A stretch of DNA of 64,000 nt from Cloacibacillus evryensis DSM 19522 (lineage in GTDB: Bacteria; Synergistota; Synergistia; Synergistales; Synergistaceae). The stretch spans positions 2,099,283 to 2,163,282 of the forward strand of contig NZ_KK073872.1 in NCBI RefSeq assembly GCF_000585335.1. The letters are read 5' to 3'. Below the pieces are notes generated by a model. The model saw only the letters and a list, made by a program, of their open reading frames with translations. It searched no databases and was not told where the DNA came from. Below are positions 1 through 64,000 of the stretch, one piece after another. Each line of letters begins with the position of its first letter. The first letter of the stretch is position 1. A program made the translations under genes and the position numbers.

Positions 1-3000
1 TGACTTGAACAGGCCGGTGCGGCGGCAAACACGGCAAAATTTTAATCCACACGAGCGTGAAGCTCGTGACTGCAGGAGCGGATCGTTATCTCGTGTGTAA
101 CGATAATTTTAATCCACACGAGCGTGAAGCTCGTGACGCGGGCGCGTTGGTGACATCATTATGCGTATTACGATTTTAATCCACACGAGCGTGAAGCTCG
201 TGACGAGACGCGCGGTGTTGTCTCAATCTAAGGAGGCGTTATTTTAATCCACACGAGCGTGAAGCTCGTGACCCTCACGACGGGCGGGAAACGTCGGGCT
301 CGCGCCCATTTTAATCCACACGAGCGTGAAGCTCGTGACTTTCGACGATTATCGGCTATGGCCGTTTTTGATGATTTTAATCCACACGAGCGTGAAGCTC
401 GTGACGCGAGAGCGTCAGGCCGAGACGGGCCGAAAGGTGAATTTTAATCCACACGAGCGTGAAGCTCGTGACTAAGAGTAATATCGCATTAAAAGCAACA
501 CTTGCAATTTTAATCCACACGAGCGTGAAGCTCGTGACGCAAACCTAAGCCCAAAGAGCCGGCAGATGATCGATTTTAATCCACACGAGCGTGAAGCTCG
601 TGACAAGTTTATCGCCACGACCGAAACGGATATCACAGTATTTTAATCCACACGAGCGTGAAGCTCGTGACACAGAGAGCTCCGCCGTCATTGCCTTTGC
701 CAGCTTATTTTAATCCACACGAGCGTGAAGCTCGTGACCAGTCCGCTCAGTTCAACTTTATGCTGCGGCTCATTTTAATCCACACGAGCGTGAAGCTCGT
801 GACCAAATTCGTCCCAGTCCTGGAAGACGACGGAAAATATTTTAATCCACACGAGCGTGAAGCTCGTGACGCGGTGCTGCTGGAGAGGTCAAGCCCACCG
901 TAGCAATTTTAATCCACACGAGCGTGAAGCTCGTGACGCCCTTGAAGAATGTTTTCCGTTCGCTAATATCATTTTAATCCACACGAGCGTGAAGCTCGTG
1001 ACTACGCCGCTACAAATAATGCTACAATGGTTATAGATTTTAATCCACACGAGCGTGAAGCTCGTGACGGTTCTTTTGGCGGCGTGGCCGACTCGCCCGA
1101 TGCATTTTAATCCACACGAGCGTGAAGCTCGTGACGTACCCTTCAAGGCTGTCGTCGTAGGTCGGCCTATTTTAATCCACACGAGCGTGAAGCTCGTGAC
1201 ATCGCGCGCTCTACGTAGCCGTCTGCAAAGACAACATTTTAATCCACACGAGCGTGAAGCTCGTGACTTTTATTTTCTGTGGAGATGAAAACCTTAATCT
1301 ATTTTAATCCACACGAGCGTGAAGCTCGTGACCTCCGCACAACGGCGAACCGCGCGCCGTTAGACGGAATTTTAATCCACACGAGCGTGAAGCTCGTGAC
1401 TCATTCTTTTGCACAAAGAGGCCGGTGGTCACGCAATTTTAATCCACACGAGCGTGAAGCTCGTGACATCTCATTCATCTCACCAGTATTATCATTGTTC
1501 GGATTTTAATCCACACGAGCGTGAAGCTCGTGACCTTTTGAGTCAGACAGTTACAGCGGCAATGATTTATTTTAATCCACACGAGCGTGAAGCTCGTGAC
1601 GCGTTGACCGCTTTCATACGGTTTTCGGCCTGATCATTTTAATCCACACGAGCGTGAAGCTCGTGACGAGGGTGTCGGCTTTTGTTACTGCGCCGGGGTG
1701 ATTTTAATCCACACGAGCGTGAAGCTCGTGACGCCGCGAAGGGCGTTTCGACGCTTACTGCTTCGCCGATTTTAATCCACACGAGCGTGAAGCTCGTGAC
1801 GTGCGCGGCTGGGCGGCGCGGCGGTCTTTCGTTAAATTTTAATCCACACGAGCGTGAAGCTCGTGACCCGATCACCGTAGCAGGTATTCAGAGCATACGC
1901 ATTTTAATCCACACGAGCGTGAAGCTCGTGACGTTTTCGTACTTGCGGAGAGCGTGGGAATTAAGCATATTTTAATCCACACGAGCGTGAAGCTCGTGAC
2001 GGTGATACCAACGGAAAACGGCCAATTTTGCTATTATTTTAATCCACACGAGCGTGAAGCTCGTGACTTAAATAAAATCCCAACAGACTGTGATTGAAGA
2101 ATAATTTTAATCCACACGAGCGTGAAGCTCGTGACCTTTCGCCTCTGTTGGCGCGCCGTTCATCAGCGCATTTTAATCCACACGAGCGTGAAGCTCGTGA
2201 CCGCGCTTACTCAATATAGTGTTACAATGTTTATAAATTTTAATCCACACGAGCGTGAAGCTCGTGACGTAGTACAAAAAAAGGATCGCGTAGAAAGCAA
2301 ATAATTTTAATCCACACGAGCGTGAAGCTCGTGACCGGCAACATCGGCAAAGCGATCAACATCGGCAAAGCGATGATGGCGCTAATATTTTAATCCACAC
2401 GAGCGTGAAGCTCGTGACGGATGGCTAAGTTATTGACAGAGCTAAGCCTCTTCATTTTAATCCACACGAGCGTGAAGCTCGTGACTTTTACGATTTCATT
2501 TTTAAATGAAAAAATCGGACTATTTTAATCCACACGAGCGTGAAGCTCGTGACCTTGCAAGCCGCCCGATGAGGCGGGGCGGCCCTTATTTTAATCCACA
2601 CGAGCGTGAAGCTCGTGACCTGTTCTTGCAATTAATTCAGCTCTATATAGGGCAATTTTAATCCACACGAGCGTGAAGCTCGTGACCGTCGCCGATTAGG
2701 AATCGATGCAGAGTGTCCACATTTTAATCCACACGAGCGTGAAGCTCGTGACCAGGCTCAGAACAACCTTGCCCAGGCCAACAGCATTTTAATCCACACG
2801 AGCGTGAAGCTCGTGACGCGTGCTGAGAACAGATTCGTCCCAGTCCTGGAAATTTTAATCCACACGAGCGTGAAGCTCGTGACTGAAGTCCACGGTCCCA
2901 ACTGAGAACGGCGTGCCTATTTTAATCCACACGAGCGTGAAGCTCGTGACCTAAAAGCGTTCCGTATGGCCTGCCTTAAAAAGATTTTAATCCACACGAG

Positions 3001-6000
3001 CGTGAAGCTCGTGACGAAGCTGTAATACAAGCAATCGCGCCGGAACTAAAATTTTAATCCACACGAGCGTGAAGCTCGTGACCGGTGGATAATACTTCTT
3101 AACCTTAACAGCAATTGATTTTAATCCACACGAGCGTGAAGCTCGTGACGCGTAGAAGAGGCACTCCGTAGGAATCGAAAGCAGATTTTAATCCACACGA
3201 GCGTGAAGCTCGTGACCGGTCCAACGGCGAATAGCACAACCTCGGCGCAAATTTTAATCCACACGAGCGTGAAGCTCGTGACCCGCTCTCTTTATATCTT
3301 GTTTCCATATAGTTGTATTTTAATCCACACGAGCGTGAAGCTCGTGACGGTGAACCAATAGGCAAGCGCCGGTGATTTGTTGATTTTAATCCACACGAGC
3401 GTGAAGCTCGTGACTCTACCACGGTAAAAAAACTCGTTGTCGGGTTTGAATTTTAATCCACACGAGCGTGAAGCTCGTGACTCGCGCTCGACGACGACGA
3501 AACGGAATTTGAATCATTTTAATCCACACGAGCGTGAAGCTCGTGACGCGCAGCCCCTCCGCCTTGAACTTCATCCGGGCCATTTTAATCCACACGAGCG
3601 TGAAGCTCGTGACGCCTGTTCCTGCCAACCTTCGCCGAAATCATCGCGATTTTAATCCACACGAGCGTGAAGCTCGTGACAATGAAGAAATCATGAATAT
3701 CAAAGATTCACGGATTTTAATCCACACGAGCGTGAAGCTCGTGACCTCCTCTGATTGCTCTTATGATTTGCTCTATACAATTTTAATCCACACGAGCGTG
3801 AAGCTCGTGACCTAGTGGAGGCGTTTGGGCCACATGGTTCCGGTAAATTTTAATCCACACGAGCGTGAAGCTCGTGACACGACCTTGTGCCGTGGAAATG
3901 GCTTGGCGGCAATATTTTAATCCACACGAGCGTGAAGCTCGTGACCGCTATAACCCCGGCAACCCCTGCATCGTGGCGCCATTTTAATCCACACGAGCGT
4001 GAAGCTCGTGACTGAAGGCGATCATATTTGCTATGACTACGCTGACGGAATTTTAATCCACACGAGCGTGAAGCTCGTGACGCAGGTCGGCGTCTACGGT
4101 ATCTATCAGACCGGCATTTTAATCCACACGAGCGTGAAGCTCGTGACTTGAAAAAATGTGTCTTTTGAATTGCCGGCAACGTTATTTTAATCCACACGAG
4201 CGTGAAGCTCGTGACCCATTTCGGTGCGTATCTACCGCCGCTTCAAACATTTTAATCCACACGAGCGTGAAGCTCGTGACCATACTTTTTGAGCATCTTC
4301 TGCGCGGTCGTCGCTATTTTAATCCACACGAGCGTGAAGCTCGTGACATGGTCGGTTCCAAATTGGATTAAACAGGCTAGAATTTTAATCCACACGAGCG
4401 TGAAGCTCGTGACCAAAGCTGAAATGCGCAAACTACAGCAAAGATTAATTTTAATCCACACGAGCGTGAAGCTCGTGACTCGCCACACATGGGAAGAAGC
4501 GCAGCGCGATCTCATTTTAATCCACACGAGCGTGAAGCTCGTGACTCCGTGCGCCTCCGTTTGGGATGGCGAATATCCTATTTTAATCCACACGAGCGTG
4601 AAGCTCGTGACCTTCGGATACTGAGCGCACAGGTCTGCATCGCAATTTTAATCCACACGAGCGTGAAGCTCGTGACGTTTTTTTCTGATATGGCGCGCTC
4701 CACCGCGTGAATTTTAATCCACACGAGCGTGAAGCTCGTGACCAGGCATAGGCGAGGGAGGCGGGAAAAACAAAATATTTTAATCCACACGAGCGTGAAG
4801 CTCGTGACGCGGTCGATTCGCCTGTGAGCCGATGATGTGCTGATTTTAATCCACACGAGCGTGAAGCTCGTGACCTCGAGTGCCACAACAAAGAACATTT
4901 TCAAAAAAATTTTAATCCACACGAGCGTGAAGCTCGTGACGCATACCGAGAGAGTCGGCAGAAGTTACTGCCATATTTTAATCCACACGAGCGTGAAGCT
5001 CGTGACGTCTGCATCGCAGACCATGGCGACTAGAACGGAATTTTAATCCACACGAGCGTGAAGCTCGTGACGAGTGCGCCTACGTAAGCCGCCGACTGCA
5101 CGGTTATTTTAATCCACACGAGCGTGAAGCTCGTGACCATGCATGTCCACGTGCTGTTGCCACGTGCTGTTATTTTAATCCACACGAGCGTGAAGCTCGT
5201 GACTCATCTTGCGCCTTCTCGACCTTCGCTGAAAAATAATTTTAATCCACACGAGCGTGAAGCTCGTGACGGGCATTTGCTGAGCAAACTTATTGCCGGG
5301 CATTATTTTAATCCACACGAGCGTGAAGCTCGTGACTGATAGATTTTTTTAGCGTTCCATCATCAACTGATTTTAATCCACACGAGCGTGAAGCTCGTGA
5401 CTTAATCACCTCTTTAATTATAATGCGGTCCTTTATATTTTAATCCACACGAGCGTGAAGCTCGTGACGAGGCAAATATTAACCTAATCGCCGCCGCACC
5501 TATTTTAATCCACACGAGCGTGAAGCTCGTGACGATCTCCACCGTTTGAAATCTCTTTGATGTGGTGATTTTAATCCACACGAGCGTGAAGCTCGTGACC
5601 TTTTTCCGAGCGTGTCTTAAAAATCGAAGACAATTTTAATCCACACGAGCGTGAAGCTCGTGACTGTGCGCTTGTACCCGCCCTCCACGGAGCGGAAATT
5701 TTAATCCACACGAGCGTGAAGCTCGTGACGACAAAGGTATTCGAGGTTAGCCCAGTTCAACGTATTTTAATCCACACGAGCGTGAAGCTCGTGACGCTGC
5801 GCGATCTACGCAAAGAACACCGTTATTTGATTTTAATCCACACGAGCGTGAAGCTCGTGACCTTCGCCGGCGAGATATATCACGCCGCCGGGACGATTTT
5901 AATCCACACGAGCGTGAAGCTCGTGACGTCGCCCATTTGCTCAGCCATCGCTCCGTAAGCCTATTTTAATCCACACGAGCGTGAAGCTCGTGACCAATGT

Positions 6001-8710
6001 GCCTGTAAAGGTCATTAGCATCTGCTTCAATTTTAATCCACACGAGCGTGAAGCTCGTGACGCGGCAATAATCGCCTCTGCACGGACAATACTTGATTTT
6101 AATCCACACGAGCGTGAAGCTCGTGACGTCAAAGATTCCATGAATCGGGTGGTGTGGGAAATTTTAATCCACACGAGCGTGAAGCTCGTGACTCTGCATC
6201 GCAGACCATGGCGATTAGAACGGATATTTTAATCCACACGAGCGTGAAGCTCGTGACTATGTGTGCAAATCATTGTGCCATCCGCCCATTTATTTTAATC
6301 CACACGAGCGTGAAGCTCGTGACGTCATATACGTCTTCCATGTACTCAGAACAGGTATTTTAATCCACACGAGCGTGAAGCTCGTGACTTAAGGCTTATA
6401 TCGATAAAACAAATGAAAGATTATTTTAATCCACACGAGCGTGAAGCTCGTGACTCATGCGCATGTGCGGGCTATCTATAGCACAAGTATTTTAATCCAC
6501 ACGAGCGTGAAGCTCGTGACCCTGCGGCGTGCTAGTTTCCGCGTCAAGTGCCGTATTTTAATCCACACGAGCGTGAAGCTCGTGACCCTCTTTTCCTCAT
6601 TTCTTCCTCGATCCTGTGATTATTTTAATCCACACGAGCGTGAAGCTCGTGACGCGCACGCCGTTGAGCTTATAGTATTGCGCAAGCATTTTAATCCACA
6701 CGAGCGTGAAGCTCGTGACGGGTCGTTATTCCTCCGATAATCGGTGATGCAAACATTTTAATCCACACGAGCGTGAAGCTCGTGACGGAAGGTGGCGAGG
6801 AAGTCGGCCAGGGTGTCGCGATTTTAATCCACACGAGCGTGAAGCTCGTGACCCTATTTGCGCAAACGCTTTGCGCAGGATGTTCAATTTTAATCCACAC
6901 GAGCGTGAAGCTCGTGACCCGCCGCCCATGCGGCAAACGCGGGAATAACAAATTTTAATCCACACGAGCGTGAAGCTCGTGACCTTTGCCACTCCATCAG
7001 TTGAAAGCAGATTGTCAGATTTTAATCCACACGAGCGTGAAGCTCGTGACCAAGCCAAGAGGGCCCAGAGCCATGAGATAAAGCATTTTAATCCACACGA
7101 GCGTGAAGCTCGTGACCTGTGCCATGCTCAGCGGCACGTCGTCAAACATTGATTTTAATCCACACGAGCGTGAAGCTCGTGACTTATCTGCGATTTTCCC
7201 GCCCCGGTACCTTCAAATTTTAATCCACACGAGCGTGAAGCTCGTGACAGGGCTATTCCAACGTCGGCAGTTGGTATGGCTCGATTTTAATCCACACGAG
7301 CGTGAAGCTCGTGACGTTTACAGCTTTCAAGCCCCGCTCGAAGTAGGGATTTTAATCCACACGAGCGTGAAGCTCGTGACCTCTCGAAAGGGGGAGAAAA
7401 AGCAATGGACGATAAATTTTAATCCACACGAGCGTGAAGCTCGTGACTGACATGCCGGGTCTTAGATATCTTGCCGCCAATAATTTTAATCCACACGAGC
7501 GTGAAGCTCGTGACTTGCCACAACAGAGAGCATTTTGCACAAAAGCTATTTTAATCCACACGAGCGTGAAGCTCGTGACCAAATAAAATGCAGATAAAAG
7601 TTACCGCCGACGTATTTTAATCCACACGAGCGTGAAGCTCGTGACTTGTCGGCGGAGAAGAAGACAGCAAAAGATCCACATTTTAATCCACACGAGCGTG
7701 AAGCTCGTGACACATAGATCCCGCGAACAGCTATGAACGCGTGACCATTTTAATCCACACGAGCGTGAAGCTCGTGACGTCCGCCATCTGGTCAGACATC
7801 GCTCCATATGCCTATTTTAATCCACACGAGCGTGAAGCTCGTGACGTAGTATCTCGCCTCGGCGTGCGCAGCGACGGGCAATTTTAATCCACACGAGCGT
7901 GAAGCTCGTGACCAGAATAGCCCTGTGTTCCCCATACATTGCTTCCATTTTAATCCACACGAGCGTGAAGCTCGTGACTTTGTTTCCCGCCACACAACGC
8001 ACGCCGAGCAAGATTTTAATCCACACGAGCGTGAAGCTCGTGACCTGAGGTTTATGGTGCGCGCAAGCTGCGCTTTCTATTTTAATCCACACGAGCGTGA
8101 AGCTCGTGACGGCCCCGGGGTCCGTGCCGCCATGGCCGGCGTCGAATTTTAATCCACACGAGCGTGAAGCTCGTGACCGGCAGAGCTGAACAGCGCTCCG
8201 TTTGATGAAAGCATTTTAATCCACACGAGCGTGAAGCTCGTGACGCGTCACCAAGGTTCTCAGAACCACGGATCGCTATTTTAATCCACACGAGCGTGAA
8301 GCTCGTGACTCGAGCGAGCGGTATATTTCTATATGGTCGAGGTCATTTTAATCCACACGAGCGTGAAGCTCGTGACACGACATGGGTTTTGATGCAGTAG
8401 GCTTTGAACTATTTTAATCCACACGAGCGTGAAGCTCGTGACCGGACTGACCGCTACGCCGTACCGTTTGGGTCATGATTTTAATCCACACGAGCGTGAA
8501 GCTCGTGACCTCAAAGGGTGCTATAGAAGCGGCTGATAAGGCATTTTAATCCACACGAGCGTGAAGCTCGTGACGAAAGGGGAAAGGACATGACATCAAA
8601 GGAAAAAGAATTTTAATCCACACGAGCGTGAAGCTCGTGACCTGTTTTATGGGTGCTGGCGATGCTCTGTGTGAAGCTATTTTAATCCACACGAGCGTGA
8701 AGCTCGTGAC
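1..8710 (-). CRISPR. Very large type I-C-like CRISPR array, 131 complete repeats, continues beyond the window
   Basis: A 32-bp repeat recurs about every 66-67 bp from 39 to 8710; I count 131 complete copies with no base change noticed. Bases 1-4 (TGAC) are the tail of one more repeat, so the array continues upstream of the window. On the plus strand each repeat begins ATTTTAATCC and ends GCTCGTGAC. Its core is a perfect 7-bp stem (CACGAGC / GCTCGTG) around a 5-nt loop. Read on the minus strand it ends GTGGATTAAAAT, like the GTGGATTGAAAC-type ends of I-C repeats, so transcription should run on the minus strand, the same direction as the cas genes. Spacers are mostly 33-36 nt. The leader-proximal, most recent end should be at 8710. 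Short reading frames inside the array are repeat translations, not genes. Confidence 0.98.
2336..2386 (-). repeat. Oversized 51-nt CRISPR spacer with internal 18-bp tandem duplication
   Basis: Between the repeats ending at 2335 and starting at 2387 the spacer is 51 nt instead of the usual 33-36. It contains an 18-bp unit, AACATCGGCAAAGCGAT plus one base, at 2340-2357 and again at 2358-2375, differing only in the last base. Removing one unit would leave a normal 33-nt spacer. Either the duplication arose after acquisition, or the source DNA already had the repeat; it is in frame and would encode NIGKAI-NIGKAM. Confidence 0.9.
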
Positions 8711-8877
8711 CGTTCATAAGTTTTATACGCTAGTATCAATATATTTTTCGATACAAAACGCAAACGTAGTAGATTTACACTAAATAATAGGTGTGTTTTC
8801 CAACAAATAAGGTGTGCGCTGCTGCAAAACCAACGGCGCGGACCTTGCTGTAGTTTTATGTCCGCTTCCGGTCCGCG
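8711..8877 (-). promoter_or_regulatory. CRISPR leader between cas2 and the first repeat
   Basis: This A/T-rich stretch of about 167 bp lies between the cas2 stop and the first repeat in the transcription direction. It should hold the array promoter and the adaptation signals. Candidate -10-like TATAAA and upstream TTGATA elements lie within 25 bp of the first repeat, but their spacing is not convincing. An inverted repeat GTATC-N12-GATAC spans 8733-8754 and could be a bending or protein-binding site. The role is inferred from position. Confidence 0.75.
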
Positions 8878-8878
8878 C
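8836..8878 (-). other. Inverted repeat overlapping the cas2 stop codon
   Basis: Perfect 9-bp arms GCGCGGACC (8836-8844) and GGTCCGCGC (8870-8878) face each other across 25 nt, and the distal arm overlaps the last base of the cas2 stop. No T-run follows on the minus strand, so it is not a clear intrinsic terminator. It could stabilise the 3' end of the cas mRNA or separate cas transcription from the array. Confidence 0.55.
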
Positions 8879-9168
8879 TACAGAATCAAGATACCTTCCG
8901 GGTCAAAAGTATCCTTTGCGCCCACATGTTCAACTCTGCTTTTCCAATGATTTCCCAACTGGTAGTATCGCAGACTGTCACTTTTTGTGTCTATTATCTT
9001 CTCTAGTTCATGGCAGAGCTCCAATCTCTGGGCCTGATCGACCAAACATTCAAAAACTGAATTCTGCACCCTTTGTCCGTAGTTTTCGCATATTTTAGCA
9101 ACTTTGCGCAGCCGTTTCCTGCCTTCTGGCGTCGTTGTATTTACATCATAAGTTATCAAAAGAAGCAT
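8878..9168 (-). CDS. cas2: CRISPR adaptation protein Cas2
   Basis: A 96-residue protein with the Cas2 ferredoxin-like start LLLITYDVNTTTPEGRKRL, including the conserved Asp of the first strand, and the following QNSVFEC segment typical of I-C Cas2. With Cas1 it forms the integrase that inserts new spacers at the leader end. It is the last gene of the cas operon, 19 bp after cas1, and directly abuts the leader of the array it serves. Length and motifs are normal. Confidence 0.96.
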   Translation of the reverse strand: MLLLITYDVNTTTPEGRKRLRKVAKICENYGQRVQNSVFECLVDQAQRLELCHELEKIIDTKSDSLRYYQLGNHWKSRVEHVGAKDTFDPEGILIL

Positions 9169-9187
9169 GGCAATACCTCGTTATGAA

Positions 9188-10219
9188 TTATTTCCAATAA
9201 AATGGCGGATAGCCGTCAATATCTCCCCTGAGGTAGCTGGACATAAGCATCGCTTGGACATGCGGCAAAAGTCCCAGAGGAATTTTTTCGCTGATGAATG
9301 GATGTATTATTTCATCCCGTTTTCTTTCCTGATAGTTTTTTATGATCTCTTTCCTGGTCTTATCGTCCATTATCACTCCCCCGGTTTCAGTTTTTAGGAA
9401 TCCCTCTTTTCTCACCTGTTTTCTGTTTATCAAGGTCAGTACAAGCCTATCCGAGATCATCGAACGAAATTCTTCTATTAAATCGAGAGCAAGGCTTGGA
9501 CGCCCCGGCCTGTCCGCATGCAGGAAGCCAACGGCGGGGTCAAGTCCAACTCCTTCAAGTGCCGAAGCCACATCATGCGCAAGCAGAGTATATACGAAAG
9601 AAAGCATCGCGTTCACGTTATCCATAGGCGGCCTGCGGTTTCTGCCGTGAAAGAAAAAATTGTCTTTCTGAGCTACGATCAGCTCGTCAAAAACAGAAAA
9701 ATAGACTCTAGCCGCATCGCCCTCGATCCCGCGCACGGTGTCCAAGGGTTTGAAAGATTCCAGGCTTCTCAATGCGATGGAGAGATAACTTGCCGCCTCT
9801 TTCAGCCTGCCTGCGCCATCTTTTCCAGGATATTCGCGAGCCGCCCTTATTAAAATTTTTCTGCCGTTTGCGATTTTTGCGATCACCATCCAGCGAGCAA
9901 GTTCCGCGCGGGAATTGGCATCATCCGCCGTACGATATTGTTTGCGCCGCAGCAGAACATTGCCGGATATTGGCCCATTTACGCGCGCAAGAAACCTGCC
10001 GTTCTCTGTAAAAAAAGACATCCCGACGCCATACTCCCCGCACATTCCCATCAATGCCGGCGTGCACAGAACATTGCCAAAGCATAAAATATTGGACTGG
10101 TTGTGGATGGGGAAACGCTGTTTCAGCTCCTTATCCACATAAACGGCGATCGTTTCCCCCTCTTTAGCAAGGTACGCTCCCTGAGTCAGGATATACAGGC
10201 TGTTTTGCAGTTTTTTCAT
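9188..10219 (-). CDS. cas1: CRISPR integrase Cas1 (type I-C branch)
   Basis: A 343-residue Cas1 beginning MKKLQNSLYILTQGAYL, the form found in I-C systems. The three metal ligands expected for spacer integration are visible: Glu166 in GIEGDAAR, His234 in GFLHADRPG and Asp246 in SLALDLIEE. The start overlaps the cas4 stop by 4 bp (ATGA), so the two are probably translationally coupled. With Cas2 and Cas4 it would select, trim and integrate prespacers. The intact active site fits a still-growing array. Confidence 0.97.
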   Translation of the reverse strand: MKKLQNSLYILTQGAYLAKEGETIAVYVDKELKQRFPIHNQSNILCFGNVLCTPALMGMCGEYGVGMSFFTENGRFLARVNGPISGNVLLRRKQYRTADDANSRAELARWMVIAKIANGRKILIRAAREYPGKDGAGRLKEAASYLSIALRSLESFKPLDTVRGIEGDAARVYFSVFDELIVAQKDNFFFHGRNRRPPMDNVNAMLSFVYTLLAHDVASALEGVGLDPAVGFLHADRPGRPSLALDLIEEFRSMISDRLVLTLINRKQVRKEGFLKTETGGVIMDDKTRKEIIKNYQERKRDEIIHPFISEKIPLGLLPHVQAMLMSSYLRGDIDGYPPFYWK

Positions 10220-10890
10220 GGCAGCTCCTCACCTTCGTCATCGCTAAAAAAACCCGCCAGATATCTTTTGACGCTCTTTTTCTCTATCTCTTTCGGCATA
10301 CATATATCGAATAAAGAGCAGCCTTTGCATTTCTTTTCAAATTTGGGTACGGGGGTCCTCCCAGCATTGATAAATTTTCTGACCGTTGAAATAGTTTCCA
10401 CCGTTTTGGTTCTGAGAACAAAATCAAATTCCACATCCTGACGCCTGCGGCTCTCTCCCCAGAAAATGGCGCCGCATTCAATCGTGGTGTGCAGCATCTC
10501 CTCTAAACATAGAGCCTGAGCGCACAGTTGTATATGATATGGCAGCGCCTCATGCGTCGTTCCGCGTTTGTATTCGACCGGGAAAGGAGTCCAATTTCCT
10601 TCCGCTCCCGGAAGAGCGATGCCGCCCTCCTCTGTCCGATGAAACTCGAGCACATCAGTGATCCCGGTGAGTCCCAGTTCAAACGAATGTATATGCAAAG
10701 CGTTTCTCACTCTGATGTCGCCTCTGCTTTCAAATATGCCTGCGTGGGCCCTCTCGTGCATTATTTTGCCGTCCATCGTAGCGGCGTTTTCGTCCCAATG
10801 TTGTTCTATGCCGATAAGCGCCGCCCGGCGCGGACAAAAGACATAGTGCTGGAGCAGTGAAATCGGCAGCAGTTCATCTTCAGTGTACAA
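10216..10890 (-). CDS. cas4: Cas4 RecB-like nuclease for spacer processing
   Basis: A 224-residue Cas4 with an N-terminal Cys (YVFCPRRAAL) and a C-terminal CKGCSLFDIC cluster that together would bind an Fe-S centre. The RecB-type nuclease residues are seen in GITDVLEF, FPVEYKRGT and the QLCAQALCLEEM helix. In I-C systems Cas4 helps choose the PAM and trims prespacers with Cas1-Cas2. The start is TTG at 10890, supported by GAGGTG eight bases upstream; no ATG fits better. It begins 16 bp after cas3. Confidence 0.95.
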   Translation of the reverse strand: MYTEDELLPISLLQHYVFCPRRAALIGIEQHWDENAATMDGKIMHERAHAGIFESRGDIRVRNALHIHSFELGLTGITDVLEFHRTEEGGIALPGAEGNWTPFPVEYKRGTTHEALPYHIQLCAQALCLEEMLHTTIECGAIFWGESRRRQDVEFDFVLRTKTVETISTVRKFINAGRTPVPKFEKKCKGCSLFDICMPKEIEKKSVKRYLAGFFSDDEGEELP

Positions 10891-10906
10891 TGACAGTCAC
10901 CTCTTC

Positions 10907-13201
10907 CTACAGGAAGCCATAGCCACAGTTGTTGAGCTCCTCATTATCCAATACTCCGGCCATGTATCCGATAAAGCCATCGTACTTATAGGGCCAGAAA
11001 TATATATCGGGATGACCGCGGACAGGCTCTGCTTTAAATTTTTTCGCGGTGTGGACATATATTTGTACGCTGTTGTCCTGAAGCTCGCGCCACGTAACCT
11101 TATCATGGGATTCTAAGCGTTCTTTTATGTGAGTGTCTACTATAACCGTAACCGTTTGAGAATCGACCACCTTGAATTTTTTCTCCACCGATGCGTAGGC
11201 ACAGGCCGCTTCATCTTCTGTGATGCTGGAATCTTCCCTCATTCCGCACTCGTTGAGTTCGCGCCGCAGCGCTCTCGTGCATAGGTCAGAAATATTCGTT
11301 CCTTCGTTTATCAAATCAGGGTTTTCTGCGAATAGATCGAGCAGGACCTTTGAGGCAATCTCAAACGAGGGGTGTCTTTTAAGCAACCCGCTAAAATCAA
11401 GTTCGATACTCCACACGACAGAGTCATTGTAACAATCTTCTTCGTTGCGCCTGATCCTCCCCGCAAGTTGGAGCAGATTCACAAGTCCTGCCGCCTCCCG
11501 CACGCCGTTGCGGAACGAGAAGTCCACGCCGGCTTCCACGCAGGATGTGGCTATCAGTGTCCAGTTATCATCTTCTTTATCACAAAGACGTTCTTTTATT
11601 TTTTTCACAAGCAGCTCCCGGTCCTTCGGAGCGATAGCCGTTGAGATATGCTCAACGCGTTCTCTTCCGCATCTATCCGCCAAAGTCCTGGCAACGACCG
11701 CGGCGGACTGCACCGTATTCAAGACTACGAGACGCGGCCCTTTCAGCGTAAGCAGCCACTCGCAGAGCCTGACTTCGTCCATTTTTTCTGATTTGCGCTT
11801 TATCGGTACGCGCCGTGTCTCCAGCGCATTGAGCCACTCGCTGAATTCCTTCGGCAGCAATGACGGGATATTATTATCTGTGCCCTTTATTTTAAATTCA
11901 TCAAGCTCCCAGAATTTTTTAAGCGAGCCGGACGCGAGTATGAAATGGCAGCGCCACTCCATCGCGTACTTATTGATCCACCACCAGGCAAGCGGCCATA
12001 GGTTTGTTGGAAGCGCGGTGTGCGCCTCGTCGATAAAAATGGCGCTGTTTGGCAGCGCGTGAAGTTTGCGCAGTCCCGCGGGAGACGCCGCCGCCATCGT
12101 CTCAAAGAACTGAACTGCTGTGGTAACGATTACCGGAGCGCGCCAAAGTGCGGAAAGCTGCCTGCTGTTTTCGTTTTCATATTCGGCCTTATGGTAGATG
12201 GCTGCGACGACGCGCTCCATATCACTGTCGCTTTCGCCGGGAAGGCGCAGGGCATTCCTGTAGACGTCCACAGATTGTTTGAGAATATTAGTAAAAGGAA
12301 GGACGATGAATATCCGGCGCAGCTCCTTGGCCTGCGCCGCGTTCAGCATTGCCGCCATTACTGCCGTAGTCTTGCCGGTGCCGACGGGGCTGTCGCAATA
12401 ATACATCCAATCCTTTGTGGGACCGCAGCGGCATTTTTGGTACATTCCGCTCCTGGCGATGTTGCGCTTTGAGAGCTTTACTGATTTATCGCCGCTGGCA
12501 AGGCCGGCGACATAACGGTCAAGCGCGGCGAGTCTTTTTTCTGCTTGCAGCAGCGGTATCTTTTCTTCATGAAAGTTGCGGTAGTGGATGGCAGTATCCG
12601 TATGGTCCGCGTCGGCAAGGCACGAGAGCAATAGCCTTGTCGCAACGCGCAAATCAAACCGTCCGTCGGTGCGGATATTCTCTATCTCGGCAAGCTCCGA
12701 TCCGAAAGATTCACAGTGCCTGGCAAGATATTCCTCCAGATTCTCGCTGTTCTGCCGGACGGCCTCATCATTGTCGCGAAAGCGCAGGTCGCCGCTGGGC
12801 GAATTTTTCCTTATTTTTTCACCGGCCATGTCGGGCAGGCCGATATGATGAGAATAAATCAGCAAAGCGCTCAAAAGAGCCTTGTGGCGCATCATATAGG
12901 CAACGCCAGCGTCACAATGATTGATCGGCAGATGCCTGGCTTTTTTATCCCCGCGCAGCACACTTTGATTTTTGTCGTTCAGCTTGCCAAGGTCATGGAA
13001 CAAAGCGGCGTGAAGAAGGCAGTACTTAAAAAAATCGTATCCACGCTGATAGCCGTCGCCGACAACGATAGAAGAAAGCTCGTTTTTACAGAAGCGCGCC
13101 ACATTGCCGGCATGTTCGAAATAGCCCTGAGCGGGAATGTCCAGCTCAGGGCGCGCGCTGTGGGCGAGATATTTTTCTACTGGGCCATCAGGTCCGCACA
13201 T
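10907..13201 (-). CDS. cas3: Cas3 nuclease-helicase, HD domain fused to SF2 helicase
   Basis: A 764-residue protein. The HD nuclease part shows His30, the HDLGK signature (His69-Asp70), a His-rich HLPINHCDAG segment (90-99) and SHHIG (117-121). The helicase part has Walker A SPVGTGKTT (271-279), DEAH (391-394), VEAGVDF and QLAGRIRR. Motif III, normally SAT, reads ASGS (423-426), which is unusual. It would be recruited by DNA-bound Cascade to unwind and cut the target. Its position between cas7 and cas4 differs from the usual I-C order, where cas3 comes first. The start overlaps the cas7 end by 25 bp. The C terminus carries GYMAGV, also present at the end of Cas8. Confidence 0.95.
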   Translation of the reverse strand: MCGPDGPVEKYLAHSARPELDIPAQGYFEHAGNVARFCKNELSSIVVGDGYQRGYDFFKYCLLHAALFHDLGKLNDKNQSVLRGDKKARHLPINHCDAGVAYMMRHKALLSALLIYSHHIGLPDMAGEKIRKNSPSGDLRFRDNDEAVRQNSENLEEYLARHCESFGSELAEIENIRTDGRFDLRVATRLLLSCLADADHTDTAIHYRNFHEEKIPLLQAEKRLAALDRYVAGLASGDKSVKLSKRNIARSGMYQKCRCGPTKDWMYYCDSPVGTGKTTAVMAAMLNAAQAKELRRIFIVLPFTNILKQSVDVYRNALRLPGESDSDMERVVAAIYHKAEYENENSRQLSALWRAPVIVTTAVQFFETMAAASPAGLRKLHALPNSAIFIDEAHTALPTNLWPLAWWWINKYAMEWRCHFILASGSLKKFWELDEFKIKGTDNNIPSLLPKEFSEWLNALETRRVPIKRKSEKMDEVRLCEWLLTLKGPRLVVLNTVQSAAVVARTLADRCGRERVEHISTAIAPKDRELLVKKIKERLCDKEDDNWTLIATSCVEAGVDFSFRNGVREAAGLVNLLQLAGRIRRNEEDCYNDSVVWSIELDFSGLLKRHPSFEIASKVLLDLFAENPDLINEGTNISDLCTRALRRELNECGMREDSSITEDEAACAYASVEKKFKVVDSQTVTVIVDTHIKERLESHDKVTWRELQDNSVQIYVHTAKKFKAEPVRGHPDIYFWPYKYDGFIGYMAGVLDNEELNNCGYGFL

Positions 13202-14025
13202 GAGACCCTGTCCTTGAGTTCGTCAGGCAATGATTCAGCAAGCTGATAATCCTTAAGGCTGTCCGAAGATTTGTTGATGTCCCCCAGGCGCTTAGGCGTC
13301 AGAGCGTCGATCAGGTCAAAGTCGGAGCAGGAGCCAAGCGGGTTTTTATGTTCGCAGAACCACGCCTGACGGATCTCAACGAACGGGCGTATCGCCGAAC
13401 GGTTATGCGTATAGGCGTAGGGGATAAGGGCTTTCATCAGTTCGATATCCATCTTCGTGCAGCCCGATTTATGTGCGTAATTCGGATTGATGAAAAATGG
13501 CATCACATAAAGGCCATGTGTAACGATCTTGTAGGCCATCGGCGCCATTCCCTGATTTTTCCCCTCCTGTACGCCGGCTTTGTTCGTATTTGTCTGAGCC
13601 TCGGTGTATACGGGGGAAATGGACACGCCCATACCAAACTGAACGACGCCGGTCTTTATACTGGCCTTGTCCATGGCGTCTTCAAGGAAGGTGTTGCCGA
13701 AAATCCTTCCGTCCCAATAACGGCCGATGAATGAGCCGTCTTTTATCTCTTTGGTTATCTGCTTACGATCACGTCCGCGTGATTCAAGTATCATGAAGCT
13801 TTCGCCGTTAAGATGCAGCTTCTCGCTGAGATGCTGCCAGACCGGCCCGTCTTTGTCTTCTACCAGATCGCGCAGCTTCCTCTTAAAAGATACCGGCGAA
13901 ATTTCTCCGCGTCCGTCATATCTGACACGAGGAGCCCCATCCGAGTCAGGATCGCCGTTTGGATTTGAATTGATCACTTCAAGAACGAGCAGCCCGGTAC
14001 CTCTATTAAGAAAATCGTTAGCCAT
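13177..14025 (-). CDS. cas7: Cascade backbone protein Cas7 (Csd2/Csh2 family)
   Basis: A 282-residue Cas7. The N terminus GLLVLEVINSNPNGDPD and the RYWDGRIFGNTF segment are characteristic of the Csd2/Csh2 group, whose copies polymerise along the crRNA spacer. I place the start at ATG 14025 because GGGAGG lies eight bases upstream; an in-frame ATG six codons earlier lacks such a site. It overlaps the cas8 end by 8 bp and the cas3 start by 25 bp, implying coupled translation of the effector subunits. Confidence 0.95.
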   Translation of the reverse strand: MANDFLNRGTGLLVLEVINSNPNGDPDSDGAPRVRYDGRGEISPVSFKRKLRDLVEDKDGPVWQHLSEKLHLNGESFMILESRGRDRKQITKEIKDGSFIGRYWDGRIFGNTFLEDAMDKASIKTGVVQFGMGVSISPVYTEAQTNTNKAGVQEGKNQGMAPMAYKIVTHGLYVMPFFINPNYAHKSGCTKMDIELMKALIPYAYTHNRSAIRPFVEIRQAWFCEHKNPLGSCSDFDLIDALTPKRLGDINKSSDSLKDYQLAESLPDELKDRVSCADLMAQ

Positions 14026-14449
14026 TTTGCTTTCCTCCCTCATTATTTTCGTTTTCTCCTGTGGCCTTGCCGGAAACGCCGGCCATGTATCCCAGATAAA
14101 GTTCAGATTTTTCTATCGGACCCAGAGTCTCCGGCAGCGGCGATTCGTTTAGCTCGGATGAAATCACGGAAAGCTGCTTCAGCATCCACCTGCTGAGCCC
14201 CATGTCTTCTCCCATATCTGTCTTGGCCCATGTGAAATAAGGCTTGATTCTTGCCCCCAGGATTCCAACCGTCTGTCGGGTTCTGGTTTCGGCGGCGGAG
14301 AGCATTGAATTTCCCACAAGCTGAACCGGCGCGTTTACAATGTTCTTTTTTCTGTCCTCTTCCGAAGTTCGTACATACTTGCAGTAGTGATACTGCAGAC
14401 TGTCCGCGAGAGCAAGAAGCGTTCCTAGTTTGAAAACTGGACTGTTCAT
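14018..14449 (-). CDS. cas11c: Probable small Cascade subunit Cas11c from an internal start in cas8c
   Basis: Inside cas8, in the same frame, an ATG at 14449 is preceded by AAGGAGG with ideal spacing, the strongest ribosome-binding site noticed in the operon and one with no other use. Initiation there would give a 143-residue protein, MNSPVFKLGTLLALADSL onward, identical to the Cas8 C terminus. I-C systems are known to make their small subunit Cas11c this way (established for Desulfovibrio). Internal translation is inferred from the site, not proven. Confidence 0.8.
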   Translation of the reverse strand: MNSPVFKLGTLLALADSLQYHYCKYVRTSEEDRKKNIVNAPVQLVGNSMLSAAETRTRQTVGILGARIKPYFTWAKTDMGEDMGLSRWMLKQLSVISSELNESPLPETLGPIEKSELYLGYMAGVSGKATGENENNEGGKQNG

Positions 14450-16222
14450 ATAATCCTCCTTTTTACAGCCAAGCTTGTACAAAAGCAGGGCAAGTATGGC
14501 TGGATTTACAATTCTGTCTTCCTCTTTATCTCCTATGACCTGCTTCCCCCTGCGGCTGCATTCTCCGCAGAGCGCAAGCAGCGGAGCGGTATTGGAAATA
14601 AAGATCGCAAGAAGATTCATGGCGAAAGCGCGGTCATTTTTCAAGAGCAGCTCCAGACCGTCCATGGATTTTATCTTTTTGGAGGGACTGCTTCCGCCGC
14701 CATCCATCCGCCAGATTTTATTTGCGAAAGTATAGAGCTCTTTGGGAAAAATGGTGCGCCTTTCTATTTCGATGATTTCCCCCTTAGTGTCGCCCCAGCG
14801 CTTGACCCGCCTGAGATTATCAGGCAGATTTCGACAACCTTCGCTCCATTCCTGGGCACATTGATAAAGGTGATCAGCCGTAAAATTCGTATAATACGAT
14901 ACCTTCGTGCGTGCTTTGTCCATCTTCTTTAATGCGAAAATCTTTATTTCGATCGTTGAAAGCCGCCTCGATATTCCGGAAAGCGCCGCGATGACCTGAC
15001 CCGCAAGGGCCGCGAAGTCCGCCTTGTCCTTCGCTGTCGGCCCGTCTGTAAAAAGTCCGGCTGCGGGGATATCGCCGAGGTCAAATATCTCTTCCATATC
15101 ATCATCGTCGTCATTTCCAATATCACTGGTCAGCATGACCGGATATGCGAAGAGCAATTCTTTTTCTCCCATGACGTTCCACGTTTTGCCTTTGAACTGA
15201 TCCTGCGCAAGCGTCTCCAGCGCCAGCTTGGCGCTTCGGCGGCTGATGTCGCCAACGGGGAAAGATTCATAATCCGCGACGCCGTAGCGAAACTGACATG
15301 GGGCTTCCTTAACCATTGAACGGAGGATCACGTCGCCGAGAGGGCCGACGCGAACGCCTGGCATCTTGGCGTTGCAGCCGCTGAGCGGGTTGCCATAGGC
15401 ATCCTCACCGTCAGCCTCATCGTCTCTGTTTTGCGTTTCGTTGAGTCGAAGCAGCGCGCTATTGATCCATTTTACCGTCTGCCCATGCGCCACAGATTTG
15501 TAATTGTCGTCATAATCTCTGATGTCAAGGAACAACGTCGCGCCGGCAGCCGACTGTACGATGAAGCCGCAATAGCGCTCCCAGGCCTCATGCGAATCAA
15601 TGAGCGAAGAAAAATATGCAAAACAGCCGTTAAAAAATTGCTCCGGTGATATTTTCTCCAGCCGCTCACAGAGAGCCAAGTAATTTGGATTGCCGTTGTC
15701 AAGCGCGGCCGCTTTTATTTTTTCTCCTAAATTGGCAGCAGTGCTCTTGATGCACTTCTCGATCTTATTAAGAGCCTTCGCGCGATAGGCGGCAGCCTCC
15801 GTGGTATCCTCTTGGAACGCGCTTCGCAGATAATCGGTAAATTTGTCCCGATCAAAACTCTTTTTCAAGGAACTGCTGACGAATCTGCCTCGTTTTTTGT
15901 CATCAAGTCCCTTCGCCGCTTCAGCCGCCGCCTGATCATAGGCCGCCAAGTAGCCCTGTTCAAAATCTATTTTCGATATATGCAGACAAGACGGAAAGTT
16001 GAAACCCGGGAATGAGAAGCCGTTGGATTCCTCGTACTTGCGCAGCTCCGCCGCGTGCTCCGCCGGTATCAGGCTGACGCCGTCAACAAACGGTTCTGCC
16101 GCCGAAACGCACACCTTAAAGACATCTCCTTTAGGGAGCGGTTTTAGATTCTTATCCCATTCCTGCGCGAATATTTTTTGCAGAGAGGAGGCATTTGCCG
16201 CTGGAATAACTTCATTCAGCAT
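14018..16222 (-). CDS. cas8c: Divergent Cas8c (Csd1-like) large Cascade subunit
   Basis: A 734-residue protein in the Cas8 position between cas5 and cas7. Overall similarity to Csd1 is weak. A GNPLSGCNAKMPGVRVG segment, a following FRYGVADYESFPVGDIS segment, and a C-terminal FKLGTLLALADSL plus ELYLGYMAG pattern correspond in order to conserved Csd1 regions. It is longer than the roughly 570-650 residues I associate with Cas8c. It should recognise the PAM and start R-loop formation. Its ATG overlaps the cas5 stop by 11 bp after GAAGGAGG. The last 143 residues probably also make Cas11c. Confidence 0.85.
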   Translation of the reverse strand: MLNEVIPAANASSLQKIFAQEWDKNLKPLPKGDVFKVCVSAAEPFVDGVSLIPAEHAAELRKYEESNGFSFPGFNFPSCLHISKIDFEQGYLAAYDQAAAEAAKGLDDKKRGRFVSSSLKKSFDRDKFTDYLRSAFQEDTTEAAAYRAKALNKIEKCIKSTAANLGEKIKAAALDNGNPNYLALCERLEKISPEQFFNGCFAYFSSLIDSHEAWERYCGFIVQSAAGATLFLDIRDYDDNYKSVAHGQTVKWINSALLRLNETQNRDDEADGEDAYGNPLSGCNAKMPGVRVGPLGDVILRSMVKEAPCQFRYGVADYESFPVGDISRRSAKLALETLAQDQFKGKTWNVMGEKELLFAYPVMLTSDIGNDDDDDMEEIFDLGDIPAAGLFTDGPTAKDKADFAALAGQVIAALSGISRRLSTIEIKIFALKKMDKARTKVSYYTNFTADHLYQCAQEWSEGCRNLPDNLRRVKRWGDTKGEIIEIERRTIFPKELYTFANKIWRMDGGGSSPSKKIKSMDGLELLLKNDRAFAMNLLAIFISNTAPLLALCGECSRRGKQVIGDKEEDRIVNPAILALLLYKLGCKKEDYMNSPVFKLGTLLALADSLQYHYCKYVRTSEEDRKKNIVNAPVQLVGNSMLSAAETRTRQTVGILGARIKPYFTWAKTDMGEDMGLSRWMLKQLSVISSELNESPLPETLGPIEKSELYLGYMAGVSGKATGENENNEGGKQNG

Positions 16223-16886
16223 TACAGATCGCCTCCTTCTGGGGGTAGAACATTACCCCTTCGCGTACTTCTACATTTTGCGCAAAGGCAAATCGCGGTT
16301 TTGAATCATAGCCGTCAGGGAAAACACTCATCAGCAAACTGGGAATTACAAAGTTGATTTCTTTACACGGAGATGTAATCTCGCGCAGCGGTCCAAAATA
16401 GGAGGGGGTGAATTCTTTCCAGCCCAGGCATGGCGTGTGAAAAAACTGGCCGCGTTTGAGACGGCGCTCGAAAATCGCCTTATACGCATGCCCCGGAGAG
16501 GTCGTATTCGTATCCCAGCGGCGCGCACCCTCCGTCATCCTTTCCCGGTTCTGCCGCAGCGGCAAAATTGACGCGTGGAGCTTGTAACAGACGTCGACCA
16601 GGATCGAGGCCAGAAGCTGATAGTTATTATCCCCGCTGATGCTGCTCGAATGCCGCAGCGGGCCGCCGTAATTAGTGATGTAATTTTCAAATCTAATCGG
16701 TGAACATATTTCCACTTTCTGCGGTATAATTGTCACAGCAGGGCCCCAATTTACAGCAGAAAAAATGCCGCAAACAGCCGAAGCCGTAGGTACGGGATAA
16801 GACCCGGGGCTATCGCCCGTAGAGGGATCGGAAAAAAGAGCATGGCGGCCCGCGATCTCACAAGAAACCGTATATTGTTTTAGCAT
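16212..16886 (-). CDS. cas5c: Cas5 (Cas5d/Cas5c type), probable crRNA-processing endonuclease
   Basis: A 224-residue protein with the Cas5 signature SYPVPTASAVCGIFSAV near the N terminus, where Cas5 proteins have their first RAMP strand and glycine loop. In I-C systems, which lack Cas6, Cas5 cuts the precursor at each repeat and caps the 5' handle of the crRNA. No separate cas6 is seen here. I chose ATG 16886 because GGGAGG precedes it; a frame extension back to a GTG at 17012 would start upstream of the predicted transcript. It is the first gene of the operon, about 100 nt after the predicted start of transcription. Confidence 0.93.
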   Translation of the reverse strand: MLKQYTVSCEIAGRHALFSDPSTGDSPGSYPVPTASAVCGIFSAVNWGPAVTIIPQKVEICSPIRFENYITNYGGPLRHSSSISGDNNYQLLASILVDVCYKLHASILPLRQNRERMTEGARRWDTNTTSPGHAYKAIFERRLKRGQFFHTPCLGWKEFTPSYFGPLREITSPCKEINFVIPSLLMSVFPDGYDSKPRFAFAQNVEVREGVMFYPQKEAICNAE

Positions 16887-16993
16887 TATGTTCCTCCCTT
16901 CTTTTGTTTGAAATCTTTCGCAGAGTAAAAAGAAAGCGGAAGAGCCAGGTAAAATGTTAGTGAGTGAACAATCGCTTTCTTCTCTACGAAAAC

Positions 16994-17022
16994 AGTATAT
17001 ATTACAAAACACATAATGTCAA
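16994..17022 (-). promoter_or_regulatory. Near-consensus sigma-70 promoter of the cas operon
   Basis: On the minus strand TTGACA (17022-17017) is followed after exactly 17 bp by TATACT (16999-16994), so transcription should start near 16987, about 100 nt before the cas5 ATG. All six -35 bases and five of six -10 bases match consensus. So strong a promoter in front of Cascade genes suggests it is normally held down, which fits the adjacent pseudo-crRNA target sites. Confidence 0.85.
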
Positions 17023-17061
17023 CTAATACTATTTATAAATTCCAAATAAAAATCATAGGAC
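17023..17061 (-). promoter_or_regulatory. Promoter-proximal candidate target site of the pseudo-crRNA
   Basis: Reading on the minus strand from 17058, the site begins CTATGATTTTTATTTGG. It agrees with 20 of the first 23 spacer positions of the solitary repeat unit at 17163-17229; the mismatches are at 6, 14 and 21. Position 6 is one of the bases that Cascade flips out of the duplex, so it should not matter. The three bases in front (17061-17059) read GTC, one change from the usual I-C PAM TTC. A 36-nt protospacer would end at 17023, touching the -35 element. The function is inferred. Confidence 0.6.
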
Positions 17062-17098
17062 CATATATATAATTATATCCAAATACAAATCATAGGAC
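17060..17098 (-). promoter_or_regulatory. Second, upstream candidate target site of the pseudo-crRNA
   Basis: A second copy starts at 17095 on the minus strand as CTATGATTTGTATTTGG, exactly 37 bp upstream of the first. It matches the pseudo-spacer at 15 of 18 leading positions, with mismatches at 6, 10 and 14, and has the same GTC in front. A 36-nt protospacer here would end at 17060, so two bound complexes would sit side by side. The two sites could instead be a tandem operator for a protein regulator. Confidence 0.5.
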
Positions 17099-17119
17099 TG
17101 TTTATTTTATGTATACGTT

Positions 17120-17153
17120 ATGGGCCCTGAGAAGTCTCCCTCCCAAGGCCCAT
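17120..17153 (-). other. Long hairpin downstream of the pseudo-spacer
   Basis: On the minus strand ATGGGCC (17153-17147) pairs with GGCCCAT (17126-17120). The interior continues pairing, with G-U pairs in RNA, to a GAGA tetraloop, about 15 bp in all. It lies 9 nt beyond the 36-nt pseudo-spacer. No T-run follows, so it is not a standard terminator. It could protect or end the small RNA. Confidence 0.6.
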
Positions 17154-17162
17154 TCCAGTGAC

Positions 17163-17229
17163 GATACTATCTCACTATATTCCATATAAAAAACATAGAT
17201 TTCAATCCACGCGAACCTGGATTCGCGAC
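17163..17229 (-). ncRNA. Solitary I-C repeat plus 36-nt pseudo-spacer: candidate Cas-regulating RNA (CreR-like)
   Basis: At 17199-17229 a single 31-bp CRISPR-like repeat lies upstream of the cas operon in the crRNA orientation (minus strand). It starts GTCGCGAA and ends GTGGATTGAAAT, nearer to canonical I-C repeats than the array repeat is. Its stem, CGCGAA / TTCGCG, differs from the array stem on both arms but still pairs perfectly. The following 36 nt (17198-17163) begin CTATGTTTTTTATATGG and resemble the two sites at 17058 and 17095 in front of the cas promoter; the 3' third does not match. Partial seed-side pairing is what known crRNA-like regulators use to repress without cutting. I see no good promoter for it, so it may come from read-through of sua5. 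Confidence 0.65.
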
Positions 17230-17231
17230 AT

Positions 17232-17264
17232 AAAAGCACTCGGCGCATGCGCGGAGTGTTTTTC
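17232..17264 (-). terminator. Hairpin terminator after sua5
   Basis: CACTC (17237-17241) pairs with GAGTG (17254-17258) around a GC-rich palindromic centre GCGCATGCGC. T-rich runs occur on both sides, so it may work in both directions. On the minus strand only CTTTTAT follows before the solitary repeat begins, so termination may be incomplete and leave read-through into the pseudo-crRNA. Confidence 0.7.
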
Positions 17265-17285
17265 TTAACTTAATACTTTTGCGGC

Positions 17286-20257
<2,972 letters not shown>

Positions 20258-20295
20258 AGATTCCTCTCAAAACAAAAATAAACCGCATCCCGCCT

Positions 20296-20301
20296 ATTAT
20301 A
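20296..20301 (-). promoter_or_regulatory. Possible -10 element for tatD-tgt-sua5
   Basis: A perfect TATAAT lies on the minus strand 39 bp upstream of tatD, but I see no matching -35 at 16-18 bp, so this is a weak call. If real, transcripts from here run through sua5 towards the solitary CRISPR repeat. Confidence 0.35.
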
Positions 20302-20374
20302 CTACAATAAAATCGGGCGCCGTATCCCCAATCAGTTTCCGTATAAATCGCAGTTTATCTTTCCCCGCAATCGC

Positions 20375-20504
20375 GTAAATCGGCGTTTAGACGTGCCGGA
20401 TGCTAAATAACTTTGGGGTCTGCGCCCGGAGCCGTATATCAATACGGCGAGGACCGCAGACCCCGAAGTTATGACGCAGACGGCGCGTATAAACGCCGAT
20501 TTAC
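20375..20504. repeat. 130-bp triple-nested inverted repeat (MITE-like or structured RNA)
   Basis: The outer arms GTAAATCGGCGTTTA (20375-20389) and its exact complement (20490-20504) are 15 bp and perfect. Middle arms at 20407-20424 and 20455-20472 are 18 bp with one T/C difference that still allows G-U pairing. An inner hairpin GCCGTAT / ATACGGC spans 20431-20448. The element fills most of the metG-tatD spacer and starts a few bases after the metG stop. No flanking target duplication is visible. It may be a non-autonomous mobile element or an elaborate 3' structure for metG. Confidence 0.8.
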
Positions 20505-20509
20505 CAGAT

Positions 20510-22468
20510 TTAGCTGATGCGGCTGCCTACCGGTATAGACTCGTCCATCACGGTCAGCAGCGTGAGAACCTCCTGCCGCGTCTCGGGGCTCTCGGCGGCG
20601 AGCAGCATACCGTTGCTCTGTACGCCGCGGAACTTCGCGGGCTTGAGGTTGCAGAGGACGATGATCTTTTTGCCCTCCAGCTCTTCGGGCTTGTAGAACT
20701 CCCTGATGCTGGAAACTATGACGCGCTTCTCATATCCGAGATCGAGGTTCAGTATGTAGAGTTTGTCGGCCTTCGGCACGACTTCGATCTTTTCTACGAG
20801 CGCGACTCTGAGGTCCAGCTTCGCGAAGTCGTCGTATTCTATCTGCGGTTTCGGCTCCGTGTATTTGAAGAAGGCGGCCGGGTCGAGTTTTGCGCGCTTC
20901 TCAAGGTCGCGCTCCTCCTTTTCCTTTTTCCACTTCTCCATGTCGATGCGCGGGAAGAGGATGCCGCTGCGGTTTACCTTGACCGGCCCCTCGATGCCGC
21001 CCCATTTCCAGTTTGCGCGGCCTCCGTCGAGCGGGCAACCGGAGAGGCCAAGCTGCGACCAGATCTTAGCCGCCGTGTCGGGCATGAAGGGGGCGACGAG
21101 CACCGCCGCGAGGCGCAGCGATTCCCAGAGCGTGCGCAGCACCGCGTCGAGACGCTCGACGTCGCCCTCGCGTCCGAGCTTCCAGGGCTCGGTCTCGTCG
21201 ATGTATTTGTTCGCGCGGCCGATGAAGGCCCAAAGGCACTTGAGCGCGTCGTCAAAGGCGAAGCGGTCCATCAGTTCGCCCATTTCGGCGAAGGTCTTAT
21301 CCGCAAGCGCTTCGATCTCCCTGTCGAGCTCCGTCGGCGTGTAGGAAACAGGCAGGTCGCAGCCGCGGAACTTGTCTATCATCTGCAGCGAGCGCGAGAG
21401 GAGGTTGCCGAGGTCGTTCGCAAGGTCAGAGTTGATGCGCTGCGCCATCGCGAGCTCGGAGAAGTCTCCGTCGTGCCCGAACGGCACCTCGCGGAGCAGG
21501 AAGTAGCGGAAGGCGTCGATGCCGTAGAGGCCGACCATCTCAAAGGGGTCTACGACATTGCCGAGGGACTTCGACATCTTCTCTCCCTCGACGGTCCACC
21601 AGCCGTGCGCGAAGACGCGGACGGGAGGATTGACTCCGAGCGCCATCAGCATCGCGGGCCAGATCACGCAGTGGAAGCGGATGATGTCTTTGCCTACGAG
21701 ATGGCGCACCACCGGCCAATAATTCTCCCACTTGCCGCCTTTTTCGGGAAAATCGAGAGCGGAAAGATAGTTGATGAGCGCGTCAAACCAGACGTAGATG
21801 ACATGAGCCTCGTCTCCGGGAAGGGGTATGCCCCATTTGAGCGTCGTGCGCGAGATCGACTGGTCGCGGAGGCCGCTCTTGATGAAGCTGACGACTTCGT
21901 TGTAGCGTTTCTTCGGCATGATCGCGTCTGGGTGTTCCTCGTAGAATTTGAGCAGCGGCTCGGCGTACTTCGAGAGGCGGAAGAAGTATGTCTCTTCCGT
22001 CATCTTCGTCAGCGGCCTGTGGCAATCGGGGCAGGTCTGCCCCTCTCCCATCTGCGCCTCGGGGACGTAGGTCTCGCAGGGCACGCAGTACCAGCCCTCA
22101 TATTCCCCTTTGTAGATGTCTCCGGAGGCCATCAGGCGGCGGAATACCTCCTGCACGACCCTCTCATGGCGTGGCTCGGTGGTCCTGATAAAGTCGTCGT
22201 TCTTGATGTTGAGCGCGACCCACAGTTTCTGGAAGTTCTGCACGACCTCGTCGCAGAGCTCCTGCGGCGTCATGCCGCGCTTTTCAGCGACGGTCTGTAT
22301 CTTCTGGCCGTGTTCGTCGGTGCCGGTGAGGAAATAGCTGTCCTCCCCGCCTGATTTATGCCAGCGGTTGAGGACGTCCGCGGCGATGGTCGTATAGGCG
22401 TGGCCTATATGCGGAACATCGTTGACATAGTAGATCGGCGTGGTGATGTAAAAATTCTTTTCTGACAT
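20510..22468 (-). CDS. metG: Methionyl-tRNA synthetase
   Basis: A 652-residue class I synthetase charging tRNA-Met. The HIGH-type motif is PHIGHAY, the KMSKS loop is EKMSKSLGN, and a zinc-knuckle pattern CVPC...CPDC lies in the connective region. Residues from about 545 form the C-terminal tRNA-binding EMAP/Trbp111-like domain (FAKLDLRVALVEKIEVVPKADKL). It starts 3 bp after rsmI. Length is normal for the long form. Confidence 0.98.
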   Translation of the reverse strand: MSEKNFYITTPIYYVNDVPHIGHAYTTIAADVLNRWHKSGGEDSYFLTGTDEHGQKIQTVAEKRGMTPQELCDEVVQNFQKLWVALNIKNDDFIRTTEPRHERVVQEVFRRLMASGDIYKGEYEGWYCVPCETYVPEAQMGEGQTCPDCHRPLTKMTEETYFFRLSKYAEPLLKFYEEHPDAIMPKKRYNEVVSFIKSGLRDQSISRTTLKWGIPLPGDEAHVIYVWFDALINYLSALDFPEKGGKWENYWPVVRHLVGKDIIRFHCVIWPAMLMALGVNPPVRVFAHGWWTVEGEKMSKSLGNVVDPFEMVGLYGIDAFRYFLLREVPFGHDGDFSELAMAQRINSDLANDLGNLLSRSLQMIDKFRGCDLPVSYTPTELDREIEALADKTFAEMGELMDRFAFDDALKCLWAFIGRANKYIDETEPWKLGREGDVERLDAVLRTLWESLRLAAVLVAPFMPDTAAKIWSQLGLSGCPLDGGRANWKWGGIEGPVKVNRSGILFPRIDMEKWKKEKEERDLEKRAKLDPAAFFKYTEPKPQIEYDDFAKLDLRVALVEKIEVVPKADKLYILNLDLGYEKRVIVSSIREFYKPEELEGKKIIVLCNLKPAKFRGVQSNGMLLAAESPETRQEVLTLLTVMDESIPVGSRIS

Positions 22469-22471
22469 GAT

Positions 22472-23299
22472 TTATGCCTCCCTGGAGCAATTTTCTATAA
22501 TGAATTTTTTTATGACGTTCTTCTGTATACCATACTTTATCGCGAGCGAGTTGGCAAGATTTTTCGTAGACTCCCCGGCGCGCGCCAGCTCTAACGCCTC
22601 GTCCCTCCAGGCGTCGTCGTCTCCTTTTTCCTCCGCCGCGCCCTCGACGACGCAGACGAACTCCCCGCGGATTTTTCCCTCCGGCATTGTATCACAAAAT
22701 GAGAGCAGCGTGCCGCGGATGGTCTCCTGATGCACCTTGCTTATCTCACGCACAAGCGCCGCGCGCCGGTCGCCGAGGAGGCCGCCCATCAGTTCAAGCT
22801 CTTTGAGCAGCCGATGCGGCGACATGTAAAAAACAAGCGTCTCACGCACGTTTTTCATCTCTTCCAGGCGCTTTCTTTTTTCTTCCTGCCTGCCTTTCAG
22901 AAAACCGACGAAGAGAAAAGACTCCATCCCGATCCCCGAAAGCAGCAGCGCCGGCAGCAGCGCGTTTGCGCCAGGCAGCACGTCTATGGGGAAGCCGCGT
23001 TCCATCGCCGCGCGGACGATTATCCCGCCGGGGTCCGAGAGGCCGGGCGTGCCGGCGTCGGAGACGAGGGCGACGCGCTCGCCGGCCGCCAGCCGCGCCA
23101 TCAGCGGTTCGACGCGCGCCGTTTCATTATGCTCGTGGCAGGAGACAAGCGGCTTTTTGATCTCAAAGTGGTTGAGAAGCTGCAAGGTGTGACGGGTGTC
23201 CTCGCAGGCGATGACGTCGGCTTCGCGCAGTTCGCGCAGTCCGCGCAGCGTCATGTCCTCAAGGTTCCCTACGGGCGTCGGTACGATTATGAGCGGCAT
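22472..23299 (-). CDS. rsmI: 16S rRNA C1402 2'-O-methyltransferase
   Basis: A 275-residue RsmI of the tetrapyrrole-methylase fold. It starts IIVPTPVGNLEDMTLR and shows the ACEDTRHT and SDAGTPGLSDPG motifs for S-adenosylmethionine and rRNA binding. It methylates the 2'-OH of C1402 in the decoding centre. Its ATG overlaps the end of the upstream methyltransferase gene by one base, so translation is likely coupled. Confidence 0.96.
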   Translation of the reverse strand: MPLIIVPTPVGNLEDMTLRGLRELREADVIACEDTRHTLQLLNHFEIKKPLVSCHEHNETARVEPLMARLAAGERVALVSDAGTPGLSDPGGIIVRAAMERGFPIDVLPGANALLPALLLSGIGMESFLFVGFLKGRQEEKRKRLEEMKNVRETLVFYMSPHRLLKELELMGGLLGDRRAALVREISKVHQETIRGTLLSFCDTMPEGKIRGEFVCVVEGAAEEKGDDDAWRDEALELARAGESTKNLANSLAIKYGIQKNVIKKFIIENCSREA

Positions 23300-24021
23300 C
23301 AGCGGCCCTCCCCTATGGAATATGCCTCTTTAAGCTCCGGCGTTTCGCGTCCCGCGGCGTCCGTTATGAATAAAGGCGGTTCTATTATAAGTCCGTGGCG
23401 GCCGGAACGCATCGCCTCGATAAGCACGACGGAGGCCCGCTCCCCTGGCTTCGGGTGGACGCAGCGCATCTGCTTCGGCGGCGTCTTGTAGCGGTCCAGC
23501 AGCGCAAAAAGTTCGCCGGCGCGGTCGCCGCGCATGACGATATCAAGCCGTCCGCGATTTTTCAGAAGATAGTGGGCGGCGGCGATGATATCCTCCAGCC
23601 GGCAGCAGGCGCCGTGCATCGCGGCGGAGACCGCCTCCTTAGGGCTTGGACGGCTGCGCTCCGCCTCATCGTACGGGGGGTTCACCACGATCCGGTCGAA
23701 GTCCTGCGGGGGGGCGATTTTTTTATACTCCCTGATATCGGCGGCGCGAAACTCCACGTCGAGCCCGTTCAGTTCGGCGTTTTTTTCGGCGAGCGCGATG
23801 AGGTGCGGCTGAATGTCGACGCCCGTCACGGAGAATCCCCGCTTTGCGAGGATGAGCGACACCGCGCCGTGCGCGCAGCCGATCTCCAATATTTTTTCAC
23901 CGCGTTTAGGGCGCGAGAAGTGCGCGAGAAGGACGGTATCGACATTCACGCGCAGCCCTTCGCCCTCTTCGGGCTGGATGATCTTCAGCGCCCCGCGGAG
24001 CAGGTCGTGGCAATTTTCCAT
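23299..24021 (-). CDS. TrmN6/YfiC-like tRNA adenine-N6 methyltransferase
   Basis: A 240-residue Rossmann-fold methyltransferase. The SAM-binding ILEIGCAHGAVSLILAKRG and the N6-adenine catalytic motif NPPY (in IVVNPPYDEAERSRPSPKEA) match the YfiC/TrmN6 group, which methylates A37 of tRNA1-Val. Whether the substrate is the same here is not shown. It overlaps smc upstream and rsmI downstream by one base each, so it belongs to a compact smc-to-metG run. Confidence 0.88.
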   Translation of the reverse strand: MENCHDLLRGALKIIQPEEGEGLRVNVDTVLLAHFSRPKRGEKILEIGCAHGAVSLILAKRGFSVTGVDIQPHLIALAEKNAELNGLDVEFRAADIREYKKIAPPQDFDRIVVNPPYDEAERSRPSPKEAVSAAMHGACCRLEDIIAAAHYLLKNRGRLDIVMRGDRAGELFALLDRYKTPPKQMRCVHPKPGERASVVLIEAMRSGRHGLIIEPPLFITDAAGRETPELKEAYSIGEGR

Positions 24022-27000
24022 CAGCTCCAGTCCTCAAGCCTCACGCCGACCACCTGCGAAAGCCCCGGCTCCTGCAGCGTGACGCCGTAAAGGACGTCGG
24101 CGCGCTCCATCGTCGCGCGCCTGTGCGTCATCGCGAGTATCTGGCGGCTCTTGGCGTATTCCTTCGTCAGCTCGCTGAAGCGGCGGAGGTTGGATTCGTC
24201 AAGGGCGGCGTCCACCTCGTCGAGCACCGCGATCGGCGATCCCGCGACCTCCATCGTCGCGAACAGCAGCGAGATGGAGATGAGGGCGCGTTCGCCGCCG
24301 GAGTACTGGTTAAGCACCTGAGTGTGCTTGCCCGGCAGCCGCGCGTCGATCTCGACGCCGGTGTTCCAGATCGTCTCCCCCTCGGTCATCACAAGATGCG
24401 CCTCGCCGCCTCCGAAGAGAGTCTTGAAGAGATGGCAGAAGCGTTCGTCGACCTTCAGGAGGGCGGCGGAGAACTGCTTGTGCGCCATCATATCGGCGTC
24501 TGTTATGAGCCGCTCGATCTCGGCGGCGCTCGCGCGCACGTCGTCGAGCTGTTCTCCGAGGAATGAGAGGCGGTCTTTAAGGTTCTGGTCTTCGGAGAGG
24601 ACGCCCATGTTGACGTCGCCGAAGGCCTTTATCTTCCGGTCGCCGTCGCGTATCTTCCGGCGCAGCTCGTCGATGCCGACATCTTCCGGGAGTTCCGCGG
24701 GGCCGGGATAGGGGAACTGCTCTTCCCATGTATTGACGAGTTCGCCGAGGTCGCGCTCCGTCTCTCCCTTTCTGGCCTGCGCCAGCGTGAATTTTTCCGA
24801 TTCGCCCCGCATCCGGTTCTCCGCCTTGGCCTGGCGGCTCTTTATGTATTCCTTGATCTTTTCAAGTTTAGTGTAGTGACCGCCGTGTTCCTCTATATCA
24901 GCAAGAAGCTCTTTGCGGCGCGTATGTATCTCAAGGCAGCTGCCGCCGACGCGCGCGAGGTTGGAGCGTTCGCGTACGCAGCTCTGGTCAAGCTCCGCCG
25001 TCTCTTCCTCGAGCTTGCGCAGCTTTCCCTCCTGCGCCCGCACGTCGTTGCTCACGCGGTTCATCAGCGCAAAGCCGGCAGAGAGGTTGGAGGCGGCCAC
25101 AGTGGCGCGGGCGCGGCATTTTTCGCGCTCTTCGATGAGATGGCGGTCGTCCTCCACGTCGGAGGCGCTGTCGCGCTTTTCCTCAAGCTCGTCTATGGCG
25201 GCTAGCAGCGCGGACCAGTTTTTGCCCTCTGCCTTTATAGAATCTAGTATCCGCCCGCGTTCTCCCGCGGCGCGGCGCTGTTCTTTGACGATGGACTCCT
25301 TCTGATCCTCTATGACGGCGATCTTGCCGTTCACCTCACGGATCTTGCGGGTGTATTCTTCCTTTTGTTCGGAGGCCGCCAGCTCTTTTCCCTCGGCCTC
25401 TTTGTATTTTTTCGCGAGGGCCTCCGCGGCGCTCTGGGCCTTGGCCGCCTCTTCCTCAAGACGCGTCACCTGCGCCTTCATCTCGAGCACGCGGCCGCTC
25501 TTCTGGCTGCGGCCGCCGCTTACGGTGCCGCCCGGCTGGAAGACGTCGCCCTCCATCGTCACTACGGGCCCCTTGAAGCCGGAGCGCACGAGCTCTTTCC
25601 CGATGTCGTACGAGTCGACGATGAGGAGGTCTCCCATGATATGCTGGATGGCCGGCAGCCAATGGTCTTCGATCCGAATGAGCTCTATCGCCCAGCCGAC
25701 GATGCCGCGCGACGGCAGCCGGACGGCCTTGTTGGGATAGCGGGGGCGCGCCCTTTCAAGGGGCAGGAATGTCGCCGTGCCGGCGGAGTTTTGTTTGAGC
25801 CTGTTGATGCAGCGCCCCGCCTCCTCCATATCCTCAACGAGGAGCTGGAACTGGCGTCCGCCTAGGTAGGCCTCGAGCGCCGCGGCCAGATTTGCCGGAG
25901 CGGACAGGACGTCGATGACGGCGTGCGGGTCCGCGTCAAGCCGCTTCAGCTTGGCGGCGGAGAGCAGATGGCGCACCGGCGCCGGATAGAGCCCCGCCTG
26001 TAATGATTCCGCGGCGTCGTTGAGCTTGGAGCGCAGGTTCACCGACTCGCGCTTTGCGCGCTGGAGTTCGGAAGCGAGGCTCTGGCAGAGGGCGTAAAGC
26101 TCGCCGTGTTCTTTGACGAGCTTCTCCTGCTCCGCATTCAGCCTGTCGCGTTCGCTCTCAAGGTGCTTTATCTGAAAATCGAGGTCTTTGCGTTCGTCCG
26201 GGACGCTCGCCTTTTTATTGCGCAGTTCCAGCAGCTCTTTACCCAAATAAGAGAGCTTCGCGCGGCACTTTTGGAGCTCGCCGTCAAGACGTCCCTTTTC
26301 TTTATTCCACGCCTCGCGTTCAAGGCGCGTCTTTTCAAGCCTCTCATTGTATTCGTTCCACTTTTTTTCTATCGCCTTCTGAGCCTTCTCGGCCTTCTCG
26401 ACCTCTTCGCGCGCCAATTTGTTGTCTTCGAGGGATTTTTTCTGTTCTTCCAGCAGCTTTTCATAGCGCGCTTTCGCCTCTGTCTGTTCCGCCCTGGCTT
26501 CCTGCAGCCGCGCCTTCGAGCCGCGCAGGTTCGCCGCCGAGGCGTAACCGGATTTTATGAGGCTGTCGAAGCGGTTGCGGCACTGCTCCAACTCCCAGCT
26601 CTGCTGGCGGTGGGCCTGAGCGGCGTGCGTAAGTTTAAGCTCGATCGCCCCGTTCGCGCTCTTCCAGTAACGCGACCAGAAGATCGCGCCCTCGCGCAGT
26701 GAGGCGGCCGCCTCAAGTTCAGCCTCGATGCCGGCTATCGTCCGCTCGCATTCAGCGCGCCGCAGCCAATAAAGAAGCCGGCGGTCGCCCTCGATGCTGT
26801 CCATGATCGCGCGCATCTGCGCGGCGCGCGCCACGTCCGGAGCGATCTCCTCGCGGCGCGAGGAGAGTTCGCCCATCAGGTGGCGCAGCTGGTCGTATTC
26901 CTCTTTGACCGTCGCGAGGCGGTCCTGAGCCTCCATACGTTTTTTTCTGTATATGTCGATGCCGAAGAGCACCTCGAGGTGCATGCGGCGCTCGGAGGGG

Positions 27001-27440
27001 CTCTGCTTGAGCACCTCCTGCACTTCGCCCTGCCCGATGAAGGCAAAACGCGCGCCTTCAAGCTTCCAGCTCCGCTTTATTTCGTCCAGTTCCGTGAGCG
27101 TTTTGCGCGTATTATCGACAAAGAGGCTCGTGGCTCCGTCGGGGGCCGTGACGCGGCGCTTGACGGAGCAGACGCGCTCATCTTCGCGCAGGTGAAGGGT
27201 GACCTCGGCCTCGCGCGCCGTCTCTTTGCTGACCGACCCTTGAAAGAGCAGGTCGCTTTGGCGGCTGATGCGCAGGCGGTTCGCGCTGCTGTCCCCCAGC
27301 GACCAGCGCAGCGCGTCAAGCAGGTTGCTCTTGCCGCTGCCGTTAGGCCCGACGATCGCCGTGAACCCCGAAGATAGGATCAGGTCGTGCGAACCGCCAA
27401 AACTTTTGAACCCTTTAAGCTGAAGGCGACCGATGTACAA
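24021..27440 (-). CDS. smc: Chromosome segregation ATPase SMC
   Basis: A 1139-residue SMC with the full architecture. Walker A GPNGSGKSN is near the N terminus and two long coiled coils run through the middle (about 165-480 and 650-1000). The hinge between them carries glycine-rich LEAYLGGRQFQLLVED, and the C-terminal head has NQYSGGERALISISLLFA and Walker B AVLDEVDAALDESN. It should organise and separate sister chromosomes; partners ScpA and ScpB are not in the window. The start is TTG at 27440 with GGGAGG upstream, inside the end of the RNase G gene (26-bp overlap). Confidence 0.97.
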   Translation of the reverse strand: MYIGRLQLKGFKSFGGSHDLILSSGFTAIVGPNGSGKSNLLDALRWSLGDSSANRLRISRQSDLLFQGSVSKETAREAEVTLHLREDERVCSVKRRVTAPDGATSLFVDNTRKTLTELDEIKRSWKLEGARFAFIGQGEVQEVLKQSPSERRMHLEVLFGIDIYRKKRMEAQDRLATVKEEYDQLRHLMGELSSRREEIAPDVARAAQMRAIMDSIEGDRRLLYWLRRAECERTIAGIEAELEAAASLREGAIFWSRYWKSANGAIELKLTHAAQAHRQQSWELEQCRNRFDSLIKSGYASAANLRGSKARLQEARAEQTEAKARYEKLLEEQKKSLEDNKLAREEVEKAEKAQKAIEKKWNEYNERLEKTRLEREAWNKEKGRLDGELQKCRAKLSYLGKELLELRNKKASVPDERKDLDFQIKHLESERDRLNAEQEKLVKEHGELYALCQSLASELQRAKRESVNLRSKLNDAAESLQAGLYPAPVRHLLSAAKLKRLDADPHAVIDVLSAPANLAAALEAYLGGRQFQLLVEDMEEAGRCINRLKQNSAGTATFLPLERARPRYPNKAVRLPSRGIVGWAIELIRIEDHWLPAIQHIMGDLLIVDSYDIGKELVRSGFKGPVVTMEGDVFQPGGTVSGGRSQKSGRVLEMKAQVTRLEEEAAKAQSAAEALAKKYKEAEGKELAASEQKEEYTRKIREVNGKIAVIEDQKESIVKEQRRAAGERGRILDSIKAEGKNWSALLAAIDELEEKRDSASDVEDDRHLIEEREKCRARATVAASNLSAGFALMNRVSNDVRAQEGKLRKLEEETAELDQSCVRERSNLARVGGSCLEIHTRRKELLADIEEHGGHYTKLEKIKEYIKSRQAKAENRMRGESEKFTLAQARKGETERDLGELVNTWEEQFPYPGPAELPEDVGIDELRRKIRDGDRKIKAFGDVNMGVLSEDQNLKDRLSFLGEQLDDVRASAAEIERLITDADMMAHKQFSAALLKVDERFCHLFKTLFGGGEAHLVMTEGETIWNTGVEIDARLPGKHTQVLNQYSGGERALISISLLFATMEVAGSPIAVLDEVDAALDESNLRRFSELTKEYAKSRQILAMTHRRATMERADVLYGVTLQEPGLSQVVGVRLEDWS

Positions 27441-28917
27441 TGGCCCAGCCCTCCCGTTTCTGAAGCACGTTTATCCGGTGCTCAACCTGCGACAGCGACC
27501 CCTGGCATTCAAGACGGTATTTGCCCCAGGAGAGGTCGGGGCAGCCGCGGATAAAGATCTTGCGCTCAAACTCCTCTTCCCAGGCGGAGAGGAAGGTATC
27601 GCAGATATATTCGGCCACCGTTGTGTAACACTCCACCAGCAGCGCCTCCGCCTTCGACGAGAGCGTGATCTTCCTGATGAAGCGCTTTATCTGTATCGCC
27701 ACGCCCTCCTCTTTTGTGACGGTTCCCAGGCCGCCGCAGAAAGGGCAGCCGCGCGTCAGCGCCGCCCTGATATCCGTGCGCGCGCGTTTGCGCGTTATCT
27801 CCACGAGGCCGAGCCCCGTGACGCCGTAGACGCGCGCCTTGCAGCGGTCGTTCTTGAAAAGCTCCTGCAGCTGATGCACGAGGGCGTGATTGTCCTCCTC
27901 GTTCTCCATATCTATGAAATCGACGACGACGATGCCGCCGAGCGCGCGCAGCCGGAGCTGTCGGGCTATCTCGACCGCGGCCTCCAGGTTGGTCTTGAGC
28001 ACCGTATCGTTCAGGTTCTTAGAACCGACAAATTTACCGGTGTTGACGTCGATCACCGTCAGCGCCTCGGTCTGGTCTATGACGAGGTAAGCCCCCGAGG
28101 GGAGCCAGACCTTGCGGTCTTGAAGCTCCGATATCTGGTTTTCCAGCCCATAGACCTCGAAGAGAGGCATCTTGCCTTTGAAGAGATTCACGTCGATCTC
28201 CTTCTCGGGGAAGAACTTTCTGACGATAGCCTCTACGCCCTCTTTTTCCTCTTCGCTGTCGATGACGATCTCGTCTATCTCATCGGTCAATTCGTCACGC
28301 AGCACTCGCTCGAGCGATCCGATGTCGCGGTGGATGAGGCAGGGGGCGCTGTTCTGTTTGGCGTTGCGCCGTATCGTCTCCCACTGCGAGAGGAGTCCTT
28401 CGACGTCCTCGCGCAGCCCGTCTGCGTCGCAGCCCTCCGCGACGGTCCTGATGATGATCCCGAAATTCTGCGGGCGTATATCCTTCGCTATGGAGCGCAG
28501 CCGCGCGCGTTCGTCATCGTCCTCGATACGTTTGGAGACTCCCGTCTCGTGGCCGCCGGGGATGAGCACCATGTAACGCCCCGCGAGCGAGACACGCGGA
28601 GAGACGCGCGCCCCCTTGCCCTTGCGGGCGTTCTTGACGACCTGCACGAGCATGTCCATGCCCGGCCGGACCTCCATGCCTTTGACGTCGTCAAGGTAAA
28701 GGAAGCCGTTGCGCCCGTCTCCAAGGTTCAGAAAAGCGGAATTCATTCCCGGCAGGACGCTGTCGACGCGCGCCTTATATATCTCGCCCGTCCGCTGATG
28801 TTCCAGCATCCTTTCGACAAAAATTTCGTAAAGCTTCCCCTTCTCGTCGATTATGGCGATCCTGATCTCTTCGGGGTCAACGAGATTTGCTATTATCTTC
28901 TTTGACCAGCCTGACAT
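27415..28917 (-). CDS. rng: Ribonuclease G/E family endoribonuclease
   Basis: A 500-residue RNase E/G. The N-terminal S1-like RNA-binding region runs through GEIYKARVDSVLPGMNSAF. The catalytic Mg-binding aspartates appear in VIDVNTGKFVG and VVDFIDMENEEDN, and the CPFCGG segment would make the inter-subunit zinc link. It lacks the long C-terminal degradosome scaffold of RNase E, so the RNase G name fits better. It should process rRNA and start mRNA decay. The gene follows the radical-SAM pair by 15 bp. Confidence 0.95.
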   Translation of the reverse strand: MSGWSKKIIANLVDPEEIRIAIIDEKGKLYEIFVERMLEHQRTGEIYKARVDSVLPGMNSAFLNLGDGRNGFLYLDDVKGMEVRPGMDMLVQVVKNARKGKGARVSPRVSLAGRYMVLIPGGHETGVSKRIEDDDERARLRSIAKDIRPQNFGIIIRTVAEGCDADGLREDVEGLLSQWETIRRNAKQNSAPCLIHRDIGSLERVLRDELTDEIDEIVIDSEEEKEGVEAIVRKFFPEKEIDVNLFKGKMPLFEVYGLENQISELQDRKVWLPSGAYLVIDQTEALTVIDVNTGKFVGSKNLNDTVLKTNLEAAVEIARQLRLRALGGIVVVDFIDMENEEDNHALVHQLQELFKNDRCKARVYGVTGLGLVEITRKRARTDIRAALTRGCPFCGGLGTVTKEEGVAIQIKRFIRKITLSSKAEALLVECYTTVAEYICDTFLSAWEEEFERKIFIRGCPDLSWGKYRLECQGSLSQVEHRINVLQKREGWAIVHRSPSA

Positions 28918-28932
28918 ATCTCAAACCTCCAA

Positions 28933-29538
28933 TTAAATGAGCGGCAGGACGGACCGGGTCTCCGCATCCCAGCGGCCCACGACGGCGCGCTCTATGCGCA
29001 GGTCCCGCCAACCCGAAACGACTTCCGCCGCGGCGAGCGCCTTAACGAGCAGCCCCGCGCCGCAGTGTTCCAGATCGCCTACCGTCAGCGACACGGTATC
29101 GCCGTCAATGGAGCAGGCAAAGAGCGCGTTAAGGCGCGCGGCTTCGCCGGAGAGCACCTGTGCCGCCCGTTCGCCAAAGGACGCGCCTTCGCCGGATATC
29201 CGGTAGACCGCCGCGTCTGTCAGCTTTGCGAGCCCTACTCCGTCCTCAACTTCCGCACATTTCAATATTTTTAAACCCTCCGGGAGCATCGCGCTCCAGC
29301 GGAGAGAAGATCCTGAATCCCATTCCGCAAACCAAAAATCCGCCGGCTCCGCGAGGCCGTCAACGCCGATCGCCAGCGGCGAGGCGAGGCTGATCCGCGG
29401 ATGCGGCGAAAAGCCCTGCGTAAACTCCTGCGTCAGCCCGGCACGCCGCGCCGCGCGGGAGAAAACCACCGGCAGGTCCATGTGGTTTACAAAGGTAAAG
29501 AGCCCGCGTTTTTCAAAGATGATCCTAATTCTCGACAT
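28933..29538 (-). CDS. TIGR03936/DUF2344 radical-SAM-linked protein
   Basis: A 201-residue protein of the family found next to, or fused with, the TIGR03960 radical-SAM protein. The conserved start is RIRIIFEKRGLFTFVNHMDL, followed by FSRAARRAGLTQEFTQGF. Its biochemical role is not established; the tight link suggests it is a partner of the radical-SAM enzyme. I start it at ATG 29538 rather than at an in-frame upstream codon, because MSRIRIIF is the family start and GGGGTG precedes it. It overlaps the upstream gene by 14 bp. Confidence 0.88.
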   Translation of the reverse strand: MSRIRIIFEKRGLFTFVNHMDLPVVFSRAARRAGLTQEFTQGFSPHPRISLASPLAIGVDGLAEPADFWFAEWDSGSSLRWSAMLPEGLKILKCAEVEDGVGLAKLTDAAVYRISGEGASFGERAAQVLSGEAARLNALFACSIDGDTVSLTVGDLEHCGAGLLVKALAAAEVVSGWRDLRIERAVVGRWDAETRSVLPLI

Positions 29539-31312
29539 GCGGACACCCCTTCGCCTTCGTGCGGCCCTGCCAGCCGCAGCCGTTGCAGCCATTGCGGCAA
29601 TCCGCGGTGGTCGCCGCCGCGAGCGCCTTGGCGCGCTCGCTCATCAGAAATTCTTTCGTCACGCCGCAGTCGATATGGTCCCACGGCAGTTTATCATCCA
29701 ATCCGCGCGCCGCCGTATAGGAGGCCGCCTCTATCTTCAGGTCGGCAAAGACCTCCATCCAGCGGTCAAAATTGAAATATTCCGTCCAGCCGTCAAAACG
29801 GGCTCCGCGCCGCCACGCCTCCTCGACGGCGTCGGCGAGGCGCGAATCTCCGCGCGCGAAGACCCCCTCGAGGAAAGTCTGCTCCGGCTCATGGTATGAC
29901 AATGAGATCTTTCTGTTCCTCAGCGAATTTTTGAGCCGGCGTCCGCGTTCGCGGAGCTCTTCGATCGTGGCCTGCGCCTCCCACTGAAAGGGCGTGTGGG
30001 CCTTCGGCACGAAGCCAGCAACCGAGGCGTTGACGTCGCCGCGCCGTTTATGGCGCTTGGCGATCGCCGCCGCGCGGCCGCAGATATCGAGAATGCCCGC
30101 GAGGTCCTCGTCCGTCTCCGTCGGCAGCCCCATCATAAAGTATAATTTTACCCTATCCCAGCCGTGGGAGAATGTCTCATCGAGCGCCGCATCTATCGCC
30201 TCGTCGGTAACTCCCTTATTTATGACGTCGCGGAGGCGCTGCGTTCCCGCTTCGGGAGCGAAGGTGAGACCGCCCTTTCTCATCGACTCGAGCCCCGCCG
30301 CCAGATTCACGGAAAAAGCGTCGACGCGCAGGCTTGGCAGAGACAGTTTTATCTGGTTGTCCGCAAGCATCGCGGCAAATTGTTCCATCGCTTCGGGGAG
30401 GCCGCTCCAGTCACAGGTGGCAAGAGAGAGGAGGCCGACCTCCTCCCAGCCCGTCGTTTTCAGCAGCCCCTTGACCTGTTCGCAGACGGAGGCCGCGCTG
30501 CGCTCGCGCAGCGGGCGGTCGATGATCCCGGCCTGGCAGAAACGGCAGCCGCGCGTGCAGCCTTTGAATACCTGCACCGCGACACGGTCGTGAACGATGC
30601 CGGTATTCGGCACGATCATCGAGGTGTGGTAGAAGGCGTTGTCCAGATCCTCGGCGATCCGGCGCCTGATCTTTTTGGTCCCGTCATGCAGCGCCGGAAC
30701 GTAGACCCCCTCTATACCGGCGAGGGCCGCCAGCTTCTCGGCGCGCCTGGCGCCTTTGAGCTCATGGAGGAGTTTCAGCACCTCCGGAATGAGTACCTCT
30801 CCGTCTCCGACCATAAAAGCGTCTATGAAAGGAGCTACCGGCTCCGGAGCAAGCGCGCCGATGCCGCCGGCTACGACGAGAGGGTGCTCTTCGCCGCGTT
30901 CGGCTGAGCGGAACGGTATCCCCGCGAGATCGAGTATCGTTAAGATGTTTGTATATGACAATTCGTACTGCAGCGTAAATCCTACGACATCGAAATCGGC
31001 GAGCGGCCGCTTGCTTTCAAGCGCCCATATCGGCGTGCCGGAATCCCGCATCGCCGCTTCCATATCCGGCCACGGCGTATAAACGCGCTCCGCGTCCGCG
31101 TAGGGCAGCGACTTCGTCAGCGGATAGAGTATCTGGAAGCCAAGGTAGCTCATTCCGACATCATAGAGGTCCGGGAAGGCGTAACATATACGCACAAGCC
31201 CGTCGCCCTCTTTGACGGGACCGCTTCCCCATTCTCCGCCGATATAGCGGGAAGGGCGTTTTACAGAGGAGAGCAGCTTGCGAAGCTGTTCCTCTTCGAT
31301 TGCTCCTTGCAT
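29525..31312 (-). CDS. TIGR03960 B12-binding-like / radical SAM protein
   Basis: A 595-residue protein. The N-terminal half resembles a cobalamin-binding-type Rossmann region (FPDLYDVGMSYLGFQILY). The radical SAM core has CTRGCRFC, the three cysteines for the 4Fe-4S cluster, and the LPSLRVD and EAGTQRLRDVINK strands. A Cys-rich end (DCRNGCNGCGW ... CPH) may hold a second metal site. It belongs to the TIGR03960 family of unknown substrate, usually near rng and TIGR03936 genes as here. Oxygen-sensitive chemistry fits an anaerobe. Confidence 0.92.
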   Translation of the reverse strand: MQGAIEEEQLRKLLSSVKRPSRYIGGEWGSGPVKEGDGLVRICYAFPDLYDVGMSYLGFQILYPLTKSLPYADAERVYTPWPDMEAAMRDSGTPIWALESKRPLADFDVVGFTLQYELSYTNILTILDLAGIPFRSAERGEEHPLVVAGGIGALAPEPVAPFIDAFMVGDGEVLIPEVLKLLHELKGARRAEKLAALAGIEGVYVPALHDGTKKIRRRIAEDLDNAFYHTSMIVPNTGIVHDRVAVQVFKGCTRGCRFCQAGIIDRPLRERSAASVCEQVKGLLKTTGWEEVGLLSLATCDWSGLPEAMEQFAAMLADNQIKLSLPSLRVDAFSVNLAAGLESMRKGGLTFAPEAGTQRLRDVINKGVTDEAIDAALDETFSHGWDRVKLYFMMGLPTETDEDLAGILDICGRAAAIAKRHKRRGDVNASVAGFVPKAHTPFQWEAQATIEELRERGRRLKNSLRNRKISLSYHEPEQTFLEGVFARGDSRLADAVEEAWRRGARFDGWTEYFNFDRWMEVFADLKIEAASYTAARGLDDKLPWDHIDCGVTKEFLMSERAKALAAATTADCRNGCNGCGWQGRTKAKGCPHVEN

Positions 31313-31380
31313 AAAATTTCCTCCTAAAATCTTTTATGTGAGCCGCCTGCCGCATACGGCCGGCGGAATATATTTCTGCT

Positions 31381-32502
31381 TTAAAACCGTTCCTGCCGCG
31401 CGACGATATTCGCGCTCTGAACGAGCGCCAGTCCCAGCGCTATTACGAGCAGAGAACTGCCGCCGTAGCTGAAGAGCGGCAGCGGAAGCCCCGTTACCGG
31501 AGCGAGCCCCATGCTCATCGCCACGCTCTCCATTATCTGAAACCACAGCCATGCCGCGATCGCCGCGCACATCAATTTCGCCTGCAGGTCCCTTGTGTAC
31601 TGCGAAACGTTCAGAATGCGCCATAACAGTATCGCGAAGAGCAGAAGGACCACGGCGCAGCCGATAAAGCCAAACTCCTCGGAAAATACGCTGAAAATGA
31701 AGTCGGTGTGCGGCTCCGGCAGGAAATGGAGCTTTCCCTGCGTGCCATGCATGAAGCCCTTGCCGTAAAGTCCGCCGGAACCGACCGCAATGCGCGATTG
31801 TATAACATTATACCCCGCGCCCTGCGGATCTATCATCGGATCGAGGAAAACCAGCAGCCGCATTCGCTGGTATGGCTTCAGTATCATCCACCCCAGCGGC
31901 AGCATCGCCGCCCCGGCCCCGACGATCGAACCCAGTATTTTCACCGGCGCGCCGGCCGCGACGAAGACGGCAAAGAGCATGACCGCATAGACCAGAGAAC
32001 TCCCCAGGTCGGGCTGGAGCATTATCGGCACGATGGCGGCTCCGGCGACGAGAATAGCCGCGCCGATGCCGCGCCCGCTGCTGGGAGGCAGCGCCGAGCA
32101 CAGCCTGGCCAGCGCGAGCGCGAATACGACCTTGCCGAGCTCGGAGGGCTGGAAACGAAAGAACCCAAAGTTGAACCATCGCTGCGAGCCCTTTGCGGTG
32201 TGCCCCACGACGAGGAGCAGCACAAAAACGACCACGATGGCGATAAAGAGCGGCCACGCGTATTTAAGAAAATTGCGATAATCGGCCTTGAGCACCGCCA
32301 GATAGACCGCGGCTCCCATCGCGCCCCAGACGAGCTGCCGGATGACAAAGCCCGAAACCGAGGCGTCCCCCTTCGCAAAAGAAGCGCTCGCGCTGTAGAT
32401 CGCGGCGAGGCCGAAGCAAAAGAGGACGAGCGTCACCGCGATCATTATCCAGTCCGTGTATGAACGGATGTCGCTCCAGCTCGTGGAAAATTTTTCAGCC
32501 AT
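31381..32502 (-). CDS. rodA: RodA, elongasome peptidoglycan glycosyltransferase
   Basis: A 373-residue SEDS-family membrane protein with about ten hydrophobic segments and the conserved run GMAPVTGLPLPLFSYGGSS near the C terminus. RodA polymerises glycan strands during cell elongation with PBP2 (mrdA), encoded 1.9 kb upstream in the same direction. The two are separated here by minCDE. Its identity as RodA rather than FtsW rests on the mre-mrdA context. Confidence 0.94.
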   Translation of the reverse strand: MAEKFSTSWSDIRSYTDWIMIAVTLVLFCFGLAAIYSASASFAKGDASVSGFVIRQLVWGAMGAAVYLAVLKADYRNFLKYAWPLFIAIVVVFVLLLVVGHTAKGSQRWFNFGFFRFQPSELGKVVFALALARLCSALPPSSGRGIGAAILVAGAAIVPIMLQPDLGSSLVYAVMLFAVFVAAGAPVKILGSIVGAGAAMLPLGWMILKPYQRMRLLVFLDPMIDPQGAGYNVIQSRIAVGSGGLYGKGFMHGTQGKLHFLPEPHTDFIFSVFSEEFGFIGCAVVLLLFAILLWRILNVSQYTRDLQAKLMCAAIAAWLWFQIMESVAMSMGLAPVTGLPLPLFSYGGSSLLVIALGLALVQSANIVARQERF

Positions 32503-32532
32503 TTATTGCCGTCCCCGGCGCGGTGAATAAAA

Positions 32533-32835
32533 TCATCGCTTTTCCGTTTCGCCCGTCTTTTTTCTTCCCCTGACGGGCCGCTGCATGTTCTTCAGCGGAA
32601 TGCTGGCGAGCAGCGCCACAGAACGGTCCTCTCTGTTGAGGTCGAGTTCTATTCCCTCTTCGTCTATATCAAGATACTTTTTTATCGTCTTTATCAGGTC
32701 CGAACGCAGCGCCGTCAATATCTCCGGCGAGATGTCGTTCCTGTCATGGATCAGTACGAGCTGCAGGCGCTCCTTCGCCACCGAGCCGCTCTTCTGCGAG
32801 CCAAAAAGGCTGCTGATACAGTCAAATATACCCAT
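32533..32835 (-). CDS. minE: MinE, topological regulator of MinCD
   Basis: A 100-residue MinE with the anti-MinCD region AKERLQLVLIHDRNDISPE and a C-terminal dimerisation part. MinE displaces MinD from the membrane and confines MinC inhibition to the poles. I prefer ATG 32835, which has AGGTGA five bases upstream; a GTG three codons earlier is possible. It follows minD almost directly. A MinE in a rod-gene cluster argues for oscillating Min control rather than DivIVA. Confidence 0.93.
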   Translation of the reverse strand: MGIFDCISSLFGSQKSGSVAKERLQLVLIHDRNDISPEILTALRSDLIKTIKKYLDIDEEGIELDLNREDRSVALLASIPLKNMQRPVRGRKKTGETEKR

Positions 32836-32844
32836 ACCGTTCAC

Positions 32845-33645
32845 CTAACCTTTGGAAAAAAGTCTGCGCAGCGAGGCAAATATGCCGCCCTCTTCCTTTG
32901 AAAGGTCAAGGAAGGGGATCTTTTCGCCGCAGATCCTCTTGGAGATGTTTTTATAGGCCGCTCCGGCCTTCGTCCCCCCAGAAAAAATGAGCGGCTCGCC
33001 GCGGTTGGCGGAGATGACGATCGATTCGTCGTCCGGGATCATTCCCACGAGATCGACCGCGAGGATGTCGAGTACGTCCTGGACCCCGAGCATCTCGCCG
33101 CGCTTCACCATATCGGGGCGGATCCTGTTTACGATCAACTGGATGGGCGCCTTATCCATCGATTCAAGCAGGCCGATGATGCGGTCCGCGTCGCGCACCG
33201 CCGATACCTCGGGGGTGGTCACGACGAGCGCCTCCGTCGCTCCCGCCGCCGCGTTCCTGAAACCGGATTCTATGCCGGCGGGGCTGTCGATGAGTATAAA
33301 GTCGAAATCCGGGCTCAGGTCGCCGCAAAGTTTCTCCATCTGCTCTGCCGATACGGCGTCCTTCGTCTTTGACTGCGCCGTCGGTATCATATAGAGGTTC
33401 TCAAGGCGCTTGTCGCGGATAAGCGCCTGATTGAGGCGGCAGTTCCCCTCGATAACATCTATGAGAGTATATACGATGCGGTTCTCAAGGCCCATTATGA
33501 CGTCTAAGTTTCTCAGCCCCACGTCTCCGTCGATGGCGACGACCTTGTATCCCTCCGAAGCGAGAGCCGCCGCCAGGTTTGCCGTGGTCGTCGTCTTGCC
33601 GACGCCGCCCTTACCGGAAGTAATTACGATTATTCTGCACCCCAA
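32845..33645 (-). CDS. minD: Septum-site ATPase MinD
   Basis: A 266-residue deviant Walker ATPase starting with IIVITSGKGGVGKTTTTANL. The membrane-targeting amphipathic helix is visible as the last residues FASLRRLFSKG. MinD carries MinC to the membrane and cycles under MinE. The start is TTG at 33645, with GGAGG nine bases upstream. Gene order minC-minD-minE is conventional. Confidence 0.97.
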   Translation of the reverse strand: MGCRIIVITSGKGGVGKTTTTANLAAALASEGYKVVAIDGDVGLRNLDVIMGLENRIVYTLIDVIEGNCRLNQALIRDKRLENLYMIPTAQSKTKDAVSAEQMEKLCGDLSPDFDFILIDSPAGIESGFRNAAAGATEALVVTTPEVSAVRDADRIIGLLESMDKAPIQLIVNRIRPDMVKRGEMLGVQDVLDILAVDLVGMIPDDESIVISANRGEPLIFSGGTKAGAAYKNISKRICGEKIPFLDLSKEEGGIFASLRRLFSKG

Positions 33646-33664
33646 AACTGCATCCTCCTTTACA

Positions 33665-34348
33665 TTACAGTACCGGCCATGGAGAGACCAGCACCTCGTT
33701 GTCTGATATCCTAACAGTGACGGCCTTGCCCCAAAAGGGGGAATTCCTGTCTATTATGCCGACCTTCGTACCGATGCGCACCTGCCCGGCCTCCAGAGAA
33801 CGCGTGATCACCGTCATCTCGTCGCTGCCGCCGCAGCCCGCGTGGACGAGGCCGTTGAGACGCCCGATCACCGTGACGTTGCCTTTGGCCGCGACCTCGG
33901 CCCCCTGGTTGACGTTGCCGATTATTACCACATCGCCGGCGTGGCCGATGTTCTGCCCGCCGCGAAGCGTGCCGAAATAGACGAACCCGGGATAGATCCC
34001 CTCGTCCGCGCCGGCGCGCGTCTCTTTTTTATCGGGCCTTTCAGTCATGTGTTCTCCGGCGGAGGTCCTGAACCCCATTCTGTCAAGGGCCTCCTTGGAC
34101 TGCGGATCGGAGACTATCCAGAGAGAGACCGTGCTTCCGCTCGGCTCGATAAAATTCTTCCAAATTTTCGACAGCAGCGCCGGAGAAAAACGGCGCGTCT
34201 GCAGGTCTATCTCAATTTCGCTCCCGGCGAGCAAATGCCCGCCCGTCGAGAGAAGCGAATTGAAGCCGTCAAACATCTGGCGTTCGCTCATATCGGCGGG
34301 GACGACGCATCTTAAAAATCCCGCCTGTCTGCCTTTTAACTGAATCAT
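33665..34348 (-). CDS. minC: Septum-site inhibitor MinC
   Basis: A 227-residue MinC. The N-terminal FtsZ-inhibiting domain (1-105) is joined by a charged linker to the C-terminal beta-helical domain, seen as GGQNIGHAGDVVIIGNVNQGAEV with repeated glycines, which dimerises and binds MinD. It starts the min set directly after mrdA, 63 bp downstream of its stop. Confidence 0.95.
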   Translation of the reverse strand: MIQLKGRQAGFLRCVVPADMSERQMFDGFNSLLSTGGHLLAGSEIEIDLQTRRFSPALLSKIWKNFIEPSGSTVSLWIVSDPQSKEALDRMGFRTSAGEHMTERPDKKETRAGADEGIYPGFVYFGTLRGGQNIGHAGDVVIIGNVNQGAEVAAKGNVTVIGRLNGLVHAGCGGSDEMTVITRSLEAGQVRIGTKVGIIDRNSPFWGKAVTVRISDNEVLVSPWPVL

Positions 34349-34411
34349 CTTCCAGCACCCCTAATAAACAAACTAAGCTTGATTACGGAAATCACAGGCT
34401 TCCCATCTCAC

Positions 34412-36208
34412 TTATGTCCCCGTCGGCGCGGCCGGCTTATTTATCTCATTCGCCGGTTTGGGTTCGGTATACTTTACGCCGTTAATGAGAAAATTCAGCA
34501 TCTTTCCGACTATCGGTCCGGCGACCGACGCCCCGCCCTTTCCGGCCTCCGCGATCGCGACGACCGCGTATTTCGGATTATCCGCGGGAGCGTAGCCGAC
34601 AAACCAGGCGTGGTCGTCGCCGTGTGAGTTCTGCGCCGTGCCGGTCTTTCCCGCGACCTTGACCCCATAAGAGCTGGCCCTCTTTCCCGTTCCGCTCTTT
34701 GTGACCTCCTGCACGCCCTGCTGTATCAATTTTAACACTTCGGGCGAGATGCCGAGAGCCGCGCTTTCGGTCGGAGCGGCGGTGTTCAGCCGCGGCTTTA
34801 AAAGTTTACCACCATTTGCGAGCGCCGCGTAGGCTCTTAATACCTGCAGCGGCGTCATCAGCACATAGCCCTGTCCTATCGAGTAGTTGACCGTGTCGCC
34901 GCCGTACCAGCTCTCTTTTATCCTCTTTTTTTTCCATTCCGGCCCCGCGAGCGTCCCCGAGGCCTCGCCCGTAAGGTCTATCCCCGTCTTTTCGCCGACG
35001 CCGAACTTGGCGGCCGTCTTTATGAGCCTGTCGATCCCCATCTGGCTCGAAAGCTGGTAGAAATAGACGTCGCAGGAATCTCTGAGAGCGTTGATTATAT
35101 TTTCGCGCCCGTGACCGCTGTGTTTCCAACAGCGAAACCGGTGGTTTCCAAGTTCGAAATATCCCGGACAGCTGACGGTCGTATTCCTGTTGGCCACATT
35201 GCTTTCAAGTATCGCCGAACCTGTGACGATCTTAAAGGTCGAAGCGGGGGGATAGGCCCCTGAAATCGCCCTGTTCATCATCGGCCTTTCGTCATGGTCG
35301 TTAAGCGCGGCCCACTCTTTAGTGGTGATGCCCCACGTGAGCGGGTTGGGATCATAGGAGGGGGCGGAATAGAGGCAGCGTATGCCGCCGTCGTTTATGT
35401 CCATCGCGATGATGGTCCCGCGATATTTTCCGATCAGCTCCGCCGCGTAGCGCTGTGCCGCGAGGTCTATCGTCAGCGTCATATCGTCGCCCTTGGTCGA
35501 TTTTACATAGCTGATATTGCGCAGCTTCCGGCCGCGCGAATCGACCTCGATGACCTCTTCGCCGGCTGAACCGCGCAGTATCTCCTCATATTCGCCCTCG
35601 ATGCCGTTTTTGCCGATCATGTCGCCGCCGCGGTAGACCTCGGCGTCGCCGGCCTCGAGTTCCTCCTTCGTGATCTCCGCGACATAGCCCACGACATGCG
35701 CGGCATACTGCGCCGCCGGATAGGTACGCCGCCAGACCGGCGTCAGAAAGAGTACCTTCTTGAAGTCCCTGTCCATTATCATCTCCGCGACCTGCGCAAA
35801 GGTGAGGTTCGTGGCGACGGTTATCGCGCGGTAGGGAGCGGAATATTGTTTAGCGACGGTCTCTCTGAATTTATCTTCGGTCATCGGGATGCCGTTGCGC
35901 ACCAGGAGCGCCGTCACAGACTTAATATTTTCCTCTTTCTGAAGGTCTATCGGGTAGCCGTTGATGTTGAAGGTACGGACGTTCACCGCGAGCGGCGCTC
36001 CGTTTATATCGACGATGCTGCCGCGGGGCGGAAGGATGCGCAGGATGCGCAGCCTGTTCTGGGAGGCGAGTTTGACATAGGTGTCGCCCTGGACCACCTG
36101 GAAGAAAAAGAGCCCGGCGACAAGCAGCATGAAAGATACAAATACCGCCGCCTGCAGGAAGCGCATGCGGCGCATGATATCGAACTTGGAATACTGCGAA
36201 CTAACCAT
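34412..36208 (-). CDS. mrdA: Penicillin-binding protein 2, elongation transpeptidase
   Basis: A 598-residue class B PBP anchored by one N-terminal membrane helix (FLQAAVFVSFMLLVAGLFFF). The transpeptidase active-site Ser lies in STFKIVTG, the second motif in SCDVYFY and the third in AGKTGTAQN. It cross-links peptidoglycan during elongation together with RodA. The tail after residue 575 is Pro/Ala/Thr rich. Its start overlaps mreD by 8 bp. Confidence 0.97.
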   Translation of the reverse strand: MVSSQYSKFDIMRRMRFLQAAVFVSFMLLVAGLFFFQVVQGDTYVKLASQNRLRILRILPPRGSIVDINGAPLAVNVRTFNINGYPIDLQKEENIKSVTALLVRNGIPMTEDKFRETVAKQYSAPYRAITVATNLTFAQVAEMIMDRDFKKVLFLTPVWRRTYPAAQYAAHVVGYVAEITKEELEAGDAEVYRGGDMIGKNGIEGEYEEILRGSAGEEVIEVDSRGRKLRNISYVKSTKGDDMTLTIDLAAQRYAAELIGKYRGTIIAMDINDGGIRCLYSAPSYDPNPLTWGITTKEWAALNDHDERPMMNRAISGAYPPASTFKIVTGSAILESNVANRNTTVSCPGYFELGNHRFRCWKHSGHGRENIINALRDSCDVYFYQLSSQMGIDRLIKTAAKFGVGEKTGIDLTGEASGTLAGPEWKKKRIKESWYGGDTVNYSIGQGYVLMTPLQVLRAYAALANGGKLLKPRLNTAAPTESAALGISPEVLKLIQQGVQEVTKSGTGKRASSYGVKVAGKTGTAQNSHGDDHAWFVGYAPADNPKYAVVAIAEAGKGGASVAGPIVGKMLNFLINGVKYTEPKPANEINKPAAPTGT

Positions 36209-36668
36209 TCCGCCCCGACACCTTCCAGAAGAGCCACGAGAAGAAGATGATCACCGGCACGGCCATCAGCTGCTGGACGACGAACTGCCGCATCGCCGTC
36301 TGGCTCGGGATAGTCCAGAAGAAAAAGTGTACGCCCGCGTAAAACAGCTCGCAGCCGACGGACATCATCGTAAAGGTTACGGGCGTGCGCCCCTGGACCG
36401 GCGTCTTCTGCCAGAGGAAACAGGCGAGACCGATGAAGCCTCCGCCGATCGCCGCGGTCAGTCCCGGAAGGTTGGTCCAGCGCAGGTCCCAGATAAGGCC
36501 GCCGATAAACGCGCCCCAGACCAGCCCGGTCTGGCGTTCCTTCGTGGTGTTGGGCAGCAGCGCCATGAAGAGCGCCGTCAGCAGGAATGTATCGGGCACC
36601 ATGCATATGCCCATCAACAGCAGCTGCGCGAAATCCTGCAAAAGCCAGACGGCAAGGAGCAGCGTCAC
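36201..36668 (-). CDS. mreD: Rod shape-determining protein MreD
   Basis: A 155-residue, almost entirely hydrophobic protein with five or six membrane segments in the standard slot between mreC and mrdA. MreD is an integral component of the elongasome. Sequence conservation is low, as is usual for MreD, so the call leans on position. The start is GTG at 36668, overlapping mreC by 4 bp. Confidence 0.9.
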   Translation of the reverse strand: MTLLLAVWLLQDFAQLLLMGICMVPDTFLLTALFMALLPNTTKERQTGLVWGAFIGGLIWDLRWTNLPGLTAAIGGGFIGLACFLWQKTPVQGRTPVTFTMMSVGCELFYAGVHFFFWTIPSQTAMRQFVVQQLMAVPVIIFFSWLFWKVSGRNG

Positions 36669-37450
36669 TTCGGCGCCCTCCGGCCCGTAAAGACCTCCAC
36701 ATTATAAAGCTGCGTCAAATGCGCTCCGGCGCTGAGCTTCATCTCCGTATATCCCTCTTTGTTTTCGTCTATGTCGATTATCGTCCCGACCGGCAGCCCG
36801 GGAGGGATGAGGTCGCTCATCAGCGAGGTGGATATCGTCATGCCCCGCTTAAGTTTGCGCTCCTCCGGTATATAAAGCAGCTTTAGATGGCCGAAGTCGT
36901 CGCCGTTGACTACGCCGAGGTCGCGCGTCTGATCCACCGCCGCCGCAAGCAGGAACGAAGAGGAGGTGATGAGTTCCACCCAGGCGTAACTGTCGCCGAC
37001 TCTGGTCACCCTGCCGACGAGGAAGCCCTCAGAGGTGACGGCCGCCTTTTCCACGACGCCGTCGCGCGCGCCCTTGTCGATACGGAACTCCTGCCACCAA
37101 TCCTGCGGGTAGCGCAGGGTGACAAGGGCCCGCACATAAGACTCCCTCGCCGCCGGCTCCTTTATCGCCGCGCGCTGCAGCGCCTCGGAGAGCGCCTGGT
37201 TTTTAAGTTCAAGGCGCTCGACGCGTTCGTTGAGGCTCGCGCGTTCCATCACCCAGTTGCCGCTGAGCTGCACCAGGTTGCGTATATAGAGCACAGGCTT
37301 CTCAGGATATGTGAGAGCGGCGTTCACATATTCGACAGCCGCGTACTTCGCGGAGGGCACCGCCGTCATGAAAAGCAGGAGCCCCACCCCGGCGAGAACG
37401 GATGCGACTCCGCCGAGCCATGGACGGCTTTCCCTGCCAAGAAGCTGCAT
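36665..37450 (-). CDS. mreC: Rod shape-determining protein MreC
   Basis: A 261-residue MreC: an N-terminal membrane anchor (about 14-35), a short coiled coil rich in Glu, Leu and Arg (ASLNERVERLELKNQALSE), and a beta-rich periplasmic part with DGVVEKAAVTSEGFLVGRV. MreC links cytoplasmic MreB to the periplasmic synthases and activates PBP2. It lies 15 bp after mreB. Confidence 0.95.
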   Translation of the reverse strand: MQLLGRESRPWLGGVASVLAGVGLLLFMTAVPSAKYAAVEYVNAALTYPEKPVLYIRNLVQLSGNWVMERASLNERVERLELKNQALSEALQRAAIKEPAARESYVRALVTLRYPQDWWQEFRIDKGARDGVVEKAAVTSEGFLVGRVTRVGDSYAWVELITSSSFLLAAAVDQTRDLGVVNGDDFGHLKLLYIPEERKLKRGMTISTSLMSDLIPPGLPVGTIIDIDENKEGYTEMKLSAGAHLTQLYNVEVFTGRRAPK

Positions 37451-37465
37451 TTATTGATTCCGCCC

Positions 37466-38521
37466 TTAAGCGCCCTGCTTCTCGACGGTGATCGAGAGCC
37501 TGTTCTTGTCCTGCGGCATCTCGAGGATCTTGCCGAGGCCAAGGGCCACAGAAAAGACGGGCTGTTCCGCGATGTGTATCGGAACGTTAAGCGCGTCCGC
37601 GAAGCGGATGTTGAGGCCGCGAAGGTTGGCCGTGCCGCCGGAGAGGACGATGCCCTGATCGACGATGTCGCGGACAAGCTCGGGCGGCGTGCGTTCGAGG
37701 GTCGAACGTATCGTCTCCTCTATCTGCATCACGATCGGCTCTATCGATTCACGGACCTCTTCCGAACAGATGCTTACCACCTTCGGCAGGCCATCAACGA
37801 GATCGCGCCCCTTGACGTCCATTTTAAGTTCCTGATCGAGCGGGATCACGGAGCCGATCGCGATCTTTATCTCCTCCGCCGTGCTTTCACCGATAGCAAG
37901 CGTGTAGTTCTGGCGCAGCATCGAGATGATCGCCTCGTCAAGGGCGTCGCCGGCCACTCTGACCGACTGGTTGATGACTATTCCGCCGAGGGAAAGCACC
38001 GCGACCTCGCAGGTGCCGCCGCCCATGTTGACGACCATATTGCCCTGCGCCTCGTCGATAGCCAGGCCGATGCCCACCGCCGCGGCGAGCGGCTCTTCCA
38101 CCACGAAGGCCTCTTTGGCCCCCGCGGCGAGCGTCACTTCGACCACGGCCCGCTTTTCGACCTCCGTAACGCTCGCCGGCACGCAGACGGCGACGCGGGG
38201 ATGGGAAAACATCCCGCCGGAGGCCGTCGCCTGCGACATGTAATGGCGTATCATGTGCTGCGTCATTTCAAAATCGGCGATCACTCCGTGCGAGAGGGGC
38301 CTTACCGTCGTTATCCCCTGCGGCGTGCGCCCCACCATCTTTTTCGCGGCGGCGCCAAAAGCTATTATCTCCTTCTGCCCCTTGCGGCCAAGGTTGCGCA
38401 CCGCGATGACCGAGGGTTCGTTGATGACGACGCCCTTTGATTTAACGTATATGACCGTATTTACCGTCCCAATATCTATTCCTATCTCGTGGTTGAAGAG
38501 GTTGGGTCTGAAACTGAACAA
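37466..38521 (-). CDS. mreB: Actin-like rod shape protein MreB
   Basis: A 351-residue MreB with actin-fold phosphate loops, IDIGTVNTVIYVKSKG at the N terminus and VVNMGGGTCEVAVLSLGG in the middle, and the adenosine site LSGGTANLRGL. MreB filaments direct lateral wall synthesis. DIGTVNT in place of the usual DLGTANT is a small deviation. The start is TTG at 38521 after GGGGG. It heads the cluster mreBCD-mrdA-minCDE-rodA. Confidence 0.97.
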   Translation of the reverse strand: MFSFRPNLFNHEIGIDIGTVNTVIYVKSKGVVINEPSVIAVRNLGRKGQKEIIAFGAAAKKMVGRTPQGITTVRPLSHGVIADFEMTQHMIRHYMSQATASGGMFSHPRVAVCVPASVTEVEKRAVVEVTLAAGAKEAFVVEEPLAAAVGIGLAIDEAQGNMVVNMGGGTCEVAVLSLGGIVINQSVRVAGDALDEAIISMLRQNYTLAIGESTAEEIKIAIGSVIPLDQELKMDVKGRDLVDGLPKVVSICSEEVRESIEPIVMQIEETIRSTLERTPPELVRDIVDQGIVLSGGTANLRGLNIRFADALNVPIHIAEQPVFSVALGLGKILEMPQDKNRLSITVEKQGA

Positions 38522-38562
38522 AACTAGCCCCCGCTTTCAATTGACTTTTCTAAATTATACCT

Positions 38563-39261
38563 TCAAATTTTACCAGGCGCCGCTTCGAGACCGTACTCCG
38601 CCAGGCGCTCCCCCTTAACGGGAAAGAGTTCCCCGTCGGCGGCGATATAGTGTCCCTTGAGCTGCATCCCCAGAAACCGCAGTCCCTGTTCTATATGCTC
38701 CGTAAGCTTGACATCATCACGGCTCGGCAGCCGGCAGCCGTCCGGGTGGTTGTGCAGGACAACGACCTTAGCCGCCGAGATCCTCACGGCCTGACGAAAA
38801 AACACCGGCAGGTCAAGGTAGGCCCCGGAAATACCGCCGAAAGAAAGCTCGGATTCTCCAAGCACGCGATCCTTCGCGCTGAGAAAGAACGCGAAAATGC
38901 ATTCCCGTTCCATATACTTCGTTTCAAAGGCCTTTGCGAGCAGCGCCCCGCGCCAGTCCGAACTCTCCGCTCCCTTCATGAGCACCATACGCTTCCCCAG
39001 TTCGAGCGCGGCGGCGAGAGAGGCTGCTTTGGCCTCTTTCAGCCCCTTCTCCTGCATCATCTCCGCGGTGGTGGCACGAGCCAGCCCCGCAAGTCCGCCC
39101 ATCCGCCGCAGCAGGCCCTGCGACAGAGCCGCCACATCCTCTCCCTTTCTGCCGGTCCTCAGCAGGATCGCAAGGAGTTCGGCAAGGGAAAGCGAGTCAG
39201 GGCCGTGTTTGATAAGTTTTTCCCGTGGCCGTTCGCTGTGCGGAAGCTGCGAGAAATCCAT
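38563..39261 (-). CDS. radC: RadC-family JAB domain protein
   Basis: A 232-residue RadC. An N-terminal helix-hairpin-helix-like part (ERPREKLIKHGPDSLSLAELLAILL) precedes a JAB/MPN metalloprotease-like domain with HNHPDGCRLPSRDD holding the two His and the Asp of the zinc site. RadC was once linked to DNA repair, but its true role is unsettled. It follows the MBL-fold gene by 8 bp. Confidence 0.94.
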   Translation of the reverse strand: MDFSQLPHSERPREKLIKHGPDSLSLAELLAILLRTGRKGEDVAALSQGLLRRMGGLAGLARATTAEMMQEKGLKEAKAASLAAALELGKRMVLMKGAESSDWRGALLAKAFETKYMERECIFAFFLSAKDRVLGESELSFGGISGAYLDLPVFFRQAVRISAAKVVVLHNHPDGCRLPSRDDVKLTEHIEQGLRFLGMQLKGHYIAADGELFPVKGERLAEYGLEAAPGKI

Positions 39262-39269
39262 AGCAAAGC

Positions 39270-39899
39270 CTATCTGGGCCAGTAGGGGTTATACTGCTTC
39301 TCCGCCGCGATCGTCGTCTCCGGGCCATGCCCGGGGAAAACTCTCATCTTGTCAGGCAGCCCGTCCAGTTTTTTAAGCGACTCGATCAGCACATCCTCAT
39401 TCCCGCCGGGAAGGTCGCTTCTGCCGATCGAGCGGGCAAACAACGTGTCCCCCGATATCAATATCTGCTCTTCACCGTCGGCGACTATGATGCAGATCCC
39501 GCCCAGCGTGTGGCCGGGAGTGTGGATCACATCGAGCGTCATCTTGCCGACTTTCAGCCTGTCGCCCTCTTTAAGCAGCTTCTCGGCCGAGGGCATTTCC
39601 ACGGCCTCGCCTATGTAGGTCGAAAGGTTTTTGCTCGCGCTCGTCAGGCATTCGGCATCTTCGCTGTGGATCGCGACGCCGTTTTCCGAGATATTGCGCA
39701 GGTCGGCGATGCCGCCGATGTGGTCGCTGTGTCCGTGGGTAAGGATGATCCAGTACAGCCTTATATCGTGGCTGCGGATAAAGTCCTCCACCTCTTTCGC
39801 GGGACCGCCCGGATCGACCACGAATCCGTTGCCGGAATCATCCCATATCAGATAACAATTCGTCCATAACGTTCCCAGAGGAAATCTTTTAATGTTCAT
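39270..39899 (-). CDS. MBL-fold metallohydrolase (glyoxalase II-like)
   Basis: A 209-residue metallo-beta-lactamase-fold protein with the dinuclear site THGHSDHIGG and later HTPGHTLGG, ISGDTLFARSIGRSD and FPGHGPETT. These fit the small hydroxyacylglutathione-hydrolase-like (YcbL/GloB) group of thioester hydrolases; the substrate is unknown. ATG 39899 is chosen because GGAGTG lies just upstream. The gene begins 5 bp after the dtd stop, in the relA-dtd-MBL-radC run. Confidence 0.88.
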   Translation of the reverse strand: MNIKRFPLGTLWTNCYLIWDDSGNGFVVDPGGPAKEVEDFIRSHDIRLYWIILTHGHSDHIGGIADLRNISENGVAIHSEDAECLTSASKNLSTYIGEAVEMPSAEKLLKEGDRLKVGKMTLDVIHTPGHTLGGICIIVADGEEQILISGDTLFARSIGRSDLPGGNEDVLIESLKKLDGLPDKMRVFPGHGPETTIAAEKQYNPYWPR

Positions 39900-39904
39900 A
39901 CAAT

Positions 39905-40348
39905 TCACTCCTTGGTATCTATCATCAGGGTAACCGGCCCGTCGTTCTGTATGTCCACCGCCATATATGCCTGAAACTGGCCGTGCGCGACCGGAATCCC
40001 CTCTTTTTTCACAGCTTCGATAAACTTAATGTACATTTCATTGGCGAACCCCGGTTCCGCGGCTTTAGCCCAAGAGGGGCGGCGTCCCTTTTTACACTCT
40101 CCGCAGAGGGTAAACTGGGAGATCACCAATATCTCTCCCCCAACGTCGGAGACCGAAAGATTCATTTTACCATCTTCATCGTCAAAAATACGAAGATTTA
40201 CGATTTTTTCGGCAAGCCAATCAATATCCCGCTGGTCGTCTTCGGGGACCACGCCGAGGAGCACCGTGATGCCGCGGCCGATCCCGCCGACTACGCGCCC
40301 CTCTACGGAGACTTTGGAAGATGATACCCGCTGCAAAAGCGCCTTCAT
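39905..40348 (-). CDS. dtd: D-aminoacyl-tRNA deacylase
   Basis: A 147-residue Dtd that removes D-amino acids, and glycine from tRNA-Ala, to protect translation. The family motifs ISQFTLCGECKKGRRPS and NDGPVTLMIDT (variant of NxGPVT) are present. It sits six bases after the (p)ppGpp synthetase gene, an arrangement common in Gram-positive and related bacteria. Confidence 0.96.
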   Translation of the reverse strand: MKALLQRVSSSKVSVEGRVVGGIGRGITVLLGVVPEDDQRDIDWLAEKIVNLRIFDDEDGKMNLSVSDVGGEILVISQFTLCGECKKGRRPSWAKAAEPGFANEMYIKFIEAVKKEGIPVAHGQFQAYMAVDIQNDGPVTLMIDTKE

Positions 40349-40354
40349 TGCTCT

Positions 40355-42709
40355 TTACCCCCTGGTGATTTCCAGTATTCCCGAAATATTGTTGAGCTTC
40401 GCGATTATCCTGTACAAATGCTCGAGGTCCCTAACCTGCAGGTCCGCGACGACGCGCGTACGAGTGTTGTTGACTACGCTGGCCTTGACATTGGATATCA
40501 GCCCGTCCATCAACGCTATCGTTTGGACTATGTCGGCAAGCAGCGACTGCTTCTCCACCCCTTCGACCTTTATTCGCGCCGTATAACGCGTATCCTTAGG
40601 CCTTCCCCACGCCACAGACACCTGCTTCGCGCGATCGGCTCTCTCAATGTTCGCGCAGTCCCTCCGGTGTACGGAGATGCCGCGGCTCTGCGTGACGACG
40701 CCGACGATAGGGTCTCCCGGGATCGGACGGCAGCACTGCGCGAGAGTGACAAGCACTCCCGGCGCGCCCTCCACGACTATCTCGGAATCGGCCTCTTTCC
40801 GCTGCTGCGGCGCGGCGGCTTCCGGGATCGCCTCCGCCTGTACCTTAGAGCTGTCGGGCGTGATACGCCCAAGGACGCTGGCCGGCGAATGGCTGCCGGA
40901 GCCGACGGCGATCACCAGTTCGTCGAGGCTCGAATAGCCGAGCTCGCGCGCAATGTGCGCAAGCTGCGAATTAACGGCCTCAAGCGGATTTTCCACTCCG
41001 GGACTGCGGCGCGCCGCTTCTTTTTCAAGCAGTTCGCGGCCGCGTTTGGACTTCTCGTCGCGCTCCTGCCGTTCCAACTGGCGGAACCATGATTTTATCT
41101 TGCTGCGCGTACGGTTTGATTTCGCGATCTTCAGCCAGTCACGCGAGGGTTTGCCCTGCGGCGAGGTGAGGATGCGCACGATATCCCCGTTGTGAAGCTC
41201 CTGATCCATCGGCGCGATGCGCCCGTTGATCATCGTGCCCACACATTTGTGGCCGACCTGCGTGTGCACGGCGTAGGCGAAGTCTATCGAGGTCGAGCCG
41301 TTGGGCACACGCACGACCTTTCCCTTGGGGGTGAAGACAAAGACGTCGTTTGAGAGGACGTCCGTCTTGAGGTTGTCCAGGAACAGAGTCCCGTCCGACG
41401 CGCTCTCCGTGCCCCCCTCGCCGGCGCTCCCGGCCTCCCCCTCGTTATGTTCCGGAGCGGCGTCCAGCGCCTTGCGTATCCAGGTGAGCCCCTTGTCGAG
41501 GTTGTCTACCTTGTGGCCGCCCTCTTTATAGTTCCAGTGGGCGGCGATGCCGTATTCGGCGAGGAGGTGCATCTCTTTCGTGCGTATCTGCACCTCGAGA
41601 GGTTCCCCTTCCGGGCCGACCACGGTCGTATGAAGCGATTGGTACATGTTGCTCTTGGGGTTTGCTATGTAGTCGTCAAAAAGCCCCGGGATCGGCTTCC
41701 ATATCGTATGGACCAGCCCCAGCACCTGGTAGCATTCGCCGATCGTCTTCACGATGACACGCAGCGCCAGCAGGTCGTAGAGCTGTTCCAGCGAAAGGTT
41801 TTTTCGCCGCATCTTTTCATATATGCTGTAGAAATGCTTCGGCCGCCCCTTTATCGAGGCGTTTATGTTGTCGTCTTTCAGCCGTTGTTCGAGGGTGTCC
41901 ATCGCCTCTTTGATGATCCCCTCGCGCTCGGGAAGCTTCTTTCGCACGCGGCGTTTGATGTCATAGTACATCTCGGGGTCAAGGATGCGGAAAGACAGGT
42001 CTTCCAGCTCCCGCTTCACCTGATATATGCCGAGCCTGTGAGCGAGCGGCGCGTATATTTCAAGGGTCTCCCGCGCGATAGAGAGCTGCTTCTCCCTCTT
42101 ATGCGAGGATATCGTGCGCATATTGTGGAGGCGGTCGGCGAGCTTTATAAGCACCACGCGGATATCCTTCGCCATAACGACGAACATCTTCCGGAGGTTC
42201 TCTGACTGGTATTCTTCGACGGACTTGAACTGAAGCTTTCCGAGCTTCGTCACGCCGTCCACCAGAATGACCACATCCTCGCCAAACTTCTCCGAGAGCT
42301 GCTGCGGCGTTGTCGCGGTATCCTCCAGCACGTCGTGCAGCAGGGAGGCGACGATGGTCTCCCTGTCTATCTCCATGCTTGAAAGTATCGCGGCGACGCT
42401 CACGGTGTGTATTATATACGGCTCTCCCGTGTGGCGGCGCTGCTTTCCGTGCGCTACGGAGGAAAAGACAAAGGCTTCGCCGATCATCTTCATATCATCT
42501 TTAGGCAGATACAGGGAGGCCTTCGCCCATAGATCCTGCCAGGCAAGGCGCAGCGAGGCGACCCGCTGGTCCTCGGAGACGCGCCCCCAATAGCTCTCCA
42601 TCAGCGCGCGGCTCTCCCGCTCCCCGAAGGAGAAACCGCCCATGCTTGCGATCTCCGACATGTGCGCGGATCTCACATTTGCCGCCGTACCTTTATTTTC
42701 TGTGTTCAT
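40355..42709 (-). CDS. rel: Bifunctional (p)ppGpp synthetase/hydrolase (Rel/SpoT)
   Basis: A 784-residue Rel enzyme. The hydrolase HD domain is intact (HTGEPYIIHTVSVAAIL, LLHDVLEDT). The synthetase domain holds EVQIRTKEMHLLAEYGIAAHW. A TGS domain (VFVFTPKGKVVRVPNGSTSIDF) and a C-terminal ACT domain complete it. It makes and degrades the stringent-response alarmone, and as the only copy in the window it is probably the main one. ATG 42709 is preferred over a GTG at 42721. Confidence 0.96.
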   Translation of the reverse strand: MNTENKGTAANVRSAHMSEIASMGGFSFGERESRALMESYWGRVSEDQRVASLRLAWQDLWAKASLYLPKDDMKMIGEAFVFSSVAHGKQRRHTGEPYIIHTVSVAAILSSMEIDRETIVASLLHDVLEDTATTPQQLSEKFGEDVVILVDGVTKLGKLQFKSVEEYQSENLRKMFVVMAKDIRVVLIKLADRLHNMRTISSHKREKQLSIARETLEIYAPLAHRLGIYQVKRELEDLSFRILDPEMYYDIKRRVRKKLPEREGIIKEAMDTLEQRLKDDNINASIKGRPKHFYSIYEKMRRKNLSLEQLYDLLALRVIVKTIGECYQVLGLVHTIWKPIPGLFDDYIANPKSNMYQSLHTTVVGPEGEPLEVQIRTKEMHLLAEYGIAAHWNYKEGGHKVDNLDKGLTWIRKALDAAPEHNEGEAGSAGEGGTESASDGTLFLDNLKTDVLSNDVFVFTPKGKVVRVPNGSTSIDFAYAVHTQVGHKCVGTMINGRIAPMDQELHNGDIVRILTSPQGKPSRDWLKIAKSNRTRSKIKSWFRQLERQERDEKSKRGRELLEKEAARRSPGVENPLEAVNSQLAHIARELGYSSLDELVIAVGSGSHSPASVLGRITPDSSKVQAEAIPEAAAPQQRKEADSEIVVEGAPGVLVTLAQCCRPIPGDPIVGVVTQSRGISVHRRDCANIERADRAKQVSVAWGRPKDTRYTARIKVEGVEKQSLLADIVQTIALMDGLISNVKASVVNNTRTRVVADLQVRDLEHLYRIIAKLNNISGILEITRG

Positions 42710-42732
42710 ACACTCTATCACCGCCGCGCGAA

Positions 42733-44397
42733 TTATTGCTCCTGCATTACCATCTTTTCAAGTATGAACTGAAGAGAGGTAACATTCCTCCACGTATCGA
42801 GGCGTGGCTTGTAGACCCAGCCGTCGATCCCCCCGCGGTCGTCAAACATATCGGCGGCGCTAAAGGCGAGCAGGGAGGCCGAGCCCAGTTCGATCTTAAC
42901 ATGCTTTCCAGTTTTGCCTAATGGTACCACACTCATCTGTCCGCCGTAAGGGGAATAGAGCATCGGGGCGGGGTTTTCCATGCCGAACGGGCCTAAGGCG
43001 ACCGCCTCGGACCAGGTGCTCATGTCGAGATTGACCGGGTTCCAATAGAGGAGGTCCTCCTTTTCGCCCACAACCTCGACGGCGGAGAGCATCTCCTCCA
43101 TCATGCCGCGCAGCTTCTCCCAGTTTTCCGTTTTCACGCTGAAACCGGCCGCGAGGCGATGGCCGCCCCATGTGTTGAGAAGCGGGGCCAGCTGCTTCAG
43201 GACTCCGACCGCGTCCCCGCCGGCGGGCATGCGCAGGGTGCCGCGCATAATATCGCCGACGGCGGCAACAAGAGCCACCGGGGAGCTGCGCTCGCTGCAG
43301 ATACGGCTTGCGACGCTGCTCAAAACGCCTACGGACCAGTCGCTGTTAGTGAGCACATATTTGTATTTGCCCTCCGCGGCGCTCTCGACCTGTTCAAGTA
43401 TCTTCGACGAGAGCTCGCGGCGCTTGCGGTTCAGCGCGATAAGTCTGCCTACGTTGCTCGCGAGGTTTTTGCTGGGAAAGAGAATGTCGACCGCGAGATC
43501 GGCGAGATAGAGACGCCCCGCCGCGTTGAGGCAGGGAATTATCTTCATCGCAAGATCTTCCGTGTCTATCGAGGAGGCGGCGATGCCGAGCTGCTCCATC
43601 AAGATGTTGAGCCCGGGCCGCGTATGGGTGCGGATCGATTTCAGCCCCTCGCGCACGAGGGCGCGGTTCAGCGACGAAGCCAAGGATACGCAGTCGGCGA
43701 TCGTGGCCAGCGCCACCACGTCGAGCATCCTCAGCAGCTGACGCTCCGTCAGCAGTTCGTTCTGCCATATCCAGCACCAAATGACGCCGGTGGCGCACAA
43801 TTTTTTCGCCGCGGCGTCGCCCGATATTTGCGGGTTTATCATCGTGTCGCAGCCGGCCGGGGTGCCCTCGACGAGGTGATGGTCGAAGACGATCACCGGG
43901 ATGCCGCTCTTTTTGAGCGTCTCGACAGCCTCGACGTCCTGCGATCCGCAGTCGACGACGATCACCAAGTCGCAGCCGCGCTTCGCGATCGTGGCCGCGA
44001 CGTCATTATGCAGTCCGTAGCCCTGATTGAAACGGTGCGGGATGAAATAACGGACATGGGCCCCGCGCACAAGCGCGAGTTCCATCGCGATCGCAGTCGC
44101 GGAGATGCCGTCGACGTCATAGTCGCCGTAGACTACGACGTTGGAGGCGTCGGTCAGCCCACGCACCAGTTCGGCCGCTTTATTATTTTCTGCTCCCAGG
44201 TCAAGCTTCTCCAACAGGCGCGGTAAATGTGGGGAAAGCCAATTTTCCACCTCACGAGGCATCACATCCGCGGTAAGCCCGCGCATTTCCAACAGTGACG
44301 CCTGTAAAGGTGAACAATTAAATTTCGCCGCTATTTCCGCTGAGACCGTTGACTGGGTAAAAATGTTCAGTGAGTCTTTGGTACAGCGTACGACCAA
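42733..44397 (-). CDS. recJ: Single-stranded-DNA exonuclease RecJ
   Basis: A 554-residue DHH-family nuclease. The phosphoesterase motifs YGDYDVDGISA, VVDCGSQD and VFDHHLVEG coordinate Mn, and the DHHA1 part has GGHRLAAGF. RecJ degrades 5' single-stranded ends in recombination and mismatch repair. The start is TTG at 44397 with GGAG six bases upstream, just beyond the stop of the LapA-like gene. It precedes the rel gene by 23 bp. Confidence 0.94.
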   Translation of the reverse strand: MVVRCTKDSLNIFTQSTVSAEIAAKFNCSPLQASLLEMRGLTADVMPREVENWLSPHLPRLLEKLDLGAENNKAAELVRGLTDASNVVVYGDYDVDGISATAIAMELALVRGAHVRYFIPHRFNQGYGLHNDVAATIAKRGCDLVIVVDCGSQDVEAVETLKKSGIPVIVFDHHLVEGTPAGCDTMINPQISGDAAAKKLCATGVIWCWIWQNELLTERQLLRMLDVVALATIADCVSLASSLNRALVREGLKSIRTHTRPGLNILMEQLGIAASSIDTEDLAMKIIPCLNAAGRLYLADLAVDILFPSKNLASNVGRLIALNRKRRELSSKILEQVESAAEGKYKYVLTNSDWSVGVLSSVASRICSERSSPVALVAAVGDIMRGTLRMPAGGDAVGVLKQLAPLLNTWGGHRLAAGFSVKTENWEKLRGMMEEMLSAVEVVGEKEDLLYWNPVNLDMSTWSEAVALGPFGMENPAPMLYSPYGGQMSVVPLGKTGKHVKIELGSASLLAFSAADMFDDRGGIDGWVYKPRLDTWRNVTSLQFILEKMVMQEQ

Positions 44398-44400
44398 AGG

Positions 44401-44757
44401 TTACTCCGCCGTTTCCGGCTCGGGAGCACCGCTTTCCTGCGGGCGGCTCTCCGACGCGGCCTGTGTTTTGGCGACGAAGGAGTCGAGGATCGTCTTCTTT
44501 TCCTGTTCTAAAGCGGCGATCTTTTCATCCTTCTGCTTAAGTTCCTTCTTGTACTTTGAACGCACTTCAAAGACAGAGAAGAGGGAGAAGAACCACATGA
44601 TGGCCGCTCCCGAAGAAAACAGGACTACCTCCCAGACTCCCTGCGGCAGCGTCCATTCAAAGATAAGGAAACGGATGGTAACGTCGCCGATATTCTGAAA
44701 GGCGAACAGCGCAGAGAGGAACATGGTCAGTACGATCGCAAGTATATAGCTTTTCAA
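44401..44757 (-). CDS. LapA-domain (DUF1049) membrane protein
   Basis: A 118-residue protein with two membrane segments (about 3-23 and 41-62) followed by a charged coiled-coil tail (KYKKELKQKDEKIAALEQEKK) and an acidic end. This is the layout of LapA/YciS proteins, associated with envelope or lipopolysaccharide assembly factors. I choose the TTG at 44757, which has GGAGGG six bases upstream. It abuts recJ. Confidence 0.82.
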   Translation of the reverse strand: MKSYILAIVLTMFLSALFAFQNIGDVTIRFLIFEWTLPQGVWEVVLFSSGAAIMWFFSLFSVFEVRSKYKKELKQKDEKIAALEQEKKTILDSFVAKTQAASESRPQESGAPEPETAE

Positions 44758-44832
44758 ACAAATCCCTCCAGTCGGCAAGGGACACCGTCCCTCACCCATC
44801 TTCATATACCCTTATATCATACAACATAACAT

Positions 44833-44873
44833 AAAAAAAATCTCTCCCCTTACCGGGGAGAGAGATTTTTTTA
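44833..44873. terminator. Bidirectional terminator below secF
   Basis: AATCTCTCCCC pairs with GGGGAGAGAGATT (two-base bulge) around TTACC, flanked by A8 on the left and T7 on the right. It can end secDF transcription on the minus strand and lies between secF and the LapA-like gene. Confidence 0.9.
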
Positions 44874-44895
44874 GGTATTTGACGTATGCGGTATC

Positions 44896-45777
44896 TTAAT
44901 ATTTCGGCGAGCGCAGGTACCACTCGACGAGCATCGAGCTCGCGATATAGATGGAGCTGTAGGTCCCCACGCCGATGCCGATGAGGAAGGCGAAGGCAAA
45001 GTTGCTGATGACCTCGCCGCCGAAGATGTACATGGAGACGACCGGCAGCAGCGTCGTGACCGAGGTATTGATGGTGCGCGAGAGCGTCTGGTTGATCGAA
45101 GTGTTGACAAGATCGACGATGCCCTTGCTGCGGACCTGTCCCCAGTTCTCACGAATGCGGTCGAGCACGACGATCGAGTCGTTCAGCGAATAACCGGCGA
45201 CGGTAAGGATGGCCGCGATAAAGGTGACTGAGACCTCCTTGCCGGTGAGGCTGTATACTCCGAGCATCAGAATGACGTCGTGCATCAGCGAAATGACCGC
45301 CGCCGCGCCAAAACGGAAACGGAAACGGAATGCCATGTAGACGAGGATGCCGGCAAGCGCGAGCAGCAGCGCGTAGGTAGCCTGCGCGCGAAGTTCTCCG
45401 CCGACGACGGGGCCGATCTTATCCACGCGGAGCACCTTGTAGCCTCCGATATCGGACTTGAGCACGTCAAGCACATCTTTGCGAACCTGGTCGTCCTGCG
45501 CCTGGAAGCGAAGGAGCACGTCCGAGTTGTCAAAGGCCTGTATCGTTGCGCCGCCCTGGCCTATCTTGCTGAGCGCGGAGCGCACATCCGCGATATCCAC
45601 CGCTTTTTCAAATTTGACCTGCAGAACGAGGCCTCCGGTAAAATCGACCCCGAGGTTAAGCCCCTTCGCCAGCAGGAGGCCGAACGACGCGAGGATACAT
45701 ACAAGGCTGATGCCTATCAGCATCTTCCTGTACTTCATAAACGGGAAATTTAGTTTTGAAGCGTCAAATGTAGCCAT
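44896..45777 (-). CDS. secF: Protein translocase subunit SecF
   Basis: A 293-residue SecF: the first membrane segment, then LNLGVDFTGGLVLQVKF, the periplasmic P1 domain, and five further membrane helices with the SLNDSIVVLDRIREN motif. With SecD it uses proton or sodium flow to pull secreted proteins across the membrane. It follows secD by 18 bp. Confidence 0.97.
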   Translation of the reverse strand: MATFDASKLNFPFMKYRKMLIGISLVCILASFGLLLAKGLNLGVDFTGGLVLQVKFEKAVDIADVRSALSKIGQGGATIQAFDNSDVLLRFQAQDDQVRKDVLDVLKSDIGGYKVLRVDKIGPVVGGELRAQATYALLLALAGILVYMAFRFRFRFGAAAVISLMHDVILMLGVYSLTGKEVSVTFIAAILTVAGYSLNDSIVVLDRIRENWGQVRSKGIVDLVNTSINQTLSRTINTSVTTLLPVVSMYIFGGEVISNFAFAFLIGIGVGTYSSIYIASSMLVEWYLRSPKY

Positions 45778-45795
45778 TTCTTATTGCCTCCTTCT

Positions 45796-47178
45796 CTAAA
45801 GGGTATGGCTCTTGCGCGCTGACAGGACTATGCCCAGCAGCGTCCGCGTGACCACCGTATTGCAGAAGACAGAGGCGACTACGCCTATGCTCAGCGTGAC
45901 GGCAAAGCCGCGTATCGGGCCGCTTCCGAAGTAGAAGAGTATCGCGGCGGCGATGAGCGTCGTAATGTTCGAGTCGAGAATGACGATAAGCGCCTTGCGG
46001 AAGCCCGTATCGAGAGCCGCCATCATCGTCTTGCCAGAACGGAATTCCTCTTTCATTCTCTCATATATGAGAATGTTGCCGTCTACCGCCATGCCTATCG
46101 TAAGGATCATACCTCCGATACCGGGGAGCGTAAGCGTCGACTTGAGCATAATGAGCGCGGCGACGACGAGAAGCATCGCCACGGCAAGCGCGACATCAGC
46201 GGCGATCCCCAGCAGTCCGTAGTAGACCACCATAAAAATGACGACTAGCGCGGCGCCGATAAGTCCTGATTTTATGCCGTCATGTATGGAGTCGGCGCCG
46301 AGGGACGGCCCCACCGAGCGGTTCTCAAGGACTTCGACAGAAACAGGGAGCGCGCCGGCGCGAAGCATGATCGCGAGCCGGTTGGCCTCGGCGGTCGAGA
46401 AGGAGCCTGTGATCTGCGCCTCTCCGCCGGAGATGCGCTGCTGAACGACCGGAGCGGAAATAACGGTGCCGTCAAGCACGATGGCGATCTGTTTGCCTAT
46501 GTTGGCGGCCGTCGCCTCGTCAAAGAGCTTGGCGCCGCCGGGGTTGAATTTGAGGGAGACGGCGGCTTTTCCGAACTGGTCAAAATTCGTCTCCGCCTTT
46601 GTGAGATCCCCGCCGCCGACATACTGCTTGCCAAGAAGGTAGGCGCTGCCGCTTTCACTTCTGGCGACAGCCATGTCGGAATTCGACTTAACCGCCTCTT
46701 CCATCTGCTTGATGTAAAGGTCGACCTCGTCCTTTGCCGCAGACCAGCGTTCCTCGGCGGTCTTAAACTGTTCGTCGCTGTCGTAGTTCGAGCGCACGGG
46801 TTTTGCCGGCACGCGCGGCGATTCGCCAAGCACCTGGCGGAACTGAAGAACGGCTGTGCGTCCGATCAGGTCAAGAGCCGCCTCTGGGTCTTCGATCCCG
46901 GGCAGGTCTATGGCGATACGGTCGTCGCCTTCGCGCTGGATCACCGGTTCGGCGATGCCGTACTGGTCTACGCGGGAGCGGAGGACCACGAGAAGTCTTT
47001 CCAGACTGTCAGGGGTGAGCGGATTTTCCGGCGTTCCCTTCGCCTGAAGTATGATATGGACGCCGCCTCTAAGGTCAAGGCCAAGGCGTACCTTCCCTTT
47101 TATCGGGAACGCCACCGCCGCGGCGATTATGACAACTGCAACGACCAGAATAAGCCGCCATTTGTCTCTTTTTAGCAT
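45796..47178 (-). CDS. secD: Protein translocase subunit SecD
   Basis: A 460-residue SecD with LGLDLRGGVHIILQ after the first membrane helix, the periplasmic P1 head, and six membrane helices with IGMAVDGNILIYERMKEE. It lies between yajC and secF. It is at the short end for SecD but has all the expected parts. The spacer upstream contains a terminator-like hairpin. Confidence 0.97.
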   Translation of the reverse strand: MLKRDKWRLILVVAVVIIAAAVAFPIKGKVRLGLDLRGGVHIILQAKGTPENPLTPDSLERLLVVLRSRVDQYGIAEPVIQREGDDRIAIDLPGIEDPEAALDLIGRTAVLQFRQVLGESPRVPAKPVRSNYDSDEQFKTAEERWSAAKDEVDLYIKQMEEAVKSNSDMAVARSESGSAYLLGKQYVGGGDLTKAETNFDQFGKAAVSLKFNPGGAKLFDEATAANIGKQIAIVLDGTVISAPVVQQRISGGEAQITGSFSTAEANRLAIMLRAGALPVSVEVLENRSVGPSLGADSIHDGIKSGLIGAALVVIFMVVYYGLLGIAADVALAVAMLLVVAALIMLKSTLTLPGIGGMILTIGMAVDGNILIYERMKEEFRSGKTMMAALDTGFRKALIVILDSNITTLIAAAILFYFGSGPIRGFAVTLSIGVVASVFCNTVVTRTLLGIVLSARKSHTL

Positions 47179-47204
47179 CTTACATGCGCCTCCTCACAAA
47201 GAAA

Positions 47205-47235
47205 ACGGAGTGGACCCGTAAGTTGTCCTCTCCGT
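47205..47235 (-). terminator. Terminator-like hairpin between yajC and secD, possible attenuator
   Basis: On the minus strand ACGGAGAGGAC (47235-47225) pairs with GTCCACTCCGT (47215-47205), one A-A mismatch, followed by TTTCTTT. It lies inside an otherwise co-directional yajC-secD-secF set, so it would lower secDF relative to yajC if active. Confidence 0.55.
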
Positions 47236-47266
47236 AAAAAAAACAGAGTAACGTTATAGGCTATGG

Positions 47267-47752
47267 CTAAGCCTCTTTATTGGATTCCTCATCTTTATTT
47301 TCAGAGGCGGCAACGCTGTCTTCGATCACGGCGGCTTCGGGGTTTTCTTCGACCGCCGCGGCCTCCAGCAGGGGAGCCTCTTCCGCCGGCTTGGCCTCTT
47401 CAGCCGCCGGCTTAGTTTCTTCAACCAACGCCTCAGATTTCTTGGATTTCTTTTTCTTCGGCTGTGAGCCCGTCATGTTGCCGTCGCTCTTTTTCATTGA
47501 GACGGAGCTCTTGAGGATACGCGCCTTAACGCCTTCGTCAAGTTCGACTATATAGCTGTCGTCCAGGGTCTCGCGAACTACGCCAAAGAACCCTCCGGCA
47601 GTTATAACCGTATCTCCCTTACTGATGCTGGCAAGCATATCTTCATGCGCCTTTTGTTTCTTCTTCTGCGGCCTGATAATCATGAAATAGAATATCGCCG
47701 CAAACATTGCGAGAGGTAGCAACATACCTGTCAAACCGCCCTGCTGGCCCAA
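47267..47752 (-). CDS. yajC: YajC, SecDF-associated membrane protein
   Basis: A 161-residue YajC: one N-terminal membrane helix (LLPLAMFAAIFYFMIIRP), then QKKKQKAHEDMLASISKGD and VITAGGFFGVVRE typical of the family. Residues from about 100 form an Ala/Glu-rich acidic tail that most YajC proteins lack. The start is TTG at 47752 behind AAGGAGG. It is the first gene of yajC-secD-secF. Confidence 0.93.
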   Translation of the reverse strand: MGQQGGLTGMLLPLAMFAAIFYFMIIRPQKKKQKAHEDMLASISKGDTVITAGGFFGVVRETLDDSYIVELDEGVKARILKSSVSMKKSDGNMTGSQPKKKKSKKSEALVEETKPAAEEAKPAEEAPLLEAAAVEENPEAAVIEDSVAASENKDEESNKEA

Positions 47753-47797
47753 AGAAATTCCTCCTTACAAAACTTGTTTTTAATTTGTTTCTTTCGC

Positions 47798-47833
47798 CAC
47801 AACGGGTATTTTATCATGATATCGCCCGTTGTG
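47798..47833 (-). other. Inverted repeat between rex and yajC
   Basis: CACAACGGG (47798-47806) and CCCGTTGTG (47825-47833) are perfect 9-bp arms. There is no T-run directly after, so termination is uncertain. It lies between the rex stop and the yajC start and could be a weak terminator or a binding site. Confidence 0.5.
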
Positions 47834-47858
47834 CATATATCCTTTTTCTCTTTTGACG

Positions 47859-48491
47859 CTAATGCTGTTTTTCCTGCTCCTTGAGGAAAAAGAGAAGCTT
47901 CTCAAGTTCAACGAAGATATCCACGCGGTAGAACAATATCCTTTCGGGAACGACCACCGTCGCCGGCGTAAAGGCAAGTATCCCCTTCAGCGTCGGCGAG
48001 GCGACGGCCTTATCCACGCACGCCTGCGCTGCTGCCGCCGGCACCGCCAGCAGCAGCACCTCGATGTTGCGCTCCTCCATCACCCTGGCGATATCGTCCG
48101 AATGGAAGCACTCTACTCCCATCACTTTGCGTCCCACCTTTTCCGGGTCGATATCGAAGAGCGCCTCCACGCTGAACTTATAACTTTGAAAGGCCGTATG
48201 TCCCATAAGGGCCGTTCCCAGATTGCCAACGCCGGCAAGCGCCACATGCCATACGCGGGGCGAAGCCAGAATGTTTTCGATATGAGCGCACAGGCGGTTC
48301 ACGTGATAACCGACGCCGCGCTTTCCTATCTCGCCGAAATAGGAAAGGTCTTTACGTACTTGACTGGCCTTTATCCCAAGCATCTCTCCCATCTGAAGGG
48401 AAGAGACGACCTTGCGCCCCTCCTCTTTCATCAGCATCAGGAGGCGGTAGTATTGTATGAGCCTCTCTACCGTTGGTTCCGCTACTTTCAT
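47859..48491 (-). CDS. rex: Redox-sensing repressor Rex
   Basis: A 210-residue Rex. The N-terminal winged helix (RLIQYYRLLMLMKEEGRK, MLGIKASQVRKDLSYFG) binds DNA, and the Rossmann domain has the NADH-binding ALAGVGNLGTAL. Rex senses the NADH/NAD+ ratio and represses fermentation and respiration genes when NADH is low. I start it at ATG 48491, with GGAGG upstream. It follows eno by 16 bp, which places a glycolytic gene and a redox regulator in one transcript. Confidence 0.95.
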   Translation of the reverse strand: MKVAEPTVERLIQYYRLLMLMKEEGRKVVSSLQMGEMLGIKASQVRKDLSYFGEIGKRGVGYHVNRLCAHIENILASPRVWHVALAGVGNLGTALMGHTAFQSYKFSVEALFDIDPEKVGRKVMGVECFHSDDIARVMEERNIEVLLLAVPAAAAQACVDKAVASPTLKGILAFTPATVVVPERILFYRVDIFVELEKLLFFLKEQEKQH

Positions 48492-48507
48492 TATATCGTA
48501 TCCTCCT

Positions 48508-49785
48508 CTATCCTTTGGGAGCGGGCTTCCCCGCAAACTCCGAACGGCCCGCGAGAGCTTCCTCTATGCGTATGAGCCGGTTATATTTACGTACCCTCTC
48601 CATCCCGTGCGGAGCTCCGGCCTTTATCTGCCCGGCTCCGGTCGCCACCGCGAGGTCGGCGATGAAGGAGTCCGAGGTCTCTCCGGAACGATGCGAGATT
48701 ATCCTGTTGTATCCGGCCCGCAGCGCCATCTCACAGACGTCGAGCGTCTCCGTCAGCGTGCCGATCTGGTTCGGCTTTATCAGTACCGCGTTGGCCGCTT
48801 TCTTTTCGATGCCTATCTTCAGGCGGTCTTTATGCGTTACAAAGAGATCGTCGCCTATCAGCTCTATCTTTTTACCGAGCCGCTCCGTCAGCGAGACCCA
48901 TCCCTGCCAGTCGTCCTCGGCAAGCCCGTCTTCGATCGAAATTACGGGATATTTCGCGCAGAGGTTTTCATACATATCGATCAGCTCGCCGGCGGTAAAG
49001 CGGCAGTTCGATCCGGGGAACTGATAGGCTCCCTCCGACGCGAACTGGTTCGCCGCCACGTCGAGGCCGATCGAAATGTCACGGCCCGGCTGGTAGCCGG
49101 CTTTGCTTATCGCGAGCATCAGCGTATCCATCACCTCGTCCGGGCCGCGGAAGTCACATGAGAACCCGCCCTCGTCGCCGGTGCCGGTCGGCTTTCCCGC
49201 GCGCACCAGGATATCCTTCAGCGAATGATAGGTCTCAGCCCCCATGCGCAGAGACTCCGTAAAGGTGGGCGCTCCGTGCGGGATGATGAGAAACTCCTGT
49301 ATGTTCAGATTATTATCAGCGTGCATGCCTCCGTTGATGACGTTCATCATCGGCACCGGCATCAGATCAGCATTCAAGCCGCCCAGATAACGCCAGAGCG
49401 GGATCACGAGGTCATTCGCCGCCGCGCGCGCCGCCGCCAGCGAAACGCCGAGCGTCGCGTTGGCGCCGAGGCGGACCTTGTGGAGCGTACCGTCAAGTTC
49501 GATCATCGTATTGTCGACCAACGCCTGCTCCGCCGGATCTAGCCCGGTCAGCACCGGCGCGATGACCTCATTTATATTTTTTACCGCGTCAAGGACGCCG
49601 CGGCCCCGGTATCTGCCGCTGTCCCTGTCACGCATTTCAAACGCCTCATAGGTGCCGGTGGACGCTCCGCAGGGAACGCTCGCACCTCCCATAGTACCCG
49701 AGTCGAGCCTGACCTCTACCTCAACGGTCGGAAAGCCTCTGGAGTCCAATATCTCTCTGGCATGAATACTTTTTATACGCGACAA
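48508..49785 (-). CDS. eno: Enolase
   Basis: A 425-residue enolase, converting 2-phosphoglycerate to phosphoenolpyruvate. Signatures are REILDSRGFPTVEVEV at the N terminus, GDEGGFSCDF, SIEDGLAEDDW with Mg ligands, KPNQIGTLTET, and SHRSGETSDSFIADLAV. TTG at 49785 gives the family start LSRIKSIHAREIL and has AGGGGA upstream; an in-frame codon 13 positions earlier would give an atypical extension. Confidence 0.97.
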   Translation of the reverse strand: MSRIKSIHAREILDSRGFPTVEVEVRLDSGTMGGASVPCGASTGTYEAFEMRDRDSGRYRGRGVLDAVKNINEVIAPVLTGLDPAEQALVDNTMIELDGTLHKVRLGANATLGVSLAAARAAANDLVIPLWRYLGGLNADLMPVPMMNVINGGMHADNNLNIQEFLIIPHGAPTFTESLRMGAETYHSLKDILVRAGKPTGTGDEGGFSCDFRGPDEVMDTLMLAISKAGYQPGRDISIGLDVAANQFASEGAYQFPGSNCRFTAGELIDMYENLCAKYPVISIEDGLAEDDWQGWVSLTERLGKKIELIGDDLFVTHKDRLKIGIEKKAANAVLIKPNQIGTLTETLDVCEMALRAGYNRIISHRSGETSDSFIADLAVATGAGQIKAGAPHGMERVRKYNRLIRIEEALAGRSEFAGKPAPKG

Positions 49786-49827
49786 CCTGATTTCCCCTTT
49801 CCTGTTTCGGGCTGATCGTTCCACCGC

Positions 49828-50100
49828 CTACCACGGTTTCTCACCGGCGGCGGCCTCTTTTTCATCAATGACCGTATAAGCGGGAGCGTTCCGTTTAAGG
49901 GCGGTCTCATCCGCCGTCAGCACCTTCACGGTCAGGACGCGCCGGGGATAGGCTATTTCCACAACGTCGCCCTCGCGGACCTCGGCGGCAGGCTTGCACT
50001 GTCTCTTGTTAACGCGCACGGCGCCGATCTCCGCCATCTCCTGCGCCACCGTCCGGCGCTTTATCAGGCGCGACAGCTTCAGATATTTATCCAGTCTCAA
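49828..50100 (-). CDS. S4-domain RNA-binding protein, RqcP-like
   Basis: A 90-residue protein that is mostly one S4 RNA-binding domain (RLDKYLKLSRLIKRRTVAQ ... VRVNKRQCKPAAEVREGD). Size and start match RqcP (YabO) of Bacillus, which helps ribosome quality control extend stalled peptides; Hsp15 is the alternative relative. I use TTG at 50100, giving MRLDKYL after GGGGTG, rather than a GTG three codons earlier. It heads the rqcP-like-eno-rex transcript. Confidence 0.85.
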   Translation of the reverse strand: MRLDKYLKLSRLIKRRTVAQEMAEIGAVRVNKRQCKPAAEVREGDVVEIAYPRRVLTVKVLTADETALKRNAPAYTVIDEKEAAAGEKPW

Positions 50101-50126
50101 AAGCTTCACCCCACTTATATTTTAAA

Positions 50127-50155
50127 AGTATAATGCTTCTATAGCATTTGTGCAA
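50127..50155 (-). promoter_or_regulatory. Promoter of the S4 protein-eno-rex unit
   Basis: On the minus strand TTGCAC (50155-50150), 17 bp, then TATACT (50132-50127). The spacing is ideal, and the start codon follows about 20 nt after the expected transcription start. Confidence 0.75.
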
Positions 50156-50180
50156 TAAGTAGCAAAGTGCAAAAACGGCA

Positions 50181-50210
50181 AGACACCCGTCATTTATATG
50201 CCGGGTGTCT
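50181..50210. terminator. Terminator after rpoD
   Basis: AGACACCCG (50181-50189) pairs with CGGGTGTCT (50202-50210). A T-run follows on the plus side, and TTTTT occurs a few bases further on the minus side. It lies between the rpoD stop and the next promoter. Confidence 0.7.
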
Positions 50211-50220
50211 TTTTCAACAT

Positions 50221-51582
50221 TTATTCCAGAAAATCCTTGAGCTTCTTGCTGCGGCTCGGATGCCTCAATTTCCTCAGCGCCTTGGCCTCGATCTGCCTGA
50301 TGCGTTCGCGGGTAACGCCGAAACGCCGGCCGACCTCCTCAAGGGTGTGCGCATGTCCGTCCTCGAGGCCGAAACGAAGCCTCAGCACCTCGCGCTCGCG
50401 GTCGGTAAGGTCGTCGAGCATTTCGTCAAGCTGCTCGCGGAGGATCTGGCTCGCGGCGGCCTCTTCGGGGCTTGGTAGGTCCTTGTCCTCAAGAAAATCT
50501 CCAAGCTGACTGTCCTCTTCTTCGCCGATCGGGGTCTCAAGCGAGACGGGCTCCTGCGCGATGCGCTGTATCTCTTCGACGCGGTCCGAAGGTATCTCCA
50601 TCCCGGCCGCGATCTCTTCCGCCGTCGGTTCACGTCCCAGCCGCTGAACGAGCTGGCGCGAGACGCGGATCAGCTTGTTGATGGTCTCGACCATATGCAC
50701 CGGTATGCGTATCGTCCGCGCCTGGTCCGCGATCGCGCGCGTGATCGCCTGGCGTATCCACCAGGTGGCGTACGTGCTGAATTTATATCCTTTATGATAG
50801 TCAAACTTCTCCACCGCGCGGATAAGGCCGAGGTTTCCCTCCTGTATCAGGTCCAGGAAGAGCATGCCGCGGCCGATGTATTTCTTCGCGATGCTGACTA
50901 CGAGGCGGAGGTTCGCCTCTACCAAAGCGTCCTTGCTCGCCACGTCCCCGGCCTCAACGCCCTTGGCGAGCATGACCTCGTCCTCAGACGTGAGGAGCGG
51001 TATCTTGCCTATCTCTCTGAGGTACATGCGCACGGGGTCTGAGAGCGGAAGGTCCTCAAGATCTCCCATGTCCTCGTTGTTGACCGTCGTCGGCACCAGG
51101 GCCTCCCCCTCGGAGGGGTCGACCTTGGTCTTCGGCTCGTCGAGGACGTCAACGCCAAGTTCCATCAGGTTCATGTAAAGGTTATCAAGGATATCGGCGG
51201 TGAGGAAATCCTTAGGCATCCTCTTTTCAATATCCTCATAGGTGACAAAGCCCTTTTCACGCCCCTCGTGAAGCAGGTCGCGCACGTTATCTATATAGGC
51301 GCTGTAATCAGCCCCCTCCGTGTCGTCGCCCAACGGCGATACGGCGCTGTCTTCCTCGGGTTCATCGATCGGCTCTATGACGGCCAGCAGGTCCGGCTCC
51401 TCCGCCGGCGGCTCTTCGAGGTTTATTTCGTCGATATCCGCCTCGTCCACCGACGAAATGTCGTCCGACACCGCCTCATCAAGCGCGGACGGCCCCATAT
51501 CCATGGGCGACGCGCCATCTTCCGTAATAGGGGACGTCTCTTCCGGCACAATCTCTTCTTTTTTGCTTTTTGTCTTTTTCAT
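50221..51582 (-). CDS. rpoD: Primary sigma factor RpoD
   Basis: A 453-residue sigma-70. Residues 1-150 are strongly acidic (region 1.1-like). Region 1.2-2 runs from [17 protein letters not shown] through [20 protein letters not shown] and [18 protein letters not shown], and region 4 ends with [19 protein letters not shown]. It directs RNA polymerase to TTGACA/TATAAT promoters of the kind seen before cas5 and hppA. It overlaps dnaG by 4 bp (ATGA). Confidence 0.98.
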
Positions 51583-53321
51583 GCCTTTATGTTCCCTCCT
51601 TTTAATAGTCTCGTATATTTTAAATATTCACCGTATTCGCTCTCCGAGATATTCCCCTCTTTTATCTTTTTTACGAGAGAGGCGAGGCGTTTTTCCAAAT
51701 ATTTGCGTTTCAGCGTATCCATCAGTTTTTCGGCGGCCTCCCCGCTGATCCCCTCCCTGGAAAGAAGGCTGTTTCCGCGGGCGATTATCTGCATCCCGCC
51801 CATATCGTTCATCTGCTGCCAGCGCCTCTCCAGCGCCTCCGGTTCGTCGCCGCTCAGCAGCGCGAATACGATGTTCTGTATCCCGGGATCATCTATAAAG
51901 CACATAAGTTCTTCGGCCCTATACGTCTGGCGCATATCTTTTCTGCTCCACAACAGGCTGCAGAGCATATATTCCAGGTCGTCGGCGTATGCCGGCTCTG
52001 GAGGGACAAAGTCCTGTTCCTCATCCTCCCGCCTGTTACGCGCCCGCGCCTCGGGCTTTTGGCGTTTGCGTTCCTCAAGCAGTCCCTGTACCTCGTGCGG
52101 GAAGATGCCAAGAATATTCCCCAGTTCGTCAAGATAGGGCATAACGTCAAATATCGAAAGCGACGCCAGCCCGTCGAGAAGGTCCGCCCGCGCCTCCGGC
52201 GCGCGTGCCGGATCTTTCAGCGCCTCGCTCCTCAGCCGGGCGTGGAAGAGCGGCAGGGGCAGCGCCGCGTCTATAGATTTTTCAAACATCTCCGGACCGC
52301 CTGGCTGCAGCAATATCTCGTCCGGGTCCTTGCCGCCCTGCCAGATGACGCGCTTCGCCGCGACCCCTTCCGCGTGGAGGGTATACATGGCGCGCAAAGC
52401 TGCCTCCTGTCCCGCGGAATCCGAATCATAACAGATATAGCATAATCCTGTCATGCGTTTTATCAGTGAGGCCTGCTCCTGGGTAAGCGCCGTTCCCAGT
52501 GAGGCCACCGTATTTGTATATCCAAAGAGATGCGCGCGTATCGCGTCAAGATATCCCTCGACAAGCAGCGCGTGTCCCTTAGCGTTCATCGAAGCCTTCG
52601 CCTTATCAAGCAGGTAGAGATTGTGCCTCTTGTTGAAGATCCTGCTCTCGGGGCTGTTGAGATATTTCGCTCCCTCTCCGTCTAATATCCTTCCTCCAAA
52701 GCCGATCAGGCGTCCGGTGATATTGTATATGGGGAATATCACCCTTCCGCGAAAGCGGTCGTAACATCCGCCGTCACGCCCCTCTCCCGCAAGGCCGCTC
52801 TCTAATATCTGCGCGGCGGTAAAACCCTTTTTCTGGAGCCTGCGCGAGAGCAGGTCCCATGAGTTTGGAGCCCATCCGATCTCAAAACGGCGGCATACCT
52901 CGGGCGGAAGAGAGCGGCGCTCGAGATATTTTCTTGCCGGCTCGCCGCCGGCGGCCGTCAGTGATTCTAAAAAAAAGTCCAACGCGGTGAGGTTTATATC
53001 CCTGTTCACACGCTGTTCCGCAAAGTTCTGCTGCCCCCGGGACAGCGTAACGCCGGCTCTTTCGGCAAGCCTTTCGAGAGCTTCGCGGAATTCAAGATGT
53101 TCGGCCTCCATAATAAAAGAGAAGATATCCCCGCCCTTTCCGCAGCCAAAGCAGTGGTAAGTCTGGCGCTCCGGCGAGACGCTGAAGGATGGCGTCTTCT
53201 CGTTATGAAACGGGCAGCAGCCCCAAAATGTACGGCCATTTCTTTTGAGCTTCACATACTCGGATATTATCTCAACGACGTCGAGTTTTGATTTTATTTC
53301 ACGAACATCGTCAGATGCCAT
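51579..53321 (-). CDS. dnaG: DNA primase
   Basis: A 580-residue DnaG. The zinc-binding domain has [17 protein letters not shown] and [13 protein letters not shown]; the RNA-polymerase core contains [11 protein letters not shown] and the TOPRIM metal-binding part around [14 protein letters not shown]; a C-terminal helicase-interacting part follows. It makes primers for replication. The dnaG-rpoD pair is a conserved macromolecular-synthesis arrangement. Confidence 0.97.
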
Positions 53322-53389
53322 AGACTGCCTCCCCTTCGCAAAGAGCCGAACTCAATAATACCTGACGGCGGCGGTATCTCATTAAGAAG

Positions 53390-53421
53390 ATTAGAGGGAG
53401 AGTAGCGGCTCTCCCTCTAAT
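53390..53421 (-). terminator. Terminator after the membrane pyrophosphatase gene
   Basis: ATTAGAGGGAGAG (53390-53402) pairs perfectly over 13 bp with CTCTCCCTCTAAT (53409-53421). On the minus strand it is followed by CTTCTT. It separates hppA from dnaG. Confidence 0.8.
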
Positions 53422-53455
53422 TTATATTATCACAAATTTTGCTCTGTTTATTGCA

Positions 53456-55414
53456 CTATAGCGCGAAGAGCGGAGCAAGGACGGTGGCGACGACCGACAT
53501 GAGCTTGATGAGGATGTTGAGGCTCGGTCCCGCAGTGTCTTTAAACGGATCGCCAACAGTATCTCCTACCACCGCCGCAGCGTGCGGCGCCGTTCCCTTG
53601 CCTCCGAAGTGGCCGGATTCTATGTATTTCTTCGCGTTGTCCCACGCGCCGCCGGAGTTGGACATGAATATCGCCATCATGACGCCAGTCACGATGGAAC
53701 CGCCGAGCATTCCTCCAAGCGCCGCCGCTCCGAGCAGATAGCCAACGAGGACTGGCGCGAGGACCGCCATGACTCCGGGAATGACCATCTCTCTGAGCGC
53801 CGCCGCCGTGGAAATGTCTACGCAGCGTTCGTATTCAGGTCTGCCCGTACCTTCCATTATTCCGGGGATCTCACGGAACTGACGGCGTACTTCTTCGATC
53901 ATTTTTTCCGCCGCGCGGCTTACCGCCTGGATGGAGAGGGCGCTGAAGATGAAGGGCAGGAGTCCGCCGATGAAGAGCCCCACCATTACGAAGGGATCTT
54001 TGAGGTCGATGGACTGGAGGTTGGTGGCTTCAGCGAAGGCGACGAAGAGGGCCAGCGCCGTAAGGGCCGCCGAGCCGATGGCGAGTCCTTTGCCCACGGC
54101 CGCCGTGGTGTTGCCTACGGCGTCGAGGTGGTCGGTGATTTCACGCACTTCTTCAGGGAGCTCAGCCATTTCCGCGATGCCTCCCGCGTTGTCAGCTATC
54201 GGGCCGTAGGCGTCAACGGAGAGCGCCATACCGGTGATGGCAAGCATTCCTACCGCCGCGCAGGCGATGCCGTAGAGTCCGCCGAAGAATACTCCCGCGA
54301 TTATGGCGCAACAGACGAGGATCACGGGGATGGCTGTCGATTTCATGCCTACTCCAAGACCGGCCAGGATGTTGGTGGCCGCACCGGTCTCCGAGGCCGA
54401 GGCGATCTCTTTAACGCTCGGGTAGTCGCTGGAGGTGTAGTATTCCGTCGCCGCGCCGATGAGGAGGCCGGAGACGACTCCTGAAACTACGGCGTAGAAG
54501 AGTGTGAGGTCGCTGAAGAGCCAGTTGGTTATGAAGAAAGTACCGACGAGCATGAATAGGCCGGTGGAGCCGAGACCGTAGCGAAGTGCTTTGGCCGGGT
54601 CCCCTCCCTCTTTGACGCGTACGAAGAATGTGCCGAGGATCGAGGCGATTATGCCTATGCCCGCCAGCATGAGCGGGTAGATGATCCCTGCCTGATCAAG
54701 GCTGATGGCGCCGATGACCATGGCCGCGATGATGGAGTTGACGTATGATTCAAAGAGGTCGGCCCCCATTCCGGCGATGTCGCCCACGTTGTCTCCCACG
54801 TTGTCCGCGATGACGGCGGGGTTGCGCGGGTCGTCTTCGGGAATACCGGCTTCCACTTTACCGACAAGGTCCGCTCCCACGTCAGCGGCTTTGGTGTAGA
54901 TGCCTCCGCCGACTCGCGCGAAGAGCGCTATCGAGCTCGCCCCAAATCCAAAGGCCGTTATGGTGTCCGGGCTCTGGAAGAGGATGTACATCGCCACTAC
55001 TCCGATGAGACCTACTCCCACGACCGTCATGCCCATAACGCTGCCGCCCATGAAGGCGACTGTGAGGGCGTCGTTCATGCCGTGCATCGCCGCAAAGGCT
55101 GTCTTGCCGTTCGACTTGGTGGCAACTTTCATGCCGACGTAGCCGGTGAGGGCGCTGCAGGCCGCGCCCGCTACGAAGCAGACGGCGCTCGGAACGTTTA
55201 TTTTCCACGCCAGCAGGGCTGCTACAATAATGACGAAGGGTACCAGGGCTTTATATTCCCTGTAGAGGAAGGCCATCGCGCCTCCCTGAATGATTCCGGA
55301 CAGTTCGTTTACTCGCGCGTTTTCTACTTTGAACGCGTTGATTTTGCCCGACGCATATACCGCAAAGAGCAATGCGATTACTCCTATTCCTCCTACAATG
55401 GCTAAAATATTCAT
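53456..55414 (-). CDS. hppA: Membrane ion-pumping pyrophosphatase, K+-dependent class
   Basis: A 652-residue integral membrane pyrophosphatase with about 16 helices. The catalytic loop is [18 protein letters not shown], followed by [25 protein letters not shown]. The GNTTAA segment has Ala where K+-independent enzymes have Lys, so it should need potassium. I cannot tell whether H+ or Na+ is pumped. It recovers energy from biosynthetic pyrophosphate, typical of energy-limited anaerobes. AAGGGGGTC precedes the ATG. Confidence 0.96.
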
Positions 55415-55473
55415 TGTTGAAGTGACCCCCTTGAAGGTTTTATATTATCGACTGTGTGTCGAACCAGTGAATT

Positions 55474-55502
55474 ATTATATCTTCAAGAAGCACATTAAGC
55501 AA
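55474..55502 (-). promoter_or_regulatory. Promoter of the membrane pyrophosphatase gene
   Basis: On the minus strand TTGCTT (55502-55497), 17 bp, then TATAAT (55479-55474). The start codon of hppA lies about 60 bp further on, giving an untranslated leader of roughly 50 nt. No other feature was noticed in the 133-bp spacer. Confidence 0.75.
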
Positions 55503-55547
55503 CATCGCCAAAGAACTTAATTTGGGCGCGCACACAATAATTTACGC

Positions 55548-56189
55548 CTACTTGTTCGCTTCTCCGTCAAGGTATATGCGGACCGGCGCCTGCGGATCCT
55601 TTCCGCCCTTCAGTGAGGCAAGCATGCCGAGCACGGCTCCCCTAACAAAGTCGGCGATAAAATCTTTCATCGGCAGAGGGCGGTCTCCGATATAGACCTT
55701 AGAGCTGCGATAATAGCTCCCGCGGACGGTAGCAGCCAGCCTCCCCGCGATAATCGCTTCGTCCCCTTCGCCGAAACGCAGCTTCCCGTCGCCGGCGGCG
55801 CCTCTGTCATACACCATAAATACGCCGCGCACGCCGGCCGGCCTCGGCTCGCCGCTCTCCACCCATATCTTGGGAAGGTCCAGGTATTTGCCGCCTTCCA
55901 GTATCACGATCTCCGCGTCGGGAAAGTACCGCGATACTATATACTCCGGCGTAAAGGGCTTCGTCTCCGCCTCTTCGAAACACAGGCCGTCCGTCCCCCA
56001 CAGCGCCGAGGCGACTCCCATCCTCTCCACGGCGGAGGTGTCAGTATCGTCATCATCGAGCACTTCGTCGGAAGTTCTCTTTATATACCCGGTCCGCACC
56101 CCCAGGCGCGCGAGTTCCGAAAGCAGCTTACGGCACAGCGTCGTTTTGCCGCTGTTCTTAAAACCCGAAACGGCGAAGATCCTAATCAT
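55548..56189 (-). CDS. mobB: MobB-like P-loop GTPase (molybdopterin guanine dinucleotide pathway)
   Basis: A 213-residue P-loop protein starting MIRIFAVSGFKNSGKTTL, with the Walker A of MobB proteins, and VILEGGKYLDLPKIWV further on. MobB assists loading of molybdenum cofactor into enzymes. The C-terminal half is not well conserved with any family I recall, so a broader MobB-like label is safest. Its ATG at 56189 overlaps the upstream permease stop by 8 bp. Confidence 0.75.
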   Translation of the reverse strand: MIRIFAVSGFKNSGKTTLCRKLLSELARLGVRTGYIKRTSDEVLDDDDTDTSAVERMGVASALWGTDGLCFEEAETKPFTPEYIVSRYFPDAEIVILEGGKYLDLPKIWVESGEPRPAGVRGVFMVYDRGAAGDGKLRFGEGDEAIIAGRLAATVRGSYYRSSKVYIGDRPLPMKDFIADFVRGAVLGMLASLKGGKDPQAPVRIYLDGEANK

Positions 56190-57306
56190 CCTCAGCCCCC
56201 GCGAAACAATCCTCATCCGGGGTCTTGATTATGCTGTGGTATATGTCCAGCAGGAAGAGCGCCAGCGAAAGGATCAGCGGTCCGACGAATACGCCGAGGA
56301 ACCCCCAGGCGTAAAGGCCGCCGAAGAGCCCGACGAAGATGAGGAGCATGTGTATTTTGCTGCCCTCGGAGATGAATATCGGCTTGATAAAATTATCTAT
56401 CGAGCTGACGACCAGCAGTCCCCACAGCAAAAGGATGACACAGCCGGAGAGGTCGCCGCGCAGAAAGAGCGCGGCGGAACCGGGCACCCATATCGCGGGG
56501 GTGCCGACAAACGGTATCATCGCCGTCATGAACATGCAGAAGCCGAAAAAGACCGGGTGCGCGAGGCCGACATACCACCAGCCAAGGCCGCCCAAGGTGC
56601 CCTGGACCGCGGCCGTCATGATTATGCCGCAGACGACGGCCTTCAGCATAACCGCCGTGCGCATCACAAAGCCGACGCGCTCCTCCTCCGGCAGAGGGAG
56701 GAGGTCCGTCGCATAATCTATCATCCGGCGTCCGTCGCGCACGAGGAAGAACGAGGTGATGGCGACGATCAGTATTATCAGCGCGAGCTTGAGTATGCTC
56801 TCGAATATCTGGCTTGAGATCATCGTCAGAAAGGCCGTCACATAACGCGCGCTGTCCTTTATCAGCGCGTCTACGATAGGCAGATCCGTAATAAGATCCA
56901 GCTCGTTGACAAATCCGCCAAAAATCGGCAGCGACTTGACGGCCGCGATGATATCGGCGTAAGAGCCCGAGATGAGACCGCTCTCCATGAGCTGCCTGCT
57001 GATGCGGATCGCCTCACGTGTGACGAAGATAGAAAGCATCAGCAGCGGCAGCGCGATAAAGACCAAGATCACGCCGGTGCTGATAGCGGCCGCGATATTG
57101 CGGTATCTCTCACGAAACAGGCGTTTGTGCAGAAAGGTGAAGATCGGATAGGCGAAATATGAAAAGAGGATCGACCACATCAACGGCATCGCGAGCGGCT
57201 TTATGATGTACCAGGACACCATGGCGAAAAAGGCGAGAAGGACGACAAGCGGGATAACACTGGTACGTATCTTCTTCGCGGCAAGTACATATCTGTTTGT
57301 GGTCAA
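56182..57306 (-). CDS. AI-2E family (PerM/YdiK-like) membrane permease
   Basis: A 374-residue protein with about eight membrane segments. The paired hydrophobic N-terminal helices, a soluble middle, and a C-terminal IWVPGSAALFLRGDLSGCVILLL and VGPLILSLALFLL segment are typical of this family. Members have been linked to autoinducer-2 or ion efflux; the substrate here is unknown. The start is TTG at 57306, with GGAGG eight bases upstream. Confidence 0.85.
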   Translation of the reverse strand: MTTNRYVLAAKKIRTSVIPLVVLLAFFAMVSWYIIKPLAMPLMWSILFSYFAYPIFTFLHKRLFRERYRNIAAAISTGVILVFIALPLLMLSIFVTREAIRISRQLMESGLISGSYADIIAAVKSLPIFGGFVNELDLITDLPIVDALIKDSARYVTAFLTMISSQIFESILKLALIILIVAITSFFLVRDGRRMIDYATDLLPLPEEERVGFVMRTAVMLKAVVCGIIMTAAVQGTLGGLGWWYVGLAHPVFFGFCMFMTAMIPFVGTPAIWVPGSAALFLRGDLSGCVILLLWGLLVVSSIDNFIKPIFISEGSKIHMLLIFVGLFGGLYAWGFLGVFVGPLILSLALFLLDIYHSIIKTPDEDCFAGAEDD

Positions 57307-57444
57307 CGGACAGGCCTCCTAAATCATTATATCTGCGCCATTCAGTATAAGTCTTTTTATGCTTCATATCTACCGGGAAAAAACATTAAATGACCGAAAA
57401 GCGTTAATTGCAAACGTAACTCCGACGGCACCCCACTGGTCATC

Positions 57445-57496
57445 ACGCAATAACTTCTCCGAAACACACCATTTCACATATAACGAAATAACTTCT
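57445..57496. repeat. Two 14-bp direct repeats upstream of the IS element
   Basis: ACGCAATAACTTCT (57445-57458) and ACGAAATAACTTCT (57483-57496) differ by one base and are 38 bp apart. They lie in the 210-bp stretch between the permease gene and the IS, which otherwise shows nothing recognisable. They are not the target duplication of the IS. Confidence 0.45.
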
Positions 57497-57516
57497 GCCG
57501 GTTTAGAGCTATCGTA

Positions 57517-58913
57517 TTAAGGACACGGTTTCACACGGGCTTTTGGAATGGAGCGTTTTAAATGAACAGGGGCTTTAAACATCCTACTCTGAACGATCGT
57601 AACGAAATAGCAGCAAAACTCAAAGAGGGATGCTCTTTCAGAGCTATCGCGGAAGCAATAGGCAAGCATCCGTCGTCTGTCTCTGAAGAAATAAGGAGGC
57701 ATCTTGTCAAAAAGCAGTCCGGCGGTGCAGGACATCCTTTTAACGACTGCAATAATCGTTTTAACTGCAATGTGTCCCTGCTCTGCCGCGGAAACCGGCC
57801 GTGTTTTAAAAAACATTGCAGGGACTGTACGTATTGCCGGTCGATATGTCCGGGATATGTAAAGCAGGAATGTGTGCTGCTCCTGTCTCCGCCTTATGTA
57901 TGCGGAGCCTGTCCAAAACGGATGCAATGCACTCTGGAAAAAGCGGATTACGAGCCATTGTCTGCGGAGAAGAAGGCTGCCTCCGTGCTGTCGGAGTCAA
58001 GACGGGGCATAACGGCTTCCGACGAAGAGCTAAAGCGGCTGAACGATATCATCTCCCCGCGCATAAAAAAGGGACAGTCGGTCTATCATATCTGGAGCTC
58101 TGAAAAGGATTCGCTGATGTGCTCGGAGAAGACTATATACAACTATATAGACCAGAAGCGGTTTGACGCGATAAATCTGGAACTTCCGCGTAAGGTCCGC
58201 AGACGTCTGTCGCGTCTGTCGAAGCAGAACTTCAAGGTCGATACGAAGTGCAGAGAGGGACGGGGGGACAGCGATTTCATTGCGTTTATCACGGCGCACC
58301 CTGACACCCCTATAGTTGAGATCGACTCCGTGGACGGCAGGGTCGGAGGGAAGGTCATGCTCACAGTCCATTTCCTGGATGCGCAGCTGATGCTGATCTT
58401 TCTGCGCGATGCCAATACTGCGAAGTCTGTCTCCGACATATTCAATGCTTTATACCATAACCTTGGGCGCGAACTCTATATCGAGCTTTTCCCCGTCATC
58501 CTTACTGACAACGGCAGTGAATTTACTGATCCGGCGGCGTTGGAGCTTGGCGGCGGAGAGGACAGTCCGTGCCATGTCTTTTACTGTGATCCGGCGTCGC
58601 CGAATCAAAAGGGATCTATAGAAAACAACCATGAGCAGATACGCAAAGTACTTCCGAAGGGAACGAGCTTCGATGATCTTGACCAGGCCGATATGCAGCT
58701 GCTGTCTAACAACATCAACTCATTATTGAGAAGAAAGCTGAACGGCCGATCTTCATACGAGGTGTTCAGCTTTCTTCATGGAGAGGAGACTCTCCGCTTG
58801 CGGGGCGTTTCGCCTGTTTCGCCGGAGGACGTTCTTCTAACGCCGGCGTTACTTCGTAACAGGCAACGGTAATAGTATAGCTTGAAATTGCCGATGTGAA
58901 ACCGTGACATTAA
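57517..58913 (+). mobile_element. Complete IS30-family insertion sequence
   Basis: The 1397-bp element is bounded by imperfect 24-bp inverted repeats. The left end begins TTAAGGACACGGTTTCAC at 57517. The right end, read inward from 58913, begins TTAATGTCACGGTTTCAC. They match at 20 of 24 positions. One intact transposase gene fills the inside. I see no convincing 2-3 bp target duplication (GTA left, GAG right), so the exact ends may be off by a few bases or the flanks have changed. Confidence 0.85.
57562..58872 (+). CDS. IS30-family transposase
   Basis: A 436-residue DDE transposase. The N-terminal helix-turn-helix (LNDRNEIAAKLKEGCSF ... SSVSEEIRRH) would bind the ends. A Cys-rich segment (about 53-125) with many CxxC-like pairs may bind zinc. 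The catalytic triad is seen as EIDSVDG, LTDNGSEF and KGSIENNHEQ. The frame is intact, so the element may be active. It is among the few plus-strand genes here. Confidence 0.95.
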   Translation: MNRGFKHPTLNDRNEIAAKLKEGCSFRAIAEAIGKHPSSVSEEIRRHLVKKQSGGAGHPFNDCNNRFNCNVSLLCRGNRPCFKKHCRDCTYCRSICPGYVKQECVLLLSPPYVCGACPKRMQCTLEKADYEPLSAEKKAASVLSESRRGITASDEELKRLNDIISPRIKKGQSVYHIWSSEKDSLMCSEKTIYNYIDQKRFDAINLELPRKVRRRLSRLSKQNFKVDTKCREGRGDSDFIAFITAHPDTPIVEIDSVDGRVGGKVMLTVHFLDAQLMLIFLRDANTAKSVSDIFNALYHNLGRELYIELFPVILTDNGSEFTDPAALELGGGEDSPCHVFYCDPASPNQKGSIENNHEQIRKVLPKGTSFDDLDQADMQLLSNNINSLLRRKLNGRSSYEVFSFLHGEETLRLRGVSPVSPEDVLLTPALLRNRQR

Positions 58914-59238
58914 GAGAGCGAACATAACCTGTCGCGATAACTTTTACACAAAAATCGTGTTTACGGCATGTCAATGTTGGTGTGTCCTAAAAATCATTCA
59001 AAAAAGCCTATAAACAGCGTCGGCAGCCAAAGAAGATTACAAAACGCGCCTCATTGACTGCCAACGATATTCTTATAGTTATCCTTTAACCGTTGTATCG
59101 TGCGAAAGCTGACGCTGCGCTCGCGTTTACTTCTGCAAACTCGGAGTTAGTTTTACAGTTGAGCCATACGTCAAGCGCCCCGGCTGCGTTATAATAATTG
59201 TCCGGCGCCGCTGTAGCGGGGCCGAAGGAGGAGTACTC
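58914..59238. other. Spacer between the IS element and ywbE
   Basis: This stretch of about 325 bp has no gene I would support. On the minus strand near 59045-59110 there is a short open end reading SFRTIQRLKDNYKNIVGSQ before a stop, which could be the tail of a decayed gene, but nothing confirms it. A TATAAT-like sequence near 59188 may help drive ywbE, without a clear -35. Confidence 0.4.
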
Positions 59239-59436
59239 GTGGACGGAAGGACGAGATCGGACATAAAGATAGGCGCGCATGTGAGCATAGTGCTGAAGGC
59301 CGACCAGCGCACCGGAAAACTTACGGAGGGTGTTGTGGCGCGGCTTCTGACGAAGAGCCCGACGCACCCGCACGGCATAAAGGTGATGCTCGGAGACGGG
59401 CAGGTAGGGCGCGTGAAGGAGATACTGGCCGACTGA
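59239..59436 (+). CDS. ywbE: YwbE-family (DUF2196) small protein
   Basis: A 65-residue protein almost covered by the YwbE motif: IGAHVSIVLKADQRTGKLT followed by SPTHPHGIKVML and VGRVKEI. The family is widespread, small and basic, with no firmly assigned function. It starts at GTG 59239 behind GAAGGAGG, which is well placed. It is on the plus strand, unlike its neighbours. Confidence 0.9.
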   Translation: MDGRTRSDIKIGAHVSIVLKADQRTGKLTEGVVARLLTKSPTHPHGIKVMLGDGQVGRVKEILAD

Positions 59437-59584
59437 AAAAGCCGCGGCCGAGCGATTGAGCAAGAAACGACGCCGGTTCGCCCGGAATCAAAGGGGGATC
59501 CTCCCTCTTTGAAGTCTCCCGTATTTCCCTGCCTGTGTTTATGCAAATCGCAGAATGCTCTTGCATCATCCGGCCACGGAAATG

Positions 59585-59637
59585 CAAAACGGGCACGAGC
59601 TTTCATCCGTCATTGATGAAAACACCTGCCCGTTTTG
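59585..59637 (+). terminator. Nested hairpin downstream of ywbE
   Basis: CAAAACGGGCA (59585-59595) and TGCCCGTTTTG (59627-59637) are perfect 11-bp arms. Inside, TTTCATC pairs with GATGAAA. The T4 within the right arm could support termination, but the distance from ywbE (150 bp) leaves the role open. Confidence 0.5.
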
Positions 59638-59701
59638 TCGCGGCATCGCCGCCTCTGATTGCATATCTTCGCCGCCCCCTCTGCGGAGGCAAAGTTATGA
59701 T

Positions 59702-59738
59702 ATATTTTCCGCTCAAGTTAAAAAGGAGCGGAAAATAT
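59702..59738. repeat. Perfect 13-bp inverted repeat
   Basis: ATATTTTCCGCTC (59702-59714) and GAGCGGAAAATAT (59726-59738) are exact complements around an 11-nt loop. It could be an operator or a terminator stem; no T-run follows. Confidence 0.6.
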
Positions 59739-59887
59739 TTGACGCAGGGGAGCGGATAAAAAGCTGGGCTCAAAAATTTAATTATCGCAAGTTTTTACCC
59801 TCTCATTTTTTAAGGGACGCATAGCCGTTATGCTATTGTCGGAATATCAAGGTGCCGCGTCGCCCGTCCAAGCCTCTGCTGCGAGGT

Positions 59888-61258
59888 CTATTTGCTTAAT
59901 GCCGCCTTTTTGTTTAGTGCCGGCTGATAGTTCGGGTTCATTTTAAGAGCTCTGTTGAACCACTGCAGCGCAAGCGAGTTGTCTTTCATTTTCATTGCGC
60001 AGAGGCCGGCCCAGTAGGCGCTTACGAAATTTTGCGGATAGCCTTTCACAGCGCGTTCGAAGCTCTTGACAGCCTCTTTGGGATTGCCGCTCTGAAGTTG
60101 TTTTACACCGGCTGAATGGGCTATCTGAATGAGATTACGTTCTTTTTGTGAGATGGGATATGTTTTCATCACTTCGACCTGATCGGAGGTGTTCGGGTCG
60201 ATACCGCTTACGGGTACCAATTGAGCAGAACCGGATGGAGACGCCTGCGTTTGGCCTGCGGCCGGGGACGCCGCAGCGGGAGAAGCGTCCGCGGCTGGGG
60301 ATGCGCCGCCGCCGTAAAGAACGTTCAGAGCGTCCTGACTGTATTGCGGAGCGCGTTCTTTCCTGTATGCGAGGTTCTTATGTTCGCCTCTGTCTACCGG
60401 CTCTATGAGATCGCCCTTAAAAATATTTTCAATAGGCCCTGTGTTTTTTACAACAAGGCATTTGCTGAAAGCGGGCTGTGCGTCTTTTACTTTGAGGAGC
60501 GCGTAATTATTCTTCTCGGTGGCCAGCACCTTGCCGTCCAGTCCTGTGATGGCGTTGCCTTCCGCGTAGACGACGAGAAGGTCGTCTTTTTTAGCGCCGA
60601 GCGACGACCCCATATCAATGAGCACCTCGTCGCCGTTTAGCGCGATTACATGGTTCACTTCGCCGCCAAGTCTTTTGCGAAGCTCGCGGATGACTTTTAC
60701 GACGGCATCATGCGCCGCGGCTGCTTTTATCCCGCCGAAATCGGCCTCTGCGTATGTGATCCCGCCTATGCTTATGCCGCCGGCCGAACGGTCCGCTATG
60801 CCGGTCTCCCGTACGCCGAATGCGACGCTGCCCGTCGTGGTGTTAATTATCCTCGTATCAAGCGTGCATTTTCCTGTATGTGTGGCGCTTCCGATAAAGG
60901 AGATGACGACGCCTCCCACCGCCTCGGTATATTCTGTTACTGAGCCGAGGATGATATAATCGACACCAATCAATTTGCCTATTTTGGCAGCTGTGCCCAC
61001 GTCGACGAGCCCTGACTGGTCCAGCTTTTGTTCGCGCGCGATCGCGTCGAGGCGCGAGCGTTCGTAGACCTCGAACGTCTTTGTGTTGGCCATCTCGGTA
61101 GTAAACATGTCCGTCAGGGCTTGCGCCACAAGGTTGCTGCCCTCCGGCGCTTTGTTCTGGAATTCCATGACGGCAATTCTCATTGCCGCGGAAGACGGGG
61201 CGGCGGTTGATACGAGAAACAGAAATAATGAAATGAAAAGCGCGATACTTTTTCTCAT
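59888..61258 (-). CDS. Secreted CsgG-like protein with C-terminal TPR repeats
   Basis: A 456-residue protein. A signal peptide (1-24, ending SSA-AM) is followed by a CsgG-type domain: MRIAVMEFQNKAPEGSNL, then FEVYERSRLDAIAREQKLDQ and GVDYIILGSVTEY. After an Ala/Pro/Ser-rich linker (about 325-350) the C terminus has TPR-like helices (AVKSFERAVKGYPQNF, ALQWFNRALKMNPNYQPAL). Unlike curli CsgG it has no lipobox Cys, so a periplasmic or outer-membrane-associated role is inferred. It is last of three co-directional secreted-protein genes. Confidence 0.82.
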   Translation of the reverse strand: MRKSIALFISLFLFLVSTAAPSSAAMRIAVMEFQNKAPEGSNLVAQALTDMFTTEMANTKTFEVYERSRLDAIAREQKLDQSGLVDVGTAAKIGKLIGVDYIILGSVTEYTEAVGGVVISFIGSATHTGKCTLDTRIINTTTGSVAFGVRETGIADRSAGGISIGGITYAEADFGGIKAAAAHDAVVKVIRELRKRLGGEVNHVIALNGDEVLIDMGSSLGAKKDDLLVVYAEGNAITGLDGKVLATEKNNYALLKVKDAQPAFSKCLVVKNTGPIENIFKGDLIEPVDRGEHKNLAYRKERAPQYSQDALNVLYGGGASPAADASPAAASPAAGQTQASPSGSAQLVPVSGIDPNTSDQVEVMKTYPISQKERNLIQIAHSAGVKQLQSGNPKEAVKSFERAVKGYPQNFVSAYWAGLCAMKMKDNSLALQWFNRALKMNPNYQPALNKKAALSK

Positions 61259-61286
61259 TTGTTTTTTTCCCTTCTTGCTGCTTAGT

Positions 61287-62195
61287 TTATAGTTTGACGC
61301 TTGACGGGTCGCTTACTTTTTCCAATAAGTCTCCCCGTTTCAAGTCTTTGCTGCCCTTTATGATTTTAGCGGTTGAATAATTTGGATTGACATCCTCAAC
61401 TACAATTACCGATTTAAAGTTTTTTTCGATTCCGAGCACTGAGCCGTCCAGTCCTTTTATCACTCCGCTCTCGCTGTAGACAGCGTAATGCTGGCCGCGG
61501 CGCGCGCCGAGCGACGAGCCGGCGTCGATCGTAACGGAATTTCCGGATACGCTGAGCACATGCAGCCCTGACGCGCTTCCGCCGCCGGACGTCGCGCCGC
61601 CTCCTATACGGGCCCTGATGTCGTCGGCTGCTTTTGAAACGGCCTTTTGTGTCGCAGCCGCCATGACTCCGCCATGTTTTATCGTGCCGAAGCCGCCGAA
61701 GACTGATATCAGCGCGCCGGAGCTGTTAGTCGCCGCGCCCTCCTGCCTGCTGGTAAAGGTGACGCGGCCGGTCGTATTGCTGACTATCCGCACGTCAAGC
61801 GTCACGTAGCCCGTATTGGAAACAAACCCGCCGCCGACTCCAGGCAGTATGGCGGCGCCTCCCGGTGTTTGATAATGGAATTGCGTTATCGCGCCCGTTA
61901 TCATGTACTCGGCGCCGGTAAGCTTGCCAACTTTCGGAGCCGTCGACGAATCGACCAGCCCGGACTGTCCGAGTTTCTGTTCTGCGCCGATCTCTCCAAG
62001 GCGCTCCCGTTCGACGATGTCAAAGGCCCCCGTGTTCATCAATTCCGTCGTCATCATATCCGTAATTGCAGACGCTATCTGAGACCCTACGCCCGCTTTG
62101 TCTATAAACGGCTGAATTGAAATGACCGGCTTTGCCCAGCACGGTATGGCAAAAATCAGAAGAGCGAAGATTGCGCAAAGAAGTTTTTTCTGCAT
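61287..62195 (-). CDS. Secreted CsgG-like protein, shorter paralogue
   Basis: A 302-residue protein with a signal peptide (about 1-21, ending PCWA-KP) and the same CsgG core as its neighbour: VGSQIASAITDMMTTELMN, FDIVERERLGEIGAEQKLG and GAEYMITGAITQF. It lacks the linker and TPR part. Both share a C-terminal GSSLGARRGQHYAVYSE-type stretch. The two probably arose by duplication and may act together in the envelope. Confidence 0.82.
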   Translation of the reverse strand: MQKKLLCAIFALLIFAIPCWAKPVISIQPFIDKAGVGSQIASAITDMMTTELMNTGAFDIVERERLGEIGAEQKLGQSGLVDSSTAPKVGKLTGAEYMITGAITQFHYQTPGGAAILPGVGGGFVSNTGYVTLDVRIVSNTTGRVTFTSRQEGAATNSSGALISVFGGFGTIKHGGVMAAATQKAVSKAADDIRARIGGGATSGGGSASGLHVLSVSGNSVTIDAGSSLGARRGQHYAVYSESGVIKGLDGSVLGIEKNFKSVIVVEDVNPNYSTAKIIKGSKDLKRGDLLEKVSDPSSVKL

Positions 62196-62209
62196 TTAAA
62201 GCATGCCCC

Positions 62210-63007
62210 CTAAAATGACATCTGAGCCATGGCCCCGTTTACAACGCCGAGCCGAAGGTTGGGAAAACGGTTAATCAGATACTGGGCCGCTTCTGTGACG
62301 CTTACGCTGCCGCTGATTTCAAAAGAGGCGTTTCCAGCTCCGTAGCCGGACATTTTCACATCCGCGACGCCCGGCATCCCTTTTAAAGCAACAAGTATCT
62401 CGTTGGCGCCGTTAAAGGAGCCTACGTTTGAGATAGAGAGGGCGCATATCTGTGAAGACGCTGCGGCCTGCCCCGCGCCATTCCCGGCGATGAGTTGGAC
62501 GGCGGCTTGTTGGGCGGCCGCAATCAGTGCTTTGTGTGCGGCTTCATCTTCTGAATACCCAACTTCTTTGCCGGTGACGGAAGATGCTGCCACATATTGA
62601 GCGTTTGCGTCATAGGCGTTTAAAGAAACGACAGCGGTACCTGTGTACATATTGAATTCGTTTAATCTTGGTTTATGCACAGTAGCCTGTCCAACCACTA
62701 CCTGGCCGACGTGATAATTTTTTGTGAATGATTTAATGAGATTTTTGTTCCCGCCGATTATCTTCCTGGTGTCCACACTCCTTTTAATTTTTTCCATCTG
62801 AGCTTCATTTACGATCTTAAAGCCGTTCTGCAGAAGTATGCCGCGGATCGTGTTTTCGGCCGCGCCTCCGGAGGTGAAGAAGGTTTGCCCAATATCACCG
62901 ATGAAGACAGCGATATTCTTATTACGCGAAATTACAGCCTCAGAAGACGCCGTAAAGAAAAGAACAAAAACAGAACAAAGCGCCAAGATCCATCGTAATC
63001 TTTTCAA
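62210..63007 (-). CDS. Secreted protein of unknown function in the CsgG-like cluster
   Basis: A 265-residue protein with a clear signal peptide (1-24, ending SEA-VIS). The mature part has a Rossmann-like start (NKNIAVFIGDIGQTFF), a middle with VGQVVVGQATV, and a repeated alpha-beta tail. I do not recognise a family; the layout recalls small periplasmic domains found with lipoprotein activators. The start is TTG at 63007 behind AAGGAGGAG, the strongest site of the cluster. It is the first of three genes. Confidence 0.7.
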   Translation of the reverse strand: MKRLRWILALCSVFVLFFTASSEAVISRNKNIAVFIGDIGQTFFTSGGAAENTIRGILLQNGFKIVNEAQMEKIKRSVDTRKIIGGNKNLIKSFTKNYHVGQVVVGQATVHKPRLNEFNMYTGTAVVSLNAYDANAQYVAASSVTGKEVGYSEDEAAHKALIAAAQQAAVQLIAGNGAGQAAASSQICALSISNVGSFNGANEILVALKGMPGVADVKMSGYGAGNASFEISGSVSVTEAAQYLINRFPNLRLGVVNGAMAQMSF

Positions 63008-63030
63008 AATAAAACTCCTCCTTAATTTGT

Positions 63031-63057
63031 GTTAAATTAAAAAACCTTTAATTTAAC
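63031..63057 (-). promoter_or_regulatory. Palindrome in the leader of the secreted-protein cluster
   Basis: GTTAAATTAA (63031-63040) and TTAATTTAAC (63048-63057) are exact complements, 7 nt apart, between the likely promoter and the ribosome-binding site. The position suits a repressor operator or a leader hairpin. Confidence 0.6.
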
Positions 63058-63073
63058 TCGACGGCCTTTATTG

Positions 63074-63103
63074 AATATATAAAAGAAGATAAATGATTAT
63101 CAA
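63074..63103 (-). promoter_or_regulatory. Likely promoter of the secreted-protein cluster
   Basis: On the minus strand TTGATA (63103-63098), 18 bp, then TATATT (63079-63074). About 65 bp follow before the TTG start. The further stretch to 63300 is A/T-rich; one short minus-strand frame (63048-63239) there has no support as a gene. Confidence 0.65.
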
Positions 63104-63300
63104 CGATAAAGATTCGCTTATACACTGTCAGTATATGGTTTAGAGCCATTCTTTCGATTATTGGAACTATTGTAAATACATTTAATCTTGGTATCGTTGC
63201 CGATGAGAATAGAATATTACTAGATGCCTGGAAGGTCAATAACTATTTTAGAAAATGATATTTGACCGAAGAACTCCATACGCCCTCATCACACTTTCCG

Positions 63301-64000
63301 CTATCGCTGGCACTTCGGGCAATAGACGCTGCCGCGGCCGCCTACTACGACGCGGAGGAGGCGTTCGCCGCATACGCGGCAGGGCTCGCCGGCGCGGCCG
63401 TATACGTTCAGATAGCGAGAGCGGTACCCGCGCCCCTTTCCGGCGAGATACTCCTCGGCGCTCATTCTGTTTTCCGCAATGCCGGTCAGAAGCGCCTCCC
63501 GTATCGCCGCGGCAAGCCGCTCACACTCATCGACAGAGAGGCCGCAGGCCGGTCGTTCTGGACGTATATTCGCGGCAAAGAGGCTCTCGTCGGCATAGAT
63601 ATTCCCGATACCGGCAATAAACCCCTGGTCGAGCAGGCAGCTTTTAACGGCCGACTTCCGCTTCGCCAAGGCCGAACTTAAGTAAGCGGCGCTGAAGTCC
63701 TCGTCAAAAGGCTCCGGGCCGAGCCGGCTGACGCCGCTGAAAAGATCCTCCTCGCCGCCGCGGATCAGCCAGAAGCGCCCAAAACGGCGCATATCCGTAA
63801 AGCGCAGCTCCCGCCCGTTCTCTAAATGAAAGATGAGATGGGTATGCTTCTCTAAAGGAAAATCCGGCGGCGTCAGCAGCAGCGAACCCGTCATGCGGAG
63901 ATGCAGAACGATTCTGCCGCCGCCCTCCAGGCAAAGCGAGAGAAACTTTCCCCGGCGCTCCAGCTCCATGATCCGCTCGCCCTTCAGCTCACGGACAAAC
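63301..64000 (-). CDS. mutM: Formamidopyrimidine-DNA glycosylase, N terminus beyond the window
   Basis: The visible part covers about 230 C-terminal residues and stays open to the window edge, so the catalytic MPELPE start is outside. It has LHLRMTGSLLL, FTDMRRFGRFW, the helix-two-turn-helix stretch (FIAGIGNIYADESLF) and the zinc finger CRVCGERLLR...CPKCQR. MutM removes 8-oxoguanine and other oxidised purines. The internal ATG at 63969 is not the real start. Confidence 0.95.
   Translation of the reverse strand, partial: FVRELKGERIMELERRGKFLSLCLEGGGRIVLHLRMTGSLLLTPPDFPLEKHTHLIFHLENGRELRFTDMRRFGRFWLIRGGEEDLFSGVSRLGPEPFDEDFSAAYLSSALAKRKSAVKSCLLDQGFIAGIGNIYADESLFAANIRPERPACGLSVDECERLAAAIREALLTGIAENRMSAEEYLAGKGRGYRSRYLNVYGRAGEPCRVCGERLLRVVVGGRGSVYCPKCQR

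Follow-up and report, generated by a model that had tools for sequence, protein, structure and literature searches.

The type I-C CRISPR-Cas locus of Cloacibacillus evryensis DSM 19522 raises the question of what role a solitary CRISPR repeat plays upstream of the cas genes. The locus is on the minus strand of the window, the whole 64,000-nt stretch of DNA that was analysed (G000:C1:2099283-2163282, strand +). On that strand the gene order is cas5c (16212-16886, with its ATG at 16886), cas8c (14018-16222), cas7c (13177-14043), cas3 (10907-13201), cas4, cas1c and cas2 (together 8878-10890), and then the array, which has 131 exact copies of the repeat GTCACGAGCTTCACGCTCGTGTGGATTAAAAT inside the window (1-8710). 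The type I-C gene set is complete (Cas5c, Cas8c, Cas7c, Cas3, Cas4, Cas1c and Cas2), and cas6 is absent among the seven operon genes; in type I-C systems Cas5c is the crRNA-processing nuclease. Cas8c was recognised by the PADLOC model PDLC01562 alone (E 2.9e-186) and by none of the Pfam or NCBIfam models.

Upstream of cas5c, in minus-strand order, are the solitary repeat, a guide, a strong hairpin, two sites resembling the guide and a sigma-70 promoter. The solitary repeat, GTCGCGAATCCAGGTTCGCGTGGATTGAAAT (17199-17229), is of the I-C type and consists of a hairpin and the 11-nt handle TGGATTGAAAT. Its stem departs from the array repeat in sequence while the pairing is kept, and it folds as a repeat hairpin. 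The guide that follows, the pseudo-spacer of a putative creR RNA, reads CTATGTTTTTTATATGG (17182-17198). No clear promoter for the creR RNA was found by a promoter scan at the locus; its 3' end could possibly be the hairpin at 17120-17153, which has a fold z-score of -6.7 and no T-run. Site 2, CTATGATTTGTATTTGG, occupies 17095-17079 behind GTC at 17098-17096 (17079-17098 in all), and site 1, CTATGATTTTTATTTGG, occupies 17058-17042 behind GTC at 17061-17059 (17042-17061 in all) and adjoins the -35 box of the promoter. The promoter itself, TTGACA-N17-TATACT (16994-17022), agrees with the sigma-70 consensus at 11 of 12 positions and is conserved in the congener G001. The cas5c leader (16890-16990, minus strand) could form a long-range hairpin, AGAAAGCG...CGCTTTCT followed by T's, which is roughly retained in the congener and has a z-score of only -1, no better than shuffles.

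The cas operon is very probably autorepressed by Cascade loaded with the creR RNA, a reading supported at the sequence level by the guide-target match, the PAM, conservation, and co-variation across genera and phyla. The creR RNA would be transcribed, cut through the repeat hairpin (by Cas5c in type I-C) and loaded into Cascade, which would then be guided to the pair of GTC-flanked sites immediately before the cas promoter. Pairing would extend over about 16 nt (positions 1-5, 7-11 and 13-16, with 6 and 12 unpaired) and then fade, which should be enough for Cascade to bind and block RNA polymerase and too little to trigger cleavage by Cas3. Taken as a 34-nt protospacer, site 1 ends about 2 nt upstream of the -35 box, and Cascade bound there should therefore obstruct RNA polymerase. 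Repression would be relieved by crRNAs competing for Cascade or by anti-CRISPRs, and by analogy with CreR in other subtypes (PMC13131331, PMC12737573) the element may thus sense the supply of crRNAs.

Several natural guide RNAs provide precedents for such an arrangement. CreR, first described by Liu et al. (2023, Cell Host Microbe 31:1481) according to the reviews PMC13131331, PMC12737573 and PMC12948488, designates crRNA-like RNAs that repress cas promoters in types I-B, I-E and V-A, and this repression responds to crRNA supply and to anti-CRISPRs (PMC13131331, PMC12737573, PMC12948488). The C. evryensis element would likewise specify a crRNA-like RNA adjoining the cas genes, with limited complementarity to the cas promoter and with Cascade as the expected repressor, but it differs in belonging to type I-C, in having two tandem target sites and GTC as the PAM, and in sharing its guide with a prophage in the same genome. 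It has the mini-CRISPR form typical of CreR, one or two repeats in a crRNA-like unit beside the cas genes (17229-17199), and it has the limited seed complementarity to the cas promoter behind the system's own PAM (13 and 12 of 14 positions, GTC), so that by these sequence features it appears to resemble CreR in mechanism. No published case of a type I-C CreR was found in the literature searched; an earlier prediction for type I-C in the 2023 CreR study is possible. The element also resembles CreA of the CreTA modules in its degenerate repeat and guide, its pairing at positions 1-5 and 7-11 with 6 and 12 free, and its PAM-flanked promoter target (PMC8501985, PMC9458426), but unlike CreA its target is the cas promoter and no toxin gene was recognised. 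Mutational studies of CreA with type I-B Cascade showed that nucleotides 1-5 and 7-11 are needed and 6 and 12 are dispensable, with a PAM beside the target (PMC8501985). As outlined in PMC8616872, tracr-L of type II-A Cas9 is a natural short-match guide that similarly directs an effector to the promoter of its own operon, yet it works with another effector and is an extended tracrRNA rather than a repeat with a guide.

The initial annotation had drawn attention to the match between the guide and the two sites, and when its letters and coordinates for the repeat, the guide and both sites were re-read base by base, all were correct. Site 1 agrees with the guide at 20 of 23 positions (mismatches at 6, 14 and 21) and site 2 at 15 of 18 (mismatches at 6, 10 and 14), just as had been counted; both alignments contain the reported mismatch at position 6, and GTC stands in the PAM place of each site, as had also been noted. 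The guide is preceded by AAT from the repeat, again in agreement with that annotation, and is therefore not itself a target. For scoring, the 14 positions that a Cascade guide should pair within the first 16 (1-5, 7-11 and 13-16) were used, which gave 13/14 for site 1 and 12/14 for site 2. Among 20,000 dinucleotide-preserving shuffles of the 288-nt stretch between the guide and cas5, none contained two sites scoring at least 12/14, with or without GTC; one site scoring 13/14 arose in 10 of the 20,000 when no PAM was demanded and in none when GTC was. The guide is AT-rich, which makes chance matches likelier, and both the shuffles and the cross-locus controls described below allow for this bias. 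The whole genome (3.49 Mb) was scanned for GTY followed by the guide, with some positions left as N and a tolerance of one mismatch; only the two promoter sites were returned.

The PAM usually given for type I-C is TTC. The PAM of this system was derived by comparing the array by BLAST with the genomes of relatives, among which the congener G001 contained several protospacers. Flanks at 20 protospacer places were GTC in six cases and GTT in three, with the remainder scattered, and the four best protospacer matches in G001 were flanked by GTC (three) and GTT (one). GTC is thus the most frequent PAM among the protospacers of this array, and GTC rather than TTC appears to be the PAM of the system. 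No match for a phage-derived PAM was found when 8 kb of the array was compared by blastn with 50,697 phage records, and four single-spacer scans of IMG/VR gave no protospacer match. Across loci, the creR targets stand behind GTC in C. evryensis, in the spirochaete locus L020 and in G021, a genome from another genus, and behind TTC or TTT in Bacillota loci; the PAM may follow the branch of Cas8c.

Conservation in related genomes follows the parts that a working guide would use. In G001, where cas8c is 86% identical and the intergenic region 78% identical, the handle (11/11), the guide (28/28 nt), both PAMs (3/3 each) and the seeds (14/14 and 13/14) are kept, and the hairpin is kept at 16 of 20 positions. 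The changes in the first 16 positions of site 2 are limited to 6 and 12, which are unpaired, and 10, which was already mismatched. G021 (L010), whose cas8c is 50% identical, has a solitary repeat with a wholly different guide, ATATAATGTTGAAG. The sequence after its repeat reads ATATAATGTTGAAGATGTATT, and the cas5 promoter region contains GTC followed by ATATAATGTTGAAGTTTATT, identical over the first 14 positions and just upstream of the promoter TTGACG-N17-TATATT. The initial annotation had proposed a search of related loci for co-variation of guide and target, and this expectation was borne out: guide and target have been replaced together in G021 with GTC kept, and 16 of 17 loci fit. The guide-target register is thus kept through evolution, as in CreR, in G001, in G021 and in the 17-locus comparison. 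Upstream of the matching site in G021 is also GTC followed by CTACAACATTAAAGAT, in which several of the mismatched positions could form G-U/G-T wobbles against the guide; it is possibly a second, degenerate target.

An alignment of Cas5c over GTDB species genomes gave 41 more loci; a scan of genome contigs with the Cas8c protein confirmed no relative. A solitary repeat was found upstream of cas5 in seven of the 41, recorded as Brucepastera (a spirochaete; L020), Lachnospiraceae (L024), Candidatus Adiutrix (L032), Yanshouia (L038), Candidatus Pseudolachnospira (L041), Merdimmobilis (L058) and Candidatus Termititenax (L060). A second set of about 50 further cas5 loci, from the order of Yanshouia, was examined after the hypothesis had been fixed. 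In eight of them the full GTGGATTGAAA motif marks a solitary repeat, in each case divergent from cas5, and every one of the eight guides has a matching site in the promoter region, at 13-14 of 14 positions and behind TTC or TTT. The pooled statistics cover 17 type I-C loci with a solitary repeat, from several phyla and with the congener G001 left out. Locus L106 was excluded, as its motif reads GGGATTGAAAT rather than GTGGATT, and no target was found for it. A promoter-region site scoring 11-14 of 14 occurs in 16 of the 17 loci, against a mean of 8.2 and a maximum of 12 in the cross-locus control with the same PAM demand. Matches occur with a frequency of 0.94-1.00 at positions 1-5 and 7-11, 0.75-0.94 at 13-16, 0.50 at 17 and 0.12-0.38 from 18 onward, and of 0.19 at positions 6 and 12 (16 sites of the 17-locus set). 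Sites were chosen without regard to positions 6 and 12 or to any position past 16, which makes the dips there informative, and those at 6 and 12 are the pattern expected if every sixth guide base is flipped out in Cascade.

The fit is not uniform across the loci. At the Candidatus Termititenax locus the repeat is present and no target was found in the promoter region; the Candidatus Adiutrix locus fits only in an ambiguous register, and Merdimmobilis hominis gives a weak fit of 11/14. The cas5c match of the last locus is split by a stop or frame change, and its solitary repeat and weaker promoter match remain. L031 and L044 have terminal array repeats immediately before cas5; these were considered as CreR and rejected, there being no guide-target match. 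Repeats were detected with one handle motif, and absence of a repeat at other loci is therefore uninformative; many I-C loci are without a solitary repeat by this motif, so the arrangement is not universal.

Other explanations of the two sites can be weighed against these data. It is very unlikely that the element is a module of the CreTA type, in which the RNA would repress a small toxin RNA in the 5' leader of cas5 and not the cas genes. CreTA modules do sit upstream of cas operons and follow the same pairing rule (PMC8501985), and there is a hairpin within the leader (16990-16890); against this, the sole good promoter downstream of the sites runs straight into cas5c, and the leader measures about 100 nt, with a hairpin that scores no better than shuffled sequences, though it could conceivably encode a tiny RNA like CreT. 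The likelihood is slighter still that an ordinary DNA-binding repressor uses the two sites as operators, with the pseudo-spacer as a third copy. The resemblance of sites 1 and 2 to one another and to the guide would suit such a repressor, as would the fact that tandem operators are common upstream of promoters, but the match always starts precisely where the repeat ends, with a PAM before the site, the dips at 6 and 12 appear in loci with unrelated guides on either strand, and a protein operator would not be expected to change together with the pseudo-spacer in another genus, as occurs in G021.

It is hardly credible that the element is a dead relic, the leftover final repeat of a former array with a spacer taken up from the promoter. 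The solitary repeat does differ from the array repeat and self-matching spacers do occur, but the stem still pairs, and handle, guide and seeds are conserved above background in G001. Moreover, loci in several phyla have the same arrangement and show the pairing expected of a functional guide, and a copy in a prophage of the same genome retains only the hairpin form, the handle and the guide.

The prophage copy, a second occurrence of handle and guide in the C. evryensis genome, is on the minus strand at G000:C1:2266323-2266278 (L166 11324-11279), outside the window, and reads GCCATGGGCCTGCCCATGTGGATTGAAAT followed by CTATGTTTTTTATATGG. The 11-nt handle and 17 of 17 guide letters are identical to those of the host element, whereas the hairpin is unrelated in sequence (CATGGG..CCCATG versus CGCGAA..TTCGCG in the host) and still folds. 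The surrounding genes encode an integrase, a HicB-like protein, a holin, an endolysin, a major head protein, a portal, a terminase and a tape measure protein, and the prophage is entered in IMG/VR as a 39,638-bp viral sequence. The element begins 12 nt past the stop codon of an orphan gene of 161 aa (L166 11337-11819, minus strand), upstream of which are a strong terminator and a sigma-70 promoter with 12 of 12 consensus positions; a GC-rich hairpin lies 3' of the element. No relative of the orphan was found in NCBIfam, Pfam, PHROGs, phages, plasmids or other Synergistota genomes, and no significant match in PDB; by position only, the gene is an anti-CRISPR candidate. Targets of the guide behind GTC or GTT are absent from the 53 kb covering the prophage, and genome-wide its sole PAM-flanked targets are the two cas promoter sites. 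A search of other viral contigs for the prophage element returned only the same prophage, and the CreR guides of three other hosts, used as patterns, were not found in viral contigs.

The new feature here, a prophage that carries the host handle and guide under a different hairpin, looks, from its letters and position, like a guide-bearing RNA anti-CRISPR that would exploit CreR. Known RNA anti-CRISPRs include RacrIC1 and RacrIF1, of which RacrIC1 lies 11 nt 3' of acrIC5 (PMC10651486). The prophage element shares with these the form of a solitary repeat-like unit carried by a virus, and it too follows a small phage gene, at a distance of 12 nt. RacrIF1 is a repeat mimic that leads to aberrant Cas complexes (PMC10651486), whereas the prophage element also bears the host CreR guide and could repress transcription of the cas genes. 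A review of viral CRISPR components describes repeat mimics and mini-arrays directed against other viruses, and a guide-bearing copy of CreR is absent from it (PMC11656645). On this one example, read most simply, the phage may supply CreR to lower expression of the cas operon, as a guide-bearing Racr. The combined proposition, that CreR autorepression is recurrent in type I-C and that a temperate phage copied the host CreR guide onto its own repeat-like hairpin, in a unit headed by a consensus promoter, to yield an RNA anti-CRISPR acting through cas autorepression and not only through jamming of Cascade, is judged somewhat probable.

On the host side, these loci would extend crRNA-like autorepression to type I-C, with examples from several phyla and a set of guide-target pairs open to listing and testing. 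They also form a natural data set on how long a pairing Cascade requires for binding and repression without cleavage, about 16 nt in this case. Should the prophage copy be functional, the regulatory switch of CRISPR would itself be a point of phage attack, and some of the solitary repeat units of phages could regulate cas expression rather than serve as simple decoys. Reviews of CreR point out that anti-CRISPRs can backfire through de-repression of cas genes (PMC13131331, PMC12737573, PMC12948488); a phage that supplied CreR itself would directly answer this. Array spacers 19 and 71 match the prophage at 100% (G000:C1:2282831-2282866 and 2289561-2289597). The flanks at these matches are CTT and ATC, and GTT flanks the spacer-19 match in G001, so that a PAM change may also protect the prophage and self-targeting may be tolerated in this way.
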